A stretch of DNA of 64,000 nucleotides from Ideonella livida. Its GTDB lineage: Bacteria > Pseudomonadota > Gammaproteobacteria > Burkholderiales > Burkholderiaceae_C. The notes under the pieces are model-generated. The model had not been told where the DNA came from and did no database searches. It was given only the letters and a program-made list of their open reading frames with translations. The stretch lies in NCBI RefSeq assembly GCF_010499455.1, contig NZ_JAAGOH010000013.1:62001-126000 (forward strand). The letters run 5' to 3'. The position numbers were made by a program, and so were the translations under genes. How positions within the stretch are numbered: position 1 is the first letter of the stretch; the number at the start of each line of letters is the position of its first letter. This document shows positions 1-64,000 of this stretch, in pieces.

Positions 1-768
1 GGGCAGGCCATGCTCAAGCGCATCATCGACGGCCGCTGGCTGCAGGCCAATGGCGTGATCGCGCTGCACCCGGCCAACACGGTGGACGACGACGTGATCG
101 AGGTCTACGCCGACGAATCCCGTGAGCAGGTGCTGCTGCGCTGGGCGCCGCTGCGCCAGCAGAACGAACGGCCGGTGGTGGACAGCGTGCCGCGCCCCAA
201 CCGCAGCCTGGCGGACTTCATCGCCCCCAAGGGCGTGCAGCCGGACTACATCGGCCTGTTCGCCGTGACGGCCGGCCTGGGCGCCGAAAAGCGGGCGGCG
301 GAGTTTGAAGCCGCGCACGACGACTATTCGGCCATCTTGCTCAAGGCCCTGGCCGACCGCCTGGCCGAAGCCTTTGCCGAGTGCTTGCACCAGCGTGTGC
401 GCACCGACCTGTGGGGCTATGCCGCGGGTGAGGCGCTGGGCAACGAGGAATTGATCGCCGAGAAGTACCGCGGCATCCGCCCGGCGCCGGGCTACCCCGC
501 CTGCCCCGACCACGGCGTGAAGGCCGGCATGTTCGAGGTGCTGGACGCACCGGCCATCGGCATGGGCCTGACCGAAAGCTGGGCGATGACGCCGGCCGCC
601 AGCGTGAGCGGCTTCTACCTGGCCCACCCGCAGGCGGTCTACTTCAATGTGGGCAAGGTGGACGACGGCCAGGTGGCCGCCTGGGCCGGGGCGCTGGGCT
701 TGCCCTTGGAGGCGGCCCAACGCCGGCTGGTCTCGGTGTACGAGGGCAAGCCGGGCGTCTCGCCGTAA
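1..768 (+). CDS. metH: Cobalamin-dependent methionine synthase, C-terminal part
   Basis: This is the 3' end of a gene whose frame is open from base 1, so the start lies outside the window. The visible part is the MetH activation domain, which binds S-adenosylmethionine and takes part in reductive methylation that rescues oxidised cobalamin. The signature RPAPGYPACPDH (about 155 codons into the window) is the classic AdoMet-binding loop of this domain, and the tail containing a PAVYFNVGK-like segment (QAVYFNVGK) is also typical. The substrate-binding and B12-binding modules would lie upstream. The last 130 bases overlap the 3' end of the convergent kpsS-like gene. Identification is by family motif and is confident; only the activation domain can be judged here. 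Confidence 0.95.
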   Translation, partial: GQAMLKRIIDGRWLQANGVIALHPANTVDDDVIEVYADESREQVLLRWAPLRQQNERPVVDSVPRPNRSLADFIAPKGVQPDYIGLFAVTAGLGAEKRAAEFEAAHDDYSAILLKALADRLAEAFAECLHQRVRTDLWGYAAGEALGNEELIAEKYRGIRPAPGYPACPDHGVKAGMFEVLDAPAIGMGLTESWAMTPAASVSGFYLAHPQAVYFNVGKVDDGQVAAWAGALGLPLEAAQRRLVSVYEGKPGVSP

Positions 769-1934
769 AAGCTGGCGTTGAGCTGGGTCTCCCACACCAG
801 GTAGGCCCGGTAACGGTGGAAGAGGTCCACATCCACCGTGCCGGGGTCCTGCCAGAAGTCGGCCAGCTCGCCGGTGTGCACCAGGCCCGGCACGTCATAG
901 ACCGAGTCGCCCAGGGTGATGACCGGGGTGCGGTGGTAGAGCGACTGCAGGCCGGTGGTGCTGTTGACCGTGACCACGCCCGCCGCATGCTGCAGCAGCG
1001 TGGGCAGGTGCTGGTCGTGCAGGTAGTGCACCCGCCCGGCGATGCCATGCTGGTCAGCCAGGCGCTCGATCAGCTGGCGGTAGTCGTTGTAGGGCCGGTC
1101 CAGGGGATGGTGCTTGAGCACCAGCAGTTTGTCCTGCGGCGCATGGGCGGCAAACGAGTCCATCACATGCTCGATGAACCCGGCCACATGGTCATACGGC
1201 GAGTAGCAGCGGATCTGGCTGTCGTTGTAGACCTGCAGGGGCACCAGGAAGTAGCGCTTGTGTTGGTCGGGCGCCGACAGGTAGGGCAGCATGGCGGCCT
1301 CGGCAAAGTGGTTCTTCCACTTGCGGTAGCCGCCGCGGACCCAGCGCAGGCCTTCGCTGACGGGGCCCAGGTCCCGGTGGTGCTTGTAGTGCGGGTAGGC
1401 CTTGCGGCCGTGACGCTCCGCCCAGGCGTAAGTCATGGAGATGTCGGCCACCACGCTGAACTGCTGGCGCGTGGGACGCGGGGCGGGGATGACCTGCGGC
1501 ACCCAGTCACGGTAGAACTGCGGATCGCGCGGGATGCGCGACTCGGCGTTGACGCCGCCCAGCTCCAGGGTCACATAGTCGGGACGGACGTAACCCTCCT
1601 CGAACACGAAGACGTCAACCTGCCGGGCCCGGGCGCGCTGGATGGCGGTCTCGTGCATCCAGCGGTTCTGACCGAAGAGCACCACGGCGTCGACCGCGTG
1701 GCGCTGCAGCAGTTCGTCCAGGCAATCCCCCCAGGCGGAAGCCGGGTCGCGAAAGTGCGTGACACCCGGGCCGTCGTAGAAGTGGTCGTCGCCGGCATTG
1801 AAGTTGACCTTGTGCACCTGCTGGCCGTGGTCGACCAGCGTGTTGCGCAAGCGCCAGAAGAACGGCCCCATGGGCCCCTGCAGCAGCAGCGTGGAGCTGC
1901 GCGCCAGCAATTGGTCCAGTGAAGTCGGGATCAT
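639..1934 (-). CDS. kpsS: KpsS-like capsule polysaccharide Kdo transferase
   Basis: A 431-residue protein of the Capsule_synth family. KpsS-type enzymes add the first beta-Kdo to a lysophosphatidylglycerol acceptor at the cytoplasmic face, starting the poly-Kdo linker of ABC-dependent (group 2) capsules. Visible family marks are FEEGYVRPDYVTLELGG, LKHHPLDRPYNDY and VNSTTGLQSLYHRTPV followed by YRAYLVWETQLNASFYG. The ATG at 1934 is preferred because residues encoded further upstream are unlike the family, which normally begins with a short leader before an LLLQGPMGPFF-type strand. It lies 254 nt downstream of kpsC on the same strand. Its final 43 codons run antisense to metH, giving an alanine/proline-rich tail probably of no functional weight. 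Confidence 0.85.
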   Translation of the reverse strand: MIPTSLDQLLARSSTLLLQGPMGPFFWRLRNTLVDHGQQVHKVNFNAGDDHFYDGPGVTHFRDPASAWGDCLDELLQRHAVDAVVLFGQNRWMHETAIQRARARQVDVFVFEEGYVRPDYVTLELGGVNAESRIPRDPQFYRDWVPQVIPAPRPTRQQFSVVADISMTYAWAERHGRKAYPHYKHHRDLGPVSEGLRWVRGGYRKWKNHFAEAAMLPYLSAPDQHKRYFLVPLQVYNDSQIRCYSPYDHVAGFIEHVMDSFAAHAPQDKLLVLKHHPLDRPYNDYRQLIERLADQHGIAGRVHYLHDQHLPTLLQHAAGVVTVNSTTGLQSLYHRTPVITLGDSVYDVPGLVHTGELADFWQDPGTVDVDLFHRYRAYLVWETQLNASFYGETPGLPSYTETSRRWAASKGKPSAPAQAATWPSSTLPTLK

Positions 1935-2188
1935 GGCGGTCGGTGGAGGGATGTGGCCGGACGATGAGGGGAGACGACGCGGACCGCGGGCGGACGGACT
2001 CCAAGATCCAAGCAAGTCCTGCGCCCAAATATCCCCGTCGTGGTCTGACGGACTTGCGCCGGTGAATTCACCAGCGCGGCCCGGCATCCGTTGTGTATGA
2101 CGCCAGTCTAGTGCCTTGCCGGCCGACAGGCCTTCCCTCAGTCAAGGGTCTGGCCGACCACGCCCAGACAAGGGACAAGCGGCCACCG
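1935..2188 (-). promoter_or_regulatory. kpsC-kpsS intergenic region with a 22-bp palindrome
   Basis: This 254-nt gap separates kpsC from kpsS, which are usually adjacent or overlapping. No credible gene lies in it. At 2056-2077 is a near-perfect 22-bp palindrome: a perfect core GGTGAATTCACC (2061-2072), one mismatched pair, then GCGC on each side. It lies about 120 nt upstream of the kpsS start and could be an operator for a separate kpsS promoter. That role is inference; no convincing -35/-10 pair was found. Confidence 0.4.
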
Positions 2189-4228
<2,040 letters not shown>

Positions 4229-4307
4229 GCGGGGCGGGTGCGCGATCAGGTCACCGTCGGGCGAGCCGGCCGCAGCGCGGGCCGGGTCGACGGACGGTCA
4301 GAAGCGG

Positions 4308-5084
4308 TCAGAGGCCCCAAGCCGCGAAGTGGGGGTTGTCAAAGCCCGGCTTGCCGTAGCGCAAGGGGCTGCCGTCGGCCACCACCTGCACCCGGCCGCC
4401 GGCGGCGCGCAGCACGGCGTCACCGGCGGCGATGTCCCACTCCATGGTGCGGCCCAGGCGGGGGTAGACGTCGGCCTCGCCGGCGGCGACCAGACAAAGC
4501 TTGAGCGAGGAGCCCGCATTGGTGCGGGAGGCCACGGCGCGCCCGGCCAGGAAGGCATCGAGCGCGGTCTCGTCGCCATGGGAGCGGCTGGCCACCACCG
4601 TCAGGCCTTGGGCCGGAACAGCGCGGCAGGCGATGGCGCGGCGGCCCTGGGCATCCTCCAGCCAGGCGCCCTGGCCCTGCACGCCGCCAAACAGGCGACC
4701 GATGGCAGGGGCGTAGACCAGCCCGGCCACGGGCACGCCACCTTCAACCAGGGCGATGTTGACGGTGAACTCGCCGTTGCGGCTGATGAACTCCTTGGTG
4801 CCGTCCAACGGGTCCACCAGGAAGAAGCGGTCGGCCACCTCAGGCACCTGGCCTGCGGCCACGGCCTCCTCGGCCACCACCGGGATGCCGGGGGCCAGAC
4901 GGGCCAGCCCCGCCAGGATGACGGCCTCGGCGCGCTGGTCGGCCTGGGTCACCGGGGAGTCGTCGCCCTTGCGGGTGACGTCGAAGTCGGTGGCGTAGAT
5001 GTCCATGATGACCTGACCGGCTTCGCGGATCAGGGGAACCAGGGCGTCAAGCAGTTCGGCCAGATCGTGACGGGATGCACTCAT
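4308..5084 (-). CDS. cysQ: 3'(2'),5'-bisphosphate nucleotidase CysQ
   Basis: A 258-residue inositol-monophosphatase-fold enzyme that converts 3'-phosphoadenosine 5'-phosphate (PAP) to AMP, removing the product left after PAPS is used. The metal-binding motif DPLDGTKEF and the second acidic motif WDIAAGDAVL are present, and AEEAVAAG carries the first acidic pair. TKEF rather than TxxF is typical of CysQ rather than inositol phosphatases. The ATG at 5084 (MSASRHD) is chosen over an upstream TTG. It is divergent from the cysD/cysNC sulfate-activation genes and runs ahead of kpsC, which fits a role in PAP turnover. A single Mg-dependent enzyme in the cytoplasm is expected. Confidence 0.9.
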   Translation of the reverse strand: MSASRHDLAELLDALVPLIREAGQVIMDIYATDFDVTRKGDDSPVTQADQRAEAVILAGLARLAPGIPVVAEEAVAAGQVPEVADRFFLVDPLDGTKEFISRNGEFTVNIALVEGGVPVAGLVYAPAIGRLFGGVQGQGAWLEDAQGRRAIACRAVPAQGLTVVASRSHGDETALDAFLAGRAVASRTNAGSSLKLCLVAAGEADVYPRLGRTMEWDIAAGDAVLRAAGGRVQVVADGSPLRYGKPGFDNPHFAAWGL

Positions 5085-5170
5085 GACGGGGTGGGCTCTC
5101 AAGGTGGGGATGCGCGATTGTGCAAGCCGCGTGGCAGAATTTCGCTCCCTAAAAGTTTTATTGTCTCAAC
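5085..5170. promoter_or_regulatory. Divergent cysQ / cysD-unit promoter region
   Basis: This 86-nt gap must hold the promoters for the cysQ-kpsC-kpsS side and the sulfate-activation side. It contains a local AT-rich stretch, CCCTAAAAGTTTTATTGTC (5147-5165), and a -10-like CAGAAT (5135-5140) facing the cysD side. No good -35 hexamer or recognisable CysB site could be assigned by eye. The role follows from position. Confidence 0.4.
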
Positions 5171-7066
5171 TTGTCCACCCCGAGCCATCGCACCGTGGAA
5201 GAGCTCAACGCCCGCCGTCGGCGGGCGGTGCAGTTGCGGGTGGATGGGATGAGCCTGAGTCAGATCCACCGCCAGACCGGCCTGAGCGTGCCCACCATCC
5301 TGAAGGCCGTAGAAGCCTTCGAAACCGGCGGCTGGGGCGCCATCGAGGTGGCCGGCCGCGGCCGGCCCAGGGGCCAGGGTCGCGCCCTGGCGCTGGCGCA
5401 GGAGGTGGTGCTGCGGGACTTGGCCCTGGACCCGGCAGGAGCGGTCGACGGCCCGCGCGGCCTGTGGCGCGCCGCCACCCTGCAGGACCTGGCGCAGCGC
5501 CGCTGGCAAACCGCGCTGGAGCCGCGGGCTGCCGCCCGCCTGCTGGAGCGTTGGGGCATGGCGCTGCAGCCGCTGCGCACCCTGGCCAGCCGCCATGGCG
5601 CCGGTGCGGCCTGGTTGGCGCAGGCGTGGCAGGCACCAGAAGCCTCGGGCAAGGCGGCGCCCCTGCATTTGTGGGCCGGCGCCCTGCCCCATCCGGACCG
5701 TCCAGCCCCTGCGGGGGTGCTGGTGGCCGTCAATGCCCGTGGCTCGGTGGCCTGGTGGCCGGTGGCCTCGCTGCAGCAGGTGGAGGGCTACCAGGCTTTC
5801 CTGGGCCGGCTGCTGGCCGACCACCCGGAACAGCCGCTGCGGCTGCACCTGCATGGCCCCGACTTCAGCCGCGTGCCGGCCATGATGCAGTGGCTGCAGG
5901 CCCATCCGCAATTGCAGTGCCGCCCCGGTCCGGTGGCGCCGGCACGCCGCATGGCGCCAGAGCCGCGCCCGACGCCGCCCGCCACCGCGGCGGGCGCGAC
6001 GGCAAACCCTTCGCCGGCGGCCGCCACCGCGGCGGCGCCACCGTCTCTGCGTGCGCCGGCGGCCGGCGCCGCGTCCGCGCCTGCCGGCGCTCCGCCCGCC
6101 GCCCGCCCAGCGCAGGCTCCGGTCTCCCTCTCTCACCCCTTCCTTCACCCCAGAACGGACATCCCCATGAACCTCACCCACCTGCAGCGGCTGGAAGCCG
6201 AGAGCATCCACATCATGCGCGAGGTCGTCGCCGAGGCCGACAACCCGGTGATGCTGTACTCCATCGGCAAGGATTCGGCGGTGATGCTGCACCTGGCGCG
6301 CAAGGCCTTCTACCCGGCCCCGCCGCCCTTCCCCCTGCTGCACGTGGACACCACCTGGAAGTTCCGGGCGATGTACGAGATGCGCGACCGCATGGCCAAG
6401 GAGATCGGGATGGACCTGCTGGTCTATCACAACCCGGAAGCCCAGGAGATGGGCATCAACCCCTTCGACCACGGCTCGCAGATCCACACCGACATGTGGA
6501 AGACCCAGGGCCTGAAGCAGGCGCTGGACAAGTACAACTTTGACGTGGCCTTCGGCGGCGCCCGCCGCGACGAGGAGAAGAGCCGCGCCAAGGAGCGCAT
6601 CTTCTCGTTCCGCAGCGCGCAGCACCGCTGGGACCCGAAGAACCAGCGCCCGGAGCTGTGGAAGCTCTACAACGGCCGCAAGCAGAAGGGCGAGTCGATC
6701 CGCTGCTTCCCGATCTCCAACTGGACTGAGCTGGACATCTGGCAATACATCTACCTGGAGAACATCCCCATCGTGCCGCTGTACATGGCGGCAGAGCGCC
6801 CGGTGGTGGACCGCGACGGCACGCTGATCATGGTGGACGACGAGCGCTTCCCGCTGCGCCAGGGTGAAGTGCCGATGATGAAGAGCGTGCGCTTCCGCAC
6901 CCTGGGCTGCTACCCGCTGTCTGGCGCCGTGGAGTCCACGGCCAGCACCCTCAAGGACATCATCCAGGAGATGCTGCTGACCAAGACCTCCGAGCGCCAG
7001 GGCCGCATGATCGACCACGACAGCGCCGCCTCCATGGAGAAGAAGAAGCAAGAGGGCTATTTCTGA
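5171..7066 (+). CDS. IS630-transposase-like segment continuous with CysD (possible fusion)
   Basis: A single frame of 631 codons starts at a TTG (5171; GTG at 5195 is an alternative, and an in-frame TAA lies at 5150). Residues 10-55 form a helix-turn-helix ([19 protein letters not shown]). Residues 56-140 contain a GRGRP linker and a winged-helix region ([23 protein letters not shown]) in IS630 order. Residues 165-255 resemble a decayed DDE domain: [19 protein letters not shown] then [11 protein letters not shown] matches the IS630 pattern, but the expected Asp/Glu residues are absent (HLHG, HLWAG). Residues 256-332 are Ala/Pro-rich. CysD begins at residue 333 with no stop between. Whether a fused protein is made, or cysD initiates separately at 6167, cannot be read from sequence. 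No terminal inverted repeats were found. Confidence 0.6.
6167..7066 (+). CDS. cysD: Sulfate adenylyltransferase subunit 2
   Basis: A 299-residue PP-loop adenylyltransferase that, with the CysN GTPase, makes adenosine 5'-phosphosulfate from sulfate and ATP. The ATP-binding [11 protein letters not shown] motif is at residues 32-42, and [17 protein letters not shown] and the C-terminal SERQGRMID are strongly conserved. From this ATG the length matches typical CysD (about 300 residues), and the first residues ([15 protein letters not shown]) align with the normal N-terminus, so initiation here would give a standard enzyme. The upstream Shine-Dalgarno is poor. The frame is open far upstream into a transposase-like segment. 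Followed after 115 nt by cysNC. Confidence 0.95.
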
Positions 7067-7093
7067 CGGCCCCCACGCTCCCTGCCGGTCGCT

Positions 7094-7139
7094 GCCCCCC
7101 GAGGGGGCTCGCGCAGCGGACCGGCAAAGCCGGATCCGC
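7094..7139. repeat. Two tandem hairpins between cysD and cysNC
   Basis: Two inverted repeats sit side by side in the 115-nt gap. The first (7094-7108) is GCCCCC-CGA-GGGGGC. The second (7116-7139) has arms GCGGACCGGC and GCCGGATCCGC around AAA, with one bulged base. Neither is followed by a T tract, so they look like an mRNA processing or stability element, or an intergenic repeat, rather than a simple terminator. The GC-rich CCCCCCGAGGGGG core is a type of intergenic element I recall from related genomes; only one copy was noticed here. Confidence 0.5.
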
Positions 7140-7181
7140 GCACGCCACTTGACTGAACACCCCAATTCCTAAGGAATCAAC

Positions 7182-9086
7182 ATGGCCCACGTTTCGGACC
7201 TGATTTCCACCGACATCGAGCAGTACCTCAAGCAGCACGAGAAGAAGAGCCTGCTGCGCTTCATCACCTGCGGTTCGGTGGACGACGGCAAGTCCACCGT
7301 CATCGGCCGCCTGCTGTACGAATCGAAGATGCTCTTCGAGGACCAGCTGGCCGCCATCGAGAACGACTCCAAGAAGTGGGGCACCCAGGGCGGTGACATC
7401 GACTTCGCGCTGCTGGTGGACGGCCTGGCGGCCGAGCGCGAGCAGGGCATCACCATCGATGTGGCCTACCGCTTCTTCAGCACCGACCGCCGCAAGTTCA
7501 TCGTGGCCGACACCCCGGGCCACGAGCAGTACACGCGCAACATGATCACCGGCGCCTCCACCGCCGATGTGGCCGTGATCCTGATCGACGCGCGCAAGGG
7601 CGTGCTGACCCAGACCCGCCGCCACAGCTACCTGGTGAGCCTGATCGGCATCCGCAAGGTGGTGCTGGCCATCAACAAGATGGACCTGGTGAACTTCTCG
7701 CAGGAGACGTTCAACAAGATCAACGAGGAATACCGCGCCTTTGCCAAGCAGATCGGCCTGGAGGACATCACCTCCATCCCGCTGTCGGGCCTCAAGGGCG
7801 ACAACATGACCGAGCCCAGCGTCAACACCCCGTGGTACCACGGCCCGACGCTGATGGGATTCCTGGAAACCTGCGAGATCGACGAGACCCGTCTGCAGGG
7901 CCTGCCCTTCCGCCTGCCGGTGCAGTGGGTCAACCGCCCGAACCTGGACTTCCGCGGCTTCTGCGGCCAGATCGCCAGCGGCTCCATCAAGCCGGGCGAC
8001 CGCATCCGTGCCCAGCCCTCGGGCCAGGAAAGCACCGTCACCCGCATCGTGGACATGCGGGGCGACCTGGAGCAGGCGGTGGCCGGCCAGAGCGTGACCA
8101 TCACGCTGGCCGACGAGATCGACATCTCGCGCGGCAACGTCATCTCCACGGCCGACAGCCCGGCCGAAGTGGCCGACCAGTTCGAGGCCACCGTGGTCTG
8201 GATGACCGACGAGCCCATGCTGCCGGGCCGGCCCTACCTGCTCAAGATCGGCACCCAGACCGTCTCGGCCACGGTGACCGAGCCCAAGTACAAGGTCAAC
8301 GTCAACACGATGGAGCATCTTGCAGCCAAGCAGCTGGAGATGAACGAGATCGGCGTGGTCAACCTGGCCCTGGACCGTCCCATCGCCTTTGACCCCTACA
8401 ACGTCAACCGTGACACCGGCGGCTTCATCCTCATCAACCGCCTGACCAACAACACGGTGGGCGCGGGCATGATGCACTTCGCCCTGCGCCGCTCGCACAA
8501 CATCCACCTGCAGCATGTGGATGTGAACAAGCAGGCCCGCGCCCTGGCCAAGGGCCAGAAGCCGGGCGTGCTGTGGTTCACCGGCCTGTCGGGCGCGGGC
8601 AAGTCCACCATCGCCAACCTGGTCGAGAAGAAGCTGCACGCGCTGGGCCGCCACACCTACCTGCTCGATGGCGACAACGTGCGCCACGGCCTGAACAAGG
8701 ACCTGGGCTTCACCGAGGCCGACCGCGTGGAGAACATCCGCCGCGTGGCCGAGGTGGCACGCCTGATGGTGGATGCCGGCCTGCTGGTCATCACCGCCTT
8801 CATCAGCCCGTTCCGCTCCGAGCGCGCCATGGCCCGCAGCCTGATGGCCGAGGGTGAATTCATCGAGGTGCATGTGGACACCCCGCTGGAAGTGGCCGAG
8901 GACCGCGACGTCAAGGGCCTCTACAAGAAGGCGCGCCGCGGCGAGATCGCCAACTTCACCGGCATCTCCAGCCCCTACGAGGCGCCCGAGGCCCCGGAGC
9001 TGCGCGTGAACACCACGACCTGCTCGGCGGACCAGGCCGCCGACGAGGTCATCGCCAAGCTGCGCCAGCTGGGCATGATCGACTGA
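7182..9086 (+). CDS. cysNC: Bifunctional sulfate adenylyltransferase GTPase / APS kinase
   Basis: A 634-residue fusion of the CysN GTPase (residues 1-450) with an APS kinase (residues 460-634), as in NodQ. CysN couples GTP hydrolysis to APS synthesis by CysD; the kinase phosphorylates APS to PAPS. The GTPase P-loop GSVDDGKST is at 31-39, [12 protein letters not shown] near 110 and NKMD near 165. The kinase P-loop GLSGAGKST is at 468-476, followed by [17 protein letters not shown] and [16 protein letters not shown]-like AAGGA precedes the start. Presence of the kinase module means this organism can make PAPS, which is needed for PAPS-dependent reduction or sulfation. Probably in one unit with cysD and the downstream permease. 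Confidence 0.95.
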
Positions 9087-9136
9087 AGCCGGCCGCCGGC
9101 CGGCTCACCCCGCGCCGGTGCCTGCCGATGTGCCTG

Positions 9137-9160
9137 ACGGGGTCCGCTTGCGGACCCCGT
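9137..9160 (+). terminator. Perfect 11-bp stem hairpin between cysNC and permease
   Basis: Arms ACGGGGTCCGC and GCGGACCCCGT enclose only TT. No U-run follows, so it is a weak candidate for factor-independent termination but could pause polymerase or protect an upstream mRNA end. A second GC-only palindrome (GCCGGCCGCCGGCCGGC) sits 30 nt upstream. Confidence 0.45.
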
Positions 9161-9231
9161 CGTCCATGTGCCGGCCGCGCGGCCTCCCGGCCACGACCGA
9201 CGCCCCTTCCTCACGCCCACCCCACGACCCC

Positions 9232-10965
9232 ATGACACTGGCCCAGATCATCGTGTTCGCCAGCCTGGCCTGGCTGATCGTCGAACTCATCCGCGACAAG
9301 CGGTCACCCGGCGCGCTGTTCGCCGGCGTGGCCTTCCTGTACCTCATGCTGGACTACATCAGCATGAAGGACGCACTGCGGCAGTTCACCAACAACGGGC
9401 TGATCACGGTGGTCGTGTTGCTGCTGCTGACCATCGTGCTGGACAAGTCCCGCATGCTGGAGCTGATGGCCGACAAGCTGGTGCGCGGCCCCTACCGCTG
9501 GGCGCTGATCAAGCTCTATGGCGCCACCGCGCTGTACTCGGCCTTTCTCAACAACACGGCGGTGGTGGCCTCGCTGATCGGGCCGCTCAAGGGCAACCGC
9601 GAGCACAGCGCCTCGCGCCTGCTCATGCCCATGTGCTTTGCCGCCTCGCTGGGCGGCATCCTGACCCTGGTGGGCACCAGCACCAACCTGCTGGTCAACA
9701 GCCTGCTGGCAGGGCGCAAGATGCCTGAACTGCAACTGTTCGACCTCTTCCCAGTGGGCATCCTGATCGTGCTGGCCTGCGGCGCGGTGATGGTGCTGCT
9801 GTACCCCCGGCTGCTCAAGGCCCAGCCGCCGGCCGAGGAAGCGGTGAGCGACTACTTCCTGGAGGCGCACGTCCAGCCCGACTGCCCCCTGATCGGCAAG
9901 ACCATCGAAGAAGTGGGCCTGCGCAACCTGGGCCACCTGTTCCTGACCGAAGTGGTGCGCGGCGACTACGTCATCGCGCCGGTGGAGCCCGACCGCTTCG
10001 TCAACGCCGGCGACATCCTGGTCTTCTCCGGCGACGTCACGCGGGTGGACCTGCTGGCCCGCTTTGCCGGGCTGAAGATCCATGCGCACCATGACGAACT
10101 GCCCATGGACAACCTGGTGGAGGTGGTCATCGCCGCGGGCTCCTCGCTGGCGCGCCGCACCATCCGCGAGGTGGACTTCCGCTCGCACTTTGACGCTGCC
10201 GTCATCGCCGTGCGCCGGGGCGCCCAGCGCCTGGGCGGCTCCATCGGCAACACCCGCCTGGAGGTGGGAGACGCCCTGGTGCTGGTGGTGGGCCAGGACT
10301 TCGAGAAGCGCAACAACCTCAGCCGCAACTTCGTCATCGTCAGCCGGCGGGAGGTGCAGAAGTTCGTCAACCCGCGCAAAGGCCTGTACTCGATGCTGGG
10401 CTTCATCGCTGTCATCGCCCTGTCGGCCTTCGAGGTGGTGGACTTCCTCAAGGGCATGATGCTGCTGCTGGCCATCTTCCTGGCCACCGGCCTGGCCCGG
10501 GTGGCCGACCTGCGACGCAACGTGCCTTGGGAACTGATCATGATCATCGCCTCCTCGCTGGTGATCTCCGAGGTCATGATCAACACCGGGGTGGCCAAGC
10601 TCATGGCCAGCGGCCTGCTGGGCGGGGCCGAGCAGTTCGGCCCCTACGGCGCCCTGGCCATCCTGCTGCTGGTCACCTGGATCCTGACCGAGCTGATGAG
10701 CAACAACGCCGCGGCGGCCCTGGCCTTCCCGGTGGCCCTGGGGGTGGCCGACCAGCTCGGGCTCTCGCCCATGCCCTTCATCATGGCCGTGCTCTACGGG
10801 GCCAGCTGCAGCTTCATCACGCCCTACGGCTACCAGACCAACCTCATGATCCAGGCCCCGGGCCGCTACACCCTGGGCGACTTCGTGCGCACCGGCCTGC
10901 CCATCGCGCTGGTGTTCAACGCCGTGGCCCTGGTGGCCATCCCGGTGTTCTTCCCCTTCCGCTGA
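9232..10965 (+). CDS. SLC13/DASS-type permease with TrkA-C domains, probable sulfate transporter
   Basis: A 577-residue integral membrane protein. Hydrophobic helices fill residues 1-200 and 370-577. Between them, residues about 205-350 form two soluble TrkA-C (RCK_C) modules, with LIGKTIEEVGLRNLGHLFL and a DIL-V-FSGD pattern. The family motifs NNTAVVASLIGPLK, GTSTNLLVNSLL and the mirrored SNNAAAALAFPVALG, ITPYGYQTNLM are present. Proteins of this architecture move divalent anions such as sulfate, coupled to Na+ or H+. Its place right after cysD-cysNC is the reason for proposing sulfate; the substrate cannot be read from sequence. ATG at 9232 is chosen because upstream codons are unlike a membrane N-terminus. 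Confidence 0.85.
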   Translation: MTLAQIIVFASLAWLIVELIRDKRSPGALFAGVAFLYLMLDYISMKDALRQFTNNGLITVVVLLLLTIVLDKSRMLELMADKLVRGPYRWALIKLYGATALYSAFLNNTAVVASLIGPLKGNREHSASRLLMPMCFAASLGGILTLVGTSTNLLVNSLLAGRKMPELQLFDLFPVGILIVLACGAVMVLLYPRLLKAQPPAEEAVSDYFLEAHVQPDCPLIGKTIEEVGLRNLGHLFLTEVVRGDYVIAPVEPDRFVNAGDILVFSGDVTRVDLLARFAGLKIHAHHDELPMDNLVEVVIAAGSSLARRTIREVDFRSHFDAAVIAVRRGAQRLGGSIGNTRLEVGDALVLVVGQDFEKRNNLSRNFVIVSRREVQKFVNPRKGLYSMLGFIAVIALSAFEVVDFLKGMMLLLAIFLATGLARVADLRRNVPWELIMIIASSLVISEVMINTGVAKLMASGLLGGAEQFGPYGALAILLLVTWILTELMSNNAAAALAFPVALGVADQLGLSPMPFIMAVLYGASCSFITPYGYQTNLMIQAPGRYTLGDFVRTGLPIALVFNAVALVAIPVFFPFR

Positions 10966-10967
10966 CA

Positions 10968-10988
10968 CCGGACCGGGGCGCGGTCCGG
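10968..10988 (+). terminator. 8-bp stem hairpin after the permease
   Basis: CCGGACCG and CGGTCCGG pair perfectly around GGGCG, starting 3 nt after the stop codon. A second stem GCCGGGC / GCCCGGC lies at 11024-11042. There is no T tract. Their position at the end of the sulfate unit suggests a transcript 3' end; termination is inferred. Confidence 0.4.
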
Positions 10989-11109
10989 CCGCGCCCCCTG
11001 CAGGCCCCTCAAGTCGGCGGGCGGCCGGGCCGATAGCCCGGCAGCAGCCCCAGAGCACGCGCACGGCGCGTTCCCCCTTTTGGCCCATGGGCTGCACGGA
11101 GTGCCGCCC

Positions 11110-12957
11110 ATGAGACCCCTGCCCCCGCCCCGCCCCCACCGCTGGTGGCCCGACCGCATCGCCTGGCGCCACCTGCTCGCCGGCCTGAGCCTGGGCACCG
11201 TCACCCTGCTGGTGGCCTGCGGCGGCGGCGAGGCCGATCCCGCAGCCGGCGCCACGGACACGACCCAGCAGGCCGCAGCCCTCCGGGCCCGCGCCCTGGC
11301 CGCGGCCACCAGCGGCGACAGCGTCAACCCCACCAGCCGGGAAGACGCCTGGCGTCTGCTCACCCAGGCCAGCTTCGGCCCCACCGAAGCGGAGATTCAG
11401 CAGGTCATGGCCCTGGGGCCGGCGGCCTGGATCCAGGCGCAGCGCGCCCTGCCGGTGCGCGAGGTTCACTTGGCCCGCTGGCTGGCCGACGACGCCGCGG
11501 TCAAGGCCATCAACCCGCGCGCCTCGGCGGATGTGCCCCACCTGCTGGCCTCTTTCTATGAAGAGGCGCTGACCGGCGAGGACCAGTTGCGCCAGCGCGT
11601 GGCCTTCGCGCTCTCGCAGATCCTGGTGGTCTCCACCACCGAGATGCACAACGAGTGGACCGAGGCCGTGGCCGGCTGGCAGGACATGCTGACCCGCAAC
11701 GCCCTGGGCAACTTCCGGCAGCTGCTGGGCGAGGTGACCCGGCACCCGGCCATGGGCCGCTACCTCTCGCATCTGGACAACCGGGGCGAGAACAGCGCCT
11801 CCGGGCGCGCCCCGGACCAGAACTTCGCCCGCGAGCTGATGCAGCTCTTCACCATCGGCCTGGTGGAGCTGCAGCCCGACGGCAGCCCGCGCCTGGATGC
11901 GGAAGGCCAGGCGGTGGAGACCTATGACGTGGACGACATCGTCGGCCTGTCCCGGGTCATGACCGGCTATGGCTTTGCCGGCACCCAGCCCAGCGCCCGC
12001 CGCCCCTCAGACCCCGGCCACCGCTACCTGCCGGGCAAGCTGCACCTGCCCATGCAGGCCTACCCCGGCCTGCACAGCACCGCCGAAAAGCGCCTGCTGG
12101 GCCAGCGCGTGGGCCCGGCCGGCGGACGCCAGGTGCAGGTGGAGGTGGACCGCGCGCTGGACATGCTGTTCCAGCACCCCAACGTGGGCCCCTTCATCAG
12201 CCGCCAGCTCATCCAGCGCCTGGTGACCAGCCACCCCAGTCCGGCCTACGTGGCCCGGGTGGCCGCCGTCTTCGCCGACAACGGCCAGGGCGTGCGCGGT
12301 GACCTGGGCGCCACGGTGCGCGCCATCCTGCTGGACCCCGATGCCCGCAGCGCCAGCCGCGCCCAGGACCGCACCCAGGGCAAGGTGCGCGAGCCCGTGC
12401 TGCGCCTGACCGCCGCCCTGCGCGGCCTGGGCGCCACCAGCCGCAGCGGCCGTTGGGACATCGGCATCACCGACTCGCCGCTGCGCGGCCTGGGCCAGAC
12501 CCCGTTGCGCGCCGCCACCGTCTTCAACTACTGGCGGCCGCACTACGTGCCCCCCGGCGGTGAGGCGCAGCAGCGCGGCCAGCACCTGCCCGAGATGCAG
12601 CTCACCGACGAGGCCAGCGTGGCCGGCTACGTGAACTACATGAGCGACCTGGTGGCCAGCGGCCTGGGCCCGGTGGGGACCGATGGCCAGCGGACCATCC
12701 AGCTGCCCGTCGCGCCCTGGGGGGCCCTGGCAACCGATCCCGGCGCCCTGGTGGACGCCCTGGGCCAGGTGCTGCTGGGCGCCGCCCCGCCCAGCGGCCT
12801 GCGCGAGCCGGTGGTGCAGGCCCTGCAGAGCGTGCGCCTGCCGGCCCTGGCCCGCGATGGCAGCAACCGCGCCACGGTGGAGGCCGCCCGGCTGCGCCGG
12901 GTGCAGCTGGCCCAGCTGCTGCTGCTGGCCAGCCCGGAATTCATCGTCCAGAAGTGA
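11110..12957 (+). CDS. DUF1800 family exported lipoprotein
   Basis: A 615-residue protein of the DUF1800 family. No enzymatic role is established to my knowledge. From the ATG at 11110 there is a basic n-region, a hydrophobic stretch and a lipobox LLVAC (Cys37), then GGGEADP, so an outer-membrane-directed lipoprotein is expected. Family marks include AWRLLTQASFGPTEAEI near the N-terminus, QLRQRVAFALSQILVVS, DQNFARELMQLFTIGL and the C-terminal LLLLASPEFIVQK. The next gene, a DUF1501 protein, starts 20 nt downstream; the two families are habitual neighbours, so a joint exported function is inferred. Alternative upstream starts would spoil the signal peptide. Confidence 0.85.
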   Translation: MRPLPPPRPHRWWPDRIAWRHLLAGLSLGTVTLLVACGGGEADPAAGATDTTQQAAALRARALAAATSGDSVNPTSREDAWRLLTQASFGPTEAEIQQVMALGPAAWIQAQRALPVREVHLARWLADDAAVKAINPRASADVPHLLASFYEEALTGEDQLRQRVAFALSQILVVSTTEMHNEWTEAVAGWQDMLTRNALGNFRQLLGEVTRHPAMGRYLSHLDNRGENSASGRAPDQNFARELMQLFTIGLVELQPDGSPRLDAEGQAVETYDVDDIVGLSRVMTGYGFAGTQPSARRPSDPGHRYLPGKLHLPMQAYPGLHSTAEKRLLGQRVGPAGGRQVQVEVDRALDMLFQHPNVGPFISRQLIQRLVTSHPSPAYVARVAAVFADNGQGVRGDLGATVRAILLDPDARSASRAQDRTQGKVREPVLRLTAALRGLGATSRSGRWDIGITDSPLRGLGQTPLRAATVFNYWRPHYVPPGGEAQQRGQHLPEMQLTDEASVAGYVNYMSDLVASGLGPVGTDGQRTIQLPVAPWGALATDPGALVDALGQVLLGAAPPSGLREPVVQALQSVRLPALARDGSNRATVEAARLRRVQLAQLLLLASPEFIVQK

Positions 12958-12977
12958 CCGCCCGCCCGAGGACCGCC

Positions 12978-14477
12978 ATGACCGCCGACCACTCCCTGCC
13001 ACTGCGCCGCCGTGACTGGCTGCACGCCGCCGGCGCCCTGGGCCTGCTGCCGCTGACGCTGGGCCTGTCCCAGCGCGCACGCGCCAGCGGCACCGACGAC
13101 TACCGCGCCCTGATCTGCATCTTCCTGCAGGGCGGCAACGACGCTTTCAACACCGTGCTGGCCACCGACGCCCCGTCCTGGCAGGCCTACCAGACCGCCC
13201 GCGCGGCCAGCGAGGGCGATGTACGCCTGCTGGCGCCGGGCCAGGCCCCGCAGACCGGGGCGGCCAGCCTGCACGCCCGCCTGGGTGGTGTGCTGCCCAT
13301 CCGCCCGCGCACCGCCCACACCGGGCGCAACTTTGCCCTGCACCCCTGCCTGCGCGAGGCCGCCAGCCTGTTCCAACAAGGCCGGCTGGGCATCGTGGCC
13401 AACTTGGGCGCGGTGGTGGGCCCCACCTCCAAGGCCGACTGGCTGGCCGGGCGGGTGCCGCGCCCGCCGCGCCTGTTCTCGCACAACGACCAGCAAGCCT
13501 TCTGGCAGACCTTGGCTCCCGAGGGCGCACAGCCTGGCTGGGGCGGCCGCCTGGTGGAGCGCGCCGGCGCCGGCGTGCATGCCCTGGCCGCGGTGTCCAC
13601 CGCCGGCCGCTGGGCCTGGACACAGGGCGACAGCGTCACCGGCTACCAGATGCCCGGCGCCACCCCGGTGGCCGTGGGCAGCGGCGGGCGCCTGCTGGGC
13701 TCGGCGGCTGCCCAGCAGACGCTGCAGGAGCTGATGCGCCGCAGCCGCAGCGGTCACCTGATCGAGCAGGAGCACGCCGCCGTGGCCGACCGCTCGCTGC
13801 GCGCTGAGGCCTGGCTGCGCCAGGCCCTGCCCGCCCCCGACGCGGGCCCCTGGGGCAGCGTGGCCACCGGCCGCCCCGACCCCCTGCTGCGCTGGACCAG
13901 CCCGGTCAGCGGCACCGTGGCCACCAATCCGATTGCAGCGCAATTGCAGACCGTGGCCCGCTTCATCGCCGCCCGCCAGACGCTGGGCGTGGGTCGGCAG
14001 GTGTTCTTTGTCGGCCTCAACGGCTTTGACACCCACGCCCAGCAGGCTGAGCGCCATGCCGACCTGCTGGCCCAGTTGGACCACGCCCTGGCCTATCTGG
14101 ACCGCACCCTGCAGGCCATGGGGGTGGACCGCCAGGTGACCACCTTCACCGCCAGCGACTTTGGCCGCACCCTGGCCAGCAACGGCAACGGCACCGACCA
14201 CGGCTGGGGCGGACATGCCCTGGTGATGGGCGGATCGGTTCGTGGCGGCGAGATTCACGGCCGCTTCCCCCGCTACGGCCTGCCACTGGCCAGCGGCGAC
14301 TTCGACAGCGAGGACCTGTGGCGCGGTGGCGTCATGATCCCCTCGCTGGGGCTGGAGCCCTTCATCGCCACGCTGGGCCGCTGGCTGGGCGTGCCGGAGG
14401 CGGAGCTGCCGGCAATGCTGCCGCAGCTGGCACGCTGGCCGGCGGCACAGCAGTTGCTGGACCTGTGGAGCGCTTGA
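12978..14477 (+). CDS. DUF1501 family Tat-exported protein
   Basis: A 499-residue DUF1501 protein. The N-terminus has a twin-arginine type signal (LRRRDWLHAAGALGLLPL) and a likely cleavage after ARA near residue 37. LICIFLQGGNDAFNTV, FALHPCLREAASLFQQGRLGIVANLG and TASDFGRTLASNGNGTDHGWGGH are typical of the family, which has a sulfatase/alkaline-phosphatase-like fold; the last segment holds probable metal ligands. Function is not established. ATG at 12978 is preferred to a GTG overlapping the previous stop because GAGGA (12968-12972) is correctly spaced before it. Tat export would suggest folding or cofactor loading before transport. Confidence 0.85.
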   Translation: MTADHSLPLRRRDWLHAAGALGLLPLTLGLSQRARASGTDDYRALICIFLQGGNDAFNTVLATDAPSWQAYQTARAASEGDVRLLAPGQAPQTGAASLHARLGGVLPIRPRTAHTGRNFALHPCLREAASLFQQGRLGIVANLGAVVGPTSKADWLAGRVPRPPRLFSHNDQQAFWQTLAPEGAQPGWGGRLVERAGAGVHALAAVSTAGRWAWTQGDSVTGYQMPGATPVAVGSGGRLLGSAAAQQTLQELMRRSRSGHLIEQEHAAVADRSLRAEAWLRQALPAPDAGPWGSVATGRPDPLLRWTSPVSGTVATNPIAAQLQTVARFIAARQTLGVGRQVFFVGLNGFDTHAQQAERHADLLAQLDHALAYLDRTLQAMGVDRQVTTFTASDFGRTLASNGNGTDHGWGGHALVMGGSVRGGEIHGRFPRYGLPLASGDFDSEDLWRGGVMIPSLGLEPFIATLGRWLGVPEAELPAMLPQLARWPAAQQLLDLWSA

Positions 14478-14510
14478 GGCCGGCCGCAGGCGACCGGGGC
14501 CACGTCGGAC

Positions 14511-15905
14511 TCAGAAAGCCGTGGAGTCCTTGAAGATCAGCTTGACCGTGCGCGCGATGATCAGCAGGTCCAGGCCCAGGCTCCAGTTGCGCAGGTATTC
14601 CAGGTCGTACTCGACCCGGCGTGCCATCTTGTCCACGGTGTCGGTCTCGCCGCGCAGGCCGTTGACCTGCGCCCAGCCGGTGATGCCGGGCTTGACCTTG
14701 TGGCGGGCCATGTAGGCCTTGACGATCTTGCGGTACTGCTCGTTGTGCGCCACCGCATGCGGCCGCGGGCCGACGATGCTCATGCGACCCTGCAGCACGT
14801 TGATGAACTGCGGCAGCTCGTCAAGCGAAGTCTTGCGGATGAAAGCGCCAAAGGGCGTGATGCGCGGGTCGTTGCGCGTGGCCTGCTGCACCACCGGGCC
14901 GTTGTCCATGGCCCGCATGGAGCGGAACTTGTAGACCTCGATGAGCTCGCCGTCCAGGCCGGTGCGGCGCTGGCGGAAGATCACCGGCCCCGGCGAGCTG
15001 AGCCTGACACCCACCGCCACGGCCAGCAACAGCGGCGAGATCAGCAGCAGGATGAGCGAGGACAGCACGATGTCGCTGGCCCGCTTGATCACCCCGTTGA
15101 TGCCGGTGAAGGGCGTGACCAGCAGGCCCACCACCGGCACCCCGCTCCAGTCCTCCAGCCGGCCCTGGATCACGCTGACACCGAACACGTCGGGCACATA
15201 GAACACCGAGGCGGTGGTGTTCTGCAGGGTGGCCATCAGGTTGAGGATGCGCGGCTGCGAGGACAGCGGCAGGGTGATGAACACATCCCGGATGCCGTGC
15301 TGCTCGATGTAGGCCGGCAGGTCACGCAGCGTGCCCAGCATGGCGTGCTCGGGCGGCAGCCCGGTGCGCTCGACCGAGCGGTCGTCAAAGAAGCCCACCA
15401 GGTCATGGCCGTAGCTGCGCCGCAGGTGCAGCATCTGCGCCACCCGCAGGCCCATGGAGTTGGCACCGATGATGACCGCCGGGCGGCGCGCCTCGGGTTG
15501 GGCCGCCTGGCGACGCAGCCACCAGCCGCCGACCAGGGCTGCGGCCCACTGCACCGGTGGGGTCACCACCGCCCAGGCATAGACCACCCGGCGGTCGAAC
15601 TGCTCCAGGCTGCCGCTGGCATAGCCCAGCAGCAGCAGCACGCCCAGCACGCTGACCCAGGACAGCACGATGTCGATGCCCACCCCCACCCCGGTGCGCC
15701 CGAAGCGGTTGGGCCCGGGGAACATCAGCACCACCAGCAGGATGACGAGGGCCATGGCTGGCCCGCCCAGGGGCATGCCATACCAGCGGTGGCAGGCCAG
15801 CAGGGTCAGGGCGGCCAGCGCCGGCTCCAGCACGGCGGCCACCACGGCCGGCACGCTGGGGGGCGCACTGAGGAACTGCTTGCGTGCGCTGCGGTCGTCA
15901 AACAT
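14511..15905 (-). CDS. wcaJ: Undecaprenyl-phosphate sugar phosphotransferase (WcaJ family)
   Basis: A 464-residue polyprenol-phosphate hexose-1-phosphate transferase that begins an exopolysaccharide repeat on undecaprenyl phosphate at the inner membrane. Four hydrophobic N-terminal helices (residues 18-140) and a nucleotide-binding-like middle domain (RRPAVIIGANSMGLRVAQML) lead to a membrane-anchored bacterial sugar transferase domain from about residue 270. That domain carries YKFRSMR, RKTSLDELPQFINVLQG, MSIVGPRPHA and KPGITGWAQVNGLRGET. Length and architecture match WcaJ/EpsB-type initiators; the sugar (glucose is usual) is not proven. Last gene of a minus-strand run rfbC-manC-wcaJ, 32 nt after manC. 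Confidence 0.9.
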   Translation of the reverse strand: MFDDRSARKQFLSAPPSVPAVVAAVLEPALAALTLLACHRWYGMPLGGPAMALVILLVVLMFPGPNRFGRTGVGVGIDIVLSWVSVLGVLLLLGYASGSLEQFDRRVVYAWAVVTPPVQWAAALVGGWWLRRQAAQPEARRPAVIIGANSMGLRVAQMLHLRRSYGHDLVGFFDDRSVERTGLPPEHAMLGTLRDLPAYIEQHGIRDVFITLPLSSQPRILNLMATLQNTTASVFYVPDVFGVSVIQGRLEDWSGVPVVGLLVTPFTGINGVIKRASDIVLSSLILLLISPLLLAVAVGVRLSSPGPVIFRQRRTGLDGELIEVYKFRSMRAMDNGPVVQQATRNDPRITPFGAFIRKTSLDELPQFINVLQGRMSIVGPRPHAVAHNEQYRKIVKAYMARHKVKPGITGWAQVNGLRGETDTVDKMARRVEYDLEYLRNWSLGLDLLIIARTVKLIFKDSTAF

Positions 15906-15937
15906 GCGGAAAGTCGGCGCTCAATGGACGGTCCGCC

Positions 15938-17380
15938 TCAGGAGGTACGGCCGTAGGTGTCCTCGAAACGGACGATGTCGTCTTCGCCCAGGTAACTGCC
16001 GGACTGCACCTCGATGATCTCCAGATCCACCTTGCCCGGGTTGGCCAGGCGGTGCACCTCACCCAGGGGGATGTAGGTGCTCTGGTTCTCGGTGAGCAGG
16101 ATCTTGCGCTCGCCGCAGGTGACCTCGGCCGTGCCGGTGACCACGATCCAGTGCTCGGCGCGGTGGTGGTGCATCTGCAGGCTCAGGCTGGCGCCCGGGC
16201 GCACCATGATGCGCTTGACCTGGAAGCGCGGGCCCGCATCGATGCTGTCGTACCAGCCCCAGGGGCGGTGCACCTTGCGGTGCAGGTTCTGCTCGCCGCG
16301 GCCCTCGGCCTGCAGGCGCTGCACGATCTTCTTGACGTCTTGGCTGCGCTCGCGGTCGGCCACCAGCACGGCGTCCGGCGTCTCGACCACCACCACATCG
16401 GCGGTGCCCAGGGTGGTCACCAGGCGGCTGGTGGCATGCACCAGGGTGTTGCGGCAATCCTGCTGGATCACGTCGCCGGTGGCGCTGTTGCCTTGGGCAT
16501 CACGGTTGGTGGCCTGCCAGACGGCGTCCCAGGCGCCCAGGTCGTTCCAGCCGGCGGCCAGGGGCACCATGCGGATGTCGAAGGCGCTGCCGGGGCAGCG
16601 CTCCATCACCGCGTAGTCCACGGACTCGGCCGGCACGGCATTGAACTCAGCCAGGCCCGGACGGATGAAGCGGGCATCGGTGGCGCGCACCGCCCAGGCC
16701 GCACGGGTGGCCGCCGCGATGTCGGGACGGAACTGGGCCAGGGCCTGGAGCCAGACCGAGGCGCGCAGCACGAACATGCCGCTGTTCCAGGTGTAGCAAC
16801 CCTCGGCCAGGTAGCGCTGGGCGGTGGCCAGGTCGGGCTTCTCGACGAACTGCGCCACCTGGGCCGGACCGCTGGCGCTGGCCGTGGAACGGATGTAGCC
16901 GTAGCCGGTCTCGGGCCGGTCGGGGGTGACACCCAGGATGACGATGGCGCCCTGGGCCGCCGCACGCACCGCCTGCTGCAGTGCGGCGGTGAAGGCCGGG
17001 CCGTCGGCCACGGTCTGGTCGGCGGGACTGACCACCAGCACTGGGTCGGTGTCCTCGGCCGCCAGGGCGGCCAGGGTCAGGGCGGGCGCGGTGTTGCGGC
17101 CGCTGGGCTCCAACACCACCGCGGCGGGCTCCACGCGGATCTCGCGCAGCTGCTCCAGGGCCATGAACCGGTGTTCGGCATTGCCCACCACCAGGGGGGC
17201 CTGCACATGGATGTCCGCGGCCGCCAGGCCCATCAGGCGACGGGTGGCCTGCTGGAACAGGCTGTCGTCACCCGACAGCACCAGGAACTGCTTGGGAAAG
17301 CCCGAACGCGACAGCGGCCACAGGCGCGTGCCGCTGCCACCGGCCATGATCACGGGCAGGACGGAGAGGGGAGTGCTCAT
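15938..17380 (-). CDS. manC: Mannose-1-phosphate guanylyltransferase / mannose-6-phosphate isomerase
   Basis: A 480-residue type II bifunctional enzyme supplying GDP-mannose. The N-terminal nucleotidyltransferase has GGSGTRLWPLSR (14-25), GFPKQFL, SPADQTV and FVEKPD. The C-terminal cupin isomerase has HRPWGWYDSID, MHHHRAEHWIVVTG and IPLGEVHRLANPG. Length is standard for ManC/AlgA. It lies between rfbC and wcaJ with short gaps (36 and 32 nt), so the three are probably one transcript making precursors for, and starting, an extracellular polysaccharide. No mannosyl- or fucosyl-specific glycosyltransferases are in the window. Confidence 0.93.
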   Translation of the reverse strand: MSTPLSVLPVIMAGGSGTRLWPLSRSGFPKQFLVLSGDDSLFQQATRRLMGLAAADIHVQAPLVVGNAEHRFMALEQLREIRVEPAAVVLEPSGRNTAPALTLAALAAEDTDPVLVVSPADQTVADGPAFTAALQQAVRAAAQGAIVILGVTPDRPETGYGYIRSTASASGPAQVAQFVEKPDLATAQRYLAEGCYTWNSGMFVLRASVWLQALAQFRPDIAAATRAAWAVRATDARFIRPGLAEFNAVPAESVDYAVMERCPGSAFDIRMVPLAAGWNDLGAWDAVWQATNRDAQGNSATGDVIQQDCRNTLVHATSRLVTTLGTADVVVVETPDAVLVADRERSQDVKKIVQRLQAEGRGEQNLHRKVHRPWGWYDSIDAGPRFQVKRIMVRPGASLSLQMHHHRAEHWIVVTGTAEVTCGERKILLTENQSTYIPLGEVHRLANPGKVDLEIIEVQSGSYLGEDDIVRFEDTYGRTS

Positions 17381-17416
17381 CGTGCGGGGAAGGCTGCAGG
17401 AAGAAGAGGAAGGCGC

Positions 17417-17959
17417 TCAGGCCAGGTCGCGCAGGAAGGGCGCCGCGGCGTCCTTGCCCGAGAGCTGGGGGGGCATGCCCACGTCGGGCCAGGCGATGGC
17501 CACGTCGGGATCGTCCCAGCGCACCGCCCCTTCGGCCTGGGGCGCGTAGTAGTCGGTGGTCTTGTAGAGGAAGTCGGCGCTGTCGCTGAGCACCAGGAAG
17601 CCGTGGGCCAGGCCGGGGGGGATCCAGAGCTGGCGATGGTTGTCGGCGCTCAGCTCCACGCCCACCCAGCGGCCGTAGGTGGCGCTGCCCGGCCGGATGT
17701 CCACCGCCACGTCGAAGACCGCGCCTGCGGCCACCCGCACCAGCTTGCCCTGGGCATGCGGCGCCTTCTGGAAGTGCAGGCCACGCAGCACGCCCTTGGC
17801 CGAGCGGGAGTGGTTGTCCTGCACGAACGGCGTCGGGGCGCCCACCGCGTCTTCAAAGGTCCGCTGGTTGAAGCTTTCCATGAAGAAGCCTCGGGCATCA
17901 CCGAAGACCCGGGGTTCGAAGATCAGCACGCCCTCGATGGCCGTGGTCTGCACTTGCAT
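17417..17959 (-). CDS. rfbC: dTDP-4-dehydrorhamnose 3,5-epimerase
   Basis: A 180-residue cupin enzyme (RmlC) that epimerises dTDP-4-keto-6-deoxyglucose in dTDP-L-rhamnose synthesis. VLRGLHFQ carries the catalytic His62, and KTTDYYAP (133-140) the conserved Tyr residues; GFFMESFNQRTF and IPPGLAHGFLVLSD are also typical. It opens the rfbC-manC-wcaJ run. The other rhamnose genes (rfbA, rfbB, rfbD) are not here, so they must be elsewhere or the organism uses this epimerase with a distant set. Confidence 0.93.
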   Translation of the reverse strand: MQVQTTAIEGVLIFEPRVFGDARGFFMESFNQRTFEDAVGAPTPFVQDNHSRSAKGVLRGLHFQKAPHAQGKLVRVAAGAVFDVAVDIRPGSATYGRWVGVELSADNHRQLWIPPGLAHGFLVLSDSADFLYKTTDYYAPQAEGAVRWDDPDVAIAWPDVGMPPQLSGKDAAAPFLRDLA

Positions 17960-18142
17960 CGTCTGTCGCTCCTGGCGCCGCCTGAGGGCGGGAACAAGGG
18001 GGGGGCCCCGCGGCGCATGGCCTGAGTATCGCCTGAGCCGCAGGCCGGACCTCCCTGCAACAAGGGGACGCCGGCCAGCTGGCGCAGGGCGGCCATGAGG
18101 TGCTGCTAGGCTTGGCGGCCCTGCTCTTCCTCACCCTGCCCC

Positions 18143-18841
18143 ATGATCCCCCGTGCCCTGATCCTGGCCGCCGGCCGCGGCGAGCGCATGCGCCCGCTGA
18201 CCGACGCCACCCCCAAACCACTGCTGACCGTCAACGGGGTGCCGCTGATCGAATACCACCTGCGCGCCCTGGCCGCGGCCGGCGTGCGGGACGTGGTCAT
18301 CAACACCGCCTGGCTGGAAGAGCAGTTTCCGGCCGCACTGGGCGACGGCAGCCGATGGGGCCTGCGGCTGCAGTACTCGATGGAGGGCCGCGACCACGGC
18401 GGTGCGCTGGAGACGGCCGGCGGCATTGCCAAGGCCCTGGCCTGGCTGGCGCCCACGGGGGAGGAGCCCTTCTGGGTGGTCTCGGGCGATGTGTTCCTGC
18501 CCGGTTTTGCCTTTGACCCGGCGGCCGTGGCGCGCTTTGCCGCCAGCCCCGAATGGGCGCACCTGTGGCTGGTGCCCAACGCCCCGCACCACCCGCGGGG
18601 CGACTTTGGACTGAGCCCGCAGGGCCTGGCGCTGCCCGAGGCCCCGGAGAAGCTCACCTGGGCCAGCGTGGGGCTGTTCCGCCCAGGGCTGTTCGCCGAC
18701 GTGTCGCCGGGCACCCGCCTGGCCCTGCGCCCGGTGCTGGAGCGGGCCATGGCCGGGGGCCGGCTGGGCGCCGAGCGCTGGGACGGCCCCTGGACCGACG
18801 TGGGCACGGTGGAGCGCCTGGCCGGCCTGCAGGCGCCCTGA
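18143..18841 (+). CDS. murU: N-acetylmuramate alpha-1-phosphate uridylyltransferase
   Basis: A 232-residue sugar nucleotidyltransferase of the MurU type, which activates MurNAc-1-phosphate to UDP-MurNAc in the peptidoglycan recycling route that bypasses de novo synthesis (and lowers fosfomycin sensitivity in pseudomonads). It has the family start ALILAAGRGERMRPLTDATPKPLL, then DVVINTAWLEEQ, a WVVSGDVFLPGF metal site and GPWTDVGTVERL. Length suits MurU better than longer glucose-1-phosphate enzymes. The usual partner kinase gene amgK is not adjacent: upstream are 183 non-coding nt and divergent rfbC. Assignment to MurU over another small nucleotidyltransferase is therefore likely rather than certain. 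Confidence 0.8.
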   Translation: MIPRALILAAGRGERMRPLTDATPKPLLTVNGVPLIEYHLRALAAAGVRDVVINTAWLEEQFPAALGDGSRWGLRLQYSMEGRDHGGALETAGGIAKALAWLAPTGEEPFWVVSGDVFLPGFAFDPAAVARFAASPEWAHLWLVPNAPHHPRGDFGLSPQGLALPEAPEKLTWASVGLFRPGLFADVSPGTRLALRPVLERAMAGGRLGAERWDGPWTDVGTVERLAGLQAP

Positions 18842-18868
18842 GCGCCGGCGGCAGACGCCGCCCGCCAC

Positions 18869-19564
18869 TCAGGCACGCGGGGGGGCGGGCTCGCCCAGCA
18901 GGCGCTTGAGCTTGAGGAAGGCCAGCGCGGCCATGATGGCGTCGTTGACCGCGTCATGCGCCTGCCGGGTGGGCAGGGCCAGGTCGGCCATCAGCGTGGC
19001 CAGCCGCAGGTCGATGCTGGCGCCGTGCTGGTAGGGCGGCAGGTGGCGCTGCTTCCAGTCGTAGTAGAGCGCCGAGATCTCCACCTTGGGTTGCGGCAGG
19101 TGCACGCCCAGGATCGGGAACAGCGCCCGGTTGATCAGGGCGACATCGAACTCCAGGTAGTAGCCGACCAGCGGTCGCGGGCCGATGAAGTGCAGCAGCT
19201 GCTGGATGGCCTCGTCGATGTCCAGCCCGCCAGCCACATCACGCTCGCGCAGGCCATGCACCTTGATCGCCTCGGCCGACACCGCCTTGCGGGGCTTGAC
19301 CAGCAGGCGCAGCGTTTGGCTGGTGAGCACCCGGTTGCCCCGGATGCGCACCGCGCCGATGGCGATGATGTCGTCGGTGCGCGGGTTCAGGCCGGTGGTC
19401 TCGCAGTCCAGGGACACCCACTCGTCCTCGGGCGCTTGGTCGTAGAGGAAGCGGAAGCGCTGGTCGCCCAGGTGGTAGAGCATCCACTCGCGCTTGAGGG
19501 CATGCCAAGGGGCGGACCAGAGCGAGGGCGGCTGCGGCAGGGCGGTGCTGGGCGCGTGGGTCAT
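18869..19564 (-). CDS. DEDDh-type 3'-5' exonuclease (DnaQ-like)
   Basis: A 231-residue exonuclease of the DnaQ/ribonuclease T fold. ExoI motif WVSLDCETTGLNP supplies Asp53 and Glu55, ExoII VGYYLEFDVALIN another Asp, and ExoIII QAHDAVNDA the His and last Asp, so all catalytic residues are present. There is no polymerase fusion, and the N-terminal 45 residues are not a known domain. The ATG is 10 nt after the stop of the cNMP/CBS/DUF294 gene, so the two are surely co-expressed. This pairing recurs in proteobacteria, but its substrate is unknown to me. Confidence 0.85.
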   Translation of the reverse strand: MTHAPSTALPQPPSLWSAPWHALKREWMLYHLGDQRFRFLYDQAPEDEWVSLDCETTGLNPRTDDIIAIGAVRIRGNRVLTSQTLRLLVKPRKAVSAEAIKVHGLRERDVAGGLDIDEAIQQLLHFIGPRPLVGYYLEFDVALINRALFPILGVHLPQPKVEISALYYDWKQRHLPPYQHGASIDLRLATLMADLALPTRQAHDAVNDAIMAALAFLKLKRLLGEPAPPRA

Positions 19565-19574
19565 GGCGCGGGGC

Positions 19575-21395
19575 TCACAGCATGTCCAGGCGGAAACGCT
19601 GGAACAGCACCGTCTTGAAGCGTTTGACCACGCCCAGCGCGTCCTTGAGCAGGTCGCGGTCCAGGCTGCTGAGCTTGTCCAGCGCGATGCCGGCGCCGGG
19701 CCGGCCGGTCTGCAGGGCCTCCAGCCCCACCTTGAGTTTCAGGCCCATGAAGAAATGCAGGCTGTCGACAAGGGCGGCGGCCAGGTCGGCCGGCAGGCGC
19801 TGGTCGGCCGCCAGCGCCTCGATGCGGGCCACTGTGCTGGTGGCCGCGATGCGGTGGGCCAGCGCCAGGCTGCGCACACCGTGGACCAGCGGGAAGGTGC
19901 CAGCCTTTTTGAGGTCCAGCAGGTCTTTGTCCTCGCCCAGCGACAGGATGCGGTTCCACCAGCCGCTGCCGCCGTCAAAGGCATTGATCGCAGCGGCAAA
20001 GCGTGCCATCAGGGCGTCGTTGTCGTTGACCAGCTTGAACACCTCGGCGCGCACCTCCTCCAGCAGGCTGGCGTCGCCGCACACCGCATGGGCGTCGATG
20101 AAGATGGCCAGGGCCATGAGGCTCTCCGGCGAGGGCAGGATCAGCCAGCTGCGCACGGTCTGCGCAAACTCCGCGGCCGGGCGGCGCCACTCGGGGTTGC
20201 GCACCATGATGCCGCCGGGGCACTCCGGGTAGCCGAACTCGGCCAGGGCGTCTGAGAAGCGCTGGCAGATCTGGTCCAGGTCCGCCGGCGGGGTGTAGCC
20301 GTCGCGCCAGATCAGGCCGTTGTCCTGGTCGGTCTTGAGCAGCTGCTCGCCCCGGCCCTCGCTGCCCATGACGAAGAGGCAGCTGTGGGCCACCAGGTCG
20401 GGCGGGGCGATGAGCTGCCAGGCGCGCTCGAAGCACTGGGCGTTGAGCTCCTGCACCAGGCGGGCCACCATCTTCACCGGCGTGCCGCCGCGGTGCAGCA
20501 GCGCGATCAGGCCGTTGATCTGGGCGGCCGCGGCCTTGACGCCGGCCAGGTCGGTGGCCTCCAGGATCTGGCGCGTGATCAGGTAGGAGTGGTTGGAGAG
20601 AAAGCTCAGCAGGTCCAGCTGGTCCAGCGTGCCCAGGATGCGCCCCTCGTCCTCCACCACCACGCGGCGCACCTTGTGGCGGATCATCACCGCCAGCGCG
20701 TCGAACAGATAGGCCTGCGGCGTGACGGTGACGAGGTTGAAGGTCGCCAGCTCACCCACGGCCAGGCGCTCCAGCGGCGTGCCGTGCAGGATGGCCTTCT
20801 GCAGGCCAGTGGTGGTGAAGATGCCCAGGCGCGGCGGCTGGCTGTGGGGGTCGCGCACCAGCACGTTGTCGGTGCGCTGGGCGGTGAAGATGCGCACCAC
20901 GCTGACGATGTCGGTGGCCGCGTCCACCTCACGCACCGGCCGCACCGCGGCCTCGCCCACCCGCGCCATGGTCAGCGACTGCATCTCGTGGTGGCTGCCA
21001 CGCTGCGACAGGGCACTGAGCTTGTTGGACAGGTCGGCGAACAGCAGCGCGCCAAAGGTGGCGTTGCTGGAGATCAGGTCGTTGACCGCCTCGCGCGCCA
21101 GCTGGTAGGCCAGCACCTCCTCGGCGGCCACAAAGCGGCTGCTGACCTTGCCGGCCACCAGGGAGCGGCCGTCGAAGACGTCTTCCGGGCCGAAGGTGGC
21201 CGCCAGCTCCTCGCCGTCGAGCTGGCGCACAAAACCCTTGATCACCACAAACAGGTGGGTGGGCGCCACGCCGGGCTCCAGCACCACGTCGCCCTCACGG
21301 AAGTAGGCGATGTCCAGGTGCTCGCGCACCCGCTGGCGCTCGTCGGCCGTCAGGCAGTCAAAGGGCGAGATGCCGAAATTGAAGGCGGAAGGCAA
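19575..21395 (-). CDS. cNMP-binding / CBS pair / DUF294 nucleotidyltransferase-like protein
   Basis: A 606-residue signalling protein. Residues 10-125 are a cyclic-nucleotide-binding-type fold (FREGDVVLEPGVAPTHLFVVIKGFVRQLDG). Residues 155-275 are two CBS repeats (VSVVRIFTAQRTDNVLV; VTPQAYLFDALAVMIRHKVRRVVV). Residues 300-450 are the DUF294 nucleotidyltransferase-like domain, with GSEGRGEQLLKTDQDNGL resembling the GlnD-type GS...DxD catalytic pattern. The rest is the DUF294 C-terminal helical domain. It may uridylylate or otherwise modify a partner in response to adenine nucleotides, but this is inference. It forms a two-gene unit with the downstream exonuclease. Confidence 0.85.
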   Translation of the reverse strand: MPSAFNFGISPFDCLTADERQRVREHLDIAYFREGDVVLEPGVAPTHLFVVIKGFVRQLDGEELAATFGPEDVFDGRSLVAGKVSSRFVAAEEVLAYQLAREAVNDLISSNATFGALLFADLSNKLSALSQRGSHHEMQSLTMARVGEAAVRPVREVDAATDIVSVVRIFTAQRTDNVLVRDPHSQPPRLGIFTTTGLQKAILHGTPLERLAVGELATFNLVTVTPQAYLFDALAVMIRHKVRRVVVEDEGRILGTLDQLDLLSFLSNHSYLITRQILEATDLAGVKAAAAQINGLIALLHRGGTPVKMVARLVQELNAQCFERAWQLIAPPDLVAHSCLFVMGSEGRGEQLLKTDQDNGLIWRDGYTPPADLDQICQRFSDALAEFGYPECPGGIMVRNPEWRRPAAEFAQTVRSWLILPSPESLMALAIFIDAHAVCGDASLLEEVRAEVFKLVNDNDALMARFAAAINAFDGGSGWWNRILSLGEDKDLLDLKKAGTFPLVHGVRSLALAHRIAATSTVARIEALAADQRLPADLAAALVDSLHFFMGLKLKVGLEALQTGRPGAGIALDKLSSLDRDLLKDALGVVKRFKTVLFQRFRLDML

Positions 21396-21411
21396 GGGCG
21401 TGTCCCGGCGT

Positions 21412-21452
21412 TGGTGTCAGCCCGCCATTGTGGGAAGCGCAGGCTGACGCCA
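21412..21452. repeat. Inverted repeat upstream of the DUF294 gene
   Basis: Arms TGGTGTCAGCC and GGCTGACGCCA pair with one mismatch across a 19-nt spacer. It lies 17-57 nt upstream of the cNMP/CBS/DUF294 start codon, so it could be an operator or leader stem; it is also downstream of the nitrilase-family gene on the same strand. No T tract follows in either direction. Confidence 0.4.
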
Positions 21453-21522
21453 CCCTGTTGCCACCGCGCCGCCGGCGCCCGCGAGCCTGCGCTGGATCAA
21501 GAAGACCGCGCTGCGGCGGGCT

Positions 21523-22323
21523 TTAGAGGCGGCGGTGGGCCAGGGCCGGCAGCTGCAGGCGCACGGCGTCGCGGCGGGCCGTGTCCAGTTCGGCCTGGGC
21601 CACGCCCTCACCCTGGTCCACGCAGGCCAGCACCTGGCCCCAGGGGTCGATGAGCTGGCTGCGGCCCCAGGTGCTGCGGCCGTTCTCGTGGGTGCCGCCC
21701 TGGGCGCTGGCCAGCACATGGCACTGGTTCTCCACCGCACGGGCGCGCAGCAGCAGGTCCCAGTGGGCCTGGCCGGTGGTGTAGGTGAAGGCCGCCGGCA
21801 CCACCAGCAGGTCGCAGGGCGGCTGCATCATGGCGCGGAAGTGCTCCGGAAAGCGCAGGTCGTAGCAGATGGCCAGGCCCACGCGCAGGCCGTCGGCCTC
21901 GAAGGTCACGGGCGCCTCGCCCGCCTCCAGCACCCGGGCCTCGTCATAGGATTCGCGGCCGTTGTCGAAGGCGAACAGGTGGACCTTGTCGTAGCGGGCC
22001 ACCCGCCGGCCGTCCGGGCCCCACACGCAGCAGGCGTTGCGCACGCGGCCGGGCTGCCGGGCGTGCAGCGGCAGGGTGCCGCCGACGAGCCAGACGCCAT
22101 GGCGCCGGGCCAGGCCGGCCAGGGCGTCCTGCAGAGGGCCGGCCCCGTCGGCCTCGGCGATGGCGAGCTTGTCCTCGTCGCGCCGGCCCATCAGGCAGAA
22201 GTACTCGGGCAGGGCGAGCAGGCGGGCGCCGGCATCGGCGGCCTGGGCCACCAGGCGGGCGGCGGTGGCGAGGTTGCGGTCCACATCGGGGGTGGACACC
22301 ATCTGGAGAGCGGCGACTTGCAT
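21523..22323 (-). CDS. Nitrilase-superfamily amidohydrolase (Nit-type)
   Basis: A 266-residue carbon-nitrogen hydrolase. The Glu-Lys-Cys triad is complete: Glu40 in LALPEYFC, Lys113 in YDKVHLFAF and Cys153 in AICYDLRFPE. The sequence resembles the Nit1/Nit2 branch, whose members hydrolyse deaminated glutathione or omega-amides such as 2-oxoglutaramate; the DKVHLF...YDLRFPE context and the short length fit. ATG at 22323 gives the family start MQVAALQM; a TTG at 22362 would overlap the yhdP stop but adds untypical residues. It follows yhdP by 35 nt on the same strand, an arrangement common in related bacteria. Confidence 0.87.
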   Translation of the reverse strand: MQVAALQMVSTPDVDRNLATAARLVAQAADAGARLLALPEYFCLMGRRDEDKLAIAEADGAGPLQDALAGLARRHGVWLVGGTLPLHARQPGRVRNACCVWGPDGRRVARYDKVHLFAFDNGRESYDEARVLEAGEAPVTFEADGLRVGLAICYDLRFPEHFRAMMQPPCDLLVVPAAFTYTTGQAHWDLLLRARAVENQCHVLASAQGGTHENGRSTWGRSQLIDPWGQVLACVDQGEGVAQAELDTARRDAVRLQLPALAHRRL

Positions 22324-22358
22324 GGGCGCGAGCATAGCGCCCGGCCCTGCCGTCGGGA

Positions 22359-25300
22359 TCAAGGACCGCCCAGCACCGGCAGCAGCGGCCCCAGCAAGCC
22401 GGGCAGCACGCCGGTGGGCTCGGCGCCCGCGGGCAGGGGCGCGTCCAGCGCGCGGGCCAGCTTGTCCACGGTGGGTACGGTCCAGGTGCCGCCCAGGTGG
22501 TATTCGCTGGCGCCGGCCTGCAGCAGCTGCTTGCGCCAGAGGTTCTGGGCCAGCCAGGTGCCCAGGCCGATGGCCGGGTTGATGGCCACATAGGCCAGGG
22601 AGGCAGTGCCGGTGCTGAGCTCGGGCACCACCACTGCATTGAGGTCCAGGGTCTCTCGACGCAGGTCGGTCTGCCCGGCCACCAGCACCAGGGCGGCGGC
22701 CCCGCGCACCCGCAGGTGGGAGGTGCGGGCCACCCCCTGGGACAGCGTCAGCCGGGCGTCGATGCGGTCCACCGCAAAGCCCTGGCCGACCACGTCGCGG
22801 AAGTCCAACAGGAAGCGCCGCGGCAAGGCCTGCAGGTTGAGCACCCCCAGCAGGCGGCCCGCCCCGGGCTCGATCTGCAGGATCTGGCCGCCCACCAGCT
22901 CCAGTGCGCCCTCACCCTCCAGCCGGGCCAGGGCCGGGGCCCACAGCGGGCCCGGCCAGCGCAGCTGCAGCTGGGCCTGGCCCTGGCCGCCGCGGGCCAC
23001 CCGGCCCAGGCCCAGGCCGTCGAGCAGGGCGCCGGCGTCCTCCAGCGTGAGCCCCAGCGCGAGCTGGGCGGCGCCGGCCGGGTCCTGTCCCGGGGCGGGC
23101 GCCTGCCAGCGGCCCTGGCCGCTCAGAAGGGCGTGCGGATGGTGCAGCTCCAGGCGCTGCAGCCCCCATCCCTGGGCGTCGGGCCGGCCGTCCACCGCCA
23201 GCGTGCCCAGGGACCGCCCGGCCCAGGCCAGGTCGCGCACCCGCACCGACAGGGCCGGCAGGTCGGCCGGGGACGCCACGGCGACCGTCGGCGCGGGGGC
23301 GTGGTCCCCCTCAGAGGACGGGGAGTGCTGGGGTTCGACCAGGGCCGAGGCCGGCTCGGGCAGAGGCTCCGGCGGCCAGTGCAGCTGGTCCATGTCCACA
23401 TCCAGGCGCAGGGGCCGGCCCTGCGCCGACAGGCCCGCCACGGCCTGGCCGCGCAGGCCCTGGGCCTTGAGCCGCAGGCCCGCCTGCCCGCCGGGTGCCG
23501 GGGCGTTGTCCGCGCCGGCGCCGGCCTCAAGGCCCGCAGGAGGGGCGGCCGCAGCATCGGCCGCGGCGCTGGCGGGGGACCACCAGGCCTCGCCCTGCAG
23601 GTCCCGCCAGGGCGAGGGGGCCCCGGGCAGGCCCAGCCAGGCGGTGCGCAGACGCAGGCGCAGGCCTTCGGGCGGCAGCAGGGCCCAGGGCAGCGTGGCG
23701 CCGGCCACCGCGGGATCGGGGGCGGAGGGGGTGGCGGACGCCGAAGGCCCGGCCGGTGGCGACCACCAGGGCGCGAGCACCTGCCGCCAGGCCTGCAGGT
23801 CCAGGCGCTCCAGCTGGGCCTCCAGCTGGCCCCGGCCCGGCTGCCAGGCGGGCAATGCCGCGCTGCCCAGGGCGGCGCTGACGGTGCGCAGGCGCCAGGC
23901 CGGCGCCGTCCCGGCCGCGGCCCCGTCACCGGGTCCCGCGGCCAACTCCAGCTCGGCCTGCAGCCGCTCACCCAGGCTGGCCCGCAAGGCGGCCCCGGCC
24001 GCCAGCGTCTGCCACTGCAGGCGCAGCGGCCAGACGGCCTCGGCGGGCTTGTCCAGCGGCGCGGGCAGGTCCACCCCCAGGCCACTGAGCGGGCTGGTCA
24101 AGGCCAGGTCCCAGCCGCCGTGGGCCGAGCTGCCGGCCTGCAGCTGGAAGGGCAGTTGGCCCGACAGGCGGGCCAGCAGCGGCCGGGCCGAAGCCAGCGC
24201 CTGCAGCGCCGCTGGTGGCAGGGGCAGCCGGTCGTGCGCCAAGGCCTCGCGCAGGGCCTCCAGCGTGGCGCGGCCCTGCACCGCCAGGCGCACCGGCCCA
24301 CCGGCGGGCCAGCGCAGGTCGGCCTCGGCCTCGCCCCCCAGGGCCTGCCCGGCCAGCGTCAGGTTGGCCCCGTTTTCCTGGAAGTCCAGCCGGCCGCGCG
24401 CGGCCTGCAGGGGCTCGCCCTGTGCCCCCCAGCGGGCGGTGGCGCCGTGCCACTGCAGCGTGCCGGCCACGCGGGTGCCGGCCGCGGCCAGCAGCGGAAT
24501 GTCCAAGGTGAGGTTCAGGGTGGCGAGCCCCTCGGCCTGCAGCGGGTCCAGGCCATGGCCCAGCCAGCCGGCGATGGGGGTGGCCTGCAGGTAGGCCTGG
24601 GCGCCCTCCAGCGGGCCGCGCCCCTCGGCCTCCACCGCCAGCCGGGCCTGGGAGAGGTCGGGGATGCGCGCGGCCAGGCGCGGCCACTGCCAGCCGGCCA
24701 TGCGGCCCTGGGCCTGCCGCAGCTCCAGGCCCTGACGGTGGAAGACCAGCTCGCCGCTGAGCTCGCTGAGCGCCGGCCAGCCACGCTCGCCCACCCAGCC
24801 CGGCGGCAGGTAGTCCAGGGTCAGCTGCTCCACCTGGGCCTGCACCAGGAACTCCCCGCCCCCCTGGGCGTAGGGGAAGGCCGCCAGGGGGCCGCGCAGC
24901 AGCAGGTCGGCCCGCGGAATGCGCCCGCCCACCAGGGCCTGGGACAGGTAATGCCGCACCTCGGCCGGCACCGACAGCGGCAGGTAGCGCGGTACCTTTT
25001 CCGGCCGGGCCTGGGTGAGCTGGCCCTGCAGCTCCAGCCAGCCGGCAGGCCCCTCCTGCGCGGTGCCGCTACGCCAGCGGCCCTTGAAGCGGCCCTGGGC
25101 ATCGGCATGGGCCAGCTGCAGGTCCTGCAGGTCCACGCTCAGGGCGGGCGCCCCCGCGCCGGCGCCCACGCGCCAGAGGGCCCGGCCCTCCAGCCGGTCC
25201 AGCGCCAGCCGGGGCTGGCTGAAGACGCCAGGAAAACTCAGACTGCCGCCCCCCGGGGCCAGGCGCCACTGCAGCTGCCCGCCGGTCTCATCGGCCTGGA

Positions 25301-26801
25301 GCTGCAGCTCCAGGCCCTGGGCGCCCGGCCGCCCGGCCTGCAGGCCCTGGGTGGGATCGGGGGTAGGGCCCGCCGCCCAGGCCAGGTCCTGGGCCTTCAG
25401 GGTCAGGCGAAAGCGCCGTGCGCTGTCCGGCGGGGCGGTCGCGGGGGTGGCCGCGGTGGCCGTGGCGACGGGCTCCAGGCCCTGGGCCGACAGCGCCTGC
25501 AGCCGGCCTTGCGGCGCCCAGTCGGCCAGACGGCTGCGCCAGGCCGCCGTCAGCGGTAGGCGCTGGGCCAGGGCGGCCAGGCCGGCCACGTCCACCTGAT
25601 CCGCGTGCAGCTGCCAGGCCAGTCCGGGGCCGGCCGGCAGGTCGGCGCCGGTGTGGGGGGCGGCGGGCGCCGACGCGGCACCCGACCCCTCGCCGCCGGG
25701 CAGACGCCAGGCCAGGGCCAGGCCTTGCACCGGCCACCGCCCCACGCCCTCCACCTGCCCCTCCAGCACCGGCAGGCTCAGCCGCCAGCCCGAGGCGGTG
25801 CGGGCCTGCGGATGGGCCCGTGGCGGGGCGTCCAGCTGGGCCTGCAGGCGCCAGGCCTGCAGGCCCAGGGCGGGCTGCGTGGGCGAGAAGCGCCAGCCTG
25901 CGCGGTCCAGGGCCAGGGTGGTGCGCACCTGCTGCCAATGCCCCCCCGCCAGGCGCGCCTGCAGCTGCAGGCTGCCCTGCAGGGCTTCCCAGCGCCAGGG
26001 CAGGCTCAGGTGCTCATGCAGCGCGGGCCAAGTCTGGTCCGGCAGGTCCAGGCGCAGCTCGCCCTGCCAGCGGCGCCAGTCGGCGGCACGCGCCCACAAG
26101 GGATGACCCAGTTCGGCCCGCAGGCGCAGGGGCTGCCCCCAGCCCGCCGGCGGCGGCACGTCCAGCGCCAGCTGATGCTGGCGCAGGCCACGGCGCCAAT
26201 GCAGGCGGGCCGGGCCCAGGCGCAGGCCCGGGCCCGGCAAGGCCTCATCGCGCCCCTCCAGCCACAGGTCTTCCACGTCCAGCTCCGTCTGGCCCACCAG
26301 CCAGGTCAGCCAGGCCGGCAGCTCATCGGAGGTGGCCGGGGCCTCGGCGGCCCGTTCGGCCAGCGCATGGCCGGCCCACCACCAGCGACCACCGGCATCA
26401 CGCCGCACCGCCACCCGCCCGCCTTGCACCCGCAGGGCCTGCAGCACCGGCTCGCCCTGCCACAGGCTGCGCCAGGACAGGGCCAGCTCCAGCCGGTCGA
26501 TCTGCAGCGCGGGCTGCCCATCGGGCCCATCCAGGCGCAGGCCCTGGACCTGCACCCGGGGCATGCCATCTGGGGCGTCACCCTGCAGCCGGCCCAGGTG
26601 CACGGGCTGTCCCAACGCGGCCGACACCTGGGCCTGCACGGGTTCACGCCAGTGGTCCAGGCGGGGCAGAATCCCCCACAGAAGAATCAACCATGCGATC
26701 AGCACCAGACTGGCCGACACGCCCAGCAGCGCCCAGAGCGCCCGCAGCCCACGCCCACGCCAGCCGTGCGACATCCATTGCCTGATTGCAGACAAGGCCA
26801 T
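22359..26801 (-). CDS. yhdP: YhdP/AsmA-family inner-membrane lipid-trafficking protein
   Basis: About 1480 residues, one N-terminal membrane helix (LRALWALLGVSASLVLIAWL) followed by a very long periplasmic beta-rich region with many short repeats, ending in an AsmA-like C-terminal domain (VARTSHLRVRGAAALVLVAG; VVPELSTGTASLAYVAINP; GLGTWLAQNLWRKQLLQ). YhdP, TamB and AsmA-like proteins form bridges thought to carry phospholipids to the outer membrane. It is longer than E. coli YhdP (about 1270), owing to Ala/Pro/Gln-rich insertions. The start is uncertain: ATGs at 26837, 26801 and 26774 are possible and all keep the membrane helix. It is divergent from glnE. Confidence 0.85.
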   Translation of the reverse strand: MALSAIRQWMSHGWRGRGLRALWALLGVSASLVLIAWLILLWGILPRLDHWREPVQAQVSAALGQPVHLGRLQGDAPDGMPRVQVQGLRLDGPDGQPALQIDRLELALSWRSLWQGEPVLQALRVQGGRVAVRRDAGGRWWWAGHALAERAAEAPATSDELPAWLTWLVGQTELDVEDLWLEGRDEALPGPGLRLGPARLHWRRGLRQHQLALDVPPPAGWGQPLRLRAELGHPLWARAADWRRWQGELRLDLPDQTWPALHEHLSLPWRWEALQGSLQLQARLAGGHWQQVRTTLALDRAGWRFSPTQPALGLQAWRLQAQLDAPPRAHPQARTASGWRLSLPVLEGQVEGVGRWPVQGLALAWRLPGGEGSGAASAPAAPHTGADLPAGPGLAWQLHADQVDVAGLAALAQRLPLTAAWRSRLADWAPQGRLQALSAQGLEPVATATAATPATAPPDSARRFRLTLKAQDLAWAAGPTPDPTQGLQAGRPGAQGLELQLQADETGGQLQWRLAPGGGSLSFPGVFSQPRLALDRLEGRALWRVGAGAGAPALSVDLQDLQLAHADAQGRFKGRWRSGTAQEGPAGWLELQGQLTQARPEKVPRYLPLSVPAEVRHYLSQALVGGRIPRADLLLRGPLAAFPYAQGGGEFLVQAQVEQLTLDYLPPGWVGERGWPALSELSGELVFHRQGLELRQAQGRMAGWQWPRLAARIPDLSQARLAVEAEGRGPLEGAQAYLQATPIAGWLGHGLDPLQAEGLATLNLTLDIPLLAAAGTRVAGTLQWHGATARWGAQGEPLQAARGRLDFQENGANLTLAGQALGGEAEADLRWPAGGPVRLAVQGRATLEALREALAHDRLPLPPAALQALASARPLLARLSGQLPFQLQAGSSAHGGWDLALTSPLSGLGVDLPAPLDKPAEAVWPLRLQWQTLAAGAALRASLGERLQAELELAAGPGDGAAAGTAPAWRLRTVSAALGSAALPAWQPGRGQLEAQLERLDLQAWRQVLAPWWSPPAGPSASATPSAPDPAVAGATLPWALLPPEGLRLRLRTAWLGLPGAPSPWRDLQGEAWWSPASAAADAAAAPPAGLEAGAGADNAPAPGGQAGLRLKAQGLRGQAVAGLSAQGRPLRLDVDMDQLHWPPEPLPEPASALVEPQHSPSSEGDHAPAPTVAVASPADLPALSVRVRDLAWAGRSLGTLAVDGRPDAQGWGLQRLELHHPHALLSGQGRWQAPAPGQDPAGAAQLALGLTLEDAGALLDGLGLGRVARGGQGQAQLQLRWPGPLWAPALARLEGEGALELVGGQILQIEPGAGRLLGVLNLQALPRRFLLDFRDVVGQGFAVDRIDARLTLSQGVARTSHLRVRGAAALVLVAGQTDLRRETLDLNAVVVPELSTGTASLAYVAINPAIGLGTWLAQNLWRKQLLQAGASEYHLGGTWTVPTVDKLARALDAPLPAGAEPTGVLPGLLGPLLPVLGGP

Positions 26802-26977
26802 CAGTGAACGAGAAGACGACTCGGGCCGTTTCGGCATGCCCATTCCGCAGGTTGCAGTGCTGCGGGGCATTGTCGCCGCGCCGCTGCCCGCGTGAAACAA
26901 GCCGTCACGCCTGAGTCCGTCCCCGTTCCTGACCCGACGTCCCGCCCCTGCGCCACGGCAACGCCCCTCCCACGCCC

Positions 26978-29731
26978 ATGTCGTCTCCCGCCTCCACCCC
27001 GCACCTGCCCGCCCAGGCCGACCACAGCCGCTTTGTCCAGCGCGTGCGCCGACGCTACCCCGCCGAGCTGGCGCTGCTGCCGCCTGGCGTGCCCGATGCG
27101 GCGGTCATCACGGCCCTGGTGGCCACGCTGCAGGCCGGCGGCCGGGCCTTGGCCTCGGCGCTGCGGGTGGCGCGGCAGCTGGTGATGGAGCGCCTGGCGG
27201 TGCTGGACGTGGAGCAGCGCGTGCCGCTCACCGACGTCACCCATCCCATGACGGCCCTGGCCGAGGCCACACTGGAGCTGGCCCTGGCCGAGGCGTGCCG
27301 TGAGGCCGATGCCCGTTACGGCGCCCCCCTCAACGAACAGGGCCAGCGCATCGACTTCTGGATCATCGGCATGGGCAAGGCCGGCGCCCGGGAGCTCAAC
27401 GTCTCCTCCGACATCGACCTGATCTACGTCTACGAGGAAGAGGGCGAGACCACCGGCCCGCAGAAGATCACCGCGCACGAGTACTTCGCCGGGGTGGCCA
27501 AGCGCCTGTACGCCCTGATCGGCGACGTGACCGAGGATGGTTTCGTCTTCCGCGTGGACCTGGCGCTGCGGCCCAACGGCAACTCCGGCCCGGCGGTGGT
27601 GAGCCTGGCCATGTTGGAGGAGTACTTCCTGGTGGCCGGGCGCGAATGGGAGCGCTTTGCCTGGCTCAAGAGCCGGGTGCTGGCCCCGCGCGAAAGCGTC
27701 ACCAGCGGCCGGGCGCGCCAGCTCAGCGCCCTGGTCACGCCCTTCGTGTACCGCAAGTACCTCGACTACTCGGTGTTCGAGGGCCTGCGCAACCTGCACC
27801 GCAAGATCCGCGAGGAGGCCACGCGCCGCGCCGCCGGCCGGCCCGAGCGCGCCAATGACGTCAAGCTCTCGCGCGGCGGCATTCGCGAGATCGAGTTCAT
27901 CGTGCAGCTGCTGCAGGTGGCGCGCGGCGGGCAGTTCCCCGAGATCCGTACCCGCTCCACCCTCAAGGCCCTGGACAAGCTGGCGGCCGGCGGCCTGATG
28001 AAGCCCGAGACCGCGCAGGCCCTGGGCGAGGCCTATGTCTTCCTGCGCCAGGTGGAGCACCGCATCCAGTTCCTGGACGACCAGCAGACCCACCTGCTGC
28101 CCACCGAGGACCGCGACCTGGGTTGGATCGCCGCCAGCATGGACATGGTCTGCAGCGCCGACACCTGCGAGCTGCTGGACAAGCTCTGCGCCGTGCGCGA
28201 GCTGGTGGCCACCGAGTTCGACGCTCTGCTGCACGACCGACGTCCACCGCGGCCGGGGGCCGTCGGTGGTTGCCGCAACTGCGGCGGCCCGCTGCCGGTG
28301 GACGCCGACGCCCTGCTGGAGAAACTGCCCGAGGCCCTGCTGCAGCGCGTGCGGCCCTTTGCCGCCAGCCCCAAGGTGCAGGCCCTGAAGGACGACGCCA
28401 AGCTGCGCCTGGGGCAGCTGCTGCAGCGCGCCGGCCAGACCCTGCGCGACGGCCACTGCAGCGAAGAGGCGGCCCAGCGCTTTGTCGACTGGCTCGAACC
28501 CCTGCTGCGCCGCGACAGCTACCTCACCCTGCTGGCCGAGCGCCCCGCTGTGCAGCAGCGCCTGCTGCGCCTGCTGGGCCTGGCGCGCTGGCCCATGCGC
28601 TACCTGCTGCAGCACCCCGGCGTGATCGACGAGCTGGCCGACGAGCGCCAGATGGCCGACCGCTTTGACCGTGCGGCCTTTGAGGCCGACTTGGAGGAGC
28701 GCCACGCCGCTTGGATGCGCTCGGGCGAGGCCGACGAGGGCTCGCTGCTGGACACGCTGCGCCGCGCCCACCACGCCGAGATCTTCCGCATCCTGGTGCG
28801 CGACGTGGAGGGCCGCATCAGCGTGGAGCAGGTGGCCGACGACCTCTCCGCCCTGGCCGACGCGGTGCTGGCCTGCACCCTGCGCTGGGCCTGGGCCCAC
28901 CTGCGCCAGCGTCACCGCCCTGAGCCGCAGTTCGCCGTCATCGCCTACGGCAAGCTCGGCGGCCTGGAGCTGGGCTACGGCAGCGACCTGGACGTGGTGT
29001 TCCTGTACGACGACGCCGACGAGGCCGACCCCTACCAGGCGCAGGAGGTCTACACCGCCTTCGTGCGCAAGCTCATCGCCTGGCTGACCCTGCGCACCGC
29101 CGCCGGCGAACTGTTCGACATCGACACCGCGCTGCGCCCCAACGGCAACTCCGGCCTGCTGGTGACCAGCATCACCAGCTTCGACAACTACCAGCGCGGG
29201 CGCGGCAGCAACACCGCCTGGACCTGGGAGCACCAGGCCATCACCCGGGCCCGCTTCTGCGCCGGCTCGGCCGCGCTGGGCGAGCGCTTCGAGGCCACCC
29301 GGCGCGCCGTGCTGTGCGCCCCGCGCGACCTGGCGGCCCTGGCCGGCGAGGTCGCCGGCATGCGCCAGAAGGTCTCGCAAGCCAAGCCGGTCCGGGCCGA
29401 CCGCTATGACGTCAAGCTCAGCGAAGGCGGCATGATGGACGTGGAGTTCGCCGTGCAGTACCTGGTGCTGGCCCACGCCTGCCCCAACCCCGCACTGCAG
29501 GACAACGCCGGCAACATCGCCCTGCTGCAGCGGGCCGAGGCCGCCAGCCTGCTGCCCCCCGGCGTGGGCCAGGCCGCCGCCAGCGCCTACCGCGAACTGC
29601 GGCGCGCGCAGCACCACGCCCGCCTGAACGAGCAGCCCGCCGTGCTGCCGGCCGGCCAGATGGCGGCCGAGCGCGAGGCCGTGCGCCAGCTCTGGCGCGA
29701 AGTCTTTGGCCCCACGCTGCCCGGCGCCTGA
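26978..29731 (+). CDS. glnE: Bifunctional glutamine synthetase adenylyltransferase/deadenylase
   Basis: A 917-residue enzyme that adds AMP to, and removes it from, glutamine synthetase under PII control. The deadenylase half has GMGKAGARELNVSSDIDLIY from residue 131. The adenylylating half has YGKLGGLELGYGSDLDV from residue 657. Each is followed by a matching ALRPNGNSGP/ALRPNGNSGL motif. Length fits (E. coli 946). In the linker, residues 430-437 read GGCRNCGG, giving Cys432 and Cys435, a CxxC pair I do not expect in the enteric protein. Divergent from yhdP with a 176-nt gap containing the promoters. The downstream rhombosortase begins 13 nt after the stop. Confidence 0.95.
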   Translation: MSSPASTPHLPAQADHSRFVQRVRRRYPAELALLPPGVPDAAVITALVATLQAGGRALASALRVARQLVMERLAVLDVEQRVPLTDVTHPMTALAEATLELALAEACREADARYGAPLNEQGQRIDFWIIGMGKAGARELNVSSDIDLIYVYEEEGETTGPQKITAHEYFAGVAKRLYALIGDVTEDGFVFRVDLALRPNGNSGPAVVSLAMLEEYFLVAGREWERFAWLKSRVLAPRESVTSGRARQLSALVTPFVYRKYLDYSVFEGLRNLHRKIREEATRRAAGRPERANDVKLSRGGIREIEFIVQLLQVARGGQFPEIRTRSTLKALDKLAAGGLMKPETAQALGEAYVFLRQVEHRIQFLDDQQTHLLPTEDRDLGWIAASMDMVCSADTCELLDKLCAVRELVATEFDALLHDRRPPRPGAVGGCRNCGGPLPVDADALLEKLPEALLQRVRPFAASPKVQALKDDAKLRLGQLLQRAGQTLRDGHCSEEAAQRFVDWLEPLLRRDSYLTLLAERPAVQQRLLRLLGLARWPMRYLLQHPGVIDELADERQMADRFDRAAFEADLEERHAAWMRSGEADEGSLLDTLRRAHHAEIFRILVRDVEGRISVEQVADDLSALADAVLACTLRWAWAHLRQRHRPEPQFAVIAYGKLGGLELGYGSDLDVVFLYDDADEADPYQAQEVYTAFVRKLIAWLTLRTAAGELFDIDTALRPNGNSGLLVTSITSFDNYQRGRGSNTAWTWEHQAITRARFCAGSAALGERFEATRRAVLCAPRDLAALAGEVAGMRQKVSQAKPVRADRYDVKLSEGGMMDVEFAVQYLVLAHACPNPALQDNAGNIALLQRAEAASLLPPGVGQAAASAYRELRRAQHHARLNEQPAVLPAGQMAAEREAVRQLWREVFGPTLPGA

Positions 29732-29744
29732 GCCGCTCCTGTCC

Positions 29745-30359
29745 ATGACCCCTGCCTCCGCCCGCCCCGGGCGCCGCGCCTGGTGGGCGCTGTGCGCCCT
29801 GCTGGCCACCGCCACCCTGCTGGGCCCCCTGCTGCCACCCCACACCCTGGACTGGGAGCCCGGCCGGGCCCTGGCCCAGCCCTGGCGCTGGTGGAGTGCC
29901 GCCCTGGTCCACCTCAGCCCCCAGCACCTGGCCATGAACCTGCTGGCCCTCGCGGCCCTGGCCTGGTGGGGTGCCCGTGCCCGCCTGCCCGCCGGCGCCG
30001 CCGCGGCCTGGGCCCTGGCCTGGCCACTCACCCACCTGGGCCTGCTGCTGCAGCCGGCCCTGCTGCACTACAGCGGCCTGTCCGGCGTGCTGCATGCGGG
30101 CGTGGCCGTGGGCGCCGTGCAGTTACTGCCGCGACGCGGCCGCCCGCGCACCGTGGGCCTGGCCCTGCTGGCCGGCCTGTTCGCCAAACTCGCCCTGGAA
30201 GGCGCCTGGCGTGCCCCCACCCAGACCGAGCCCGGGCTGGACTTCGCCTTGGCGCCGGGGGCCCACCTCAGCGGCGCCCTGGCCGGCGTGGCGTGCAGCG
30301 CCCTGGCGCTGGCCTGGTCCCGCGCCCGCACCGCCCCCCCTTCCCGAACGCGCCCATGA
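29745..30359 (+). CDS. Rhombosortase (rhomboid-family intramembrane protease)
   Basis: A 204-residue, multi-helix membrane protein with rhomboid features: HLSPQHLAMNLLAL (HxxxN-type helix), GLSGVLHAG with candidate nucleophile Ser113, and GAHLSGALAG with candidate catalytic His174. The GLSGxLH form and short length match rhombosortases, which process exported proteins with a C-terminal GlyGly-CTERM tail. No such substrate is visible among exported proteins in this window. ATG at 29745 is preferred to an upstream start in the glnE 3' end. Its stop overlaps the next gene by ATGA. Confidence 0.78.
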   Translation: MTPASARPGRRAWWALCALLATATLLGPLLPPHTLDWEPGRALAQPWRWWSAALVHLSPQHLAMNLLALAALAWWGARARLPAGAAAAWALAWPLTHLGLLLQPALLHYSGLSGVLHAGVAVGAVQLLPRRGRPRTVGLALLAGLFAKLALEGAWRAPTQTEPGLDFALAPGAHLSGALAGVACSALALAWSRARTAPPSRTRP

Positions 30360-31267
30360 CCGCCCGCCGCCTCCAGCTCGACCCCTTCGCCATCGTCTGC
30401 CTGGTGGGCTGTGCCGCCCTGTGGGGCCTCAACCAGAGCGCCACCAAGCTGGCCGTGGCCGAGATCCCGCCTCTGGGCCAGGCAGCGGCCCGCTCCGCCG
30501 GTGCCGCCCTGCTGCTGGCGCTCTGGACCTGGGCACGCGGCGGCCGGCTCGCCCTGGGCGCGGCCACCTGGCGCGCGGGCCTGCTGGCCGGCCTGCTCTT
30601 TGCCATCGAGTTCGGGGCCATCTTTGTCGGCCTGCAGTACACCACCGCCTCGCGCATGGTGGTCTACATCTACCTGGCGCCCTTCTTCGTGGCCCTGGGC
30701 ATGCCCTTCATCCAGCCAGGCGAGCGCCTGGGCCTCCCGCAGCTGGCCGGCCTGGGGCTGGCCTTCTCGGGCGTGGTGCTGGCCTTCTCCGAGCACCTGG
30801 GCGGCGGATCGGCGGCCCCGAACGGCCAGGCCTGGTGGGGCGACGCGCTGGGCGTGGGTGGGGCCGCACTGTGGGCGGCCACCACCCTCACCATCCGGGC
30901 CAGCACCCTGTCCAGCGCCCCGGCCGAGCGCACGCTGATGTACCAGCTGCTGGTCTCGGCCGTGCTGCTGGGCCTGGCCTCAGTCGCCGTCGGCGAGTCC
31001 CTGCCCGCCCAGGTCAGCACGCTGGCCTGGGGCTCGCTGGCCTTCCAGACGGTGGTGGTCACCTTTGCCAGCTACCTGCTGTGGTTCTGGCTCATGGCCC
31101 GCTACCCGGCCACGCAGATCTCGGCCTTCACCCTGCTCACGCCGGTGTTCGGCCTGGCCGCCGGCGTGGCCCTGCTGGATGAGCCGCTCACCCTGCGGCT
31201 GGGCATCGCACTGGCGGCGGTGGTGGCCGGCCTGGCCCTGGTGCAGCGCGCCCCGCGCAAACCCTGA
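30356..31267 (+). CDS. EamA/DMT-superfamily transporter
   Basis: A 303-residue protein with about ten hydrophobic helices in two EamA repeats (residues 10-145 and 160-295). The pattern GCAALWGLNQSATKLAV at the start and FTLLTPVFGLAAGVALLDEPL in the last repeat are classic for drug/metabolite exporters. The substrate is unknown; many relatives export amino acids or small metabolites. The ATG overlaps the rhombosortase stop by 4 nt, showing translational coupling but not necessarily a shared function. Confidence 0.85.
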   Translation: MTARRLQLDPFAIVCLVGCAALWGLNQSATKLAVAEIPPLGQAAARSAGAALLLALWTWARGGRLALGAATWRAGLLAGLLFAIEFGAIFVGLQYTTASRMVVYIYLAPFFVALGMPFIQPGERLGLPQLAGLGLAFSGVVLAFSEHLGGGSAAPNGQAWWGDALGVGGAALWAATTLTIRASTLSSAPAERTLMYQLLVSAVLLGLASVAVGESLPAQVSTLAWGSLAFQTVVVTFASYLLWFWLMARYPATQISAFTLLTPVFGLAAGVALLDEPLTLRLGIALAAVVAGLALVQRAPRKP

Positions 31268-31373
31268 GGTCGGCCACCCCGCGCCTGTCGCGCGGGCATC
31301 ACCCCCACGACCGGGCCCTGCCTAGAGTCGGGGCTCCGCCCCGCTGCCCGGGGCCCCCCCGAGGAGTGTCCCG

Positions 31374-32036
31374 ATGATCACGCTGTGCGGCTTTGCCGTC
31401 TCCAACTACTACAACAAGGTCAAGATGGTCCTGCTGGAGAAGGGCATCCCCTTCGCCGAGGAGGAGGTGACCACCGGCCGCACCGACGAGCCCGTGCTCA
31501 GCGCCAGCCCGCTGGGCAAGATCCCCTTCCTGCGCACCCCGCAGGGCACGCTGTGCGAGAGCGAGGTGATCGTGCAGTACCTGGAGGACGCGTACCCCGA
31601 CCACCCCGCCCTGCTGCCGGCCGATCCGTGGCAGCGCGCCAAGGTGCGTGAGCTCACCACCTTCGTTGAGCTGCACCTGGAGCTGGTGGCCCGGGAGCTG
31701 TACGCCCAGGCCTTCTTTGGTGGCACGGTCAGCGAAGGCACGCAGAACCGGGTGCGCCGGCAGCTGGAGAAGAATGTGGCCGGCCTGGCCCGCCTGCTCT
31801 CCCCGCAGTCCCCCTGGATCGCCGGCCCGACCTTCACCAGCGCCGACTGTGCCGCCTGGGTCAGCCTGCCGCTGGTGGCCATGGCCAGCAAGGCGGTGCT
31901 GGGCACTGACCTGCTGGCCGCCGGCGGCGTGGACTGGAAGCCCTACATCCAGCGCGTGGGCCAGCGCCCGAGCGCCGTGACGGTGGCCGCGGACCGCAAG
32001 ACCGCCCAGGCCGCCTTCCTGGCCCGCCAGCGCTGA
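31374..32036 (+). CDS. Glutathione S-transferase family protein
   Basis: A 220-residue GST. The N-terminal thioredoxin-like domain (residues 1-80) has YYNKVKMVLLEKGIPFAEE, the cis-proline segment GKIPFLRT and the glutathione-contact CESEVIVQYLED. The helical C-terminal domain follows, with WIAGPTFTSADCAAWVSL as the N-capping-box region. A GAGGAG Shine-Dalgarno lies before the ATG, and a -10-like TAGAGT is at 31323-31328. The substrate is not predictable. The gene is closed by a strong terminator. Confidence 0.88.
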   Translation: MITLCGFAVSNYYNKVKMVLLEKGIPFAEEEVTTGRTDEPVLSASPLGKIPFLRTPQGTLCESEVIVQYLEDAYPDHPALLPADPWQRAKVRELTTFVELHLELVARELYAQAFFGGTVSEGTQNRVRRQLEKNVAGLARLLSPQSPWIAGPTFTSADCAAWVSLPLVAMASKAVLGTDLLAAGGVDWKPYIQRVGQRPSAVTVAADRKTAQAAFLARQR

Positions 32037-32095
32037 CCGCCACGCGGGCCACAGCCGGGCCACCCCCGGGCCCGCCCCTTCCGATACTCCGCCCA

Positions 32096-32140
32096 CGCCC
32101 GGTGCCCGAGCCCGCCTCGGCCACCGGGCGTGCGCTTTTT
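32096..32140 (+). terminator. Rho-independent terminator after the GST gene
   Basis: Stem CGCCCGGTG-C-CCGAG pairs with CTCGG-C-CACCGGGCG around CCCGC, with one C-C mismatch. It is followed at 32136-32140 by TTTTT after a short GC spacer. It lies 60 nt past the GST stop. This is the best factor-independent terminator in the first half of the window. Confidence 0.75.
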
Positions 32141-32617
32141 CACGCCCGCCCACCGGGGCCGACCGGCGGCGCCCTCCCTGCGACGCGCTTTTCCCTGCTC
32201 TGCAGGAGGAAATTAGGATTCGTCGGTATATTTACGCTACTGTTCAGTATCGTCAAGACACCGAACTGTTCCACGCACGGCATCGCCCGCATGCCACCCG
32301 CAGACGAATGGTTACAACTGGAGCATGAACCCCATGGAACCCTTGGCTTCGCAGGCGCTCTTACCAGCGTGGGTTGGGTACAGGTGTTTTGACACCTGCC
32401 CCGGTTCCAGTTGGGCGACAACCGGAACCGTCTTCTCAAGGTCGCGCAGCCGCCCGGCACTGTCGGGCAAGCCCTGGAGGTCTGTTTCCTCCTCCTCCCT
32501 CCCTCCCTGGTTGGCCTCAGGGCGCTGCGCGACCTCCTTTTTTTCCCCCCGCTCCGCAGACACCTCCGCCCCGCGCCTGGCTTCCGGCCTGCGCCGCACG
32601 CCCCGGAGGACAACCGC
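32141..32617. promoter_or_regulatory. 477-nt non-coding region upstream of the lipid/photo-oxidative operon
   Basis: No credible gene is present. An AT-rich island (about 32207-32270) stands out from the GC-rich surroundings. It holds the palindrome TACTGTTCAGTA (32238-32249), and, on the minus strand, TTGACG (32251-32256) 17 nt from AAATAT, a promoter-like pair with no gene in front of it. Further along are two adjacent inverted repeats (32382-32430). Pyrimidine tracts (32484-32510 and 32534-32550) precede a good GGAGGA Shine-Dalgarno for the first gene. The operon promoter itself could not be assigned. Confidence 0.45.
32382..32430. repeat. Two adjacent inverted repeats in the operon leader
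   Basis: The first is CAGGTGT-TTTG-ACACCTG (32382-32399). The second (32402-32430) pairs CGGTTCC with GGAACCG and, inside, GTTG with CAAC around GGCGA, with one A-C mismatch. Only two bases separate them. They lie about 190-235 nt before the first start codon and could be operators or an attenuator-like leader structure; neither is followed by a T-run. Confidence 0.5.
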
Positions 32618-33961
32618 ATGAACGCCCCCTTCCAGCCGCCGCGCCGCGTGGCCGTGGTGGGAGCCGGCATCAGCGGCCTGAGCGCCGCCTGGCACCTGCG
32701 CCGTGAGCAACCCCAGACCCACGTCACCCTGCTGGAGGCCGGCCACCACTTCGGCGGCCATGCCAACACCGTGGACCTGACGCTCGACGGCGTCACCCAC
32801 GGCGTGGACACCGGCTTCCTGGTTTTCAACCAGCGGACCTACCCAGGCCTGATCCGGCTGTTCGAGCAGCTGCAGGTGCCCACGGCCGACTCCGACATGT
32901 CCTTCTCGGTGCAGGCACCGGCCGAGGGGCTGGAGTGGAGCGGCTCGGACCTCAACACCGTCTTTGCCCAGCGCGGCAACCTGCTGCGGCCACGTTTCTG
33001 GGGCATGCTGGCCGACATCCTGCGCTTCAACCGGCTCACCACGGCCCTGGCCCTGGCCGGGGAGGATGCCGCGCTGGCCGAGCCCATGCAGGAGTTCCTG
33101 GACCGGCACCGTTTCGGCACTGCCTTCCGGCAGGGCTACCTGCTGCCCATGATCGCCTGCATCTGGTCCTGCCCGCTGGAGCAGATGCTGCAGTTCCCGG
33201 TGGGCACGCTGATCCGCTTCTGCCACAACCACGGGCTGCTGCAGGTGCAGGACCGCCCGCAGTGGCGCACGGTGGCCGGCGGCTCGCGCGAGTATGTGCG
33301 CCGCATGCTCGCCAGCCTGCCCGATGCCCGGCTGGCCACACCGGTGCGGGCGGTGCAACCCCCCACCCCCGACAGCACCGACCGCGGCGTGTGGGTGGTG
33401 ACCGACCACGGACGCGAGCGCTTCGACGCGGTGGTGCTGGCCTGCCACAGCCCCCAGGCCCTGGCCCTGCTGGAGCGCCCGACCACGGCCGAGCGCGAGA
33501 TCCTGGGCGCGCTGCGCACCCAGCCCAACCGCGCGGTGCTGCACACCGACGCCTCGGTGCTGCCCAGCCGCCCGCTGGCCTGGGCCGCCTGGAACTACGA
33601 GCGTGCCAGCCGGGCCGAGGACGAACAGGCCCGCGTCTGCCTGCACTACCTCCTCAACCGCCTGCAGCCCCTGCCCTGGACACGGCCGGTCATCGTCTCG
33701 CTCAACCCCGTGCGGCCGCTGGACCCGGCGCAGGTGCATGCCGAGTTCTCCTACGCCCACCCGGTCTTTGACCTGGCGGCGGTGGCCGCCCAGCGCCGGC
33801 TGCACGAGATCCAGGGGCAGCGCCAGGTGTGGTTCTGCGGCGCCTGGACCGGCTACGGCTTCCATGAGGATGGGCTGCGGGCCGGCCAGGCGGTGGTGGA
33901 CGGCCTGCGCGGCGCGTGGCGTGTCGGGGCCGCGGCCCCGCACCTGTCCCTGGCGGCCTGA
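32618..33961 (+). CDS. FAD-dependent amine-oxidase-like oxidoreductase
   Basis: A 447-residue flavoprotein. The Rossmann dinucleotide motif VAVVGAGISGLSAAWHL is at residues 10-26, followed by a TLLEAGHHFGGHANTVD FAD contact. WSCPLEQMLQFPVGTLI and the C-terminal WFCGAWTGYGFHEDGLRAG FAD-closing motif match the family found beside DUF1365 and CFA-type genes. Such proteins are proposed to modify membrane fatty acids; the reaction is not proven by sequence. A GGAGGA Shine-Dalgarno supports this ATG over upstream alternatives. First gene of an eight-gene plus-strand unit with gaps of at most 44 nt. Confidence 0.87.
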   Translation: MNAPFQPPRRVAVVGAGISGLSAAWHLRREQPQTHVTLLEAGHHFGGHANTVDLTLDGVTHGVDTGFLVFNQRTYPGLIRLFEQLQVPTADSDMSFSVQAPAEGLEWSGSDLNTVFAQRGNLLRPRFWGMLADILRFNRLTTALALAGEDAALAEPMQEFLDRHRFGTAFRQGYLLPMIACIWSCPLEQMLQFPVGTLIRFCHNHGLLQVQDRPQWRTVAGGSREYVRRMLASLPDARLATPVRAVQPPTPDSTDRGVWVVTDHGRERFDAVVLACHSPQALALLERPTTAEREILGALRTQPNRAVLHTDASVLPSRPLAWAAWNYERASRAEDEQARVCLHYLLNRLQPLPWTRPVIVSLNPVRPLDPAQVHAEFSYAHPVFDLAAVAAQRRLHEIQGQRQVWFCGAWTGYGFHEDGLRAGQAVVDGLRGAWRVGAAAPHLSLAA

Positions 33962-33976
33962 CGTCGAGGTTGGCCC

Positions 33977-34807
33977 ATGCGCCCCGCGTCCGCCCCCTCT
34001 TCCGCGCTCAGCGCGCCCACGCCGCTGCTGGGGCTGGGCGAGGTCCGGCACACCCGGCTGCGGCCGGTGCGCAACGCCTTTGCCTACCCCACCTTCTTCC
34101 TGCTGTTGCCGCTGCGGCGGCTGCGCGCCCAGCCCTGGCCGGCGCTGGCGCGCAACCGCTGGGCGCCCATCGCCTTCCATGACGCCGACCATGGCGACGG
34201 CGGCCCCGACGCCCTGGCCTGGATGGAGGCCCTGCTGGCGCGTGAAGGCGTGCACGACGCCGACGGCGAGATCTGGCTGCACTGCTACCCGCGGGTGCTG
34301 GGCCACACCTTCAAGCCCGTGTCCTTCTGGTACTGCCACCGGGCCGACGGCAGCCTGGCCGCCGTGGTGGCCGAGGTCAACAACACCTTTGGTGAGCGCC
34401 ACTGCTACCTGCTGACCGGCACGCCGCAGGCCCCCCTGACCTGGGGCCGCGAGCTGGTGGCGCAGAAGGTTTTCCACGTCTCGCCGTTCTGCCGGGTCGC
34501 CGGCGGCTACCGTTTCCGCTTCCTGCGCACCGACCTGCACGCCGACGCCGCGCCACGCACGGTGGTGCGCATCGAGCACGACGACGAGCAGGGCCCGCTG
34601 CTGCTGACCAGCGTCAGCGGGCGGCTCCAGCCCCTGAGCGCCGCCGCCCAGCGGGAGGTCTGGCGGCGCATGCCGCTGATGACCCTGGGCGTGGTGGCCC
34701 GCATCCATTGGCAGGCCTTGCGGCTGTGGTGCTCGCGGGTCCCCTTCTTCCGCAAGCCGGCGCCCCCGCCGCAGGCCCTCACCCCCGGCCGACCGGCCAG
34801 CCCCTGA
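33977..34807 (+). CDS. DUF1365 family protein
   Basis: A 276-residue DUF1365 protein. Conserved features are VRHTRLRPVRNAFAYPTFFLLLPL at the start (quoted from residue 23 on in part), LHCYPRVLGHTFKPVSFWYC, VNNTFGERHCYLL and KVFHVSPFCRV. No activity is established as far as I know. Genes of this family almost always sit between the FAD oxidoreductase and a CFA-type methyltransferase, as here (15 nt and 44 nt gaps), so a role in fatty-acid modification is inferred from context. Confidence 0.87.
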   Translation: MRPASAPSSALSAPTPLLGLGEVRHTRLRPVRNAFAYPTFFLLLPLRRLRAQPWPALARNRWAPIAFHDADHGDGGPDALAWMEALLAREGVHDADGEIWLHCYPRVLGHTFKPVSFWYCHRADGSLAAVVAEVNNTFGERHCYLLTGTPQAPLTWGRELVAQKVFHVSPFCRVAGGYRFRFLRTDLHADAAPRTVVRIEHDDEQGPLLLTSVSGRLQPLSAAAQREVWRRMPLMTLGVVARIHWQALRLWCSRVPFFRKPAPPPQALTPGRPASP

Positions 34808-34851
34808 GCCGCACGTCCTTGCCGGCCCCGTCTTTCCTGAAAGCGTCCGCC

Positions 34852-36081
34852 ATGCCCACCGTGTTGAACCCCGCCCACGCCGCCCTGGCCCTGCCCGCCG
34901 GCACCCCGGCCACCGCCCGCACGCTGCTGTCCCTGCTGGCCCGCCTGCAGGTGGGCAGCCTGGACCTGCAGGCCCCCGACGGCACCCAGCTGCACTTCGC
35001 CGGCGCGCAGCCCGGCCCGCGGGCCGCCTTGCGCCTGAAGGACTGGGGCGTCTGCGTGGACGTGCTGCGCCACGGGGACGTGGGCTTTGGCGAGGCCTAC
35101 ATGGCCGGCCGCTGGAGCAGCCCGGACCTGGCGGCCCTGCTGCGCGTGGCCCTGGCCAACCGCACCGTGCTGGAGCGCGCCGTCTACGGCAGCCCCTGGG
35201 CCGGCCTGCTGCACCGCCTGCGCCACTGGCTCAACCGCAACAGCAAACGCGGCAGCCGGCGCAACATCCAGGCCCACTATGACCTGGGCAACCCCTTCTA
35301 CCGCCTGTGGCTGGACCCGTCGATGAACTACTCCAGCGCCTGGTTCCAGGGGGACCTGGGCCAGCCGCTGCAGCAGGCCCAGGAGGCCAAGATGCGCCGG
35401 GCGCTGGACGAATGCCGGCTGCAGCCCGGCCAGCGGGTGCTGGAGATCGGCTGCGGCTGGGGCGCCGTGGCCGAGTGCGCCACCCGCGACCGCGGCCTGC
35501 ACCTCACCGGCCTCACCCTGTCCACCGAACAACTGGCCTTTGCCCAGGAGCGCCTGGCCCGCCAAGGCCTGGCCGCCCAGGCCGACCTGCGGCTGCAGGA
35601 CTACCGCGACATTCCCGAGCAGGGCTTTGACGGCCTGGTCTCCATCGAGATGTTCGAGGCCGTGGGCGAGGCCTACTGGCCCGGCTACTTCGCCACCCTG
35701 CAGCGCTGCCTCAAGCCCGGTGGCCGCGCCTGCATCCAGAGCATCACCCTGCGCGAGGACCTGTTCGACCGCTACCGCCGCAGCACCGACTTCATCCAGC
35801 AGTACGTCTTTCCCGGCGGCATGCTGCCCACGCCGACGGCCTTCGAGGCCGCCGCGCGGCGCGCCGGCTTGCGGCTGGAGCGCAGCCTGGCCTTCGGCCC
35901 CGACTACGCCGAGACCCTGCGCCGCTGGCGCCACGCCTTCCTCACCCAGGAGGCGCAGGTGCGCCAGCAGGGCTACGACGAGCGCTTCCTGCGGCTGTGG
36001 GAGTTCTACCTGGCCTACTGCGAGGCCGCGTTTGACGAAGGCAGCTGCAACGTCATGCAGTTCACCCTGGTGCGCGACTGA
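34852..36081 (+). CDS. cfa: Cyclopropane-fatty-acyl-phospholipid synthase family methyltransferase
   Basis: A 409-residue SAM-dependent enzyme that adds a methylene or methyl group to unsaturated acyl chains of membrane lipids. The SAM-binding VLEIGCGWGAVAE is near residues 198-210, preceded by QAHYDLGNPFYRLWLDPSMNYSSAW in the acyl-binding part, and followed by GLVSIEMFEAVGEAYW and QQYVFPGGMLPT. Start at ATG 34852 gives the normal N-terminal domain. Whether it makes a true cyclopropane or a methylated precursor of branched or furan lipids cannot be told from the motifs; operon context favours the second possibility weakly. Confidence 0.9.
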   Translation: MPTVLNPAHAALALPAGTPATARTLLSLLARLQVGSLDLQAPDGTQLHFAGAQPGPRAALRLKDWGVCVDVLRHGDVGFGEAYMAGRWSSPDLAALLRVALANRTVLERAVYGSPWAGLLHRLRHWLNRNSKRGSRRNIQAHYDLGNPFYRLWLDPSMNYSSAWFQGDLGQPLQQAQEAKMRRALDECRLQPGQRVLEIGCGWGAVAECATRDRGLHLTGLTLSTEQLAFAQERLARQGLAAQADLRLQDYRDIPEQGFDGLVSIEMFEAVGEAYWPGYFATLQRCLKPGGRACIQSITLREDLFDRYRRSTDFIQQYVFPGGMLPTPTAFEAAARRAGLRLERSLAFGPDYAETLRRWRHAFLTQEAQVRQQGYDERFLRLWEFYLAYCEAAFDEGSCNVMQFTLVRD

Positions 36082-36096
36082 GCCGGATCCCCTCCC

Positions 36097-36744
36097 ATGA
36101 CCCGCGCCACCCCTGCCGCCGCCCGTGCGCTCCCGGTGCTCCAGGCCGACCGCCGGCGCCTGCTCGCCCTGCTGGGCGGCGCCCCCCTGGCCGGCCTGGG
36201 CGCACTGGGGCCGGTCCGCAGCGCACGCGCCCAGCCCGTCAGCGCCTCCGGGACCGCCGAGGCCGGCGCCCCCTGGCCCGAACTGGCCGGCGCCTGGCCC
36301 CAGTCGGCGCGGCGGCTGTCCCAGGCCCGCTTTCGCTGGCTGGGCCTGGCGATCTATGACATTGAACTCTGGGCCCCCCAGCCCGTGGCCGCCGAGGCCG
36401 CGCTGCGTCAGCCCCTGGCGCTGGCCCTGCGCTACCAACGTGCGCTCTCCGGCGTGCGCATCGCCGAGCGCTCGCTCGACGAGATGGCCCGCGGCGGCCC
36501 CATGCCCCCCGAACTCACGGCACGCTGGCGCCAGGCCCTGGTGCGTGCCCTGCCCGACGTGGCCGAGGGCGACCGCCTGACCGGCCTGCACCTGCCGGGC
36601 CAGGGCGCGCGCTTCTGGCACAACGGCCGCCCCACGGCCGACTGGCCTGACGCCGAGGGCGCCGCCCGCTTCTTCGGCATCTGGCTGGCCCCGCACACCA
36701 GCGCGCCCGAGCTGCGGCGCCAGCTGCTGGGAGCCGGGGCGTGA
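36097..36744 (+). CDS. Chalcone-isomerase-like exported protein
   Basis: A 215-residue protein with an RRRLLALLGG-type N-terminal signal (possibly Tat; cleavage likely near ARA at residue 45) and a chalcone-isomerase-like fold: FRWLGLAIYDIELWAP, LALRYQRALSGVRIAERSLDEM and GDRLTGLHLPGQGARFWHNG. Bacterial members of this fold mostly lack isomerase activity and may bind fatty acids. It sits 15 nt after cfa, and its stop overlaps the MFS start by GTGA. Function in this operon is unknown. Confidence 0.8.
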   Translation: MTRATPAAARALPVLQADRRRLLALLGGAPLAGLGALGPVRSARAQPVSASGTAEAGAPWPELAGAWPQSARRLSQARFRWLGLAIYDIELWAPQPVAAEAALRQPLALALRYQRALSGVRIAERSLDEMARGGPMPPELTARWRQALVRALPDVAEGDRLTGLHLPGQGARFWHNGRPTADWPDAEGAARFFGIWLAPHTSAPELRRQLLGAGA

Positions 36745-38117
36745 ACCTGCCGCCGCCCCCCACGGCCCACTGGCGCGCTGGCCTGGCCTATGGCGCCCTG
36801 GGCGCCCCCCTGGCCTTCGTCGCCCTGCCGCTGTACGTGCAGCTGCCCGAGCACCATGCCCGGGTGCACGGACTGTCCCTGGCCAGCCTGGGCGTGCTGC
36901 TGCTGCTGTTGCGCCTGGCCGATGCGGTGGTGGACCCCGCCCTGGGCCGCTGGCTGGGCCGGCGGCTGGACGCCGCCCTGCACCACCCCGCCGGCCCCCG
37001 CGCGCTGCGCCCGCTGCAGGCACCGGTGGGCGCGGGCACCGCCCTGCTGCTGGGCGGGCTGGCCGCGCTGTTCCTGCCCCCCGCCGGCGCCTGGGGCGGC
37101 CCCTGGGCCACCGTGGTGGCCACCGCCCTGGCCCTGGCCGCCTGCACCGTCGGCTACAGCGGCCTGACCCTGCTGCACCAGGCCTGGGGCGCCCGCCTGC
37201 CCGGCGATGAGGCCACCCGCGCCCGCTGGGTGGCCTGGCGCGAGGGCCTGGCCCTGGCCGGCGTGCTGACCGCCAGCCTCTTGCCTGCCCTGGCCGGCTG
37301 GCCGGTCACCCTGGTCGTCCTGGCGTCGGGTCTGGCCCTGGCCTTGTGGGCGGCACGGGTGGGCGCCCCGCGGCCCCTGCCTTCCATGCCGTCACGCGTC
37401 CTGCCCGCCGGGGAGGCCGCGGCCCACGGCTGGCGCTGGAGCCTGCCCGCGGGCCGCGGCTTCCGGCGCCTGCTGGCCGCCTACGCCGTCAACGGCGTGG
37501 CCAGCGCCATCCCGGCCACGCTGTTCCTGTTCTTCGTCAACGACCGGCTGCAGGCCCCGGCCGCCGCCCCGGCGCTGCTGGGCGCCTACTTCCTGGCCGC
37601 CGCCGTCTCCCTGCCGCTGTGGGTGCGGGCGGTGGCGCGCTGGGGTCTGGTGCCGGTCTGGCGCGCGGGCATGGGCCTGGCGGTGGCCGCCTTCCTGGGC
37701 ACCCTGGGCCTGGGCCAGGGCGATGTGGCGGCCTTTGCCGCCGTCTGCTTGGCCACCGGCGCCGCCCTGGGGGCGGACCTGGCCGCGCCGCCGGCCCTGC
37801 TGGCCGGTTGGGTGCAGGCCCCGCCGGGGCCGGGCCGGTCGGCGCTGGACGCCGGCACCGCCCTGGGCTGGTGGGCCCTGGTCACGAAACTCAACCTGGC
37901 CCTGGCCGCCGGGCTGGCGCTGCCCCTGCTGGAGGCCGGCGGCTACCAGCCAGGTCAGCCCGACACCCAGCCCTGGAGCCCTCTGCTGCTGGCCTATGCC
38001 GGTCTGCCCTGCGCCCTCAAGGCCGCCTTGGCCCTGGCCCTGCCGCACTGGCTGGGCCCCGAGCCCCGCCCGCCCGCCGTCCCCACCCTCCCACCTCCCC
38101 CGCCGGTGACCCCATGA
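36741..38117 (+). CDS. MFS transporter
   Basis: A 458-residue membrane protein with about twelve helices, of the MFS_2/GPH-like type seen in these operons. LRLADAVVDPALGRWLGRR in the loop after helix 2 is the family's equivalent of the MFS signature, and FFVNDRLQAPAAAPALLGAYFL begins the second half. It starts with GTG overlapping the previous stop and ends overlapping the next ATG (ATGA), so translation is coupled on both sides. The substrate is unknown. Confidence 0.83.
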   Translation: MNLPPPPTAHWRAGLAYGALGAPLAFVALPLYVQLPEHHARVHGLSLASLGVLLLLLRLADAVVDPALGRWLGRRLDAALHHPAGPRALRPLQAPVGAGTALLLGGLAALFLPPAGAWGGPWATVVATALALAACTVGYSGLTLLHQAWGARLPGDEATRARWVAWREGLALAGVLTASLLPALAGWPVTLVVLASGLALALWAARVGAPRPLPSMPSRVLPAGEAAAHGWRWSLPAGRGFRRLLAAYAVNGVASAIPATLFLFFVNDRLQAPAAAPALLGAYFLAAAVSLPLWVRAVARWGLVPVWRAGMGLAVAAFLGTLGLGQGDVAAFAAVCLATGAALGADLAAPPALLAGWVQAPPGPGRSALDAGTALGWWALVTKLNLALAAGLALPLLEAGGYQPGQPDTQPWSPLLLAYAGLPCALKAALALALPHWLGPEPRPPAVPTLPPPPPVTP

Positions 38118-38740
38118 CCCCACGCCGCCCCCGCCTCACAGGGCCCTCACGGCCCGCGCCCGAGTCCTCCGCGCCCGGCCTGGTCGGCCGCCCCTTGTAC
38201 GGTCGCCGCACCCAATTGCTGCGCCTGGGGGCGGCGCTGGCCCTGGCCGCCGGCCTGGCTGGCTGCGCCGGCCCCACCCCGGCCGACTACGCCGGCCAAA
38301 CGCCCGCGTTGGACCTGCGCGAGTACTTCAACGGCCCGCTGGTGGCCCACGGCGTGTTCACCGACCGCAGCGGCCGCGTGGTGCGCCGCTTCCGGGTCGA
38401 CATGGTGGGCCGCTGGCAGGGCGACCAGGGCGTGCTGGAGGAGGACTTCCTCTACAGCGACGGCGAACGCCAGCGCCGCGTCTGGCGCCTGGTGCGCGGC
38501 CCGGACGGCCGCTACACCGGCACGGCCGACGACGTGGTGGGCACCGCCCAGGGCCAGGCCGCCGGCAACGCCCTGAACTGGCGCTACACCCTGGCCCTGC
38601 CGGTCGACGGCCGGGTCTGGGAGGTGCAGTTCGACGACTGGATGTACCTGATGGACCGCCAGGTGATGCTCAACAAGGCGGTGATGAGCAAGTTCGGGCT
38701 GCGCCTGGGGGAGGTCACGCTGGCCTTCCACAAGCCCTGA
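38114..38740 (+). CDS. DUF3833 family lipoprotein
   Basis: A 208-residue protein with a signal peptide ending in a lipobox (LAAGLAGC, Cys near residue 55). The mature part has LDLREYFNGPLVAHGVFTDR, DMVGRWQGDQGVLEEDF and WMYLMDRQVMLNKAVMSKFG, typical of DUF3833. The long basic N-terminus before the hydrophobic stretch is unusual, but no later start keeps the signal intact except internal GTGs. Coupled to the MFS gene. Family function is unknown; it is a constant member of CFA/FAD/DUF1365 operons. Confidence 0.83.
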   Translation: MTPRRPRLTGPSRPAPESSAPGLVGRPLYGRRTQLLRLGAALALAAGLAGCAGPTPADYAGQTPALDLREYFNGPLVAHGVFTDRSGRVVRRFRVDMVGRWQGDQGVLEEDFLYSDGERQRRVWRLVRGPDGRYTGTADDVVGTAQGQAAGNALNWRYTLALPVDGRVWEVQFDDWMYLMDRQVMLNKAVMSKFGLRLGEVTLAFHKP

Positions 38741-38775
38741 CCCGCCACCCAAGCCCCGCAACCTGGGAGCATCCC

Positions 38776-39561
38776 ATGCCCATGAACCCTCCGATCCGGG
38801 ACTGGCGCGGCCGCGTGGTCTGGCTGGTGGGCGCCTCCACCGGCATCGGCCGCGCCCTGGCCGAGGCCCTGCATGCGCGCGGTGCCTGGGTGGTGGTCTC
38901 GGCCCGCCCCTCGCCCGCACTGGACGCCGTGGCCCGGCGCCTGCCGCAGGCCTGGGCGCTGCCGCTGGACGCCACCTCGCTGGCCGATTGCCGCCAGGCC
39001 GCCGCCCGGGTGCTGGACCGTCTGGGGCGCCTGGACCTGGTGCTGTACTGCGCCGGCACCTACCAGCCGCTGCGCGCCACCGCCTGGGACCTGGGGGTGA
39101 TGCTGCGCCACCAGACGGTCAACCAGACCGGCGCCCTGCACCTGATCGATGCGGTGCTGCCGGCGCTGCGGCGCCAGGCCCAAGCCGGCCAGCCCGCCCA
39201 CCTGGGCCTGGTGGCCAGCGTGGCCGGCTACCGGGCCCTGCCGCAGGCCCTGGCCTATGGCCCCACCAAGGCAGCGCTGATCCACCTGGCCCAGGGCCTG
39301 CACCTGGACTTGGCGCCGTTGGGCCTGGGCGTCTCGCTCATCAACCCGGGCTTTGTGGCCACGCCGCTGACGGCACAGAACGGTTTCCACATGCCGGCGC
39401 TGCTGACCCCGGAGCAGGCGGCCCAGGCCATCCTGGCGGGCTGGGCGCGCGGGGACTTCGAGATCCAATTCCCGCGACGCTTCACCCTGGGGCTCAAGGC
39501 CCTGTCGTTGTTGCCGACGCCCTGGTACGAGCGCCTGGTGCGCGGTGCCACCGGGCTGTGA
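38776..39561 (+). CDS. Short-chain dehydrogenase/reductase
   Basis: A 261-residue classical SDR. The cofactor motif VGASTGIGRALAEAL is at residues 18-32, the NAG-like motif reads YCAGTY, and the active site has Ser in LVASVAGY and YGPTK with the Tyr and Lys. LINPGFVATPLT closes the cofactor site. The Asn catalytic residue may be in RHQTVNQTG. The likely substrate is a lipid or its oxidation product, judged only from the operon. An internal gap of 35 nt separates it from DUF3833. Confidence 0.87.
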   Translation: MPMNPPIRDWRGRVVWLVGASTGIGRALAEALHARGAWVVVSARPSPALDAVARRLPQAWALPLDATSLADCRQAAARVLDRLGRLDLVLYCAGTYQPLRATAWDLGVMLRHQTVNQTGALHLIDAVLPALRRQAQAGQPAHLGLVASVAGYRALPQALAYGPTKAALIHLAQGLHLDLAPLGLGVSLINPGFVATPLTAQNGFHMPALLTPEQAAQAILAGWARGDFEIQFPRRFTLGLKALSLLPTPWYERLVRGATGL

Positions 39562-39593
39562 GGCCCACTTCCCCCGCCCCCGACGGACTCCCC

Positions 39594-40046
39594 ATGGCCG
39601 ACGAGAAAGACCCCCTGGCCCGGCTGGCCGCGTTCTATACCGGCCTGACCCCCGCCGACCTGGACCGGCTGGAGACGGTCTACACGCCCGAGGCGCGCTT
39701 CAAGGACCCGTTCAACGAGGTACAGGGCGTGGCGGCCATCCGCCGCATCTTTGCCCACATGTTCGAGGGGCTGGAGTCGCCGCGCTTTGAGGTGCACCAG
39801 CGCATTCCGGCGCAGGTGGCGCTGCCGCTGCCGCCCCAGGGGCTGGACACCTGCCTGCTGTGGCACTTCCACTTCCGCCTGCGCGGGCGGGCGTTCACCC
39901 TCCGCGGTGCCAGCCATGTGCACCTGGCCGCCGACGGCCGGGCCGACCTGCACCGCGACTACTGGGACGCCGCCGAGGAGCTGTACGCCAAGCTGCCGCT
40001 GCTGGGCGGCCTGATGCGCTGGCTGCAGCGCCGCCTGGCGAGCTGA
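39594..40046 (+). CDS. SnoaL-like/NTF2-fold protein
   Basis: A 150-residue small alpha+beta protein of the NTF2/SnoaL type: LARLAAFYTGLTPADLDRLE, YTPEARFKDPFNEVQG, IRRIFAHMF and SHVHLAADGRADLHRDYWDAAEELY. Members bind or isomerise hydrophobic ligands; many in these operons are annotated nuclear transport factor 2-like. Last gene of the eight-gene unit, convergent with the HAD/corA pair with only 16 nt between stops. Confidence 0.83.
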   Translation: MADEKDPLARLAAFYTGLTPADLDRLETVYTPEARFKDPFNEVQGVAAIRRIFAHMFEGLESPRFEVHQRIPAQVALPLPPQGLDTCLLWHFHFRLRGRAFTLRGASHVHLAADGRADLHRDYWDAAEELYAKLPLLGGLMRWLQRRLAS

Positions 40047-40062
40047 GGCCTGTCGGCCGGGC

Positions 40063-40785
40063 TCAGGCGGCGCGCACGGCGTCCAGCGCCTGCACCAGGG
40101 CCTCCAGCGTGCCCATTTCCAGGTCCGCGGGCGCGGCATCTGACGGCCGGTCCGGGTGGCCGGGACGGCGCACCCAGGCGGTGAACAGGCCGGCGGCGCG
40201 GGCACCTTCCACATCCAGGCGCCAGTCGTCGCCGATGTGCAGCACTTCCTGAGGCGCGCAGCCCAGGCGGGTGCAGGCGGCGGCAAAGAAGCGCGGATCG
40301 GGCTTGCCCACGCCAAAGTCCCGGGCGCCCAGGCTGCCCACGAAGTGCGCCCCCAGGCCGATGCGGACCAGATCGGCGTTGCCGTTGGTCAGCGCCAGGA
40401 TGGGGAATCGCGCCGACAGCGCGGCCAGCGCGGCGGGCACATCGGGGTACAGGTCCACGCGCTGGCGGTGGTCCATGAACAGCGCGAAGGCCGGCGCGGC
40501 CAGGGCCGGGTCGTCCCCGGCCCGGGCCAGCGCCCGGCGGATACTCTCCAGCCGCAGCCACGACAGGTCGTGCGCGTGCTCAGGGTGATCGCGCCCCACC
40601 TGCTCACGCACGGCGCGCAACGCCGGCGGGCCGTCAAAGGCGGCGGCGGTGGCCGGCGCATGGGTGCGCAGCCAGTCGTGCAGCACGACCTCGGCCCGGT
40701 CGATGGCCGGCCAGACCGGCCACAGGGTGTCGTCCAGGTCCAGGGTGAGGGCGCGCACCGCGCGCAGTCCGGCCAGGGCGCTCAT
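40063..40785 (-). CDS. HAD-superfamily hydrolase
   Basis: A 240-residue phosphatase-like protein. HAD motif I is TLDLDDTLWP (nucleophile Asp16, Asp18), motif II LALTNGN, motif III Lys in FGVGKPDPRFF and motif IV LHIGDDWRLDVEGA; all catalytic residues are there. The helical cap between residues 30 and 115 is of the C1 type. The substrate is unknown; the YigB/YfnB-like arrangement suggests a small phosphorylated metabolite. Start overlaps the corA stop by 4 nt. Confidence 0.85.
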   Translation of the reverse strand: MSALAGLRAVRALTLDLDDTLWPVWPAIDRAEVVLHDWLRTHAPATAAAFDGPPALRAVREQVGRDHPEHAHDLSWLRLESIRRALARAGDDPALAAPAFALFMDHRQRVDLYPDVPAALAALSARFPILALTNGNADLVRIGLGAHFVGSLGARDFGVGKPDPRFFAAACTRLGCAPQEVLHIGDDWRLDVEGARAAGLFTAWVRRPGHPDRPSDAAPADLEMGTLEALVQALDAVRAA

Positions 40786-41756
40786 TTCATCCAGCCCTTG
40801 CGACGGAAGTAATACAGCGGCGCTGCCACCGAGGCGGCCATCAGGCCCAGGGCGAAGGGGTAGCCCCAGGTCTGGCTGAGCTCGGGCATGTGCTGGAAGT
40901 TCATGCCGTAGACGCTGGCGATCAGCGTGGGCGGCAGCAGCGCCACCGACGCCACCGAGAAGATCTTGATGATCTTGTTCTGGTTGATGTTGATGAAGCC
41001 CACGGTGGCGTCCATCAGGAAGTTGATCTTGTCAAAGAGGAAGGCCGTGTGGCTGTCGAGCGAGTCGATGTCGCGCAGGATCTGCCGCGCCTCCTCAAAC
41101 TGGTCGGCACTCAGCATGCGACTGCGCATCATGAAGCTGACCGCGCGGCGCGTGTCCATCACGTTGCGGCGGATGCGGCCGTTCAGGTCTTCCTCCTTGG
41201 CGATGGCCGACAGGGCCTCGGCCGCGGCGGTGTCGTCCACGTCATGCTTGAGCACCCGGGCCGAGACCTTCTCCAGCGCGTCGTAGATGCCCTCCAGCGC
41301 GTCGGCGGAGTACTCGGCATCGGCGTCGTAGAGCTTGAGCAGCACGTCCTTGGCGTCCTCGATCAGCGCAGGGATGCGCCGGGCGCGCAGGCGCAGCAGG
41401 CGGAACACCGGCAGGTCCTCCCCGTGCACCGAGAACAGGACGTTGTTGAACAGGATGAAGGCCACGCGCACGTTGCGCGGGGTGACGTCGTCGTCGATCA
41501 GGAAGTCCGAGCGGATGTGCAGCTCGCCGTTGTCCTCCTCGTAGAACCGGGCGGATTCCTCCAGGTCCTCGTCGACGATGTCGTTGGGGATCAGCAGGCC
41601 AAAGCGCGAGGCGATCCAGCCGATCTCTTCGGGGCTGGGGGACTCCAGGTCCACCCATACCGGCTGCAGGCCGGCCAGTTCGGCGGGTTGATCGATCTCG
41701 TGCTGGATCAGCCGGCCGCTGAGGCGGCCCTTGTCGAGGGTGAAGACGTTGAGCAT
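40782..41756 (-). CDS. corA: CorA-family magnesium/cobalt transporter
   Basis: A 324-residue divalent-cation channel. A long cytoplasmic acidic domain (WVDLESPSPEEIGWIASRFGL, DEDLEESARFYEEDNGELHIRSDFL in part) and stalk helix lead to two C-terminal membrane helices with the signature YGMN between them, then a basic RRKGWMK end. ATG at 41756 gives MLNVFTLDKG, the usual start. It has a leader of about 300 nt and is coupled to the HAD gene. Mg2+ is the default substrate; Co2+ and Ni2+ are possible. Confidence 0.93.
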   Translation of the reverse strand: MLNVFTLDKGRLSGRLIQHEIDQPAELAGLQPVWVDLESPSPEEIGWIASRFGLLIPNDIVDEDLEESARFYEEDNGELHIRSDFLIDDDVTPRNVRVAFILFNNVLFSVHGEDLPVFRLLRLRARRIPALIEDAKDVLLKLYDADAEYSADALEGIYDALEKVSARVLKHDVDDTAAAEALSAIAKEEDLNGRIRRNVMDTRRAVSFMMRSRMLSADQFEEARQILRDIDSLDSHTAFLFDKINFLMDATVGFININQNKIIKIFSVASVALLPPTLIASVYGMNFQHMPELSQTWGYPFALGLMAASVAAPLYYFRRKGWMK

Positions 41757-42055
41757 GACGCGCGGGGCAACGGGGCGCGCAGCACCAAGCAAAGTGCTGG
41801 CGCCGCAAACGGGGCGGGCGAAAAGGGCGGGAGGGCGTGACCGTCCCGCTCCACACCGTACCCCGCCGCCGCGGCCTGGGACCGGGGGCGTCTGGGGCGA
41901 CCGCTGTCCGGCCGGGGCCGGGGTCGCCTGGAGGCTTGGTTGGGGTCGGGACGGTCACCGACTAGGCGACGTGTCCAAGGCTTGACTCACAAGCAGTTCC
42001 AACCCGCGGATTATCGCCCAGGCTCCGCCCTGGCGGCGGGCCTTTGGCCGCCGGC
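41757..42055 (-). promoter_or_regulatory. corA leader with long inverted repeat and Pro-rich mini-frame
   Basis: This 299-nt region upstream of corA holds a perfect 12-bp inverted repeat: GTGACCGTCCCG (41837-41848) and CGGGACGGTCAC (41947-41958), 98 nt apart. A smaller stem CAGCAC/GTGCTG lies nearer corA. On the minus strand a frame opening with GTG at 41958 begins MTVPTPTKPPGDPGPG, rich in proline; its start lies inside one repeat arm, and an in-frame TAG stands two codons upstream. No Shine-Dalgarno was seen. A regulatory leader is possible; nothing proves it. Confidence 0.4.
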
Positions 42056-44674
42056 TCAACCCAGCGCGGCGGTGCGGGCCGCCGCGTCCTGACCCATCAG
42101 CGGAAACCACAGCGTCACCTCGGTGCCCACACCGGGCGCGCTCTGCACCTCAACCCGGCCGCCCTGCAGCTCGGTGATCTCCTTGACCAGGGACATGCCC
42201 AATCCGGTGCCGGGGATGTTGCCCGAAGGGTCGGCACGGTAGAAGCGCTCGAACACCCGGGCCAGCTGCGCCGGTGTCATGCCAATGCCCTGGTCTGACA
42301 CGCGCACGCCGACGGCGGGCTCGCCTTGGACCTCGCCGTCGAGCGTACTCAGGCGGATCTCACCGCCTTGCGGCGAGTACTTGAAGGCATTGCTGACCAC
42401 ATTGGTCAACGCCCGGTGGGTCTTCTCCGGGTCCAGCAGCAGCAAGGCCTCGGGGTGGCGCACCTCCATCACCACCTTGCGGGGATCCCCGTGGACCATG
42501 AAGCTCTGCACCGCCTGCTCCAGCACCGGGGCCAGGCGCAAGGGCTCGCGCTTGAGGTCCTTGCCCTGGCGGGCCTCGATGCGGGCCAGGTCCAGCAGCT
42601 CATTGACCATGCTGATGAGCAGCGAGGCCTGGCGGTGGATGGTCTCCAGCACATCGCGCCGGCGCGCCTCCGGCACCGGCCGGTTGAGCAGCAACTCGGT
42701 AAAGCCGAACACGCTGACCATGGGGGTGCGCAGCTCATGCGCCGCGGTGGTCAGGAACTCGCTCTTCATGCGGTCGACCTCCATCTCGCGGGTCACGTCG
42801 CGGAAGTAGAGGATGGACTCGCCGCGGCCGTCGATGTTCAGCCGCGCCAGGCGGGTGAGGGTCAGGCGTTGCGGGCTCTGCACCTCCACCAGGTCGTCGG
42901 TGTCGTAACTGCCCACCCCGCAGGTCAGCAGGCCGGCCAGCGGGCGCCAGGGGCGGGCCGGGTCGCACTGTGCCCCGAAACGGGCGTCGAACTCGGCCAG
43001 GCTCATGCCAGCAGCCACCGTGTGGGGCTCCCAGCCGGTCATGCGCAGCAGGGCCTGGTTGGCAAACACCAGCTGCCCCTCACGGTCGAACACCGCATAG
43101 CCGTCCGGGCTGAGGTCGAAGACCGCATTGAGCCGGGCGTTGCGCTCAGCCAGCGCCAGCCGGGACCGCTCCCGCTCGCTGACATCGGTCTGGATGCCGA
43201 CATAGTGGCGCACGGAGCCATCGGAGGCACGCACCGGCGCCAGGGCCAGCTCGTTGAAGAACAGGCTGCCGTCCTTGCGGTAGTTGCGCAGCACCACGGT
43301 CACCGCCTCCTGGGCGGCCAGGGCTCGGCGCACCTGTTCGATCTCGGGTTGCTGGCGGTCCTGCGCCAGCAGCAGGTCGCCGCACTTCTTGCCGATGGCC
43401 TCCCAGGGCTGGTAGCCGGTGATGCGGGTGAAAGCCGGGTTGGCGTAGAAGATGGGCTCGCCCGGCAGCGACATGTCGGAGATGACGATGCCGTTGGTGG
43501 TGCACTCCAGCGCCCGGTTGTAGAGCTCCAGCATGCCCATGGTCATGCGCTGCTCGGTCAGGTCGCGCACCACGCAGGCATAGCGCGGCCCTTCGGGCGT
43601 GACCACCCGGGAGAGCGAGGCCTCGGCCGGGAACTCGGTGCCGTCATGGCGACGGGCCGTCAACTCCAGCCGCGCCAGATGCGACTGGCTGGACCGCATG
43701 AACAGGCCGCCCAGGGTGACGCGCTCGATCTCGGCGGCATCCATGCCGGGCAGCAGGCGGGCCAGGGGCTGACCGACGATCTGCTCCTCGGTGCAGCCGA
43801 AGACCGACGTGACGGCGTGGTTGACCAGCGTGACCGCCCCGCGGTCGTCCAACCCCATGAGCGCGTCGGGTGCGGCGTGGATCACCAGCGAGGTGCGGGC
43901 CTCGGCCTGCTGCAGGGCCTCGTGCTGGCGGTGCAGGGTGTCCAGCCGGCCCCGCAGCGCGCGGGCCAGCTCGTCGACCTCGGCACAGCCGGAATCGGCC
44001 GGCGGCCCCTGGGCGGCATCCTCGCCCGGGGCGGTGGCCGTCTGCACCAGCCGGTGCAGGGGCCGCACCAGCAGGTGCAGCCAGCCCCCCAGCCACACGG
44101 CGGCCAGACCCGAAACCAGCACCAGGGCGAAGAAAATATGGTCCCGCAACCGGTCCAGCGGCTCGAGGTGCGGTGAGGCATCCAGATGCAGGGACAGGCG
44201 CAGGCCGGCGCCACCACGGCCGTCCGAGGCCAGCACCGTCCAGGCTTGGTAGTGGCCGGAGGCGTCGCGGCGCACACCTTGCGCCTCCCCGGCAGGCACG
44301 GTCTCCAGATGCTGCGGCCGACTGACCACCTGCACCTGGTCGCCCGCCGGCATGAAGCTCATCCAGGGCCGCCCCTGGGCGTCCCAGACGTCCAGCCGCA
44401 CCACCCCCGGCGCCTGGGCCTGCTCCGCCAGGCGCGCCGCCACCGCCTCCAACTGGCCCGCGCGCAGGTCAAACTGGCTGCGCTGGACCAGGGTCTGGAG
44501 CCGCTCACGGGCCAGGGTGGAGCCACGCTCCTCAGCCTCGCGTTCCAACCGCCAGGCCGAGAAGGCGTAGAGCAGCAGCACCGACACCAGCCCCACCAGG
44601 ACCAGGGCGGCCATCATCTGGTCGGGCAGGCGCGCCGGCCAAAGCGCGCGGCGCAACGCCAGTCGGGTGTCCAC
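42056..44674 (-). CDS. Membrane PAS sensor histidine kinase with a LOV-like domain
   Basis: An 872-residue kinase. Two membrane helices (about 20-40 and 180-200) bracket a periplasmic sensor. Then come three PAS domains (about 258-375, 385-505 and 510-630), HisKA with HELRTP (His646), and a HATPase with SNAFKYSP and GTGLGMSLVKEI. The second PAS is strikingly LOV-like in its second half (NYRKDGSLFFNELALAPVR, HYVGIQTDVSERE). At the flavin-cysteine loop it reads GKKCGDLL: the Cys (431) is kept but the usual Asn, Arg and Gln of GxNCRFLQ are replaced. The ligand or light response is therefore open. It is 17 nt downstream of a response-regulator gene. Confidence 0.9.
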   Translation of the reverse strand: MDTRLALRRALWPARLPDQMMAALVLVGLVSVLLLYAFSAWRLEREAEERGSTLARERLQTLVQRSQFDLRAGQLEAVAARLAEQAQAPGVVRLDVWDAQGRPWMSFMPAGDQVQVVSRPQHLETVPAGEAQGVRRDASGHYQAWTVLASDGRGGAGLRLSLHLDASPHLEPLDRLRDHIFFALVLVSGLAAVWLGGWLHLLVRPLHRLVQTATAPGEDAAQGPPADSGCAEVDELARALRGRLDTLHRQHEALQQAEARTSLVIHAAPDALMGLDDRGAVTLVNHAVTSVFGCTEEQIVGQPLARLLPGMDAAEIERVTLGGLFMRSSQSHLARLELTARRHDGTEFPAEASLSRVVTPEGPRYACVVRDLTEQRMTMGMLELYNRALECTTNGIVISDMSLPGEPIFYANPAFTRITGYQPWEAIGKKCGDLLLAQDRQQPEIEQVRRALAAQEAVTVVLRNYRKDGSLFFNELALAPVRASDGSVRHYVGIQTDVSERERSRLALAERNARLNAVFDLSPDGYAVFDREGQLVFANQALLRMTGWEPHTVAAGMSLAEFDARFGAQCDPARPWRPLAGLLTCGVGSYDTDDLVEVQSPQRLTLTRLARLNIDGRGESILYFRDVTREMEVDRMKSEFLTTAAHELRTPMVSVFGFTELLLNRPVPEARRRDVLETIHRQASLLISMVNELLDLARIEARQGKDLKREPLRLAPVLEQAVQSFMVHGDPRKVVMEVRHPEALLLLDPEKTHRALTNVVSNAFKYSPQGGEIRLSTLDGEVQGEPAVGVRVSDQGIGMTPAQLARVFERFYRADPSGNIPGTGLGMSLVKEITELQGGRVEVQSAPGVGTEVTLWFPLMGQDAAARTAALG

Positions 44675-44691
44675 GGTCGGACGGTCCGCGC

Positions 44692-45066
44692 TCAGACGGG
44701 GGTGTCCACCAGCCGCTCCAGCGTCTCAATGAGCTGCAGTGGGCTGAAGGGCTTGACCAGGTACTCGTCAGCACCGGCGGCGGCACCGGCTTCGCGGTCC
44801 TTCTGCTGCCCGCGGGCGGTCAGCAGCACGATCTTGACGGACTTGAGCGCCGGGTCGTTCTTGATGCGCTGGCAGACCTGCAGGCCATCGAGCTCGCCGG
44901 GCATCATCACGTCCAGCAGCATCAGGTCGGGCTGGATGGCGCTGGCCATGCGCAGGCCGAAGGCGCCGTCAGCCGCCTCGTGGATCTCGTAGTTCTCGAA
45001 CTCCAGCGTCATGCGGATCAGCTTGCGGATGTCAGGCTGGTCTTCGACGATCAGGATGCGTTTCAT
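44692..45066 (-). CDS. Single-domain (CheY-like) response regulator
   Basis: A 124-residue receiver with no output domain. Acidic pocket residues Glu8 and Asp9 are in ILIVEDQPD, the phospho-acceptor Asp52 in LLDVMMPG, Thr in LLTARG and Lys in YLVKPFSP, so it should be phosphorylatable. It lies between the kinase-like gene (69 nt upstream) and the PAS kinase (17 nt downstream) in one minus-strand unit. It probably relays signal between them or to a distant target, as in phosphorelays. Confidence 0.92.
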   Translation of the reverse strand: MKRILIVEDQPDIRKLIRMTLEFENYEIHEAADGAFGLRMASAIQPDLMLLDVMMPGELDGLQVCQRIKNDPALKSVKIVLLTARGQQKDREAGAAAGADEYLVKPFSPLQLIETLERLVDTPV

Positions 45067-45135
45067 CTGCGGTCTCCCAGGGTCTCGGGTTCAGGTCGGG
45101 GTTGGCGGCGGACGCGCCTGCGCCCGCCGGACTCA

Positions 45136-46287
45136 TCAGGTGCTGGCGGCGGCGCGCTTGCGGGAGCGGGCCATCAGCGCGGCCAGGTCCTTGGCGTACT
45201 GCTGGGCCTGGGCAATGTCGAGCTGGCTGGTGTCGGTGCGGAACGGCGCGCCCGTGGGCAGGTCGATGAGGAAGTTGCGCAGGCCGTCCTCGTCCTCCTC
45301 GCGCAGCTGGCCGCCGTGCAGGGCGATGATGTGCTGGCAGAGCTTGAGGCCGATCTCCTCGCGCGCATGGCGCCGGGGTGCCGGGGCCGCGGGGGGCGTG
45401 GCGGCAGGCCGCGGCGCCCCGGGGCGTGCGGCAGCGGCGGCCACCGGCGCCGCCCCCATGGGCACGGCATCCACCGGCTTGCGGGCAAACACCCCGCAGT
45501 CGCGGAAGATGATCAGCGCCCGCGGGCCCATCTGGCGATGCTCGATCTCCAACTGCGCCCCCTTGGGGGCACCACGCACCGCAGACTCCAGGCACTCGCG
45601 GAAGACGCGGCCCAGCCACATCTCGCTGCCATACAGGGTGGACAGGCTCTGCACCCCGCCCTGGGCGCGGAAGCGGGCGGTGATGCCGCGGTCCAGCGCC
45701 AGCGGCTCCACCTCACCCCAGACCTTCTGCAGCAGCGGCCACAGCTCGATGCGATCGGTGGACAGCAGGGCCTCGGAGCCCCAGATCGAGGCCAGGTCCA
45801 CCAGCTTGTCCAAGGTGCGCAGGGTGCTCTCCAGCCGGTCAGCCAGCGTGGCCATGGCCACGCGGTCCCCCTGGTCCACCGCCACCCCCAGGCTGAGCTG
45901 CGCCTCCCGCAAGGGATCGCGCAGGTCCTCCTTGATGACCATCATCAGGTTGTCAAAGGCGGCCCCCCCCTCGGCATCGTCCTCGCCGCCGCGGATCAGC
46001 ACAAAGGCGTCGTCCTTGGTCAGCCCGGGAATGACCCGGCAGGCCAGCTCCAGGGGCGCCTGGCCGGCCACCGCAGCCACCCCGACCGAATTCACCAGTT
46101 TGGGCGCCTGGCGGCTGACCACCTCGGCAATGGTGCGCGCCAGGTCGGGATCGAACACCCGCCGCCCCACGGCCAGCCCGGTGAGTTGGCCCGCCTGGCT
46201 GTTGAGGTGGCGCACCAGGCCGTCCTTGCCCACCCACAGCAGGCCTTGCCTGAGGTTCTCCAGCAGCTCCGATAGGCTCGCGTTCAT
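45136..46287 (-). CDS. Degenerate histidine-kinase-like protein (pseudokinase)
   Basis: A 383-residue cytoplasmic protein built like a kinase: a short PAS-like region (residues 5-100), a HisKA-like helix pair and a HATPase-like domain. The HisKA motif reads KEDLRDPL where SHELRTPL is expected, putting Glu120 in the phospho-His position. The N-box (RVFRECLESA) lacks the usual Asn, the G1 box is DCGVF, and an Ala/Pro-rich insert of about 30 residues (near 280-310) interrupts the ATP lid. The G2-like IGLKLCQHIIALHGG remains. It heads the unit with the receiver and PAS kinase, so a scaffolding or regulatory role is inferred. ATG at 46287 gives MNASLSELL. Confidence 0.75.
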   Translation of the reverse strand: MNASLSELLENLRQGLLWVGKDGLVRHLNSQAGQLTGLAVGRRVFDPDLARTIAEVVSRQAPKLVNSVGVAAVAGQAPLELACRVIPGLTKDDAFVLIRGGEDDAEGGAAFDNLMMVIKEDLRDPLREAQLSLGVAVDQGDRVAMATLADRLESTLRTLDKLVDLASIWGSEALLSTDRIELWPLLQKVWGEVEPLALDRGITARFRAQGGVQSLSTLYGSEMWLGRVFRECLESAVRGAPKGAQLEIEHRQMGPRALIIFRDCGVFARKPVDAVPMGAAPVAAAAARPGAPRPAATPPAAPAPRRHAREEIGLKLCQHIIALHGGQLREEDEDGLRNFLIDLPTGAPFRTDTSQLDIAQAQQYAKDLAALMARSRKRAAAST

Positions 46288-46766
46288 GCTCCGTGTCTCC
46301 CGCACCGCGCAGGTCCACCGTCGCCGCCCCGCGGCGCCTGAAGGACTCTTCGCTCTTGCACGGTATCGGCGGATTCACGCGATCCTGAAGCCCGACCCCT
46401 TGAAAACCCTGCACGCGGCTGGGCCGGCTCGTCTCAAGGTGAGCAGGTGTGACCTGGCGCCAGACCCTGGCGGTGGAATGCCCTGAAAGCCCGCATGCGC
46501 CGCCAGGACATTCGGCGGCTTGAATCAGGGAGTACCCGGGGCAAACAGACCCGCCAACGTGGTTTGCGGCAGTTGTCACACCCCTTTCATGCTTGTGCGC
46601 AGGGTCCGGGCAATCCGTGAAGTCTAGACCGGGAATGGGCTGGTGAACATGCTTGTCAAAGCCAGGACGGCTGTGCACACTGGAATCAACCCGGCGGCGA
46701 CTTCACACCCCGGGCCGGGCGGGCCCCGGCGCCCGCCGAAGTACCCTTGACTGATAGGAGCGCTCG
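46288..46766. promoter_or_regulatory. 479-nt divergent region between signalling module and hpf
   Basis: No credible gene. It must contain promoters for the kinase-like gene (leftward) and hpf (rightward). A rightward candidate is TTGTCA (46653-46658) with a 17-nt spacer to CACACT (46676-46681). A GG-N10-GC pair near 46685 is too poor to call a sigma-54 site. hpf itself has an AGGAG Shine-Dalgarno. Confidence 0.35.
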
Positions 46767-47111
46767 ATGAACCTGACGATCAGCGGACATCACCTGGAAG
46801 TGACCCCGGCCCTGCGCGAACACGTTCGCAACAAGCTGGAGCGCGTCACCCGGCATTTCGATCAAGTGGTGGATGTCAACGTCCTGCTGACGGTGGAGAA
46901 GCTCAAGGAGAAGGAACGACGCCAGAAGGCTGAAGTGACGTTGCACATGAAGGGCAAGGACATCTTCGTGGAACAGTCCCATGAGGACCTGTACGCGGCC
47001 ATCGACCAGCTCATGGACAAGCTGGACCGCCAGGTGGTGCGCCACAAGGACCGTCTGCAGGACCATCACCACGAGGCGGTCAAGCGCCAGGAGATGGGCG
47101 CCGCACTCTGA
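46767..47111 (+). CDS. hpf: Ribosome hibernation promoting factor
   Basis: A 114-residue HPF/RaiA-type protein that binds the 30S decoding region and helps form inactive 100S ribosomes in slow growth. [24 protein letters not shown] opens the domain (quoted to residue 20 it is typical), followed by [27 protein letters not shown] and [18 protein letters not shown]. It is a short form with a histidine-rich tail (HHHEAVKRQ), lacking the long C-terminal dimerisation domain. rpoN, the usual upstream neighbour, is not here. Followed by a strong hairpin and ptsN. Confidence 0.93.
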
Positions 47112-47150
47112 CGTGTGCCCCCCGGTGGGCCGGCAGGCCTGCTGACCTGC

Positions 47151-47174
47151 ATCGGCGGCCCCTGGGCCGCCGAT
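47151..47174 (+). terminator. Perfect 11-bp stem after hpf
   Basis: ATCGGCGGCCC and GGGCCGCCGAT pair around CT, 40 nt past the hpf stop. The following bases (CTCGTTC) hold no T-run, so efficient intrinsic termination is uncertain. With a separate promoter before ptsN, it suggests hpf can be expressed apart from ptsN-hprK. Confidence 0.5.
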
Positions 47175-47273
47175 CTCGTTCATGGCCCCCGGTCGTTGTC
47201 CTGGGGAGACAAAGCCGTCCCGTCGGCGACTGCGCGGTGGAGAGAGGTCCGCACGGGGCTTGGCGCCGATTCC

Positions 47274-47279
47274 TATAAT
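47274..47279 (+). promoter_or_regulatory. Consensus -10 (TATAAT) upstream of ptsN
   Basis: A perfect TATAAT, 75 nt before the ptsN start. The matching -35 (around GCACGG) is poor. It is of the CTAnAATcC type also seen before bamE and maeB. Confidence 0.5.
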
Positions 47280-47353
47280 CCGCCTCCCTGTCGGCCGTTG
47301 TCCAGGCGCTTGTGCCCGGTCCCTGCCGGGCTTGATGTCGGAGATCGCTTGCC

Positions 47354-47824
47354 ATGAACCGCCTCGCCACCATCCTGCCAGCCGCCAATGTGCTGGTGAA
47401 CGTGGATGCGACCAGCAAGAAACGGGTGTTCGAGCAGGCTGGCCTGCTCTTCGAGAACCAGCACGCCATCGCACGTGCCACGGTGACGGACAACCTGTTC
47501 GCCCGTGAACGCCTGGGCTCCACCGGCCTGGGTCACGGCGTGGCCGTGCCGCACGGTCGAGTCAAGGGCCTGAAGAATCCGCTGGCCGCGGTGGTGCGAC
47601 TGCAGAACCCCATCCCTTTTGACGCCCCGGACGACGAGGCCGTCAGCCTGCTGATCTTCCTGCTGGTGCCCGAGGCGGCCACGCAGCGCCACTTGGAGAT
47701 CCTCTCCGAGATCGCCGAGCTGCTGTCCGACCGCGAGCTGCGCGAAAAACTCAAAACCGAGTCCGACGCCGCCGCCGTGCACCGGCTGATCGAAGGCTGG
47801 GAACCCTTGAAGTCGGTGGCGTGA
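47354..47824 (+). CDS. ptsN: Nitrogen PTS EIIA component
   Basis: A 156-residue EIIA-Ntr. The phosphorylated His is His67 in [29 protein letters not shown] and [13 protein letters not shown] are also conserved. It accepts phosphate from NPr/HPr and regulates potassium uptake, carbon storage and related functions by protein contacts rather than sugar transport. Its TGA overlaps the hprK GTG, so the phosphoprotein and the HPr kinase are translationally coupled, as in related proteobacteria. Confidence 0.93.
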
Positions 47825-48780
47825 AACCCAGCTCCATCAGCGCCGAAGCGCTGTTCGAGGAACACCAGCCCGCGCTGCGCTGGGAGTGGATCGCCGGCCA
47901 CGGCCATCCTGAGCGCCGCTTCGACGAAGCGGCGGTGCGCGACGCCCGCTCCGCGGCCGACCTGGTGGGCTACCTCAACTACATCCACCCCTATCGGGTG
48001 CAGCTGGTGGGACGGCGGGAGGTGGATTACCTCAACGCCAGCGTGGCCCCCGAGGTCCAGGAGCGGCGCATCCAGCGCATCGTCACCCTGGAGCCACCGG
48101 TCATCATCGTGGCCGACGACCAGCGCCCGCCTGAGCGGCTGGTGGCCATGTGCGACCGGGCCGAGATCCCGCTGTTCACCACCACCCACTCCGCGGGCCA
48201 CGTCATCGACGTGGTGCGCTCCTACCTGGGCCAACTCTTTGCCGAGCGCACCACCCGCCATGGCGTCTTCATGGACATCCTGGGGCTGGGCGTCATGCTC
48301 ACCGGCGAGTCCGGCCTGGGCAAGAGCGAACTGGGCCTGGAGCTGATCTCACGTGGCCACGGCCTGGTGGCCGACGACGCGGTGGACCTCTACCGCGTCT
48401 CGCAGAGCACGCTGGAGGGCCGTTGCCCGGAATTGCTGCTCAACCTGCTGGAAGTGCGCGGTATCGGCCTGCTGGACATCAAGGCCATCTTTGGCGAGAC
48501 CGCGGTGCGCCGCAAGATGCGCCTGAAGCTCATCGTCCATCTGGTGCGCAAGGAGACGATGGAGCGCGACTTCGAGCGCCTGCCCTACGAGCCCCTCTAC
48601 GAGGAAATCCTGGGCATCCCGGTACGCAAGGTCGTCATTGCGGTGGACGCCGGCCGCAACCTGGCGGTGCTGGTGGAAGCCGCGGTGCGCAACACCATCC
48701 TGCAGTTGCGCGGCATCGACACCTACCAGGAGTTCATTGCCCGCCACCAGGCGGCCATGGAGTCTGGCCGGGAGTCCTGA
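47821..48780 (+). CDS. hprK: HPr kinase/phosphorylase
   Basis: A 319-residue bifunctional enzyme that phosphorylates HPr on Ser46 and removes that phosphate. The Walker A motif GESGLGKSE is at residues 162-170. The family signature [18 protein letters not shown] follows, and [14 protein letters not shown] lies near the end. GTG start overlaps ptsN. The last 47 nt overlap the 3' end of convergent fur. With ptsN it forms the regulatory core of an incomplete PTS; HPr and enzyme I are not in the window. Confidence 0.93.
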
Positions 48781-49219
48781 CCCCGCCGGGGCCGTTGCCG
48801 CGGTGCTCGCAGTCGGGCTTGATGCACTGGGCATAGAGCGCCAGCGCATGGTCGCGCAAGGTGAAGCCCTTGTCCTGGGCAATGGCGCGCTGACGCGCCT
48901 CGATCTCGGGATCGAAGAACTCCTCGACCCGCCCGCAGCTCATGCAGACCAGGTGGTCATGGTGGTGGCCCTCATTGAGCTCAAACACCGACTTGCCCGA
49001 CTCGAAATGGCTGCGGGTAAGGATGCCGGCCTGCTCAAACTGCATCAGCACCCGGTAGACCGTGGCCAGACCGATGTCCGAACCGTCGGCCAGAAGGGCC
49101 TTGAAGACGTCTTCGGCCGTCATGTGCCGCAGGCTGGCCTTCTGGAAGACCTCCAGAATCCGGATGCGCGGCAGCGTGGCCTTGAGGCCGCTGCTCTTGA
49201 GTTCTTCGACCTGGGTCAT
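48734..49219 (-). CDS. fur: Ferric uptake regulator Fur
   Basis: A 161-residue metal-dependent repressor. Winged helix residues 10-80 include [16 protein letters not shown]. The metal-sensing part has [11 protein letters not shown] and two zinc pairs, Cys92/Cys95 (CMSC) and Cys132/Cys137 (CIKPDC). Typical Fur ends soon after CIKPDCEHR; here about 20 more residues rich in Gly/Pro are added by read-through into the hprK antisense strand. It is divergent from bamE, the usual arrangement in proteobacteria. Confidence 0.95.
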
Positions 49220-49256
49220 GCTGTCTTCCTCATCCAGGCGGACCAGAGGGGCCCGC

Positions 49257-49262
49257 TAGAAT
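49257..49262 (+). promoter_or_regulatory. -10-like TAGAAT upstream of bamE
   Basis: TAGAAT in the 90-nt fur-bamE gap, about 48 nt before the bamE ATG. No good -35 at 17 nt. Direction and distance fit bamE. Confidence 0.35.
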
Positions 49263-49309
49263 CCTCCAATGATAGCCAGCGCCCGCTGGCGCTGCTGCCC
49301 GCCGGGGTC

Positions 49310-50754
<1,445 letters not shown>

Positions 50755-50759
50755 CCTCC

Positions 50760-50780
50760 GGCGGCCTGCCAGGGGCCGCC
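50760..50780 (+). terminator. 7-bp stem hairpin after dapB
   Basis: GGCGGCC and GGCCGCC pair around TGCCAGG, 5 nt after the dapB stop and 25 nt before exbB. No T-run follows. It may mark a transcript end or a partial terminator inside a longer operon. Confidence 0.35.
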
Positions 50781-50805
50781 CCTTGCCTACGGGACCGACC
50801 GCGAC

Positions 50806-51483
50806 ATGGGTGGATTAGCCGACTTCTGGGCGCAGAGCGACACGATCGGCCGCGCCGTGGCCCTGGTCCTGCTGGGCCTGTCCGTCACCACCTGGGTCAC
50901 GCTGTTGTGGCGGGGCTGGCTGCTGCACCGCGTGCGGCGCGACCTGCCGCGCGCCGTGCGCGCGTTCTGGGAAGCTCCCGGACTGGACGCTGGGCGCGAG
51001 CGCCTGGCCGCCCTGGACCGGGAGGGCATCGCCGGCGGCCTGGTGGCCGCGGCCTTCGAGACACCCAATCCCGCCTCGCTGCAGGGCCAGGCCGACCGAG
51101 GTGCCCAGCTCACCCGCCGGCTGCGCGACGCCCTGCACGACGGCCTGGGCCGGCTGCAGGCCGGCCAAGTGCTGCTGGCCTCGGTGGGGGCCACCTCGCC
51201 GTTCATCGGCCTGTTCGGCACGGTGTGGGGCATCTACCACGCCCTGCTGGGCATGGCCACCGCCGGCAGCCTGAACATTGAGCGCGTGGCCGGACCGGTG
51301 GGCGAAGCGCTGATCATGACCGCGGCCGGCCTGGCCGTGGCCATCCCCGCGGTGCTGGCCTACAACCTCTTCAGCAAGTGGCTGGGGGCCCTGGAGGCGG
51401 ACCTCGAAGGCCTGGCCCACGACCTGCGCGAGCTGGTGCTGGGCCATCCGGTGGCCGAAGCCGACGCCGGCACCCTGTCCTGA
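50806..51483 (+). CDS. exbB: ExbB/TolQ-family proton channel protein
   Basis: A 225-residue inner-membrane protein with three helices (about residues 18-38, 125-145 and 165-190). The conserved cluster LLASVGATSPFIGLFGTVWGIYHAL and GPVGEALIMTAAGLAVAIPAV, holding the pore Thr residues, is typical (first part quoted to show GATSPFIGLFGTVWG). With ExbD it harvests proton motive force for TonB-dependent outer-membrane transport. No tonB is adjacent. The gene lies 22 nt before exbD. Confidence 0.9.
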   Translation: MGGLADFWAQSDTIGRAVALVLLGLSVTTWVTLLWRGWLLHRVRRDLPRAVRAFWEAPGLDAGRERLAALDREGIAGGLVAAAFETPNPASLQGQADRGAQLTRRLRDALHDGLGRLQAGQVLLASVGATSPFIGLFGTVWGIYHALLGMATAGSLNIERVAGPVGEALIMTAAGLAVAIPAVLAYNLFSKWLGALEADLEGLAHDLRELVLGHPVAEADAGTLS

Positions 51484-51505
51484 GCCGCAAGGCACGCCCG
51501 ACACC

Positions 51506-51958
51506 ATGGCCTTCGGACGACTGGACCGCTCCCGCGCAGGCTCCCCGATGAGCGACATCAACATGACGCCGCTCATCGACGTGATGCTGGTGCTGCTGGT
51601 GATCTTCATCATCACCGCGCCGCTGATGACCTCCAGCCTCAAGCTCGACCTGCCCAAGGTCAGCGGTGCGCCCGCCGGGGCGGCGCCAGTGGCGCTGGCG
51701 GTGGCCCTGGACGCCCAGGGCCGGCTTTACCTGGAGGACGCCGCGGTCTCGAGGGAGTCCCTGCAGCACAGTGCCCGCCAGCGGGCCCGGCAGGACCCCA
51801 CCGCCGAAGTGCACCTGCGCGCCGACGAGAAGGTGCCCTACGGCCAGGTCGCCGAGCTGATCGGCCTGCTGCAGGAGGCCGGCCTGTCGCGGATCGGCTT
51901 CGTCACCACCCGCGCCGCCACCGACACCCCGACCGCCGCCCCCGCGGCGCCACGCTGA
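51506..51958 (+). CDS. exbD: ExbD/TolR-family protein
   Basis: A 150-residue protein with one N-terminal membrane helix and a periplasmic domain. MSDINMTPLIDVMLVLLVIF (residues 15-34) carries the essential Asp25 inside the membrane. The periplasmic part (VHLRADEKVPYGQVAELIGLL) is the ExbD/TolR fold. It forms the proton channel with ExbB. Ends with an Ala/Pro tail. Confidence 0.9.
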   Translation: MAFGRLDRSRAGSPMSDINMTPLIDVMLVLLVIFIITAPLMTSSLKLDLPKVSGAPAGAAPVALAVALDAQGRLYLEDAAVSRESLQHSARQRARQDPTAEVHLRADEKVPYGQVAELIGLLQEAGLSRIGFVTTRAATDTPTAAPAAPR

Positions 51959-52029
51959 ACGCCGCGGCCGGGCGCACCGGCCGTGCCTGCCCGTGGCCGG
52001 CTGCCCGGCCGCGGGCAGAAGCCCCCTTC

Positions 52030-52035
52030 TACAAT
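52030..52035 (+). promoter_or_regulatory. -10-like TACAAT immediately before leuS
   Basis: TACAAT ends 7 nt before the leuS ATG, and no Shine-Dalgarno lies between. If active, transcription would start at or next to the initiation codon, implying a leaderless mRNA. No clear -35 was found, so this remains tentative. Confidence 0.35.
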
Positions 52036-52042
52036 TCCTGAC

Positions 52043-54736
52043 ATGAACGAAAAGTACACCCCCGCCGAGGTGGAGTCGGCCGCGCAAGCCCACTGGAACG
52101 CGCGCGATGCCTACCGCGTCACCGAAGACGCCAGCAAGCCGAAGTTCTACGCCTGCTCCATGCTGCCCTACCCCAGCGGCAAACTGCACATGGGGCATGT
52201 GCGCAACTACACCATCAACGACATGCTGACGCGCCAGCTGCGCATGAAGGGCTACAACGTCCTCATGCCCATGGGCTGGGACGCCTTCGGCCTGCCGGCG
52301 GAGAACGCGGCCATGAAGGGCAAGACGCCCCCGGCTGCGTGGACCTACTCCAACATCGCCTACATGAAGGGCCAGATGCAGGCCATGGGTCTGGCCATTG
52401 ACTGGAGCCGTGAGGTTGCCACCTGCCAGCCGACCTACTACAAGTGGAACCAGTGGCTGTTCCTGAAGATGCTGGAAGCCGGCATCGCCGAGCGCCGCAC
52501 CCAGGTGGTGAACTGGGACCCGGTGGACCAGACCGTGCTGGCCAACGAACAGGTCATCGATGGCAAGGGCTGGCGCTCGGGCGCGCCGGTGGAGAAGCGC
52601 GAGATCCCGGGCTACTACCTCAACATCGTCAAGTACGCCGAGGAGCTGCTGGGCGCGGTGGCCAACCCCGAGGACCCGAACTACCTGGCCGGCTGGCCTG
52701 AGCGCGTGCGCCTGATGCAGGAGAACTGGATCGGCAAGAGTGCCGGCGTGCGTTTCGCCTTCCCGCATGAGATCACCGGCGCCGACGGCGCGCTGATCCA
52801 GGGCGGCAAGCTCTACGTCTTCACCACCCGGGCTGACACCATCATGGGGGTGACCTTCTGCGCCGTGGCGCCGGAGCACCCGCTGGCCACACACGCCGCG
52901 GCCAGCCGCCCGGACCTCGCCGCCTTCATCGAAGAGTGCAAGAAGGGCGGCACCACCGAGGCCGAACTCGCCACCCAAGAGAAGAAGGGCATGGCCACCG
53001 GCCTGTTCGTCACGCATCCGCTCACCGGTGCGCAGGTTGAGGTGTGGATCGGCAACTACGTGCTGATGAGCTACGGCGACGGCGCGGTGATGGGCGTGCC
53101 GGCGCACGATGAGCGCGACTTTGCCTTTGCCAAGAAGTACGGCCTGTCGATCCAGCAGGTCGTCGCCGTCGAAGGCGAGACCTTCAGCCCCGACGCCTGG
53201 GCCGAGTGGTACGGCGACAAGCAGAAGTGCGTGTGCGTCAACTCCGGCGCGCTGGACGGCCTGAGCCACAAGGCCGCCGTGGACCAGGTGGCTGAACTCG
53301 TCGCGGCCAAGGGTCTGGGCGAGAAGAAGACCACCTGGCGCCTGCGCGACTGGGGCATCAGCCGCCAGCGCTACTGGGGCACGCCGATCCCCATCATCCA
53401 CTGCGACAGCTGTGGTGCCGTGCCGGTGCCGGAGAAGGACCTGCCGGTGGTGCTGCCGGAAGACCTGATTCCGGATGGCTCGGGCAACCCGCTGAACAAG
53501 TGCGAGGGCTTCCTGAACGTGCCCTGCCCCTGCTGCGGCAAGCCGGCCCGGCGCGAGACGGACACGATGGACACCTTCATCGATTCGTCCTGGTACTACA
53601 TGCGCTACTGCGACCCCACCAACCCCGAGGCGATGGTGGCCGGCGGCACGCAGTACTGGATGGCGGGTGGCGGCATGGACCAGTACATCGGCGGCATCGA
53701 GCACGCCATCCTGCACCTGCTGTACGCCCGTTTCTGGACCAAGGTGATGCGTGACCTGGGCCTGGTCACGGTGAGCGAGCCCTTCAAGAAGCTGCTCACC
53801 CAGGGCATGGTGCTCAACCACATCTACAGCCGCAAGACCGACAAGGGCGGCATCGAGTACTTCTGGCCGCACGAGGTGGAACACACCTTCGACGACGCCG
53901 GCAAGATCACGGGTGCCCGGCTCAAGGAAGCCAAGGGCGAGCTGCCGGCGGGCACCGCCATCGACTACCAGGGCATCGGCACGATGTCCAAGTCGAAGAA
54001 CAACGGCATCGACCCGCAGGAGTTGATCAACACCTACGGCGCCGACACCGCGCGCCTGTTCGTGATGTTCGCCAGCCCGCCCGAGCAGACCCTGGAGTGG
54101 AACGACGCCGCCGTGGAGGGCGCGCACCGCTTCCTCAAGCGCGTCTGGGGCTTCGCCAGCAAGAACGCCGCCACCCTGCAGGCCGGCGGCGGCGACTTCT
54201 CCGCCCTGTCGGCCCCGGCCAAGGCGCTGCGCCGCGAGGTGCATCTGGTGCTGCGCCAGGTGACGTCGGACTACGAGCGCATGCAGTACAACACCGTGGT
54301 CTCGGGCTGCATGAAGCTGCTCAACGCGCTGGAGGGCTTCAAGGCCGGCGCCGACGCCGCCACGGCCGCCGGTGACGCTGCCGTGCTGCGCGAAGGCTAT
54401 TCGGTGCTGCTGCGCGCCCTGTACCCCGCCTGCCCGCACATCACCCACGGCCTGTGGGCCGAGCTGGGCTACGCCGCCGCGCTGGGTGACCTGCTGGACG
54501 CGCCCTGGCCCGCCGTGGACGAGGCCGCGCTGGTGCAGGACGAGATCGAGCTGGTGCTGCAGATTAACGGCAAGCTGCGCGGCGCCGTCAAGGTGCCGGC
54601 CCAGGCCGACAAGGCCGCGATCGAGGCCGCCGCCATCGCCCTGCTGGTCGACCCGGAACTGGCCAAGTTCACCGAGGGCAAGCCGCCCAAGAAGGTGGTC
54701 GTGGTGCCGGGCCGCCTGGTCAACGTGGTGGTCTGA
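52043..54736 (+). CDS. leuS: Leucyl-tRNA synthetase
   Basis: An 897-residue class I synthetase. HIGH motif [11 protein letters not shown] is at 42-52, KMSKS-type MSKSK at 648-652, and the editing domain lies between ([14 protein letters not shown]). The zinc-finger-like part includes [11 protein letters not shown] and CPCCGKP. The C-terminal anticodon-binding and Leu-specific domains are complete. ATG at 52043 gives [11 protein letters not shown], a normal start. It sits in the conserved string exbD-leuS-lptE-holA. Confidence 0.97.
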
Positions 54737-54743
54737 GCGGGGC

Positions 54744-55274
54744 ATGTCCGCCTCCCTGCTCTCCCGCCGCCTGGGCGCCGGGCTGCTGCTGGGCCTGGCG
54801 GCGGCGCTGCTGGGCGCCTGCGGCTTTCAGCTGCGCGGGCCGGTCGACCCGGGCTTCTCGCGTATCGCGCTGGCCGGTTTCACGCCCCGCTCGCCCATGG
54901 CCGAGGCCCTGCGGCGCAGCCTGCCCGAGCGGGTGCAGGTGGTGGGGCCCGCGCAGGCCCAGCTGCTGGTGACGGCGCTCGAAGACCGCTTCACCCGCAC
55001 CGTGGCCGCCACCACCGCCAGTGGCCAGGTGCGGGAGCTCACCCTCACCACCACCCTGCGCTACCGCCTCAGCCGGCCTGGCCAGGAGGTGCTGGTGGAA
55101 GAGACCACCCTGAGCCAGACCCGCAGCCTGAGCTACACCGAAGACAGCGCGCTGGCCAAGTCCCAAGAGGAGGCGCAGCTGCTGCGGGAGATGCGCCACG
55201 AGATCGCCGGCCAGCTGCTGCGCGTCATGGCCACCGTGGCGGCTCGCCCGGCCGCGGCCTCCGCCCCCGCCTGA
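54744..55274 (+). CDS. lptE: LPS-assembly lipoprotein LptE
   Basis: A 176-residue lipoprotein that plugs the LptD barrel and delivers LPS to the outer leaflet. Signal peptide ends in LLGAC (Cys26), followed by GFQLRG, the hallmark of LptE. The rest (VTALEDRFTRTVAATTASGQV, LRYRLSRPG) is typical though weakly conserved. It starts 7 nt after leuS and ends 16 nt before holA. Confidence 0.9.
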   Translation: MSASLLSRRLGAGLLLGLAAALLGACGFQLRGPVDPGFSRIALAGFTPRSPMAEALRRSLPERVQVVGPAQAQLLVTALEDRFTRTVAATTASGQVRELTLTTTLRYRLSRPGQEVLVEETTLSQTRSLSYTEDSALAKSQEEAQLLREMRHEIAGQLLRVMATVAARPAAASAPA

Positions 55275-55290
55275 ACAGGACGCCCCCACC

Positions 55291-56385
55291 ATGCAACTGC
55301 GCGCCGACCAGCTGGCCCCCCACCTGCAGCGCCAGGGGCTCAAGGGCCTGTACCTGATCCACGGCGACGAGCCGCTGCTGGCGCAGGAAGCCGGTGACCT
55401 GCTGCGCGCTGCGGGCCGGCAGGCCGGCTACACCGACCGCCAGGTCTTCACCGTCAGCGGGGCCCACTTCGACTGGAGCAGCCTGCTGGGCGCCGCCCAG
55501 TCGATGGGCCTGTTCGGCGACCGGCTGCTCATGGAGATCCGCATCCCCTCGGGTAAGCCCGGCAAGGAAGGCGGGGCGGCGCTGCAGGCCCTGGCCGAGC
55601 GGCTGGACGCCGAGGTGCTGGTGCTGCTGCACCTGCCGCGGCTGGACCGCCAGCAGCAGCAGAGCGCCTGGTTCACCGCCCTGGAGCGCGCCGGCGTGGC
55701 CGTGCGGGTGGACCCGGTGGAGCGCCACCAGCTGCCCGCCTGGATCGCCCAACGCCTGGCGGCCCAGGGCCAGCGCCTGCCCGCGGGGGAGGAGGGGCAG
55801 CACGCCCTGGCCTTCTTCGCCGACCGGGTGGAGGGCCATCTGCTGGCCGCCCACCAGGAGCTGCAGAAACTCGCCCTGCTGCACCCTGCGGGCGAGCTGA
55901 GCTTTGCCCAGATCGAGGCCGCCGTGCTGAACGTGGCGCGCTATTCCGTGCCCCAGCTCAGCGCCGCGGTGCTGGCCGGCGCCGCCGGCCGGGCGCTGCG
56001 TGTGCTCGACGGCCTGCTGGCCGAGGGTGAGGCGCCGGTGCTCATCCACTGGACGCTGGCCGAGGATGTCCGGGCCCTCAAGCGCTGTGCGGACGTGCTG
56101 GCCGCCGGCCAGCCCATGCCGGTGGCGCTGCGCGAGGCCCGGGTATGGGGCGAGCGCGAGCGGGCCTTCGAGCGGCTCTTGCCCGCCCTGGACGAGCACC
56201 GTCTGCAGGGCCTGCTGCGCGCCGCCTCGCAGTGCGACGGCAGCCTCAAGGGCCTGCGGTTTCCCGATTGGCCCCAAGACCCGCACGATGGCCTGCGCCG
56301 GCTGGTGCTGATGATGCTGGACGCCGTCACCCTGGCCCGCCCGGGCCGGGGCCCTGCCCCCACCCCCCTGACCCTGCAAGTCTGA
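55291..56385 (+). CDS. holA: DNA polymerase III delta subunit
   Basis: A 364-residue clamp-loader subunit that opens the beta clamp. YLIHGDEPLLAQEAGDLLR at the start, a degenerate ATPase fold without Walker motifs, and AFFADRVEGHLLAAHQELQKL in the lid region are typical. The lysine/arginine finger region is not obvious by eye. Conserved neighbour of lptE. Convergent with pncC, with 102 nt between stops that hold nothing recognisable. Confidence 0.92.
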   Translation: MQLRADQLAPHLQRQGLKGLYLIHGDEPLLAQEAGDLLRAAGRQAGYTDRQVFTVSGAHFDWSSLLGAAQSMGLFGDRLLMEIRIPSGKPGKEGGAALQALAERLDAEVLVLLHLPRLDRQQQQSAWFTALERAGVAVRVDPVERHQLPAWIAQRLAAQGQRLPAGEEGQHALAFFADRVEGHLLAAHQELQKLALLHPAGELSFAQIEAAVLNVARYSVPQLSAAVLAGAAGRALRVLDGLLAEGEAPVLIHWTLAEDVRALKRCADVLAAGQPMPVALREARVWGERERAFERLLPALDEHRLQGLLRAASQCDGSLKGLRFPDWPQDPHDGLRRLVLMMLDAVTLARPGRGPAPTPLTLQV

Positions 56386-56487
56386 GCCCTACTTCCAGCA
56401 GGGCGGGCAGCAGGAGCAGGGCCGCGGCTGGCGCGCCTGGCCCGACGGGGTGGAGGCCGCCAGCGCCGCCGCAGGCGCTCCGCCGGC

Positions 56488-57042
56488 TCAAGGCGCCGCT
56501 GCCGACTCCAGCAGCGCCCCCAGCACCTGCAGCGCCAGCTGCACAGTGGCCGAGCGGACCGCCGTGCGGTCCCCCGGCAGGTCCAGCCGCCGGGCCTGCG
56601 CCGGCTGCCCGCGCAGCGCCCAGGCCAGCCAGACGGTGCCCACCGGCTTGCCCGGCACCGCACCACCGGGGCCGGCGATGCCGGTCACCGCCAGCGCCAC
56701 CTCGGCCGGGCAGCGGGCCAGGACGCCCTCGGCCATGGCCAGGGCCACCGGCTCGCTGACCGCGCCGTGGGCCTGCAGCAGCGCGGCGGGCACGCCCAGC
56801 AGGTCCTGCTTGGCCTCGTTGCTGTAAGTGACGAAGCCCCGGTCAAACCAGTCGCTGGAGCCGGCCACCGCGGTGCACAGCGCGGCGATCAGCCCCCCGG
56901 TGCAGCTCTCGGCCGTGGCCAGCCGCCCGCCACGGGCGCGCAGCGCCTGGGCCAGCCGGTCCAGCGCGGCAGTCGCGCCCAGGGCCTCGGGGTCCAGCAG
57001 GCGCCAGGCCCCGGCGGCGGCCTCAGGCTGGGCGGTGCTCAC
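56488..57042 (-). CDS. pncC: Nicotinamide-nucleotide amidase (CinA C-terminal type)
   Basis: A 184-residue CinA_C domain protein without the N-terminal competence domain. It deamidates NMN to nicotinate mononucleotide in NAD recycling. TAESCTGGLIAALCT carries the catalytic Ser, FVTYSNEAKQDLLGV and VTGIAGPGG are conserved. GTG at 57042 overlaps the pgpA stop by GTGA; a GTG at 57054 is also possible. It is third in the thiL-pgpA-pncC unit, an order common in betaproteobacteria. Confidence 0.92.
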   Translation of the reverse strand: MSTAQPEAAAGAWRLLDPEALGATAALDRLAQALRARGGRLATAESCTGGLIAALCTAVAGSSDWFDRGFVTYSNEAKQDLLGVPAALLQAHGAVSEPVALAMAEGVLARCPAEVALAVTGIAGPGGAVPGKPVGTVWLAWALRGQPAQARRLDLPGDRTAVRSATVQLALQVLGALLESAAAP

Positions 57043-57575
57043 CAGCGCACCCACAAGGCCAGCACCAGCAGGGTGCAGAAGGCGGCCACCAGGTCATCCA
57101 GCAGGATGCCCGCGCCCTGGGTCCAGCCGGGCGCCTGGCCCGGCCGGCCCTTGAAACGCTGGTCGGCCCAGCGCACGGGGCCCGGCTTGGCCGCGTCAAA
57201 GAACCGGAACAGGGCGAAGGCCCCCAGCTGCAGGCCCCAGCCCGCCGGGGCGATGATCCACAGGATCAGCCACATGGCCAGGACCTCGTCCCAGACGATG
57301 GCCCCGGGGTCGCCGGTACCCAGGGCCTGGGCGGTGCGGGTGCAGGCCCACCAGCCCAGCGCCAGGCCCACGGCCAGCACCACGCCCCAGCCCCACCCGC
57401 CGGCCCATGGGCCCACCCAAGGGTCCAGGATCGCAAAGACCACCCAGGCCCAGAGCGTGCCCACCGTGCCCGGCGCCACCGGGCTCAGGCCGCTGCCCCC
57501 ACCCAGGCTGACCCAGTGCAGCGGGGAGGCCAGCAGCAGGCGCCAGTGGGGCCGGCTGGGCGCCGACGCGTTCAC
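57039..57575 (-). CDS. pgpA: Phosphatidylglycerophosphatase A
   Basis: A 178-residue inner-membrane phosphatase of phosphatidylglycerol synthesis. Hydrophobic helices surround GGSGLSPVAPGTVGTL, and IVWDEVLAMW is the DExxAxW/GMW motif of the family; FRFFDAAKPGPVRWAD is also conserved. The start GTG overlaps the thiL stop, and its stop overlaps pncC, so all three are coupled. Confidence 0.93.
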   Translation of the reverse strand: MNASAPSRPHWRLLLASPLHWVSLGGGSGLSPVAPGTVGTLWAWVVFAILDPWVGPWAGGWGWGVVLAVGLALGWWACTRTAQALGTGDPGAIVWDEVLAMWLILWIIAPAGWGLQLGAFALFRFFDAAKPGPVRWADQRFKGRPGQAPGWTQGAGILLDDLVAAFCTLLVLALWVRW

Positions 57576-58540
57576 GCCACGCCCCGCTTGAAGTGGTCAA
57601 AACCGGTGAAGTCGCCCTGGTCGATGGGCCGGCCCGCGTCGTCCAGCACCTGCAGCCCCTGGTCGGCGCCAGTGATGCGGCCGATGCGGGTCAGGCGCAG
57701 GCCCAGGGTGCGGCCCACGGCGCTGACGGCCTCGGCGCGTTGCGGCGCGGCGGTGAAGAGCAGCTCGTAGTCATCGCCACCGGCCAGCAGGCACTGGCGC
57801 TGCACCGGGGCGGTCTGCACCGACATCAGCGGCGAGCGCGGCAGGCGCCCCAGCTCCACCACCGCCCCCACGTCGGACAGGGTGAGCACATGGCCCAGAT
57901 CGCCCAGCAGGCCGTCGGACAGGTCAATGGCCGAGGTGGCCAAGCCCCGCAGCGCCTGGCCCAGGGCCACGCGCGGCTCCGGCAACTCCAAGGCCCGGCG
58001 AGCGGCGGCAAAGCCCGACTCCGGCAGCGACAAGCGGCCGCGGAAGGCCTCCAGCGCCAGCCGCGCCTCGCCCAGGTGTCCGCTGACCCAGAGCTCGTCG
58101 CCCACCTGCGCCCCGGAGCGCAGCAGGGCCAGGCCGGTGGGCACCTCGCCCATCACCGTGACGCCCACACTGAGCGGGCCGCTGGTGGTGTCCCCGCCCA
58201 CCAGGTCGATGTCGTGGGCGTCGGCCAAGGCCCACAGCCCCTGGGCAAAGGCACCCAGGAAGGCGGCATTGGCCTGGGGCAGGGTCAGCGTGAGCAAGAA
58301 GGCCAGGGGGCGGGCACCGCAGGCGGCCAGGTCGGAGAGGTTGACGGCCAGGGCCTTGTGGCCCAGGCGCGCCGGGTCCACGGTGGACAGGAAATGCCGC
58401 CCCTCCACCAGCATGTCGGTGGACACGGCCAGCTGCATGCCGGGCCCCGGCGCCAGCAAGGCGCAGTCGTCTCCCACGCCCAGGGCCACGCGGCGGGCCG
58501 GGCGCTTGAAGTAGCGGTCGATCAGGTCGAATTCACCCAT
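57572..58540 (-). CDS. thiL: Thiamine-monophosphate kinase
   Basis: A 322-residue enzyme that makes thiamine pyrophosphate from thiamine monophosphate. The ATP-binding start GEFDLIDRYF...GVGDDCA, VNLSDLAACGARPL, GGDTTSGPLSV, SAIDLSDGLLGDLGH and AGGDDYELLF are all present. It leads the thiL-pgpA-pncC unit and lies 28 nt downstream of the response-regulator gene on the same strand, but need not share its promoter. Confidence 0.95.
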   Translation of the reverse strand: MGEFDLIDRYFKRPARRVALGVGDDCALLAPGPGMQLAVSTDMLVEGRHFLSTVDPARLGHKALAVNLSDLAACGARPLAFLLTLTLPQANAAFLGAFAQGLWALADAHDIDLVGGDTTSGPLSVGVTVMGEVPTGLALLRSGAQVGDELWVSGHLGEARLALEAFRGRLSLPESGFAAARRALELPEPRVALGQALRGLATSAIDLSDGLLGDLGHVLTLSDVGAVVELGRLPRSPLMSVQTAPVQRQCLLAGGDDYELLFTAAPQRAEAVSAVGRTLGLRLTRIGRITGADQGLQVLDDAGRPIDQGDFTGFDHFKRGVA

Positions 58541-58568
58541 GGGGGGGTCCTTGTCCTTGTGGCGCCGT

Positions 58569-59225
58569 TCAGCCGGCGCGCAGCAGGTTGGCCAGCTCCA
58601 CGGCGGAGCGGACGTTCATCTTCTCGAACACGCGGGCGCGGTGGACCTCCACCGTGCGCACGCTGATGTCGAGCGCATCGGCAATCAACTTGTTGGGCTT
58701 GCCCTCGACCACCAGGCGCATCACGTCGCGCTCGCGCTCGGTGAGCTCGTCCAGGGCGCGTTGCACCTCCTGGCGCCCGGCGCGGGCCTGCAGGGCCTCC
58801 TCGCTGCGCTGCAGGGCCAGCAACACGCGGTCCACCAAGGCGTTGTCGGAGAAGGGCTTCTCCACAAAGTCGAAGGCGCCGCGCTTGACGGCCGCCACGG
58901 CGGTGGGCACATCGCCATGGCCGGTGAGGAAGATCACCGGCATGAGGGTCTGCAAGCCGCGCTCGACCAGGGTCTCGAACAGGGCCAGCCCGCTCTGCCC
59001 GGGCATGCGCACATCCAGCAACAGGCAGCTCGGGGCGGTGGGCCAGCGCTGCTCGCCCGGCGCCCAGCGGCTGGCCAGCATCTGCTCGAAGGCCTCGGCA
59101 CTGGCAAAGCCTTCGGAGAGCAGGCGGCGCGAACGCAGCAGCCAGGCCAGGGCGTCGCGCACCACGTCCTCGTCGTCCACCAGGTAGACCATGGGCAGGC
59201 CGAAATGTTGGGAGTGGGCGGTCAT
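58569..59225 (-). CDS. FixJ/DctR-type response regulator (LuxR HTH)
   Basis: A 218-residue regulator. Receiver residues 10-130 have acidic VYLVDDEDVVRDAL, phospho-acceptor Asp71 in LLLDVRMPGQSG and Lys in FVEKPFSD. The LuxR-type HTH (about 150-215) shows LTERERDVMRLVVEGKPNKLIADALDISVRTVEVHRARV, quoted in short as RERDVMRLVVEG. ATG at 59225 starts MTAHSQHFG; a longer start is unlikely. Pairs with the upstream kinase. Resemblance to DctR and the divergent maeB suggest control of C4-dicarboxylate use. Confidence 0.87.
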   Translation of the reverse strand: MTAHSQHFGLPMVYLVDDEDVVRDALAWLLRSRRLLSEGFASAEAFEQMLASRWAPGEQRWPTAPSCLLLDVRMPGQSGLALFETLVERGLQTLMPVIFLTGHGDVPTAVAAVKRGAFDFVEKPFSDNALVDRVLLALQRSEEALQARAGRQEVQRALDELTERERDVMRLVVEGKPNKLIADALDISVRTVEVHRARVFEKMNVRSAVELANLLRAG

Positions 59226-59312
59226 GGCGGCGGCAAAGCGGAGGCTGGAAGAAGAGCGGCGGACCACACAGCGGCGCCAGGGCCCACGGAGGGGCCCCGG
59301 CGGCAGGGTCCG

Positions 59313-61403
59313 TCAGGCGACGGAGCCCGGCGCGCCAGGTCGGCGCACGGGCTCCGGGGCTGGAAGGGTAAACCGGAATTCAGTCCCGGGGCAGGCGGGA
59401 TCGGGCTCGACCCCGGGCACGGACTCGGGCAGGCCATGGTCCAGCGCCCCGCCGTGCTGCTCGATGACGGTGCGGCACAGGCTCAGGCCCAGGCCCATGC
59501 CTTCGCTGCGGGTGGTGAAGAAGGGCGTGAACAGCTTGGCGGCCACCTCCGGGGCAATGCCCTGCCCGGCATCGATCACCGCAAAACGCACCCAGCGCGG
59601 ATGGGCCTGGCTGACCTCCAGCACCAGCACCCGCCTCGCCAACGGGGTGGTCGTCTCCATGGCCTGGATGCCGTTGCGGGTGAGGTTGAGCAGCACCTGC
59701 TCGACCATGGTGCGGTCGGCCACCACCCGGGGCACCGGGCGGGGGATGCGCACCTCGATGCGGGCGCCGCTCTTGCGCGCCTGCAGCCGCACCAGCGGCA
59801 GCACCGATTCGATCAGCTGGTCGGCCCCCACCACCTCGCGGGCCTGTTCGCGCCGCCGCACGAAGCCGTGCACGCTCTTGATGACCCGACCGGCACGCTC
59901 CGCCTGCTCGGCAATGCGCTCCATGGCCTGGCGCACCAGGGCCAGGGTGTCGGGTTCGGGCTCGGCCATCAGGTTGAGCGAACCGGTGGCGTAGCTGGCG
60001 ATGGCCGCCAGGGGCTGATTGAGCTCATGGCTGAGCAGCGAGGCCATCTCGCCCACGGTGGCCAGGCGGGCGCTGGCCTGCAGCCGCTCCTGCTGCTGGC
60101 GCGAGAGCTCCTCCATGCGGCGCTCGGCCGAGACGTCCAGCACCGCACTCATCCAGCCCGCGTGGTGGCCCACCCGGTCAAACAGCGGCGCCTCGTAGAT
60201 CATCACCGGGAAGCGCTCGCCACTGCGCCGCATGAACTGGGTCTCGAAGCCCTCGCGCTGGGTCTGGCTGTCGTCGACCCGGCTCAGCCGGTCCTGCTGG
60301 CGGCGGGTGTATTCCTCCACCTGCTCGGGCGGCCAGTAGGGCGGCGGCCAGCAGCCCACCAGCTCCGGGGCGCTGTAGCCCACCATGTCGCAGAAGGCCG
60401 GGTTGACGTAGGTGATGCGGCCATGCACGTCACGCGCCCGCAGGCCCGTGACCAGGGAATCCTCCATCGCCCGGCGCAGGGCCAGGGCCTCGGCCAGGGC
60501 CTGCTCCACCTGCGCACGGCGCCGCATGTCGCGCGCCAACAGGGCCACCACCAGCAGCAGGGCCAGGGACATGCCCAGCACCAGGGCGATGGCCAGGTTG
60601 GGAATCAGGCCCGGTCGGCCCTCCACCGCATCGGCGCGCAGCTGCAGCGACTGCCCCGGCAGCTCCACCAGTCGAGTCGCGTGGTAGACGCCGGCGCCGC
60701 GGGCCGCGCCCGAGCGCACCAGCCGGGTGCCATCGGCCTCCACCAGAGAGAACTCGTGGCGGCGCAGCTCGGCATTGCGCAACGTCTCCTCCAGCAGCGT
60801 GGTCAGGCTGAAGGTGGCCACCAAGGCGCCGGTCACCTGGCCGGCGCGGGCCTCGGGCACGCACAAGTCCACCACCTCCAGGCCCAGCCCGCCGTTCTGC
60901 GGCACAAAGTAGGAACGCGAGAACACCGGGCTGGCGCCACGCACGGCGTTGGCGCAGGCCGCCAGCGTCTCCACCTCCAGCTCACGGCGGGCGATCACGT
61001 TGAACAGCGGCGCGCCCAGGGGCGAATCCATGCCCAGCTGCAGGGCCAGGCCGGCATCGCGGCGCTCCAGGCGCAGCAGCTCGCGGCGCTGGCGCATCAT
61101 CTCCTGCGCATCAAAGCGCCACTGTGGCAGGCCCGGATCGCTCCACAGCAGCGACTGCACGCTTTGCTGGGCGCGCTGCATCTGCCGGCGCATCTCCGAA
61201 GCACCGGTGGCCGCCGCCGAATCCGCCAGATCCTGCGCCCGTGAGGCCTCGTAGCTCAGCGTCAGCCACACCAGCGCCGACTGGGCCACCACGATCAGGC
61301 CGACCAGCGCGCCCCACAGCAACCAACGGCCGCCGCGGCGGGAACGGGGAGGATCGGCAGACAAGGGGGCCGCCTGGGGCGGTGGTGCAGGCACAGGTTC
61401 CAT
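59313..61403 (-). CDS. DctS/DctB-like sensor histidine kinase with PAS domain
   Basis: A 696-residue kinase. Two membrane helices (about 27-50 and 270-295) enclose a periplasmic sensor of the double-Cache type. A PAS domain (about 325-445; ITYVNPAFCDMVGYSAPEL) precedes HisKA with SHELNQPLAAIASYA and a HATPase with LNLTRNGIQAM, DAGQGIAPE and GMGLGLSLCRTVIEQHGG. This HELNQPLAAI form and the layout are those of DctS/DctB sensors of C4-dicarboxylates. It is 87 nt upstream of the FixJ-type regulator and divergent from the malic enzyme gene, which supports the substrate class. Confidence 0.88.
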   Translation of the reverse strand: MEPVPAPPPQAAPLSADPPRSRRGGRWLLWGALVGLIVVAQSALVWLTLSYEASRAQDLADSAAATGASEMRRQMQRAQQSVQSLLWSDPGLPQWRFDAQEMMRQRRELLRLERRDAGLALQLGMDSPLGAPLFNVIARRELEVETLAACANAVRGASPVFSRSYFVPQNGGLGLEVVDLCVPEARAGQVTGALVATFSLTTLLEETLRNAELRRHEFSLVEADGTRLVRSGAARGAGVYHATRLVELPGQSLQLRADAVEGRPGLIPNLAIALVLGMSLALLLVVALLARDMRRRAQVEQALAEALALRRAMEDSLVTGLRARDVHGRITYVNPAFCDMVGYSAPELVGCWPPPYWPPEQVEEYTRRQQDRLSRVDDSQTQREGFETQFMRRSGERFPVMIYEAPLFDRVGHHAGWMSAVLDVSAERRMEELSRQQQERLQASARLATVGEMASLLSHELNQPLAAIASYATGSLNLMAEPEPDTLALVRQAMERIAEQAERAGRVIKSVHGFVRRREQAREVVGADQLIESVLPLVRLQARKSGARIEVRIPRPVPRVVADRTMVEQVLLNLTRNGIQAMETTTPLARRVLVLEVSQAHPRWVRFAVIDAGQGIAPEVAAKLFTPFFTTRSEGMGLGLSLCRTVIEQHGGALDHGLPESVPGVEPDPACPGTEFRFTLPAPEPVRRPGAPGSVA

Positions 61404-61559
61404 GGACGGCGCCAGTATCGGCCGCGCACCGGCGGCTCCGCTAAGCAATTCCGCGCATGCCAGGCCGGCGCGACGGCGTCACACTGGCGACAGGCCGCAC
61501 CGGCGCCGGTGCGGCCCGGCCGCGGCAACCCTGTGGCCTCCGTGGCTTGCCCCGGCTCC

Positions 61560-61565
61560 TAGAAT
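61560..61565 (+). promoter_or_regulatory. -10-like TAGAAT upstream of maeB
   Basis: TAGAAT about 53 nt before the maeB ATG, in the 214-nt gap divergent to the DctS-like kinase. The -35 region is not clear. No operator for the regulator could be recognised. Confidence 0.35.
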
Positions 61566-61617
61566 CCGCGGCCCGTCAACCCCTGTGACGCCAGGGCTCC
61601 GCCCTCTCCCCTACGCC

Positions 61618-63912
61618 ATGACCACTCCCGAAGAAAAACGTGCCGAACTGCGCCGTGCCGCGCTGGAGTACCACGAGTTTCCGACCCCCGGCAAGATCGC
61701 GGTCAACGCGACCAAGCAGCTGGTGAACCAGCGTGACCTGGCCCTGGCCTACTCCCCCGGCGTAGCCGCCGCCTGCGAGGAGATCGTCGAGGACCCCGCC
61801 AACGCCTTCCGCTACACCAGCCGCGGCAACCTGGTGGCCGTGGTGACCAACGGCACCGCCGTGCTCGGCCTGGGCGACATCGGCCCGCTGGCCTCCAAGC
61901 CGGTGATGGAAGGCAAGGGCGTCCTGTTCAAGAAGTTCGCCGGCATCGACGTCTTCGACCTCGAGATCAACGAGAAGGACCTCGACAAGCTCGTCGACAT
62001 CATCGCCGCGCTGGAGCCCACCTTTGGTGGCATCAACCTCGAGGACATCAAGGCGCCCGACTGCTTCTACGTCGAGCGCAAGCTGCGCGAGCGCCTGTCC
62101 ATCCCCGTCTTCCACGACGACCAGCACGGCACTGCCATCGTGGTGGGCGCCGCCCTGCTCAACGGCCTGAAGGTCGTGGGCAAGGACATCAAGCAGGTGC
62201 GCCTGGTGTCCTCGGGCGCGGGCGCCGCCGCCCTGGCCTGCCTGAACCTGCTGGTCAAGCTGGGCTTGCCGCGCGAGAACATCCTGGTGACCGACCTGGC
62301 CGGCGTGGTCTATGAAGGCCGGGTGGAGCTGATGGACCCGGACAAGGCCGAGTTCGCCCAGCCCACGCCCCACCGCACGCTGCGCGAGGCCATCGCCGGC
62401 GCCGACATCTTCCTGGGCCTGTCCGCCGGCGGCGTGCTCAAGGCCGACATGGTGGCCAGCATGGCCGCCAACCCGCTGATCTTCGCCCTGGCCAACCCCA
62501 CGCCGGAGATCATGCCCGAGGAGGTCAAGGCGGTGCGGGACGACGCCATCATGGCCACGGGCCGCACCGACTACCCCAACCAGGTCAACAACGTCCTGTG
62601 CTTCCCGTACATCTTCCGCGGCGCGCTGGATTGCGGGGCGACCACCATCACCGATGAGATGGAGATCGCCGCGGTGCATGCCATCGCCGAGCTGGCCCAG
62701 GCCGAGCAGAACGACGTGGTGGCCGCCGCCTACGCCGGGCAGAACCTGAGCTTCGGGCCCGAGTACCTGATCCCCAAGCCCTTCGATCCGCGCCTGATGA
62801 TGCAGATCGCGCCGGCCGTGGCGCGCGCTGCCGCCGACTGCGGCGTGGCCACCCGGCCCATCGCCGACCTGGACGCCTACCGCGACAAGCTGCACACCTT
62901 CGTGTACGCGTCGGGCACCATCATGAAGCCCATCTTCGCGGTGGCCAAGCGTGCCAAGGCCAAACGCGTGGCCTACGCCGAGGGAGAAGACCGCCGGGTG
63001 CTGCAGGCCCTGCAGATCGTGGTCGACGAGAACCTGGCGCGCCCCGTGCTGGTGGGCCGCCGCGAGGTCATCACCTCGCGCATCGACAAGTTGGGCCTGC
63101 GTCTGCAGGAAGGCCGCGACTACGAGATCGTCAGCATCGACGACGATGCTCGCTACCGCGACTTCTGGCAGACCTACCACCAGATGATGGACCGCCGCGG
63201 CGTGACCGAGCAGTTCGCCAAGATCGAAATGCGCCGCCGCCTCACCCTCATCAGCAGCATGCTGCTGCACAAGGGCTACGTGGACGGCATGATCTGCGGC
63301 ACCTGGGGCACCACCGCGCTGCACATTCACCACATCGACGCCGTCATCGGCAAGCGCCCGGGCGTCAAGACCTATGCCTGCATGAACGGCCTGATGCTGC
63401 CGGGCCGGCAGGTCTTCCTGGTGGACACGCACGTCAACTACGACCCCAGCGCCGAGCAGCTGGCCGAAATCACCCTGCTGGCGGCCGAGGAGATGCTGCG
63501 CTTTGGCATCCAGCCCAAGGCGGCCCTGCTCTCGCACAGCAACTTCGGCTCCAGCGACCAACCCAGCGCCGTCAAGATGCGCCAGACCCTGGCCCTGGTC
63601 CGCGAGATGGCCCCGTGGCTGGAGATCGACGGCGAGATGCACGGCGACACCGCCCTGGATGCGGCCTACCGCAAGGAGCTGATGCCCCGCAGCACCCTGT
63701 CGGGCGAAGCCAACCTGCTGGTGCTGCCCAACATCGACGCCGCCAACATCAGCTACAACCTGCTCAAGACCGCCGCCGGCGGTGGCATCGCCATCGGCCC
63801 CGTGCTGCTGGGTGCGGCCAAACCGGTGCACATCCTGACGCCCTCGGCCACCGTGCGTCGGGTGGTCAACATGACGGCGCTGACCGTCGCCGACGCCAAC
63901 GCCGCACGTTGA
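61618..63912 (+). CDS. maeB: NADP-dependent malic enzyme with phosphotransacetylase-like domain
   Basis: A 764-residue hybrid malic enzyme. The N-terminal malic domain (residues 1-160) has [16 protein letters not shown] and [20 protein letters not shown]. The NADP-binding part follows ([29 protein letters not shown]). Residues about 430-755 are the phosphate acetyltransferase-like module ([46 protein letters not shown]), which binds acetyl-CoA as an allosteric inhibitor but is not catalytic in known homologues. It turns malate into pyruvate with CO2 release. Convergent features end in a terminator. Confidence 0.96.
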
Positions 63913-63914
63913 TC

Positions 63915-63950
63915 CACATCAATCCCTGGCGCGTCCAAGGGATTGATGTG
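63915..63950 (+). terminator. Terminator after maeB
   Basis: Perfect 13-bp arms CACATCAATCCCT and AGGGATTGATGTG flank a 10-nt loop, 3 nt past the stop, followed by AAGTTTG. The short T tract makes strength uncertain, but the stem is the longest perfect one seen. The 50 bases after it show nothing recognisable. Confidence 0.7.
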
Positions 63951-64000
63951 AAGTTTGCAGCCACTCCAGACCCCAGGGCGCGCTCGCGTACTGGGGCTTC

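Follow-up and report, generated by a model that had tools for sequence, protein, structure and literature searches.

An IS630-type transposase relic fused in frame to the ATP sulfurylase subunit CysD in Ideonella livida, probably as an autoregulatory extension

In the stretch of Ideonella livida DNA analysed here (64,000 nucleotides, referred to as the window), the reading frame of cysD does not begin at the usual CysD methionine: it runs from a TTG codon to the cysD stop (5171-7066, forward strand; 631 aa) with zero internal stops, and 332 residues (332 codons, 5171-6166) precede the CysD Met in the same frame. A preliminary description of the window had read this upstream part as a decayed IS630-type transposase segment, which would now act either as an autoregulator or as an N-terminal extension of CysD. 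The reading of the open frames confirms the 332 stop-free codons and their position. The locus raises the question of where the extension comes from, whether it is a kept part of the gene, which protein is made from the frame, and what a DNA-binding-type domain does in front of an enzyme. The features of the locus are reported in Table 1.

Table 1. Features of the HTH-CysD locus and its neighbours, with positions in the window and the basis of each assignment.
Feature	Position	Strand	Basis
Two capsule polysaccharide genes, kpsS- and kpsC-like	639..4228	-	Pfam Capsule_synth; same neighbours in most Ideonella loci
cysQ-like phosphatase, divergent neighbour	4308..5084	-	Pfam Inositol_P; neighbour kept in Ideonella loci
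O1, ATTGTGC-N10-GCAGAAT, between cysQ and the fusion gene	5117..5140		largely conserved in the 14-locus genus alignment
Proposed operator O2, CCCTAAA-AGT-TTTATTG, outer arms partial	5147..5163		outer-arm symmetry; motif count
HTH-CysD fusion gene, 631 aa, TTG start	5171..7066	+	open frame; in-frame conservation
HTH1, residues 12-70, best-conserved portion of the extension	5204..5380	+	Pfam HTH_29/HTH_28; low dN/dS; invariant columns across lineages
Winged helix, residues 71-145	5381..5605	+	HTH_33 (below cut-off); IS630 profile to residue 137; model helices
RNase-H-like DDE relic, residues 146-262	5606..5956	+	profile alignment; structure model; fold match
Ala/Pro-rich linker, residues 263-332	5957..6166	+	composition; without confident predicted structure; dN/dS
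CysD, ATP sulfurylase small subunit	6167..7066	+	CysD models; sole CysD found in the genome
Presumed CysNC, downstream partner (APS kinase fused to the GTPase subunit)	7182..9086	+	sequence; synteny
SLC13/CitMHS-type permease, possible sulfate importer	9118..10965	+	Pfam CitMHS, TrkA_C, Na_sulph_symp

The profile search against IS630 and HTH families, which had been suggested as a check, finds matches of HTH_29, HTH_28 and NF033545 to the extension. With residues 1-332 as query, Pfam HTH_29 is found at residues 16-68 (E 1.7e-6), above its curated cut-off; HTH_28 is also above cut-off with this query, and just below with the full 631-residue one (HTH_29/HTH_28 region, 15-68), while the winged-helix model HTH_33, at residues 96-133, stays below. 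NF033545, the NCBIfam IS630 model, covers residues 15-137 (E 3.3e-10; the score of 39.9 bits falls short of the cut-off of 100 set for whole proteins). From residue 333 the CysD models score 490-546 bits over a full-length domain, where the SIGKDS motif is retained. The described order, HTH and winged helix as in IS630, then an Ala/Pro-rich linker, is thus borne out by Pfam, the IS630 profile and composition. The G+C-rich window holds many long frames on both strands: one of them, an antisense frame of 688 residues (5099-7165, minus strand), overlaps the fusion gene and is taken as an artefact.

The origin of the extension was evaluated by profile-profile comparison of an 18-sequence extension alignment with five IS630 transposases from other genomes: 264 columns are aligned (99.9%, E 4.4e-31, 24% identity). 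The AlphaFold model of residues 1-269 is confident (mean pLDDT 89.6): it shows the helices of two HTH units, and its strands and helices follow one another in a sequence resembling RNase H folds; in the full-length model the CysD half is poor and the linker has no confident structure. Among PDB structures, the Mos1 mariner transposase matches best (E 2.6e-4, probability 0.98), at a TM-score of only 0.24, perhaps lowered by a differing orientation of the modelled domains; retroviral integrase cores are among the next matches. By alignment and best fold match, derivation from an IS630-type transposase, as first proposed, is shown. One branch (SH-aLRT 94) separates 20 cysD-linked proteins from the five IS630 transposases in a tree from which 11 further candidate loci were left out.

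Of the catalytic columns, defined as those invariant in the five IS630 transposases, the first Asp (D178 of the first transposase) corresponds to a gap in the window protein, or to Gly170 by hhalign; the second (D256) corresponds to His228, with His in 12 of the 14 genus rows; locus L052 still has Asp at this position. The third, Glu (E293), is E264 in the window (nt 5960-5962), just behind residues 146-262; it is not retained in every other lineage. Part of the first DDE block is also absent, so that the D, D, E set is incomplete in a domain that retains the RNase-H-like fold. The preliminary description had this region lacking its acidic residues, which holds for both Asp but not for the Glu position, kept in 13 of the 14 genus rows. 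Because both catalytic Asp, not all acids, are gone, the domain should be catalytically inactive.

Within its own genome, the extension protein used as query gives a single match at E <= 1, and the profile finds one more weak IS630-like fragment (E 5e-11). Inverted repeats within 5050-6300 consist of 11 G+C-rich imperfect pairs, none clearly flanking the segment. A second IS630-like HTH and winged helix occurs in another genome (G014), in a 473-residue frame (L019:1348-2766, plus strand; the L019 contig is also that of L126); the remainder of this frame has no obvious DDE motif by eye, and it is possibly another domestication.

The segment is present in 14 of the 15 other Ideonella genomes, in 13 of them at 44-53% identity and in G002 as a C-terminal piece only. 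The CysD search, run on 16 Ideonella genomes, reports one CysD in each of 15; the remaining genome, G009, has neither CysD nor the segment. In all 15 cysD genes the segment continues stop-free into CysD, with linkers of varying length: comparison of the locus in relatives, also suggested at the outset, hence finds the segment conserved and a stop between it and cysD in 0 of 15. In G002 about 112 residues are joined to CysD behind unrelated sequence and the HTH end is lost, an arrangement that may be an assembly fault. A sequencing error masking a stop was considered and rejected, as independent assemblies carry the same fusion.

Selection was estimated in seven close pairs that overlap in part. 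HTH1 has a dN/dS of 0.00-0.20, the winged helix 0.05-0.41, the relic 0.18-0.43 and CysD 0.03-0.10; for the linker it is 0.40-0.83 in six pairs, the seventh being unchanged. In two deep pairs with the window, values are higher, likely by saturation: 0.29-0.36 for HTH1, 0.64-0.69 for winged helix and relic, 0.31-0.82 for the linker and 0.11-0.17 for CysD. The dN/dS check of the segment thus gives values below 1 in every computable region. These rates indicate strong purifying selection on HTH1, the most constrained part of the extension; as judged by them and by the alignments, the fusion is shown to be conserved and under purifying selection. Conservation in relatives and purifying selection support a domesticated transposase, as had been proposed, and the conservation contradicts the label "decayed".

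Outside Ideonella, two of 44 genomes matched the segment, both at transposase-like loci. A contig scan with the single protein gave no matches; with an alignment as query it gave 18 loci, 16 of which are fused and of betaproteobacterial type: 11 are from genomes already counted, and five are new (L029-L032, L034), from Scleromatobacter humisilvae and MAGs. The remaining two are from Marinomonas: one is fused in frame, and in Marinomonas pollencensis a separate 290-residue gene lies directly upstream of cysD. Overall, two loci encode the relic protein apart from CysD, in a gene of its own immediately upstream. A plasmid search gave no match. One MAG, SH_71_45, has two different HTH-CysD fusions on two contigs (L030, L031), by presence of two species in the bin or by duplication.

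A survey of the class (369 genomes) gave 11 genomes with a profile match at E <= 1e-15. Six are linked to cysD, fused in the own genome, G217, G421, G412 and G317, separate and adjacent in G423; the other five have no cysD within the fetched flank. CysD itself is found at E <= 1e-60 in 63 of the same 369 genomes. In the order (399 genomes), 28 matches at E <= 1e-10 include three fused to cysD (own genome, G606, G666); the other loci read are unfused, and the eight matches without a locus fall outside this reading. Genome G217 contains, along with its fused CysD, a very similar unfused CysD (L083, L042).

A second genus, the gammaproteobacterial one of G317, features the fusion throughout: CysD is found in 24 of 27 genomes, and an HTH precedes it in frame in all 24 genes (the 24th being L204). 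Extensions are long in 22 of them; the other two (G317, L197) have HTH1 and a short linker only. G+C is 0.47-0.60 over 23 of these loci, and chance frames of 580-670 residues are therefore unlikely there. For the Ideonella locus, high G+C and the many long frames on both strands might suggest a chance open frame, or a decaying transposon in frame by accident. Profile homology, conservation, selection and the fusions of the G317 genus, at lower G+C, speak against either, whose probability we consider practically negligible; both were rejected.

In-frame fusions also occur in single genomes of other groups, and where parts of the extension have been lost (L046/L091, L197), the HTH is the part that remains. 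In a CysD tree of 54 rows, drawn from fetched loci only and with unfused genes undersampled, every one of the 29 rows that have an extension, or a regulator-like gene next to cysD, groups in a single branch of 34 rows (SH-aLRT 91), which also holds five unfused rows. One old association followed by losses would agree with this, as far as the branching tells. There is about an even chance, in our judgement, that a single old capture of an IS630 element by cysD gave rise to a self-regulating enzyme, with a single gene providing operator, repressor and ATP sulfurylase subunit, and that this gene became the CysD of whole beta- and gammaproteobacterial genera and a module moving between lineages, of which the intermediates (separate gene, full fusion, HTH only) persist.

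A different N-terminal extension of CysD, of about 190-200 residues, is found in G061 and G119 (L092:2392-2997, minus strand; L096:943-1503, plus strand). Its similarity to the transposase relic is limited to a weak resemblance in strand order (hhalign E 0.003, probability 10.6%). In the family of G061, CysD is present in 46 of 57 genomes; the G061 frame, of 511 residues, is the longest, against 300-372 for all others listed, which points to transfer of a longer gene into G061.

Which protein is made, the fusion or plain CysD, was evaluated from the start codons available. In the G317 genus, the 14 codons that precede the conserved start of CysD contain an ATG in 0 of 23 genes, a GTG or TTG in eight, and none of the three in 15. 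Because these 15 genes have no start near the usual CysD start, the fusion is most likely the enzyme in this genus; more generally, the codons suggest that in lineages of this kind the fusion itself would be the enzyme. The extension continues in frame into all cysD genes read from the two genera, as it does in several other lineages, where no start codon stands at the native CysD start, which upholds the proposed "N-terminal extension of CysD". No clear signal of an internal ribosome site before CysD is found in Ideonella or in the G317 genus.

Alternatively, the frame might yield two proteins: full-length HTH-CysD, a regulator made rarely from a weak first start codon, and plain CysD, made abundantly from a start inside the gene. 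In Ideonella, the fusion starts are GTG, TTG or ATG, with ribosome-site pairing weak overall (over 14 loci, -1.1 kcal/mol or weaker in eight, -3.0 to -5.7 in six), and all 15 genes retain the CysD ATG, preceded by a weak block of purines (-3.2 to -8.8 kcal/mol); yet mean pairing at this ATG, -4.3 kcal/mol, equals that of control positions (-4.0). In the G317 genus some ATG lies within 45 codons upstream in 20 of the 23 genes, many at -20 to -26, best pairing is slightly stronger on average than in controls (-3.8 vs -3.0), the eight GTG or TTG codons are near the native start, and in L204 a Met stands 10 residues ahead of that start; against this stand the 15 genes without a start within 14 codons and the three without any such ATG, L189 having no start codon at all within 45. 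The loci with the different extension are divided in the same way, L092 with an ATG 11 codons before CysD, L096 with no start codon in the 20 codons shown. We give two products an appreciable, clearly minor probability; for Ideonella, a single fusion product and two products are both possible.

The own genome was also searched for a second CysD or a Sat-type ATP sulfurylase, and none was found. The one other PAPS_reduct match belongs to a gene of its own, probably cysH. The fused gene is thereby shown, at the level of these searches, to be the only CysD found in the genome.

Two palindromes, O1 and O2, lie upstream of the fusion. A genome-wide search for an O1 regulon gives no second site at 0-1 mismatches: O1 is the sole such place in 5.26 Mb. 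O2 reads CACTAAA-N3-TTTAGTG in Scleromatobacter and related MAGs, some of which have outer arms like AATCG/CGATT. Over 14 loci, hand-picked as non-redundant, the symmetry of its outer arms (offsets 6-17, inner part excluded) is 0.50 vs 0.25 (sd 0.05) at other centres, ranking 1 of 301; in the 10 Ideonella loci alone it is 0.39, rank 2 of 301, behind the O1 centre. The sequence TAAANNNTTTA occurs once in the 64-kb window, at O2 (0 of 100 shuffles; 0.00 expected).

A reduced motif, TAAA-N2-4-TTTA, picked after inspection of the sequences, is present upstream in 12 of 23 G317-genus loci vs 0.97 expected (relatedness uncorrected): at -60 to -64 in eight of the 12, elsewhere in the 120-nt stretch in four. 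Among seven loci from further groups it occurs in two (0.26 expected, P 0.02); the strict motif is absent from the remaining 11 and five loci, respectively. In the upstream regions of unfused cysD genes, the closest unfused relatives read included, it is found in 0 of 15. Inverted repeats of other sequence lie upstream in Marinomonas, TTATAGG...CCTATAA (L037 2900-3080) and GATTGAGAT...ATCTCAATC (L038 5930-6000), and could be the operator of that genus.

O2 could instead be a -10 box or promoter element, or the site of another regulator; a consensus scan upstream of the fusion gives no match to a sigma-70 promoter. CysB controls cys operons in enterics. The palindromes would then belong to such a LysR-type regulator, or to the promoter, which must be here in any case, and the HTH would do something else. 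The motif missing before 15 of 15 unfused cysD genes argues against this explanation, which we regard as unlikely.

The reading that we favour, with fair though not high confidence, is that the 631-residue protein is a domesticated IS630-type transposase joined through a linker to an ordinary CysD, and that it represses the operon by binding the palindromes through its HTH and winged helix, in response to the state of its CysD part. Probably as a dimer, these domains would occupy one or more palindromes between cysQ and HTH-cysD; the bound protein would repress or tune its own operon, while the CysD part would work with CysNC. Whether the CysD part has substrate, or is assembled with CysNC, could determine DNA binding, and enzyme left free of CysNC would thereby shut down its own gene. 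A DNA-binding-type domain and an intact CysD domain share one reading frame, as in autoregulatory (trigger-type) enzymes, and HTH-CysD probably autoregulates the operon, a role to which the palindromes conserved in front of the gene lend indirect support. The two roles first set as alternatives, autoregulator and N-terminal extension of CysD, are not exclusive.

The extension might also be selected for a non-regulatory role, as a scaffold between CysD and CysNC, a tether of the enzyme to DNA, or an aid to assembly or solubility. Such a role could account for a relic kept in most lineages at the low dN/dS of the close pairs, for the retention of E264 in all but one genus row, and for the different extension of L092 and L096. 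It does not agree with the HTH staying when other parts are lost, with HTH1 being the most constrained portion, or with palindromes that precede the fusions and are absent before the 15 unfused genes; we consider it quite improbable.

In most Ideonella loci, kpsS, kpsC and cysQ are on one strand and HTH-cysD and cysNC, with the permease in part of the loci, on the other. A DUF1800-DUF1501 gene pair lies downstream in the window (11080-14477). The association resembles the capsule clusters of Cobetia marina, where cysNC, cysD, cysQ and a sulfate permease are found with kpsSC, for PAPS supply; in the accessible part of that article, "helix-turn-helix" is absent from the text (PMC11766843). Here, unlike in those sulfation clusters, no sulfotransferase is found among the 14 neighbouring proteins scanned. 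By analogy, the module may supply PAPS and, because no other CysD was found, in Ideonella may also give APS for cysteine.

The proposed autoregulation would be a local control of sulfate activation, hidden by annotation with CysD models alone. With separate, fused and shortened forms in living relatives, the evolution of an enzyme into a regulator by capture of a DNA-binding domain becomes directly testable, while the enzyme remains the only CysD found in the cell.

To our knowledge, few DNA-binding proteins built on a transposase are known in bacteria, and few enzymes carry their own DNA-binding domain; PutA, BirA and NadR are enzyme-regulator fusions of this kind. Domesticated transposases acting as DNA-binding proteins are, in the excerpts available, well documented in eukaryotes. 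For prokaryotes, the accessible part of a text on recruited mobile elements lists phage- and antitoxin-derived regulators, with no mention there of IS630 or sulfate (PMC8987985). CysD is mentioned in PMC10853773 and PMC11641403, whose available sections describe no such fusion, and no report of a CysD-HTH or CysD-transposase fusion was found in the open-licence PMC literature.

The protein shares with IS630 transposases (NF033545; Tc1/mariner superfamily) the order of HTH, winged helix and RNase-H-like domain, and the Glu of the DDE triad; it differs in the missing catalytic Asp pair and part of the first DDE block, in being single-copy and joined to a metabolic enzyme, and, unlike a mobile IS630 element, in having the same neighbourhood in relatives. 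Like ordinary CysD (TIGR02039), it matches the model over its full length, well above cut-off, with SIGKDS kept, but carries a 332-residue extension with a DNA-binding-type domain. A further comparison is with BzdR, where, according to the part of the source available, an HTH is likewise joined to an enzyme-like domain, a shikimate-kinase-like one that has lost its activity (PMC3602430). Here, in contrast, no CysD other than the fused enzyme was found, and the DNA-binding part derives from a transposase, with its presumably inactive catalytic domain still attached.
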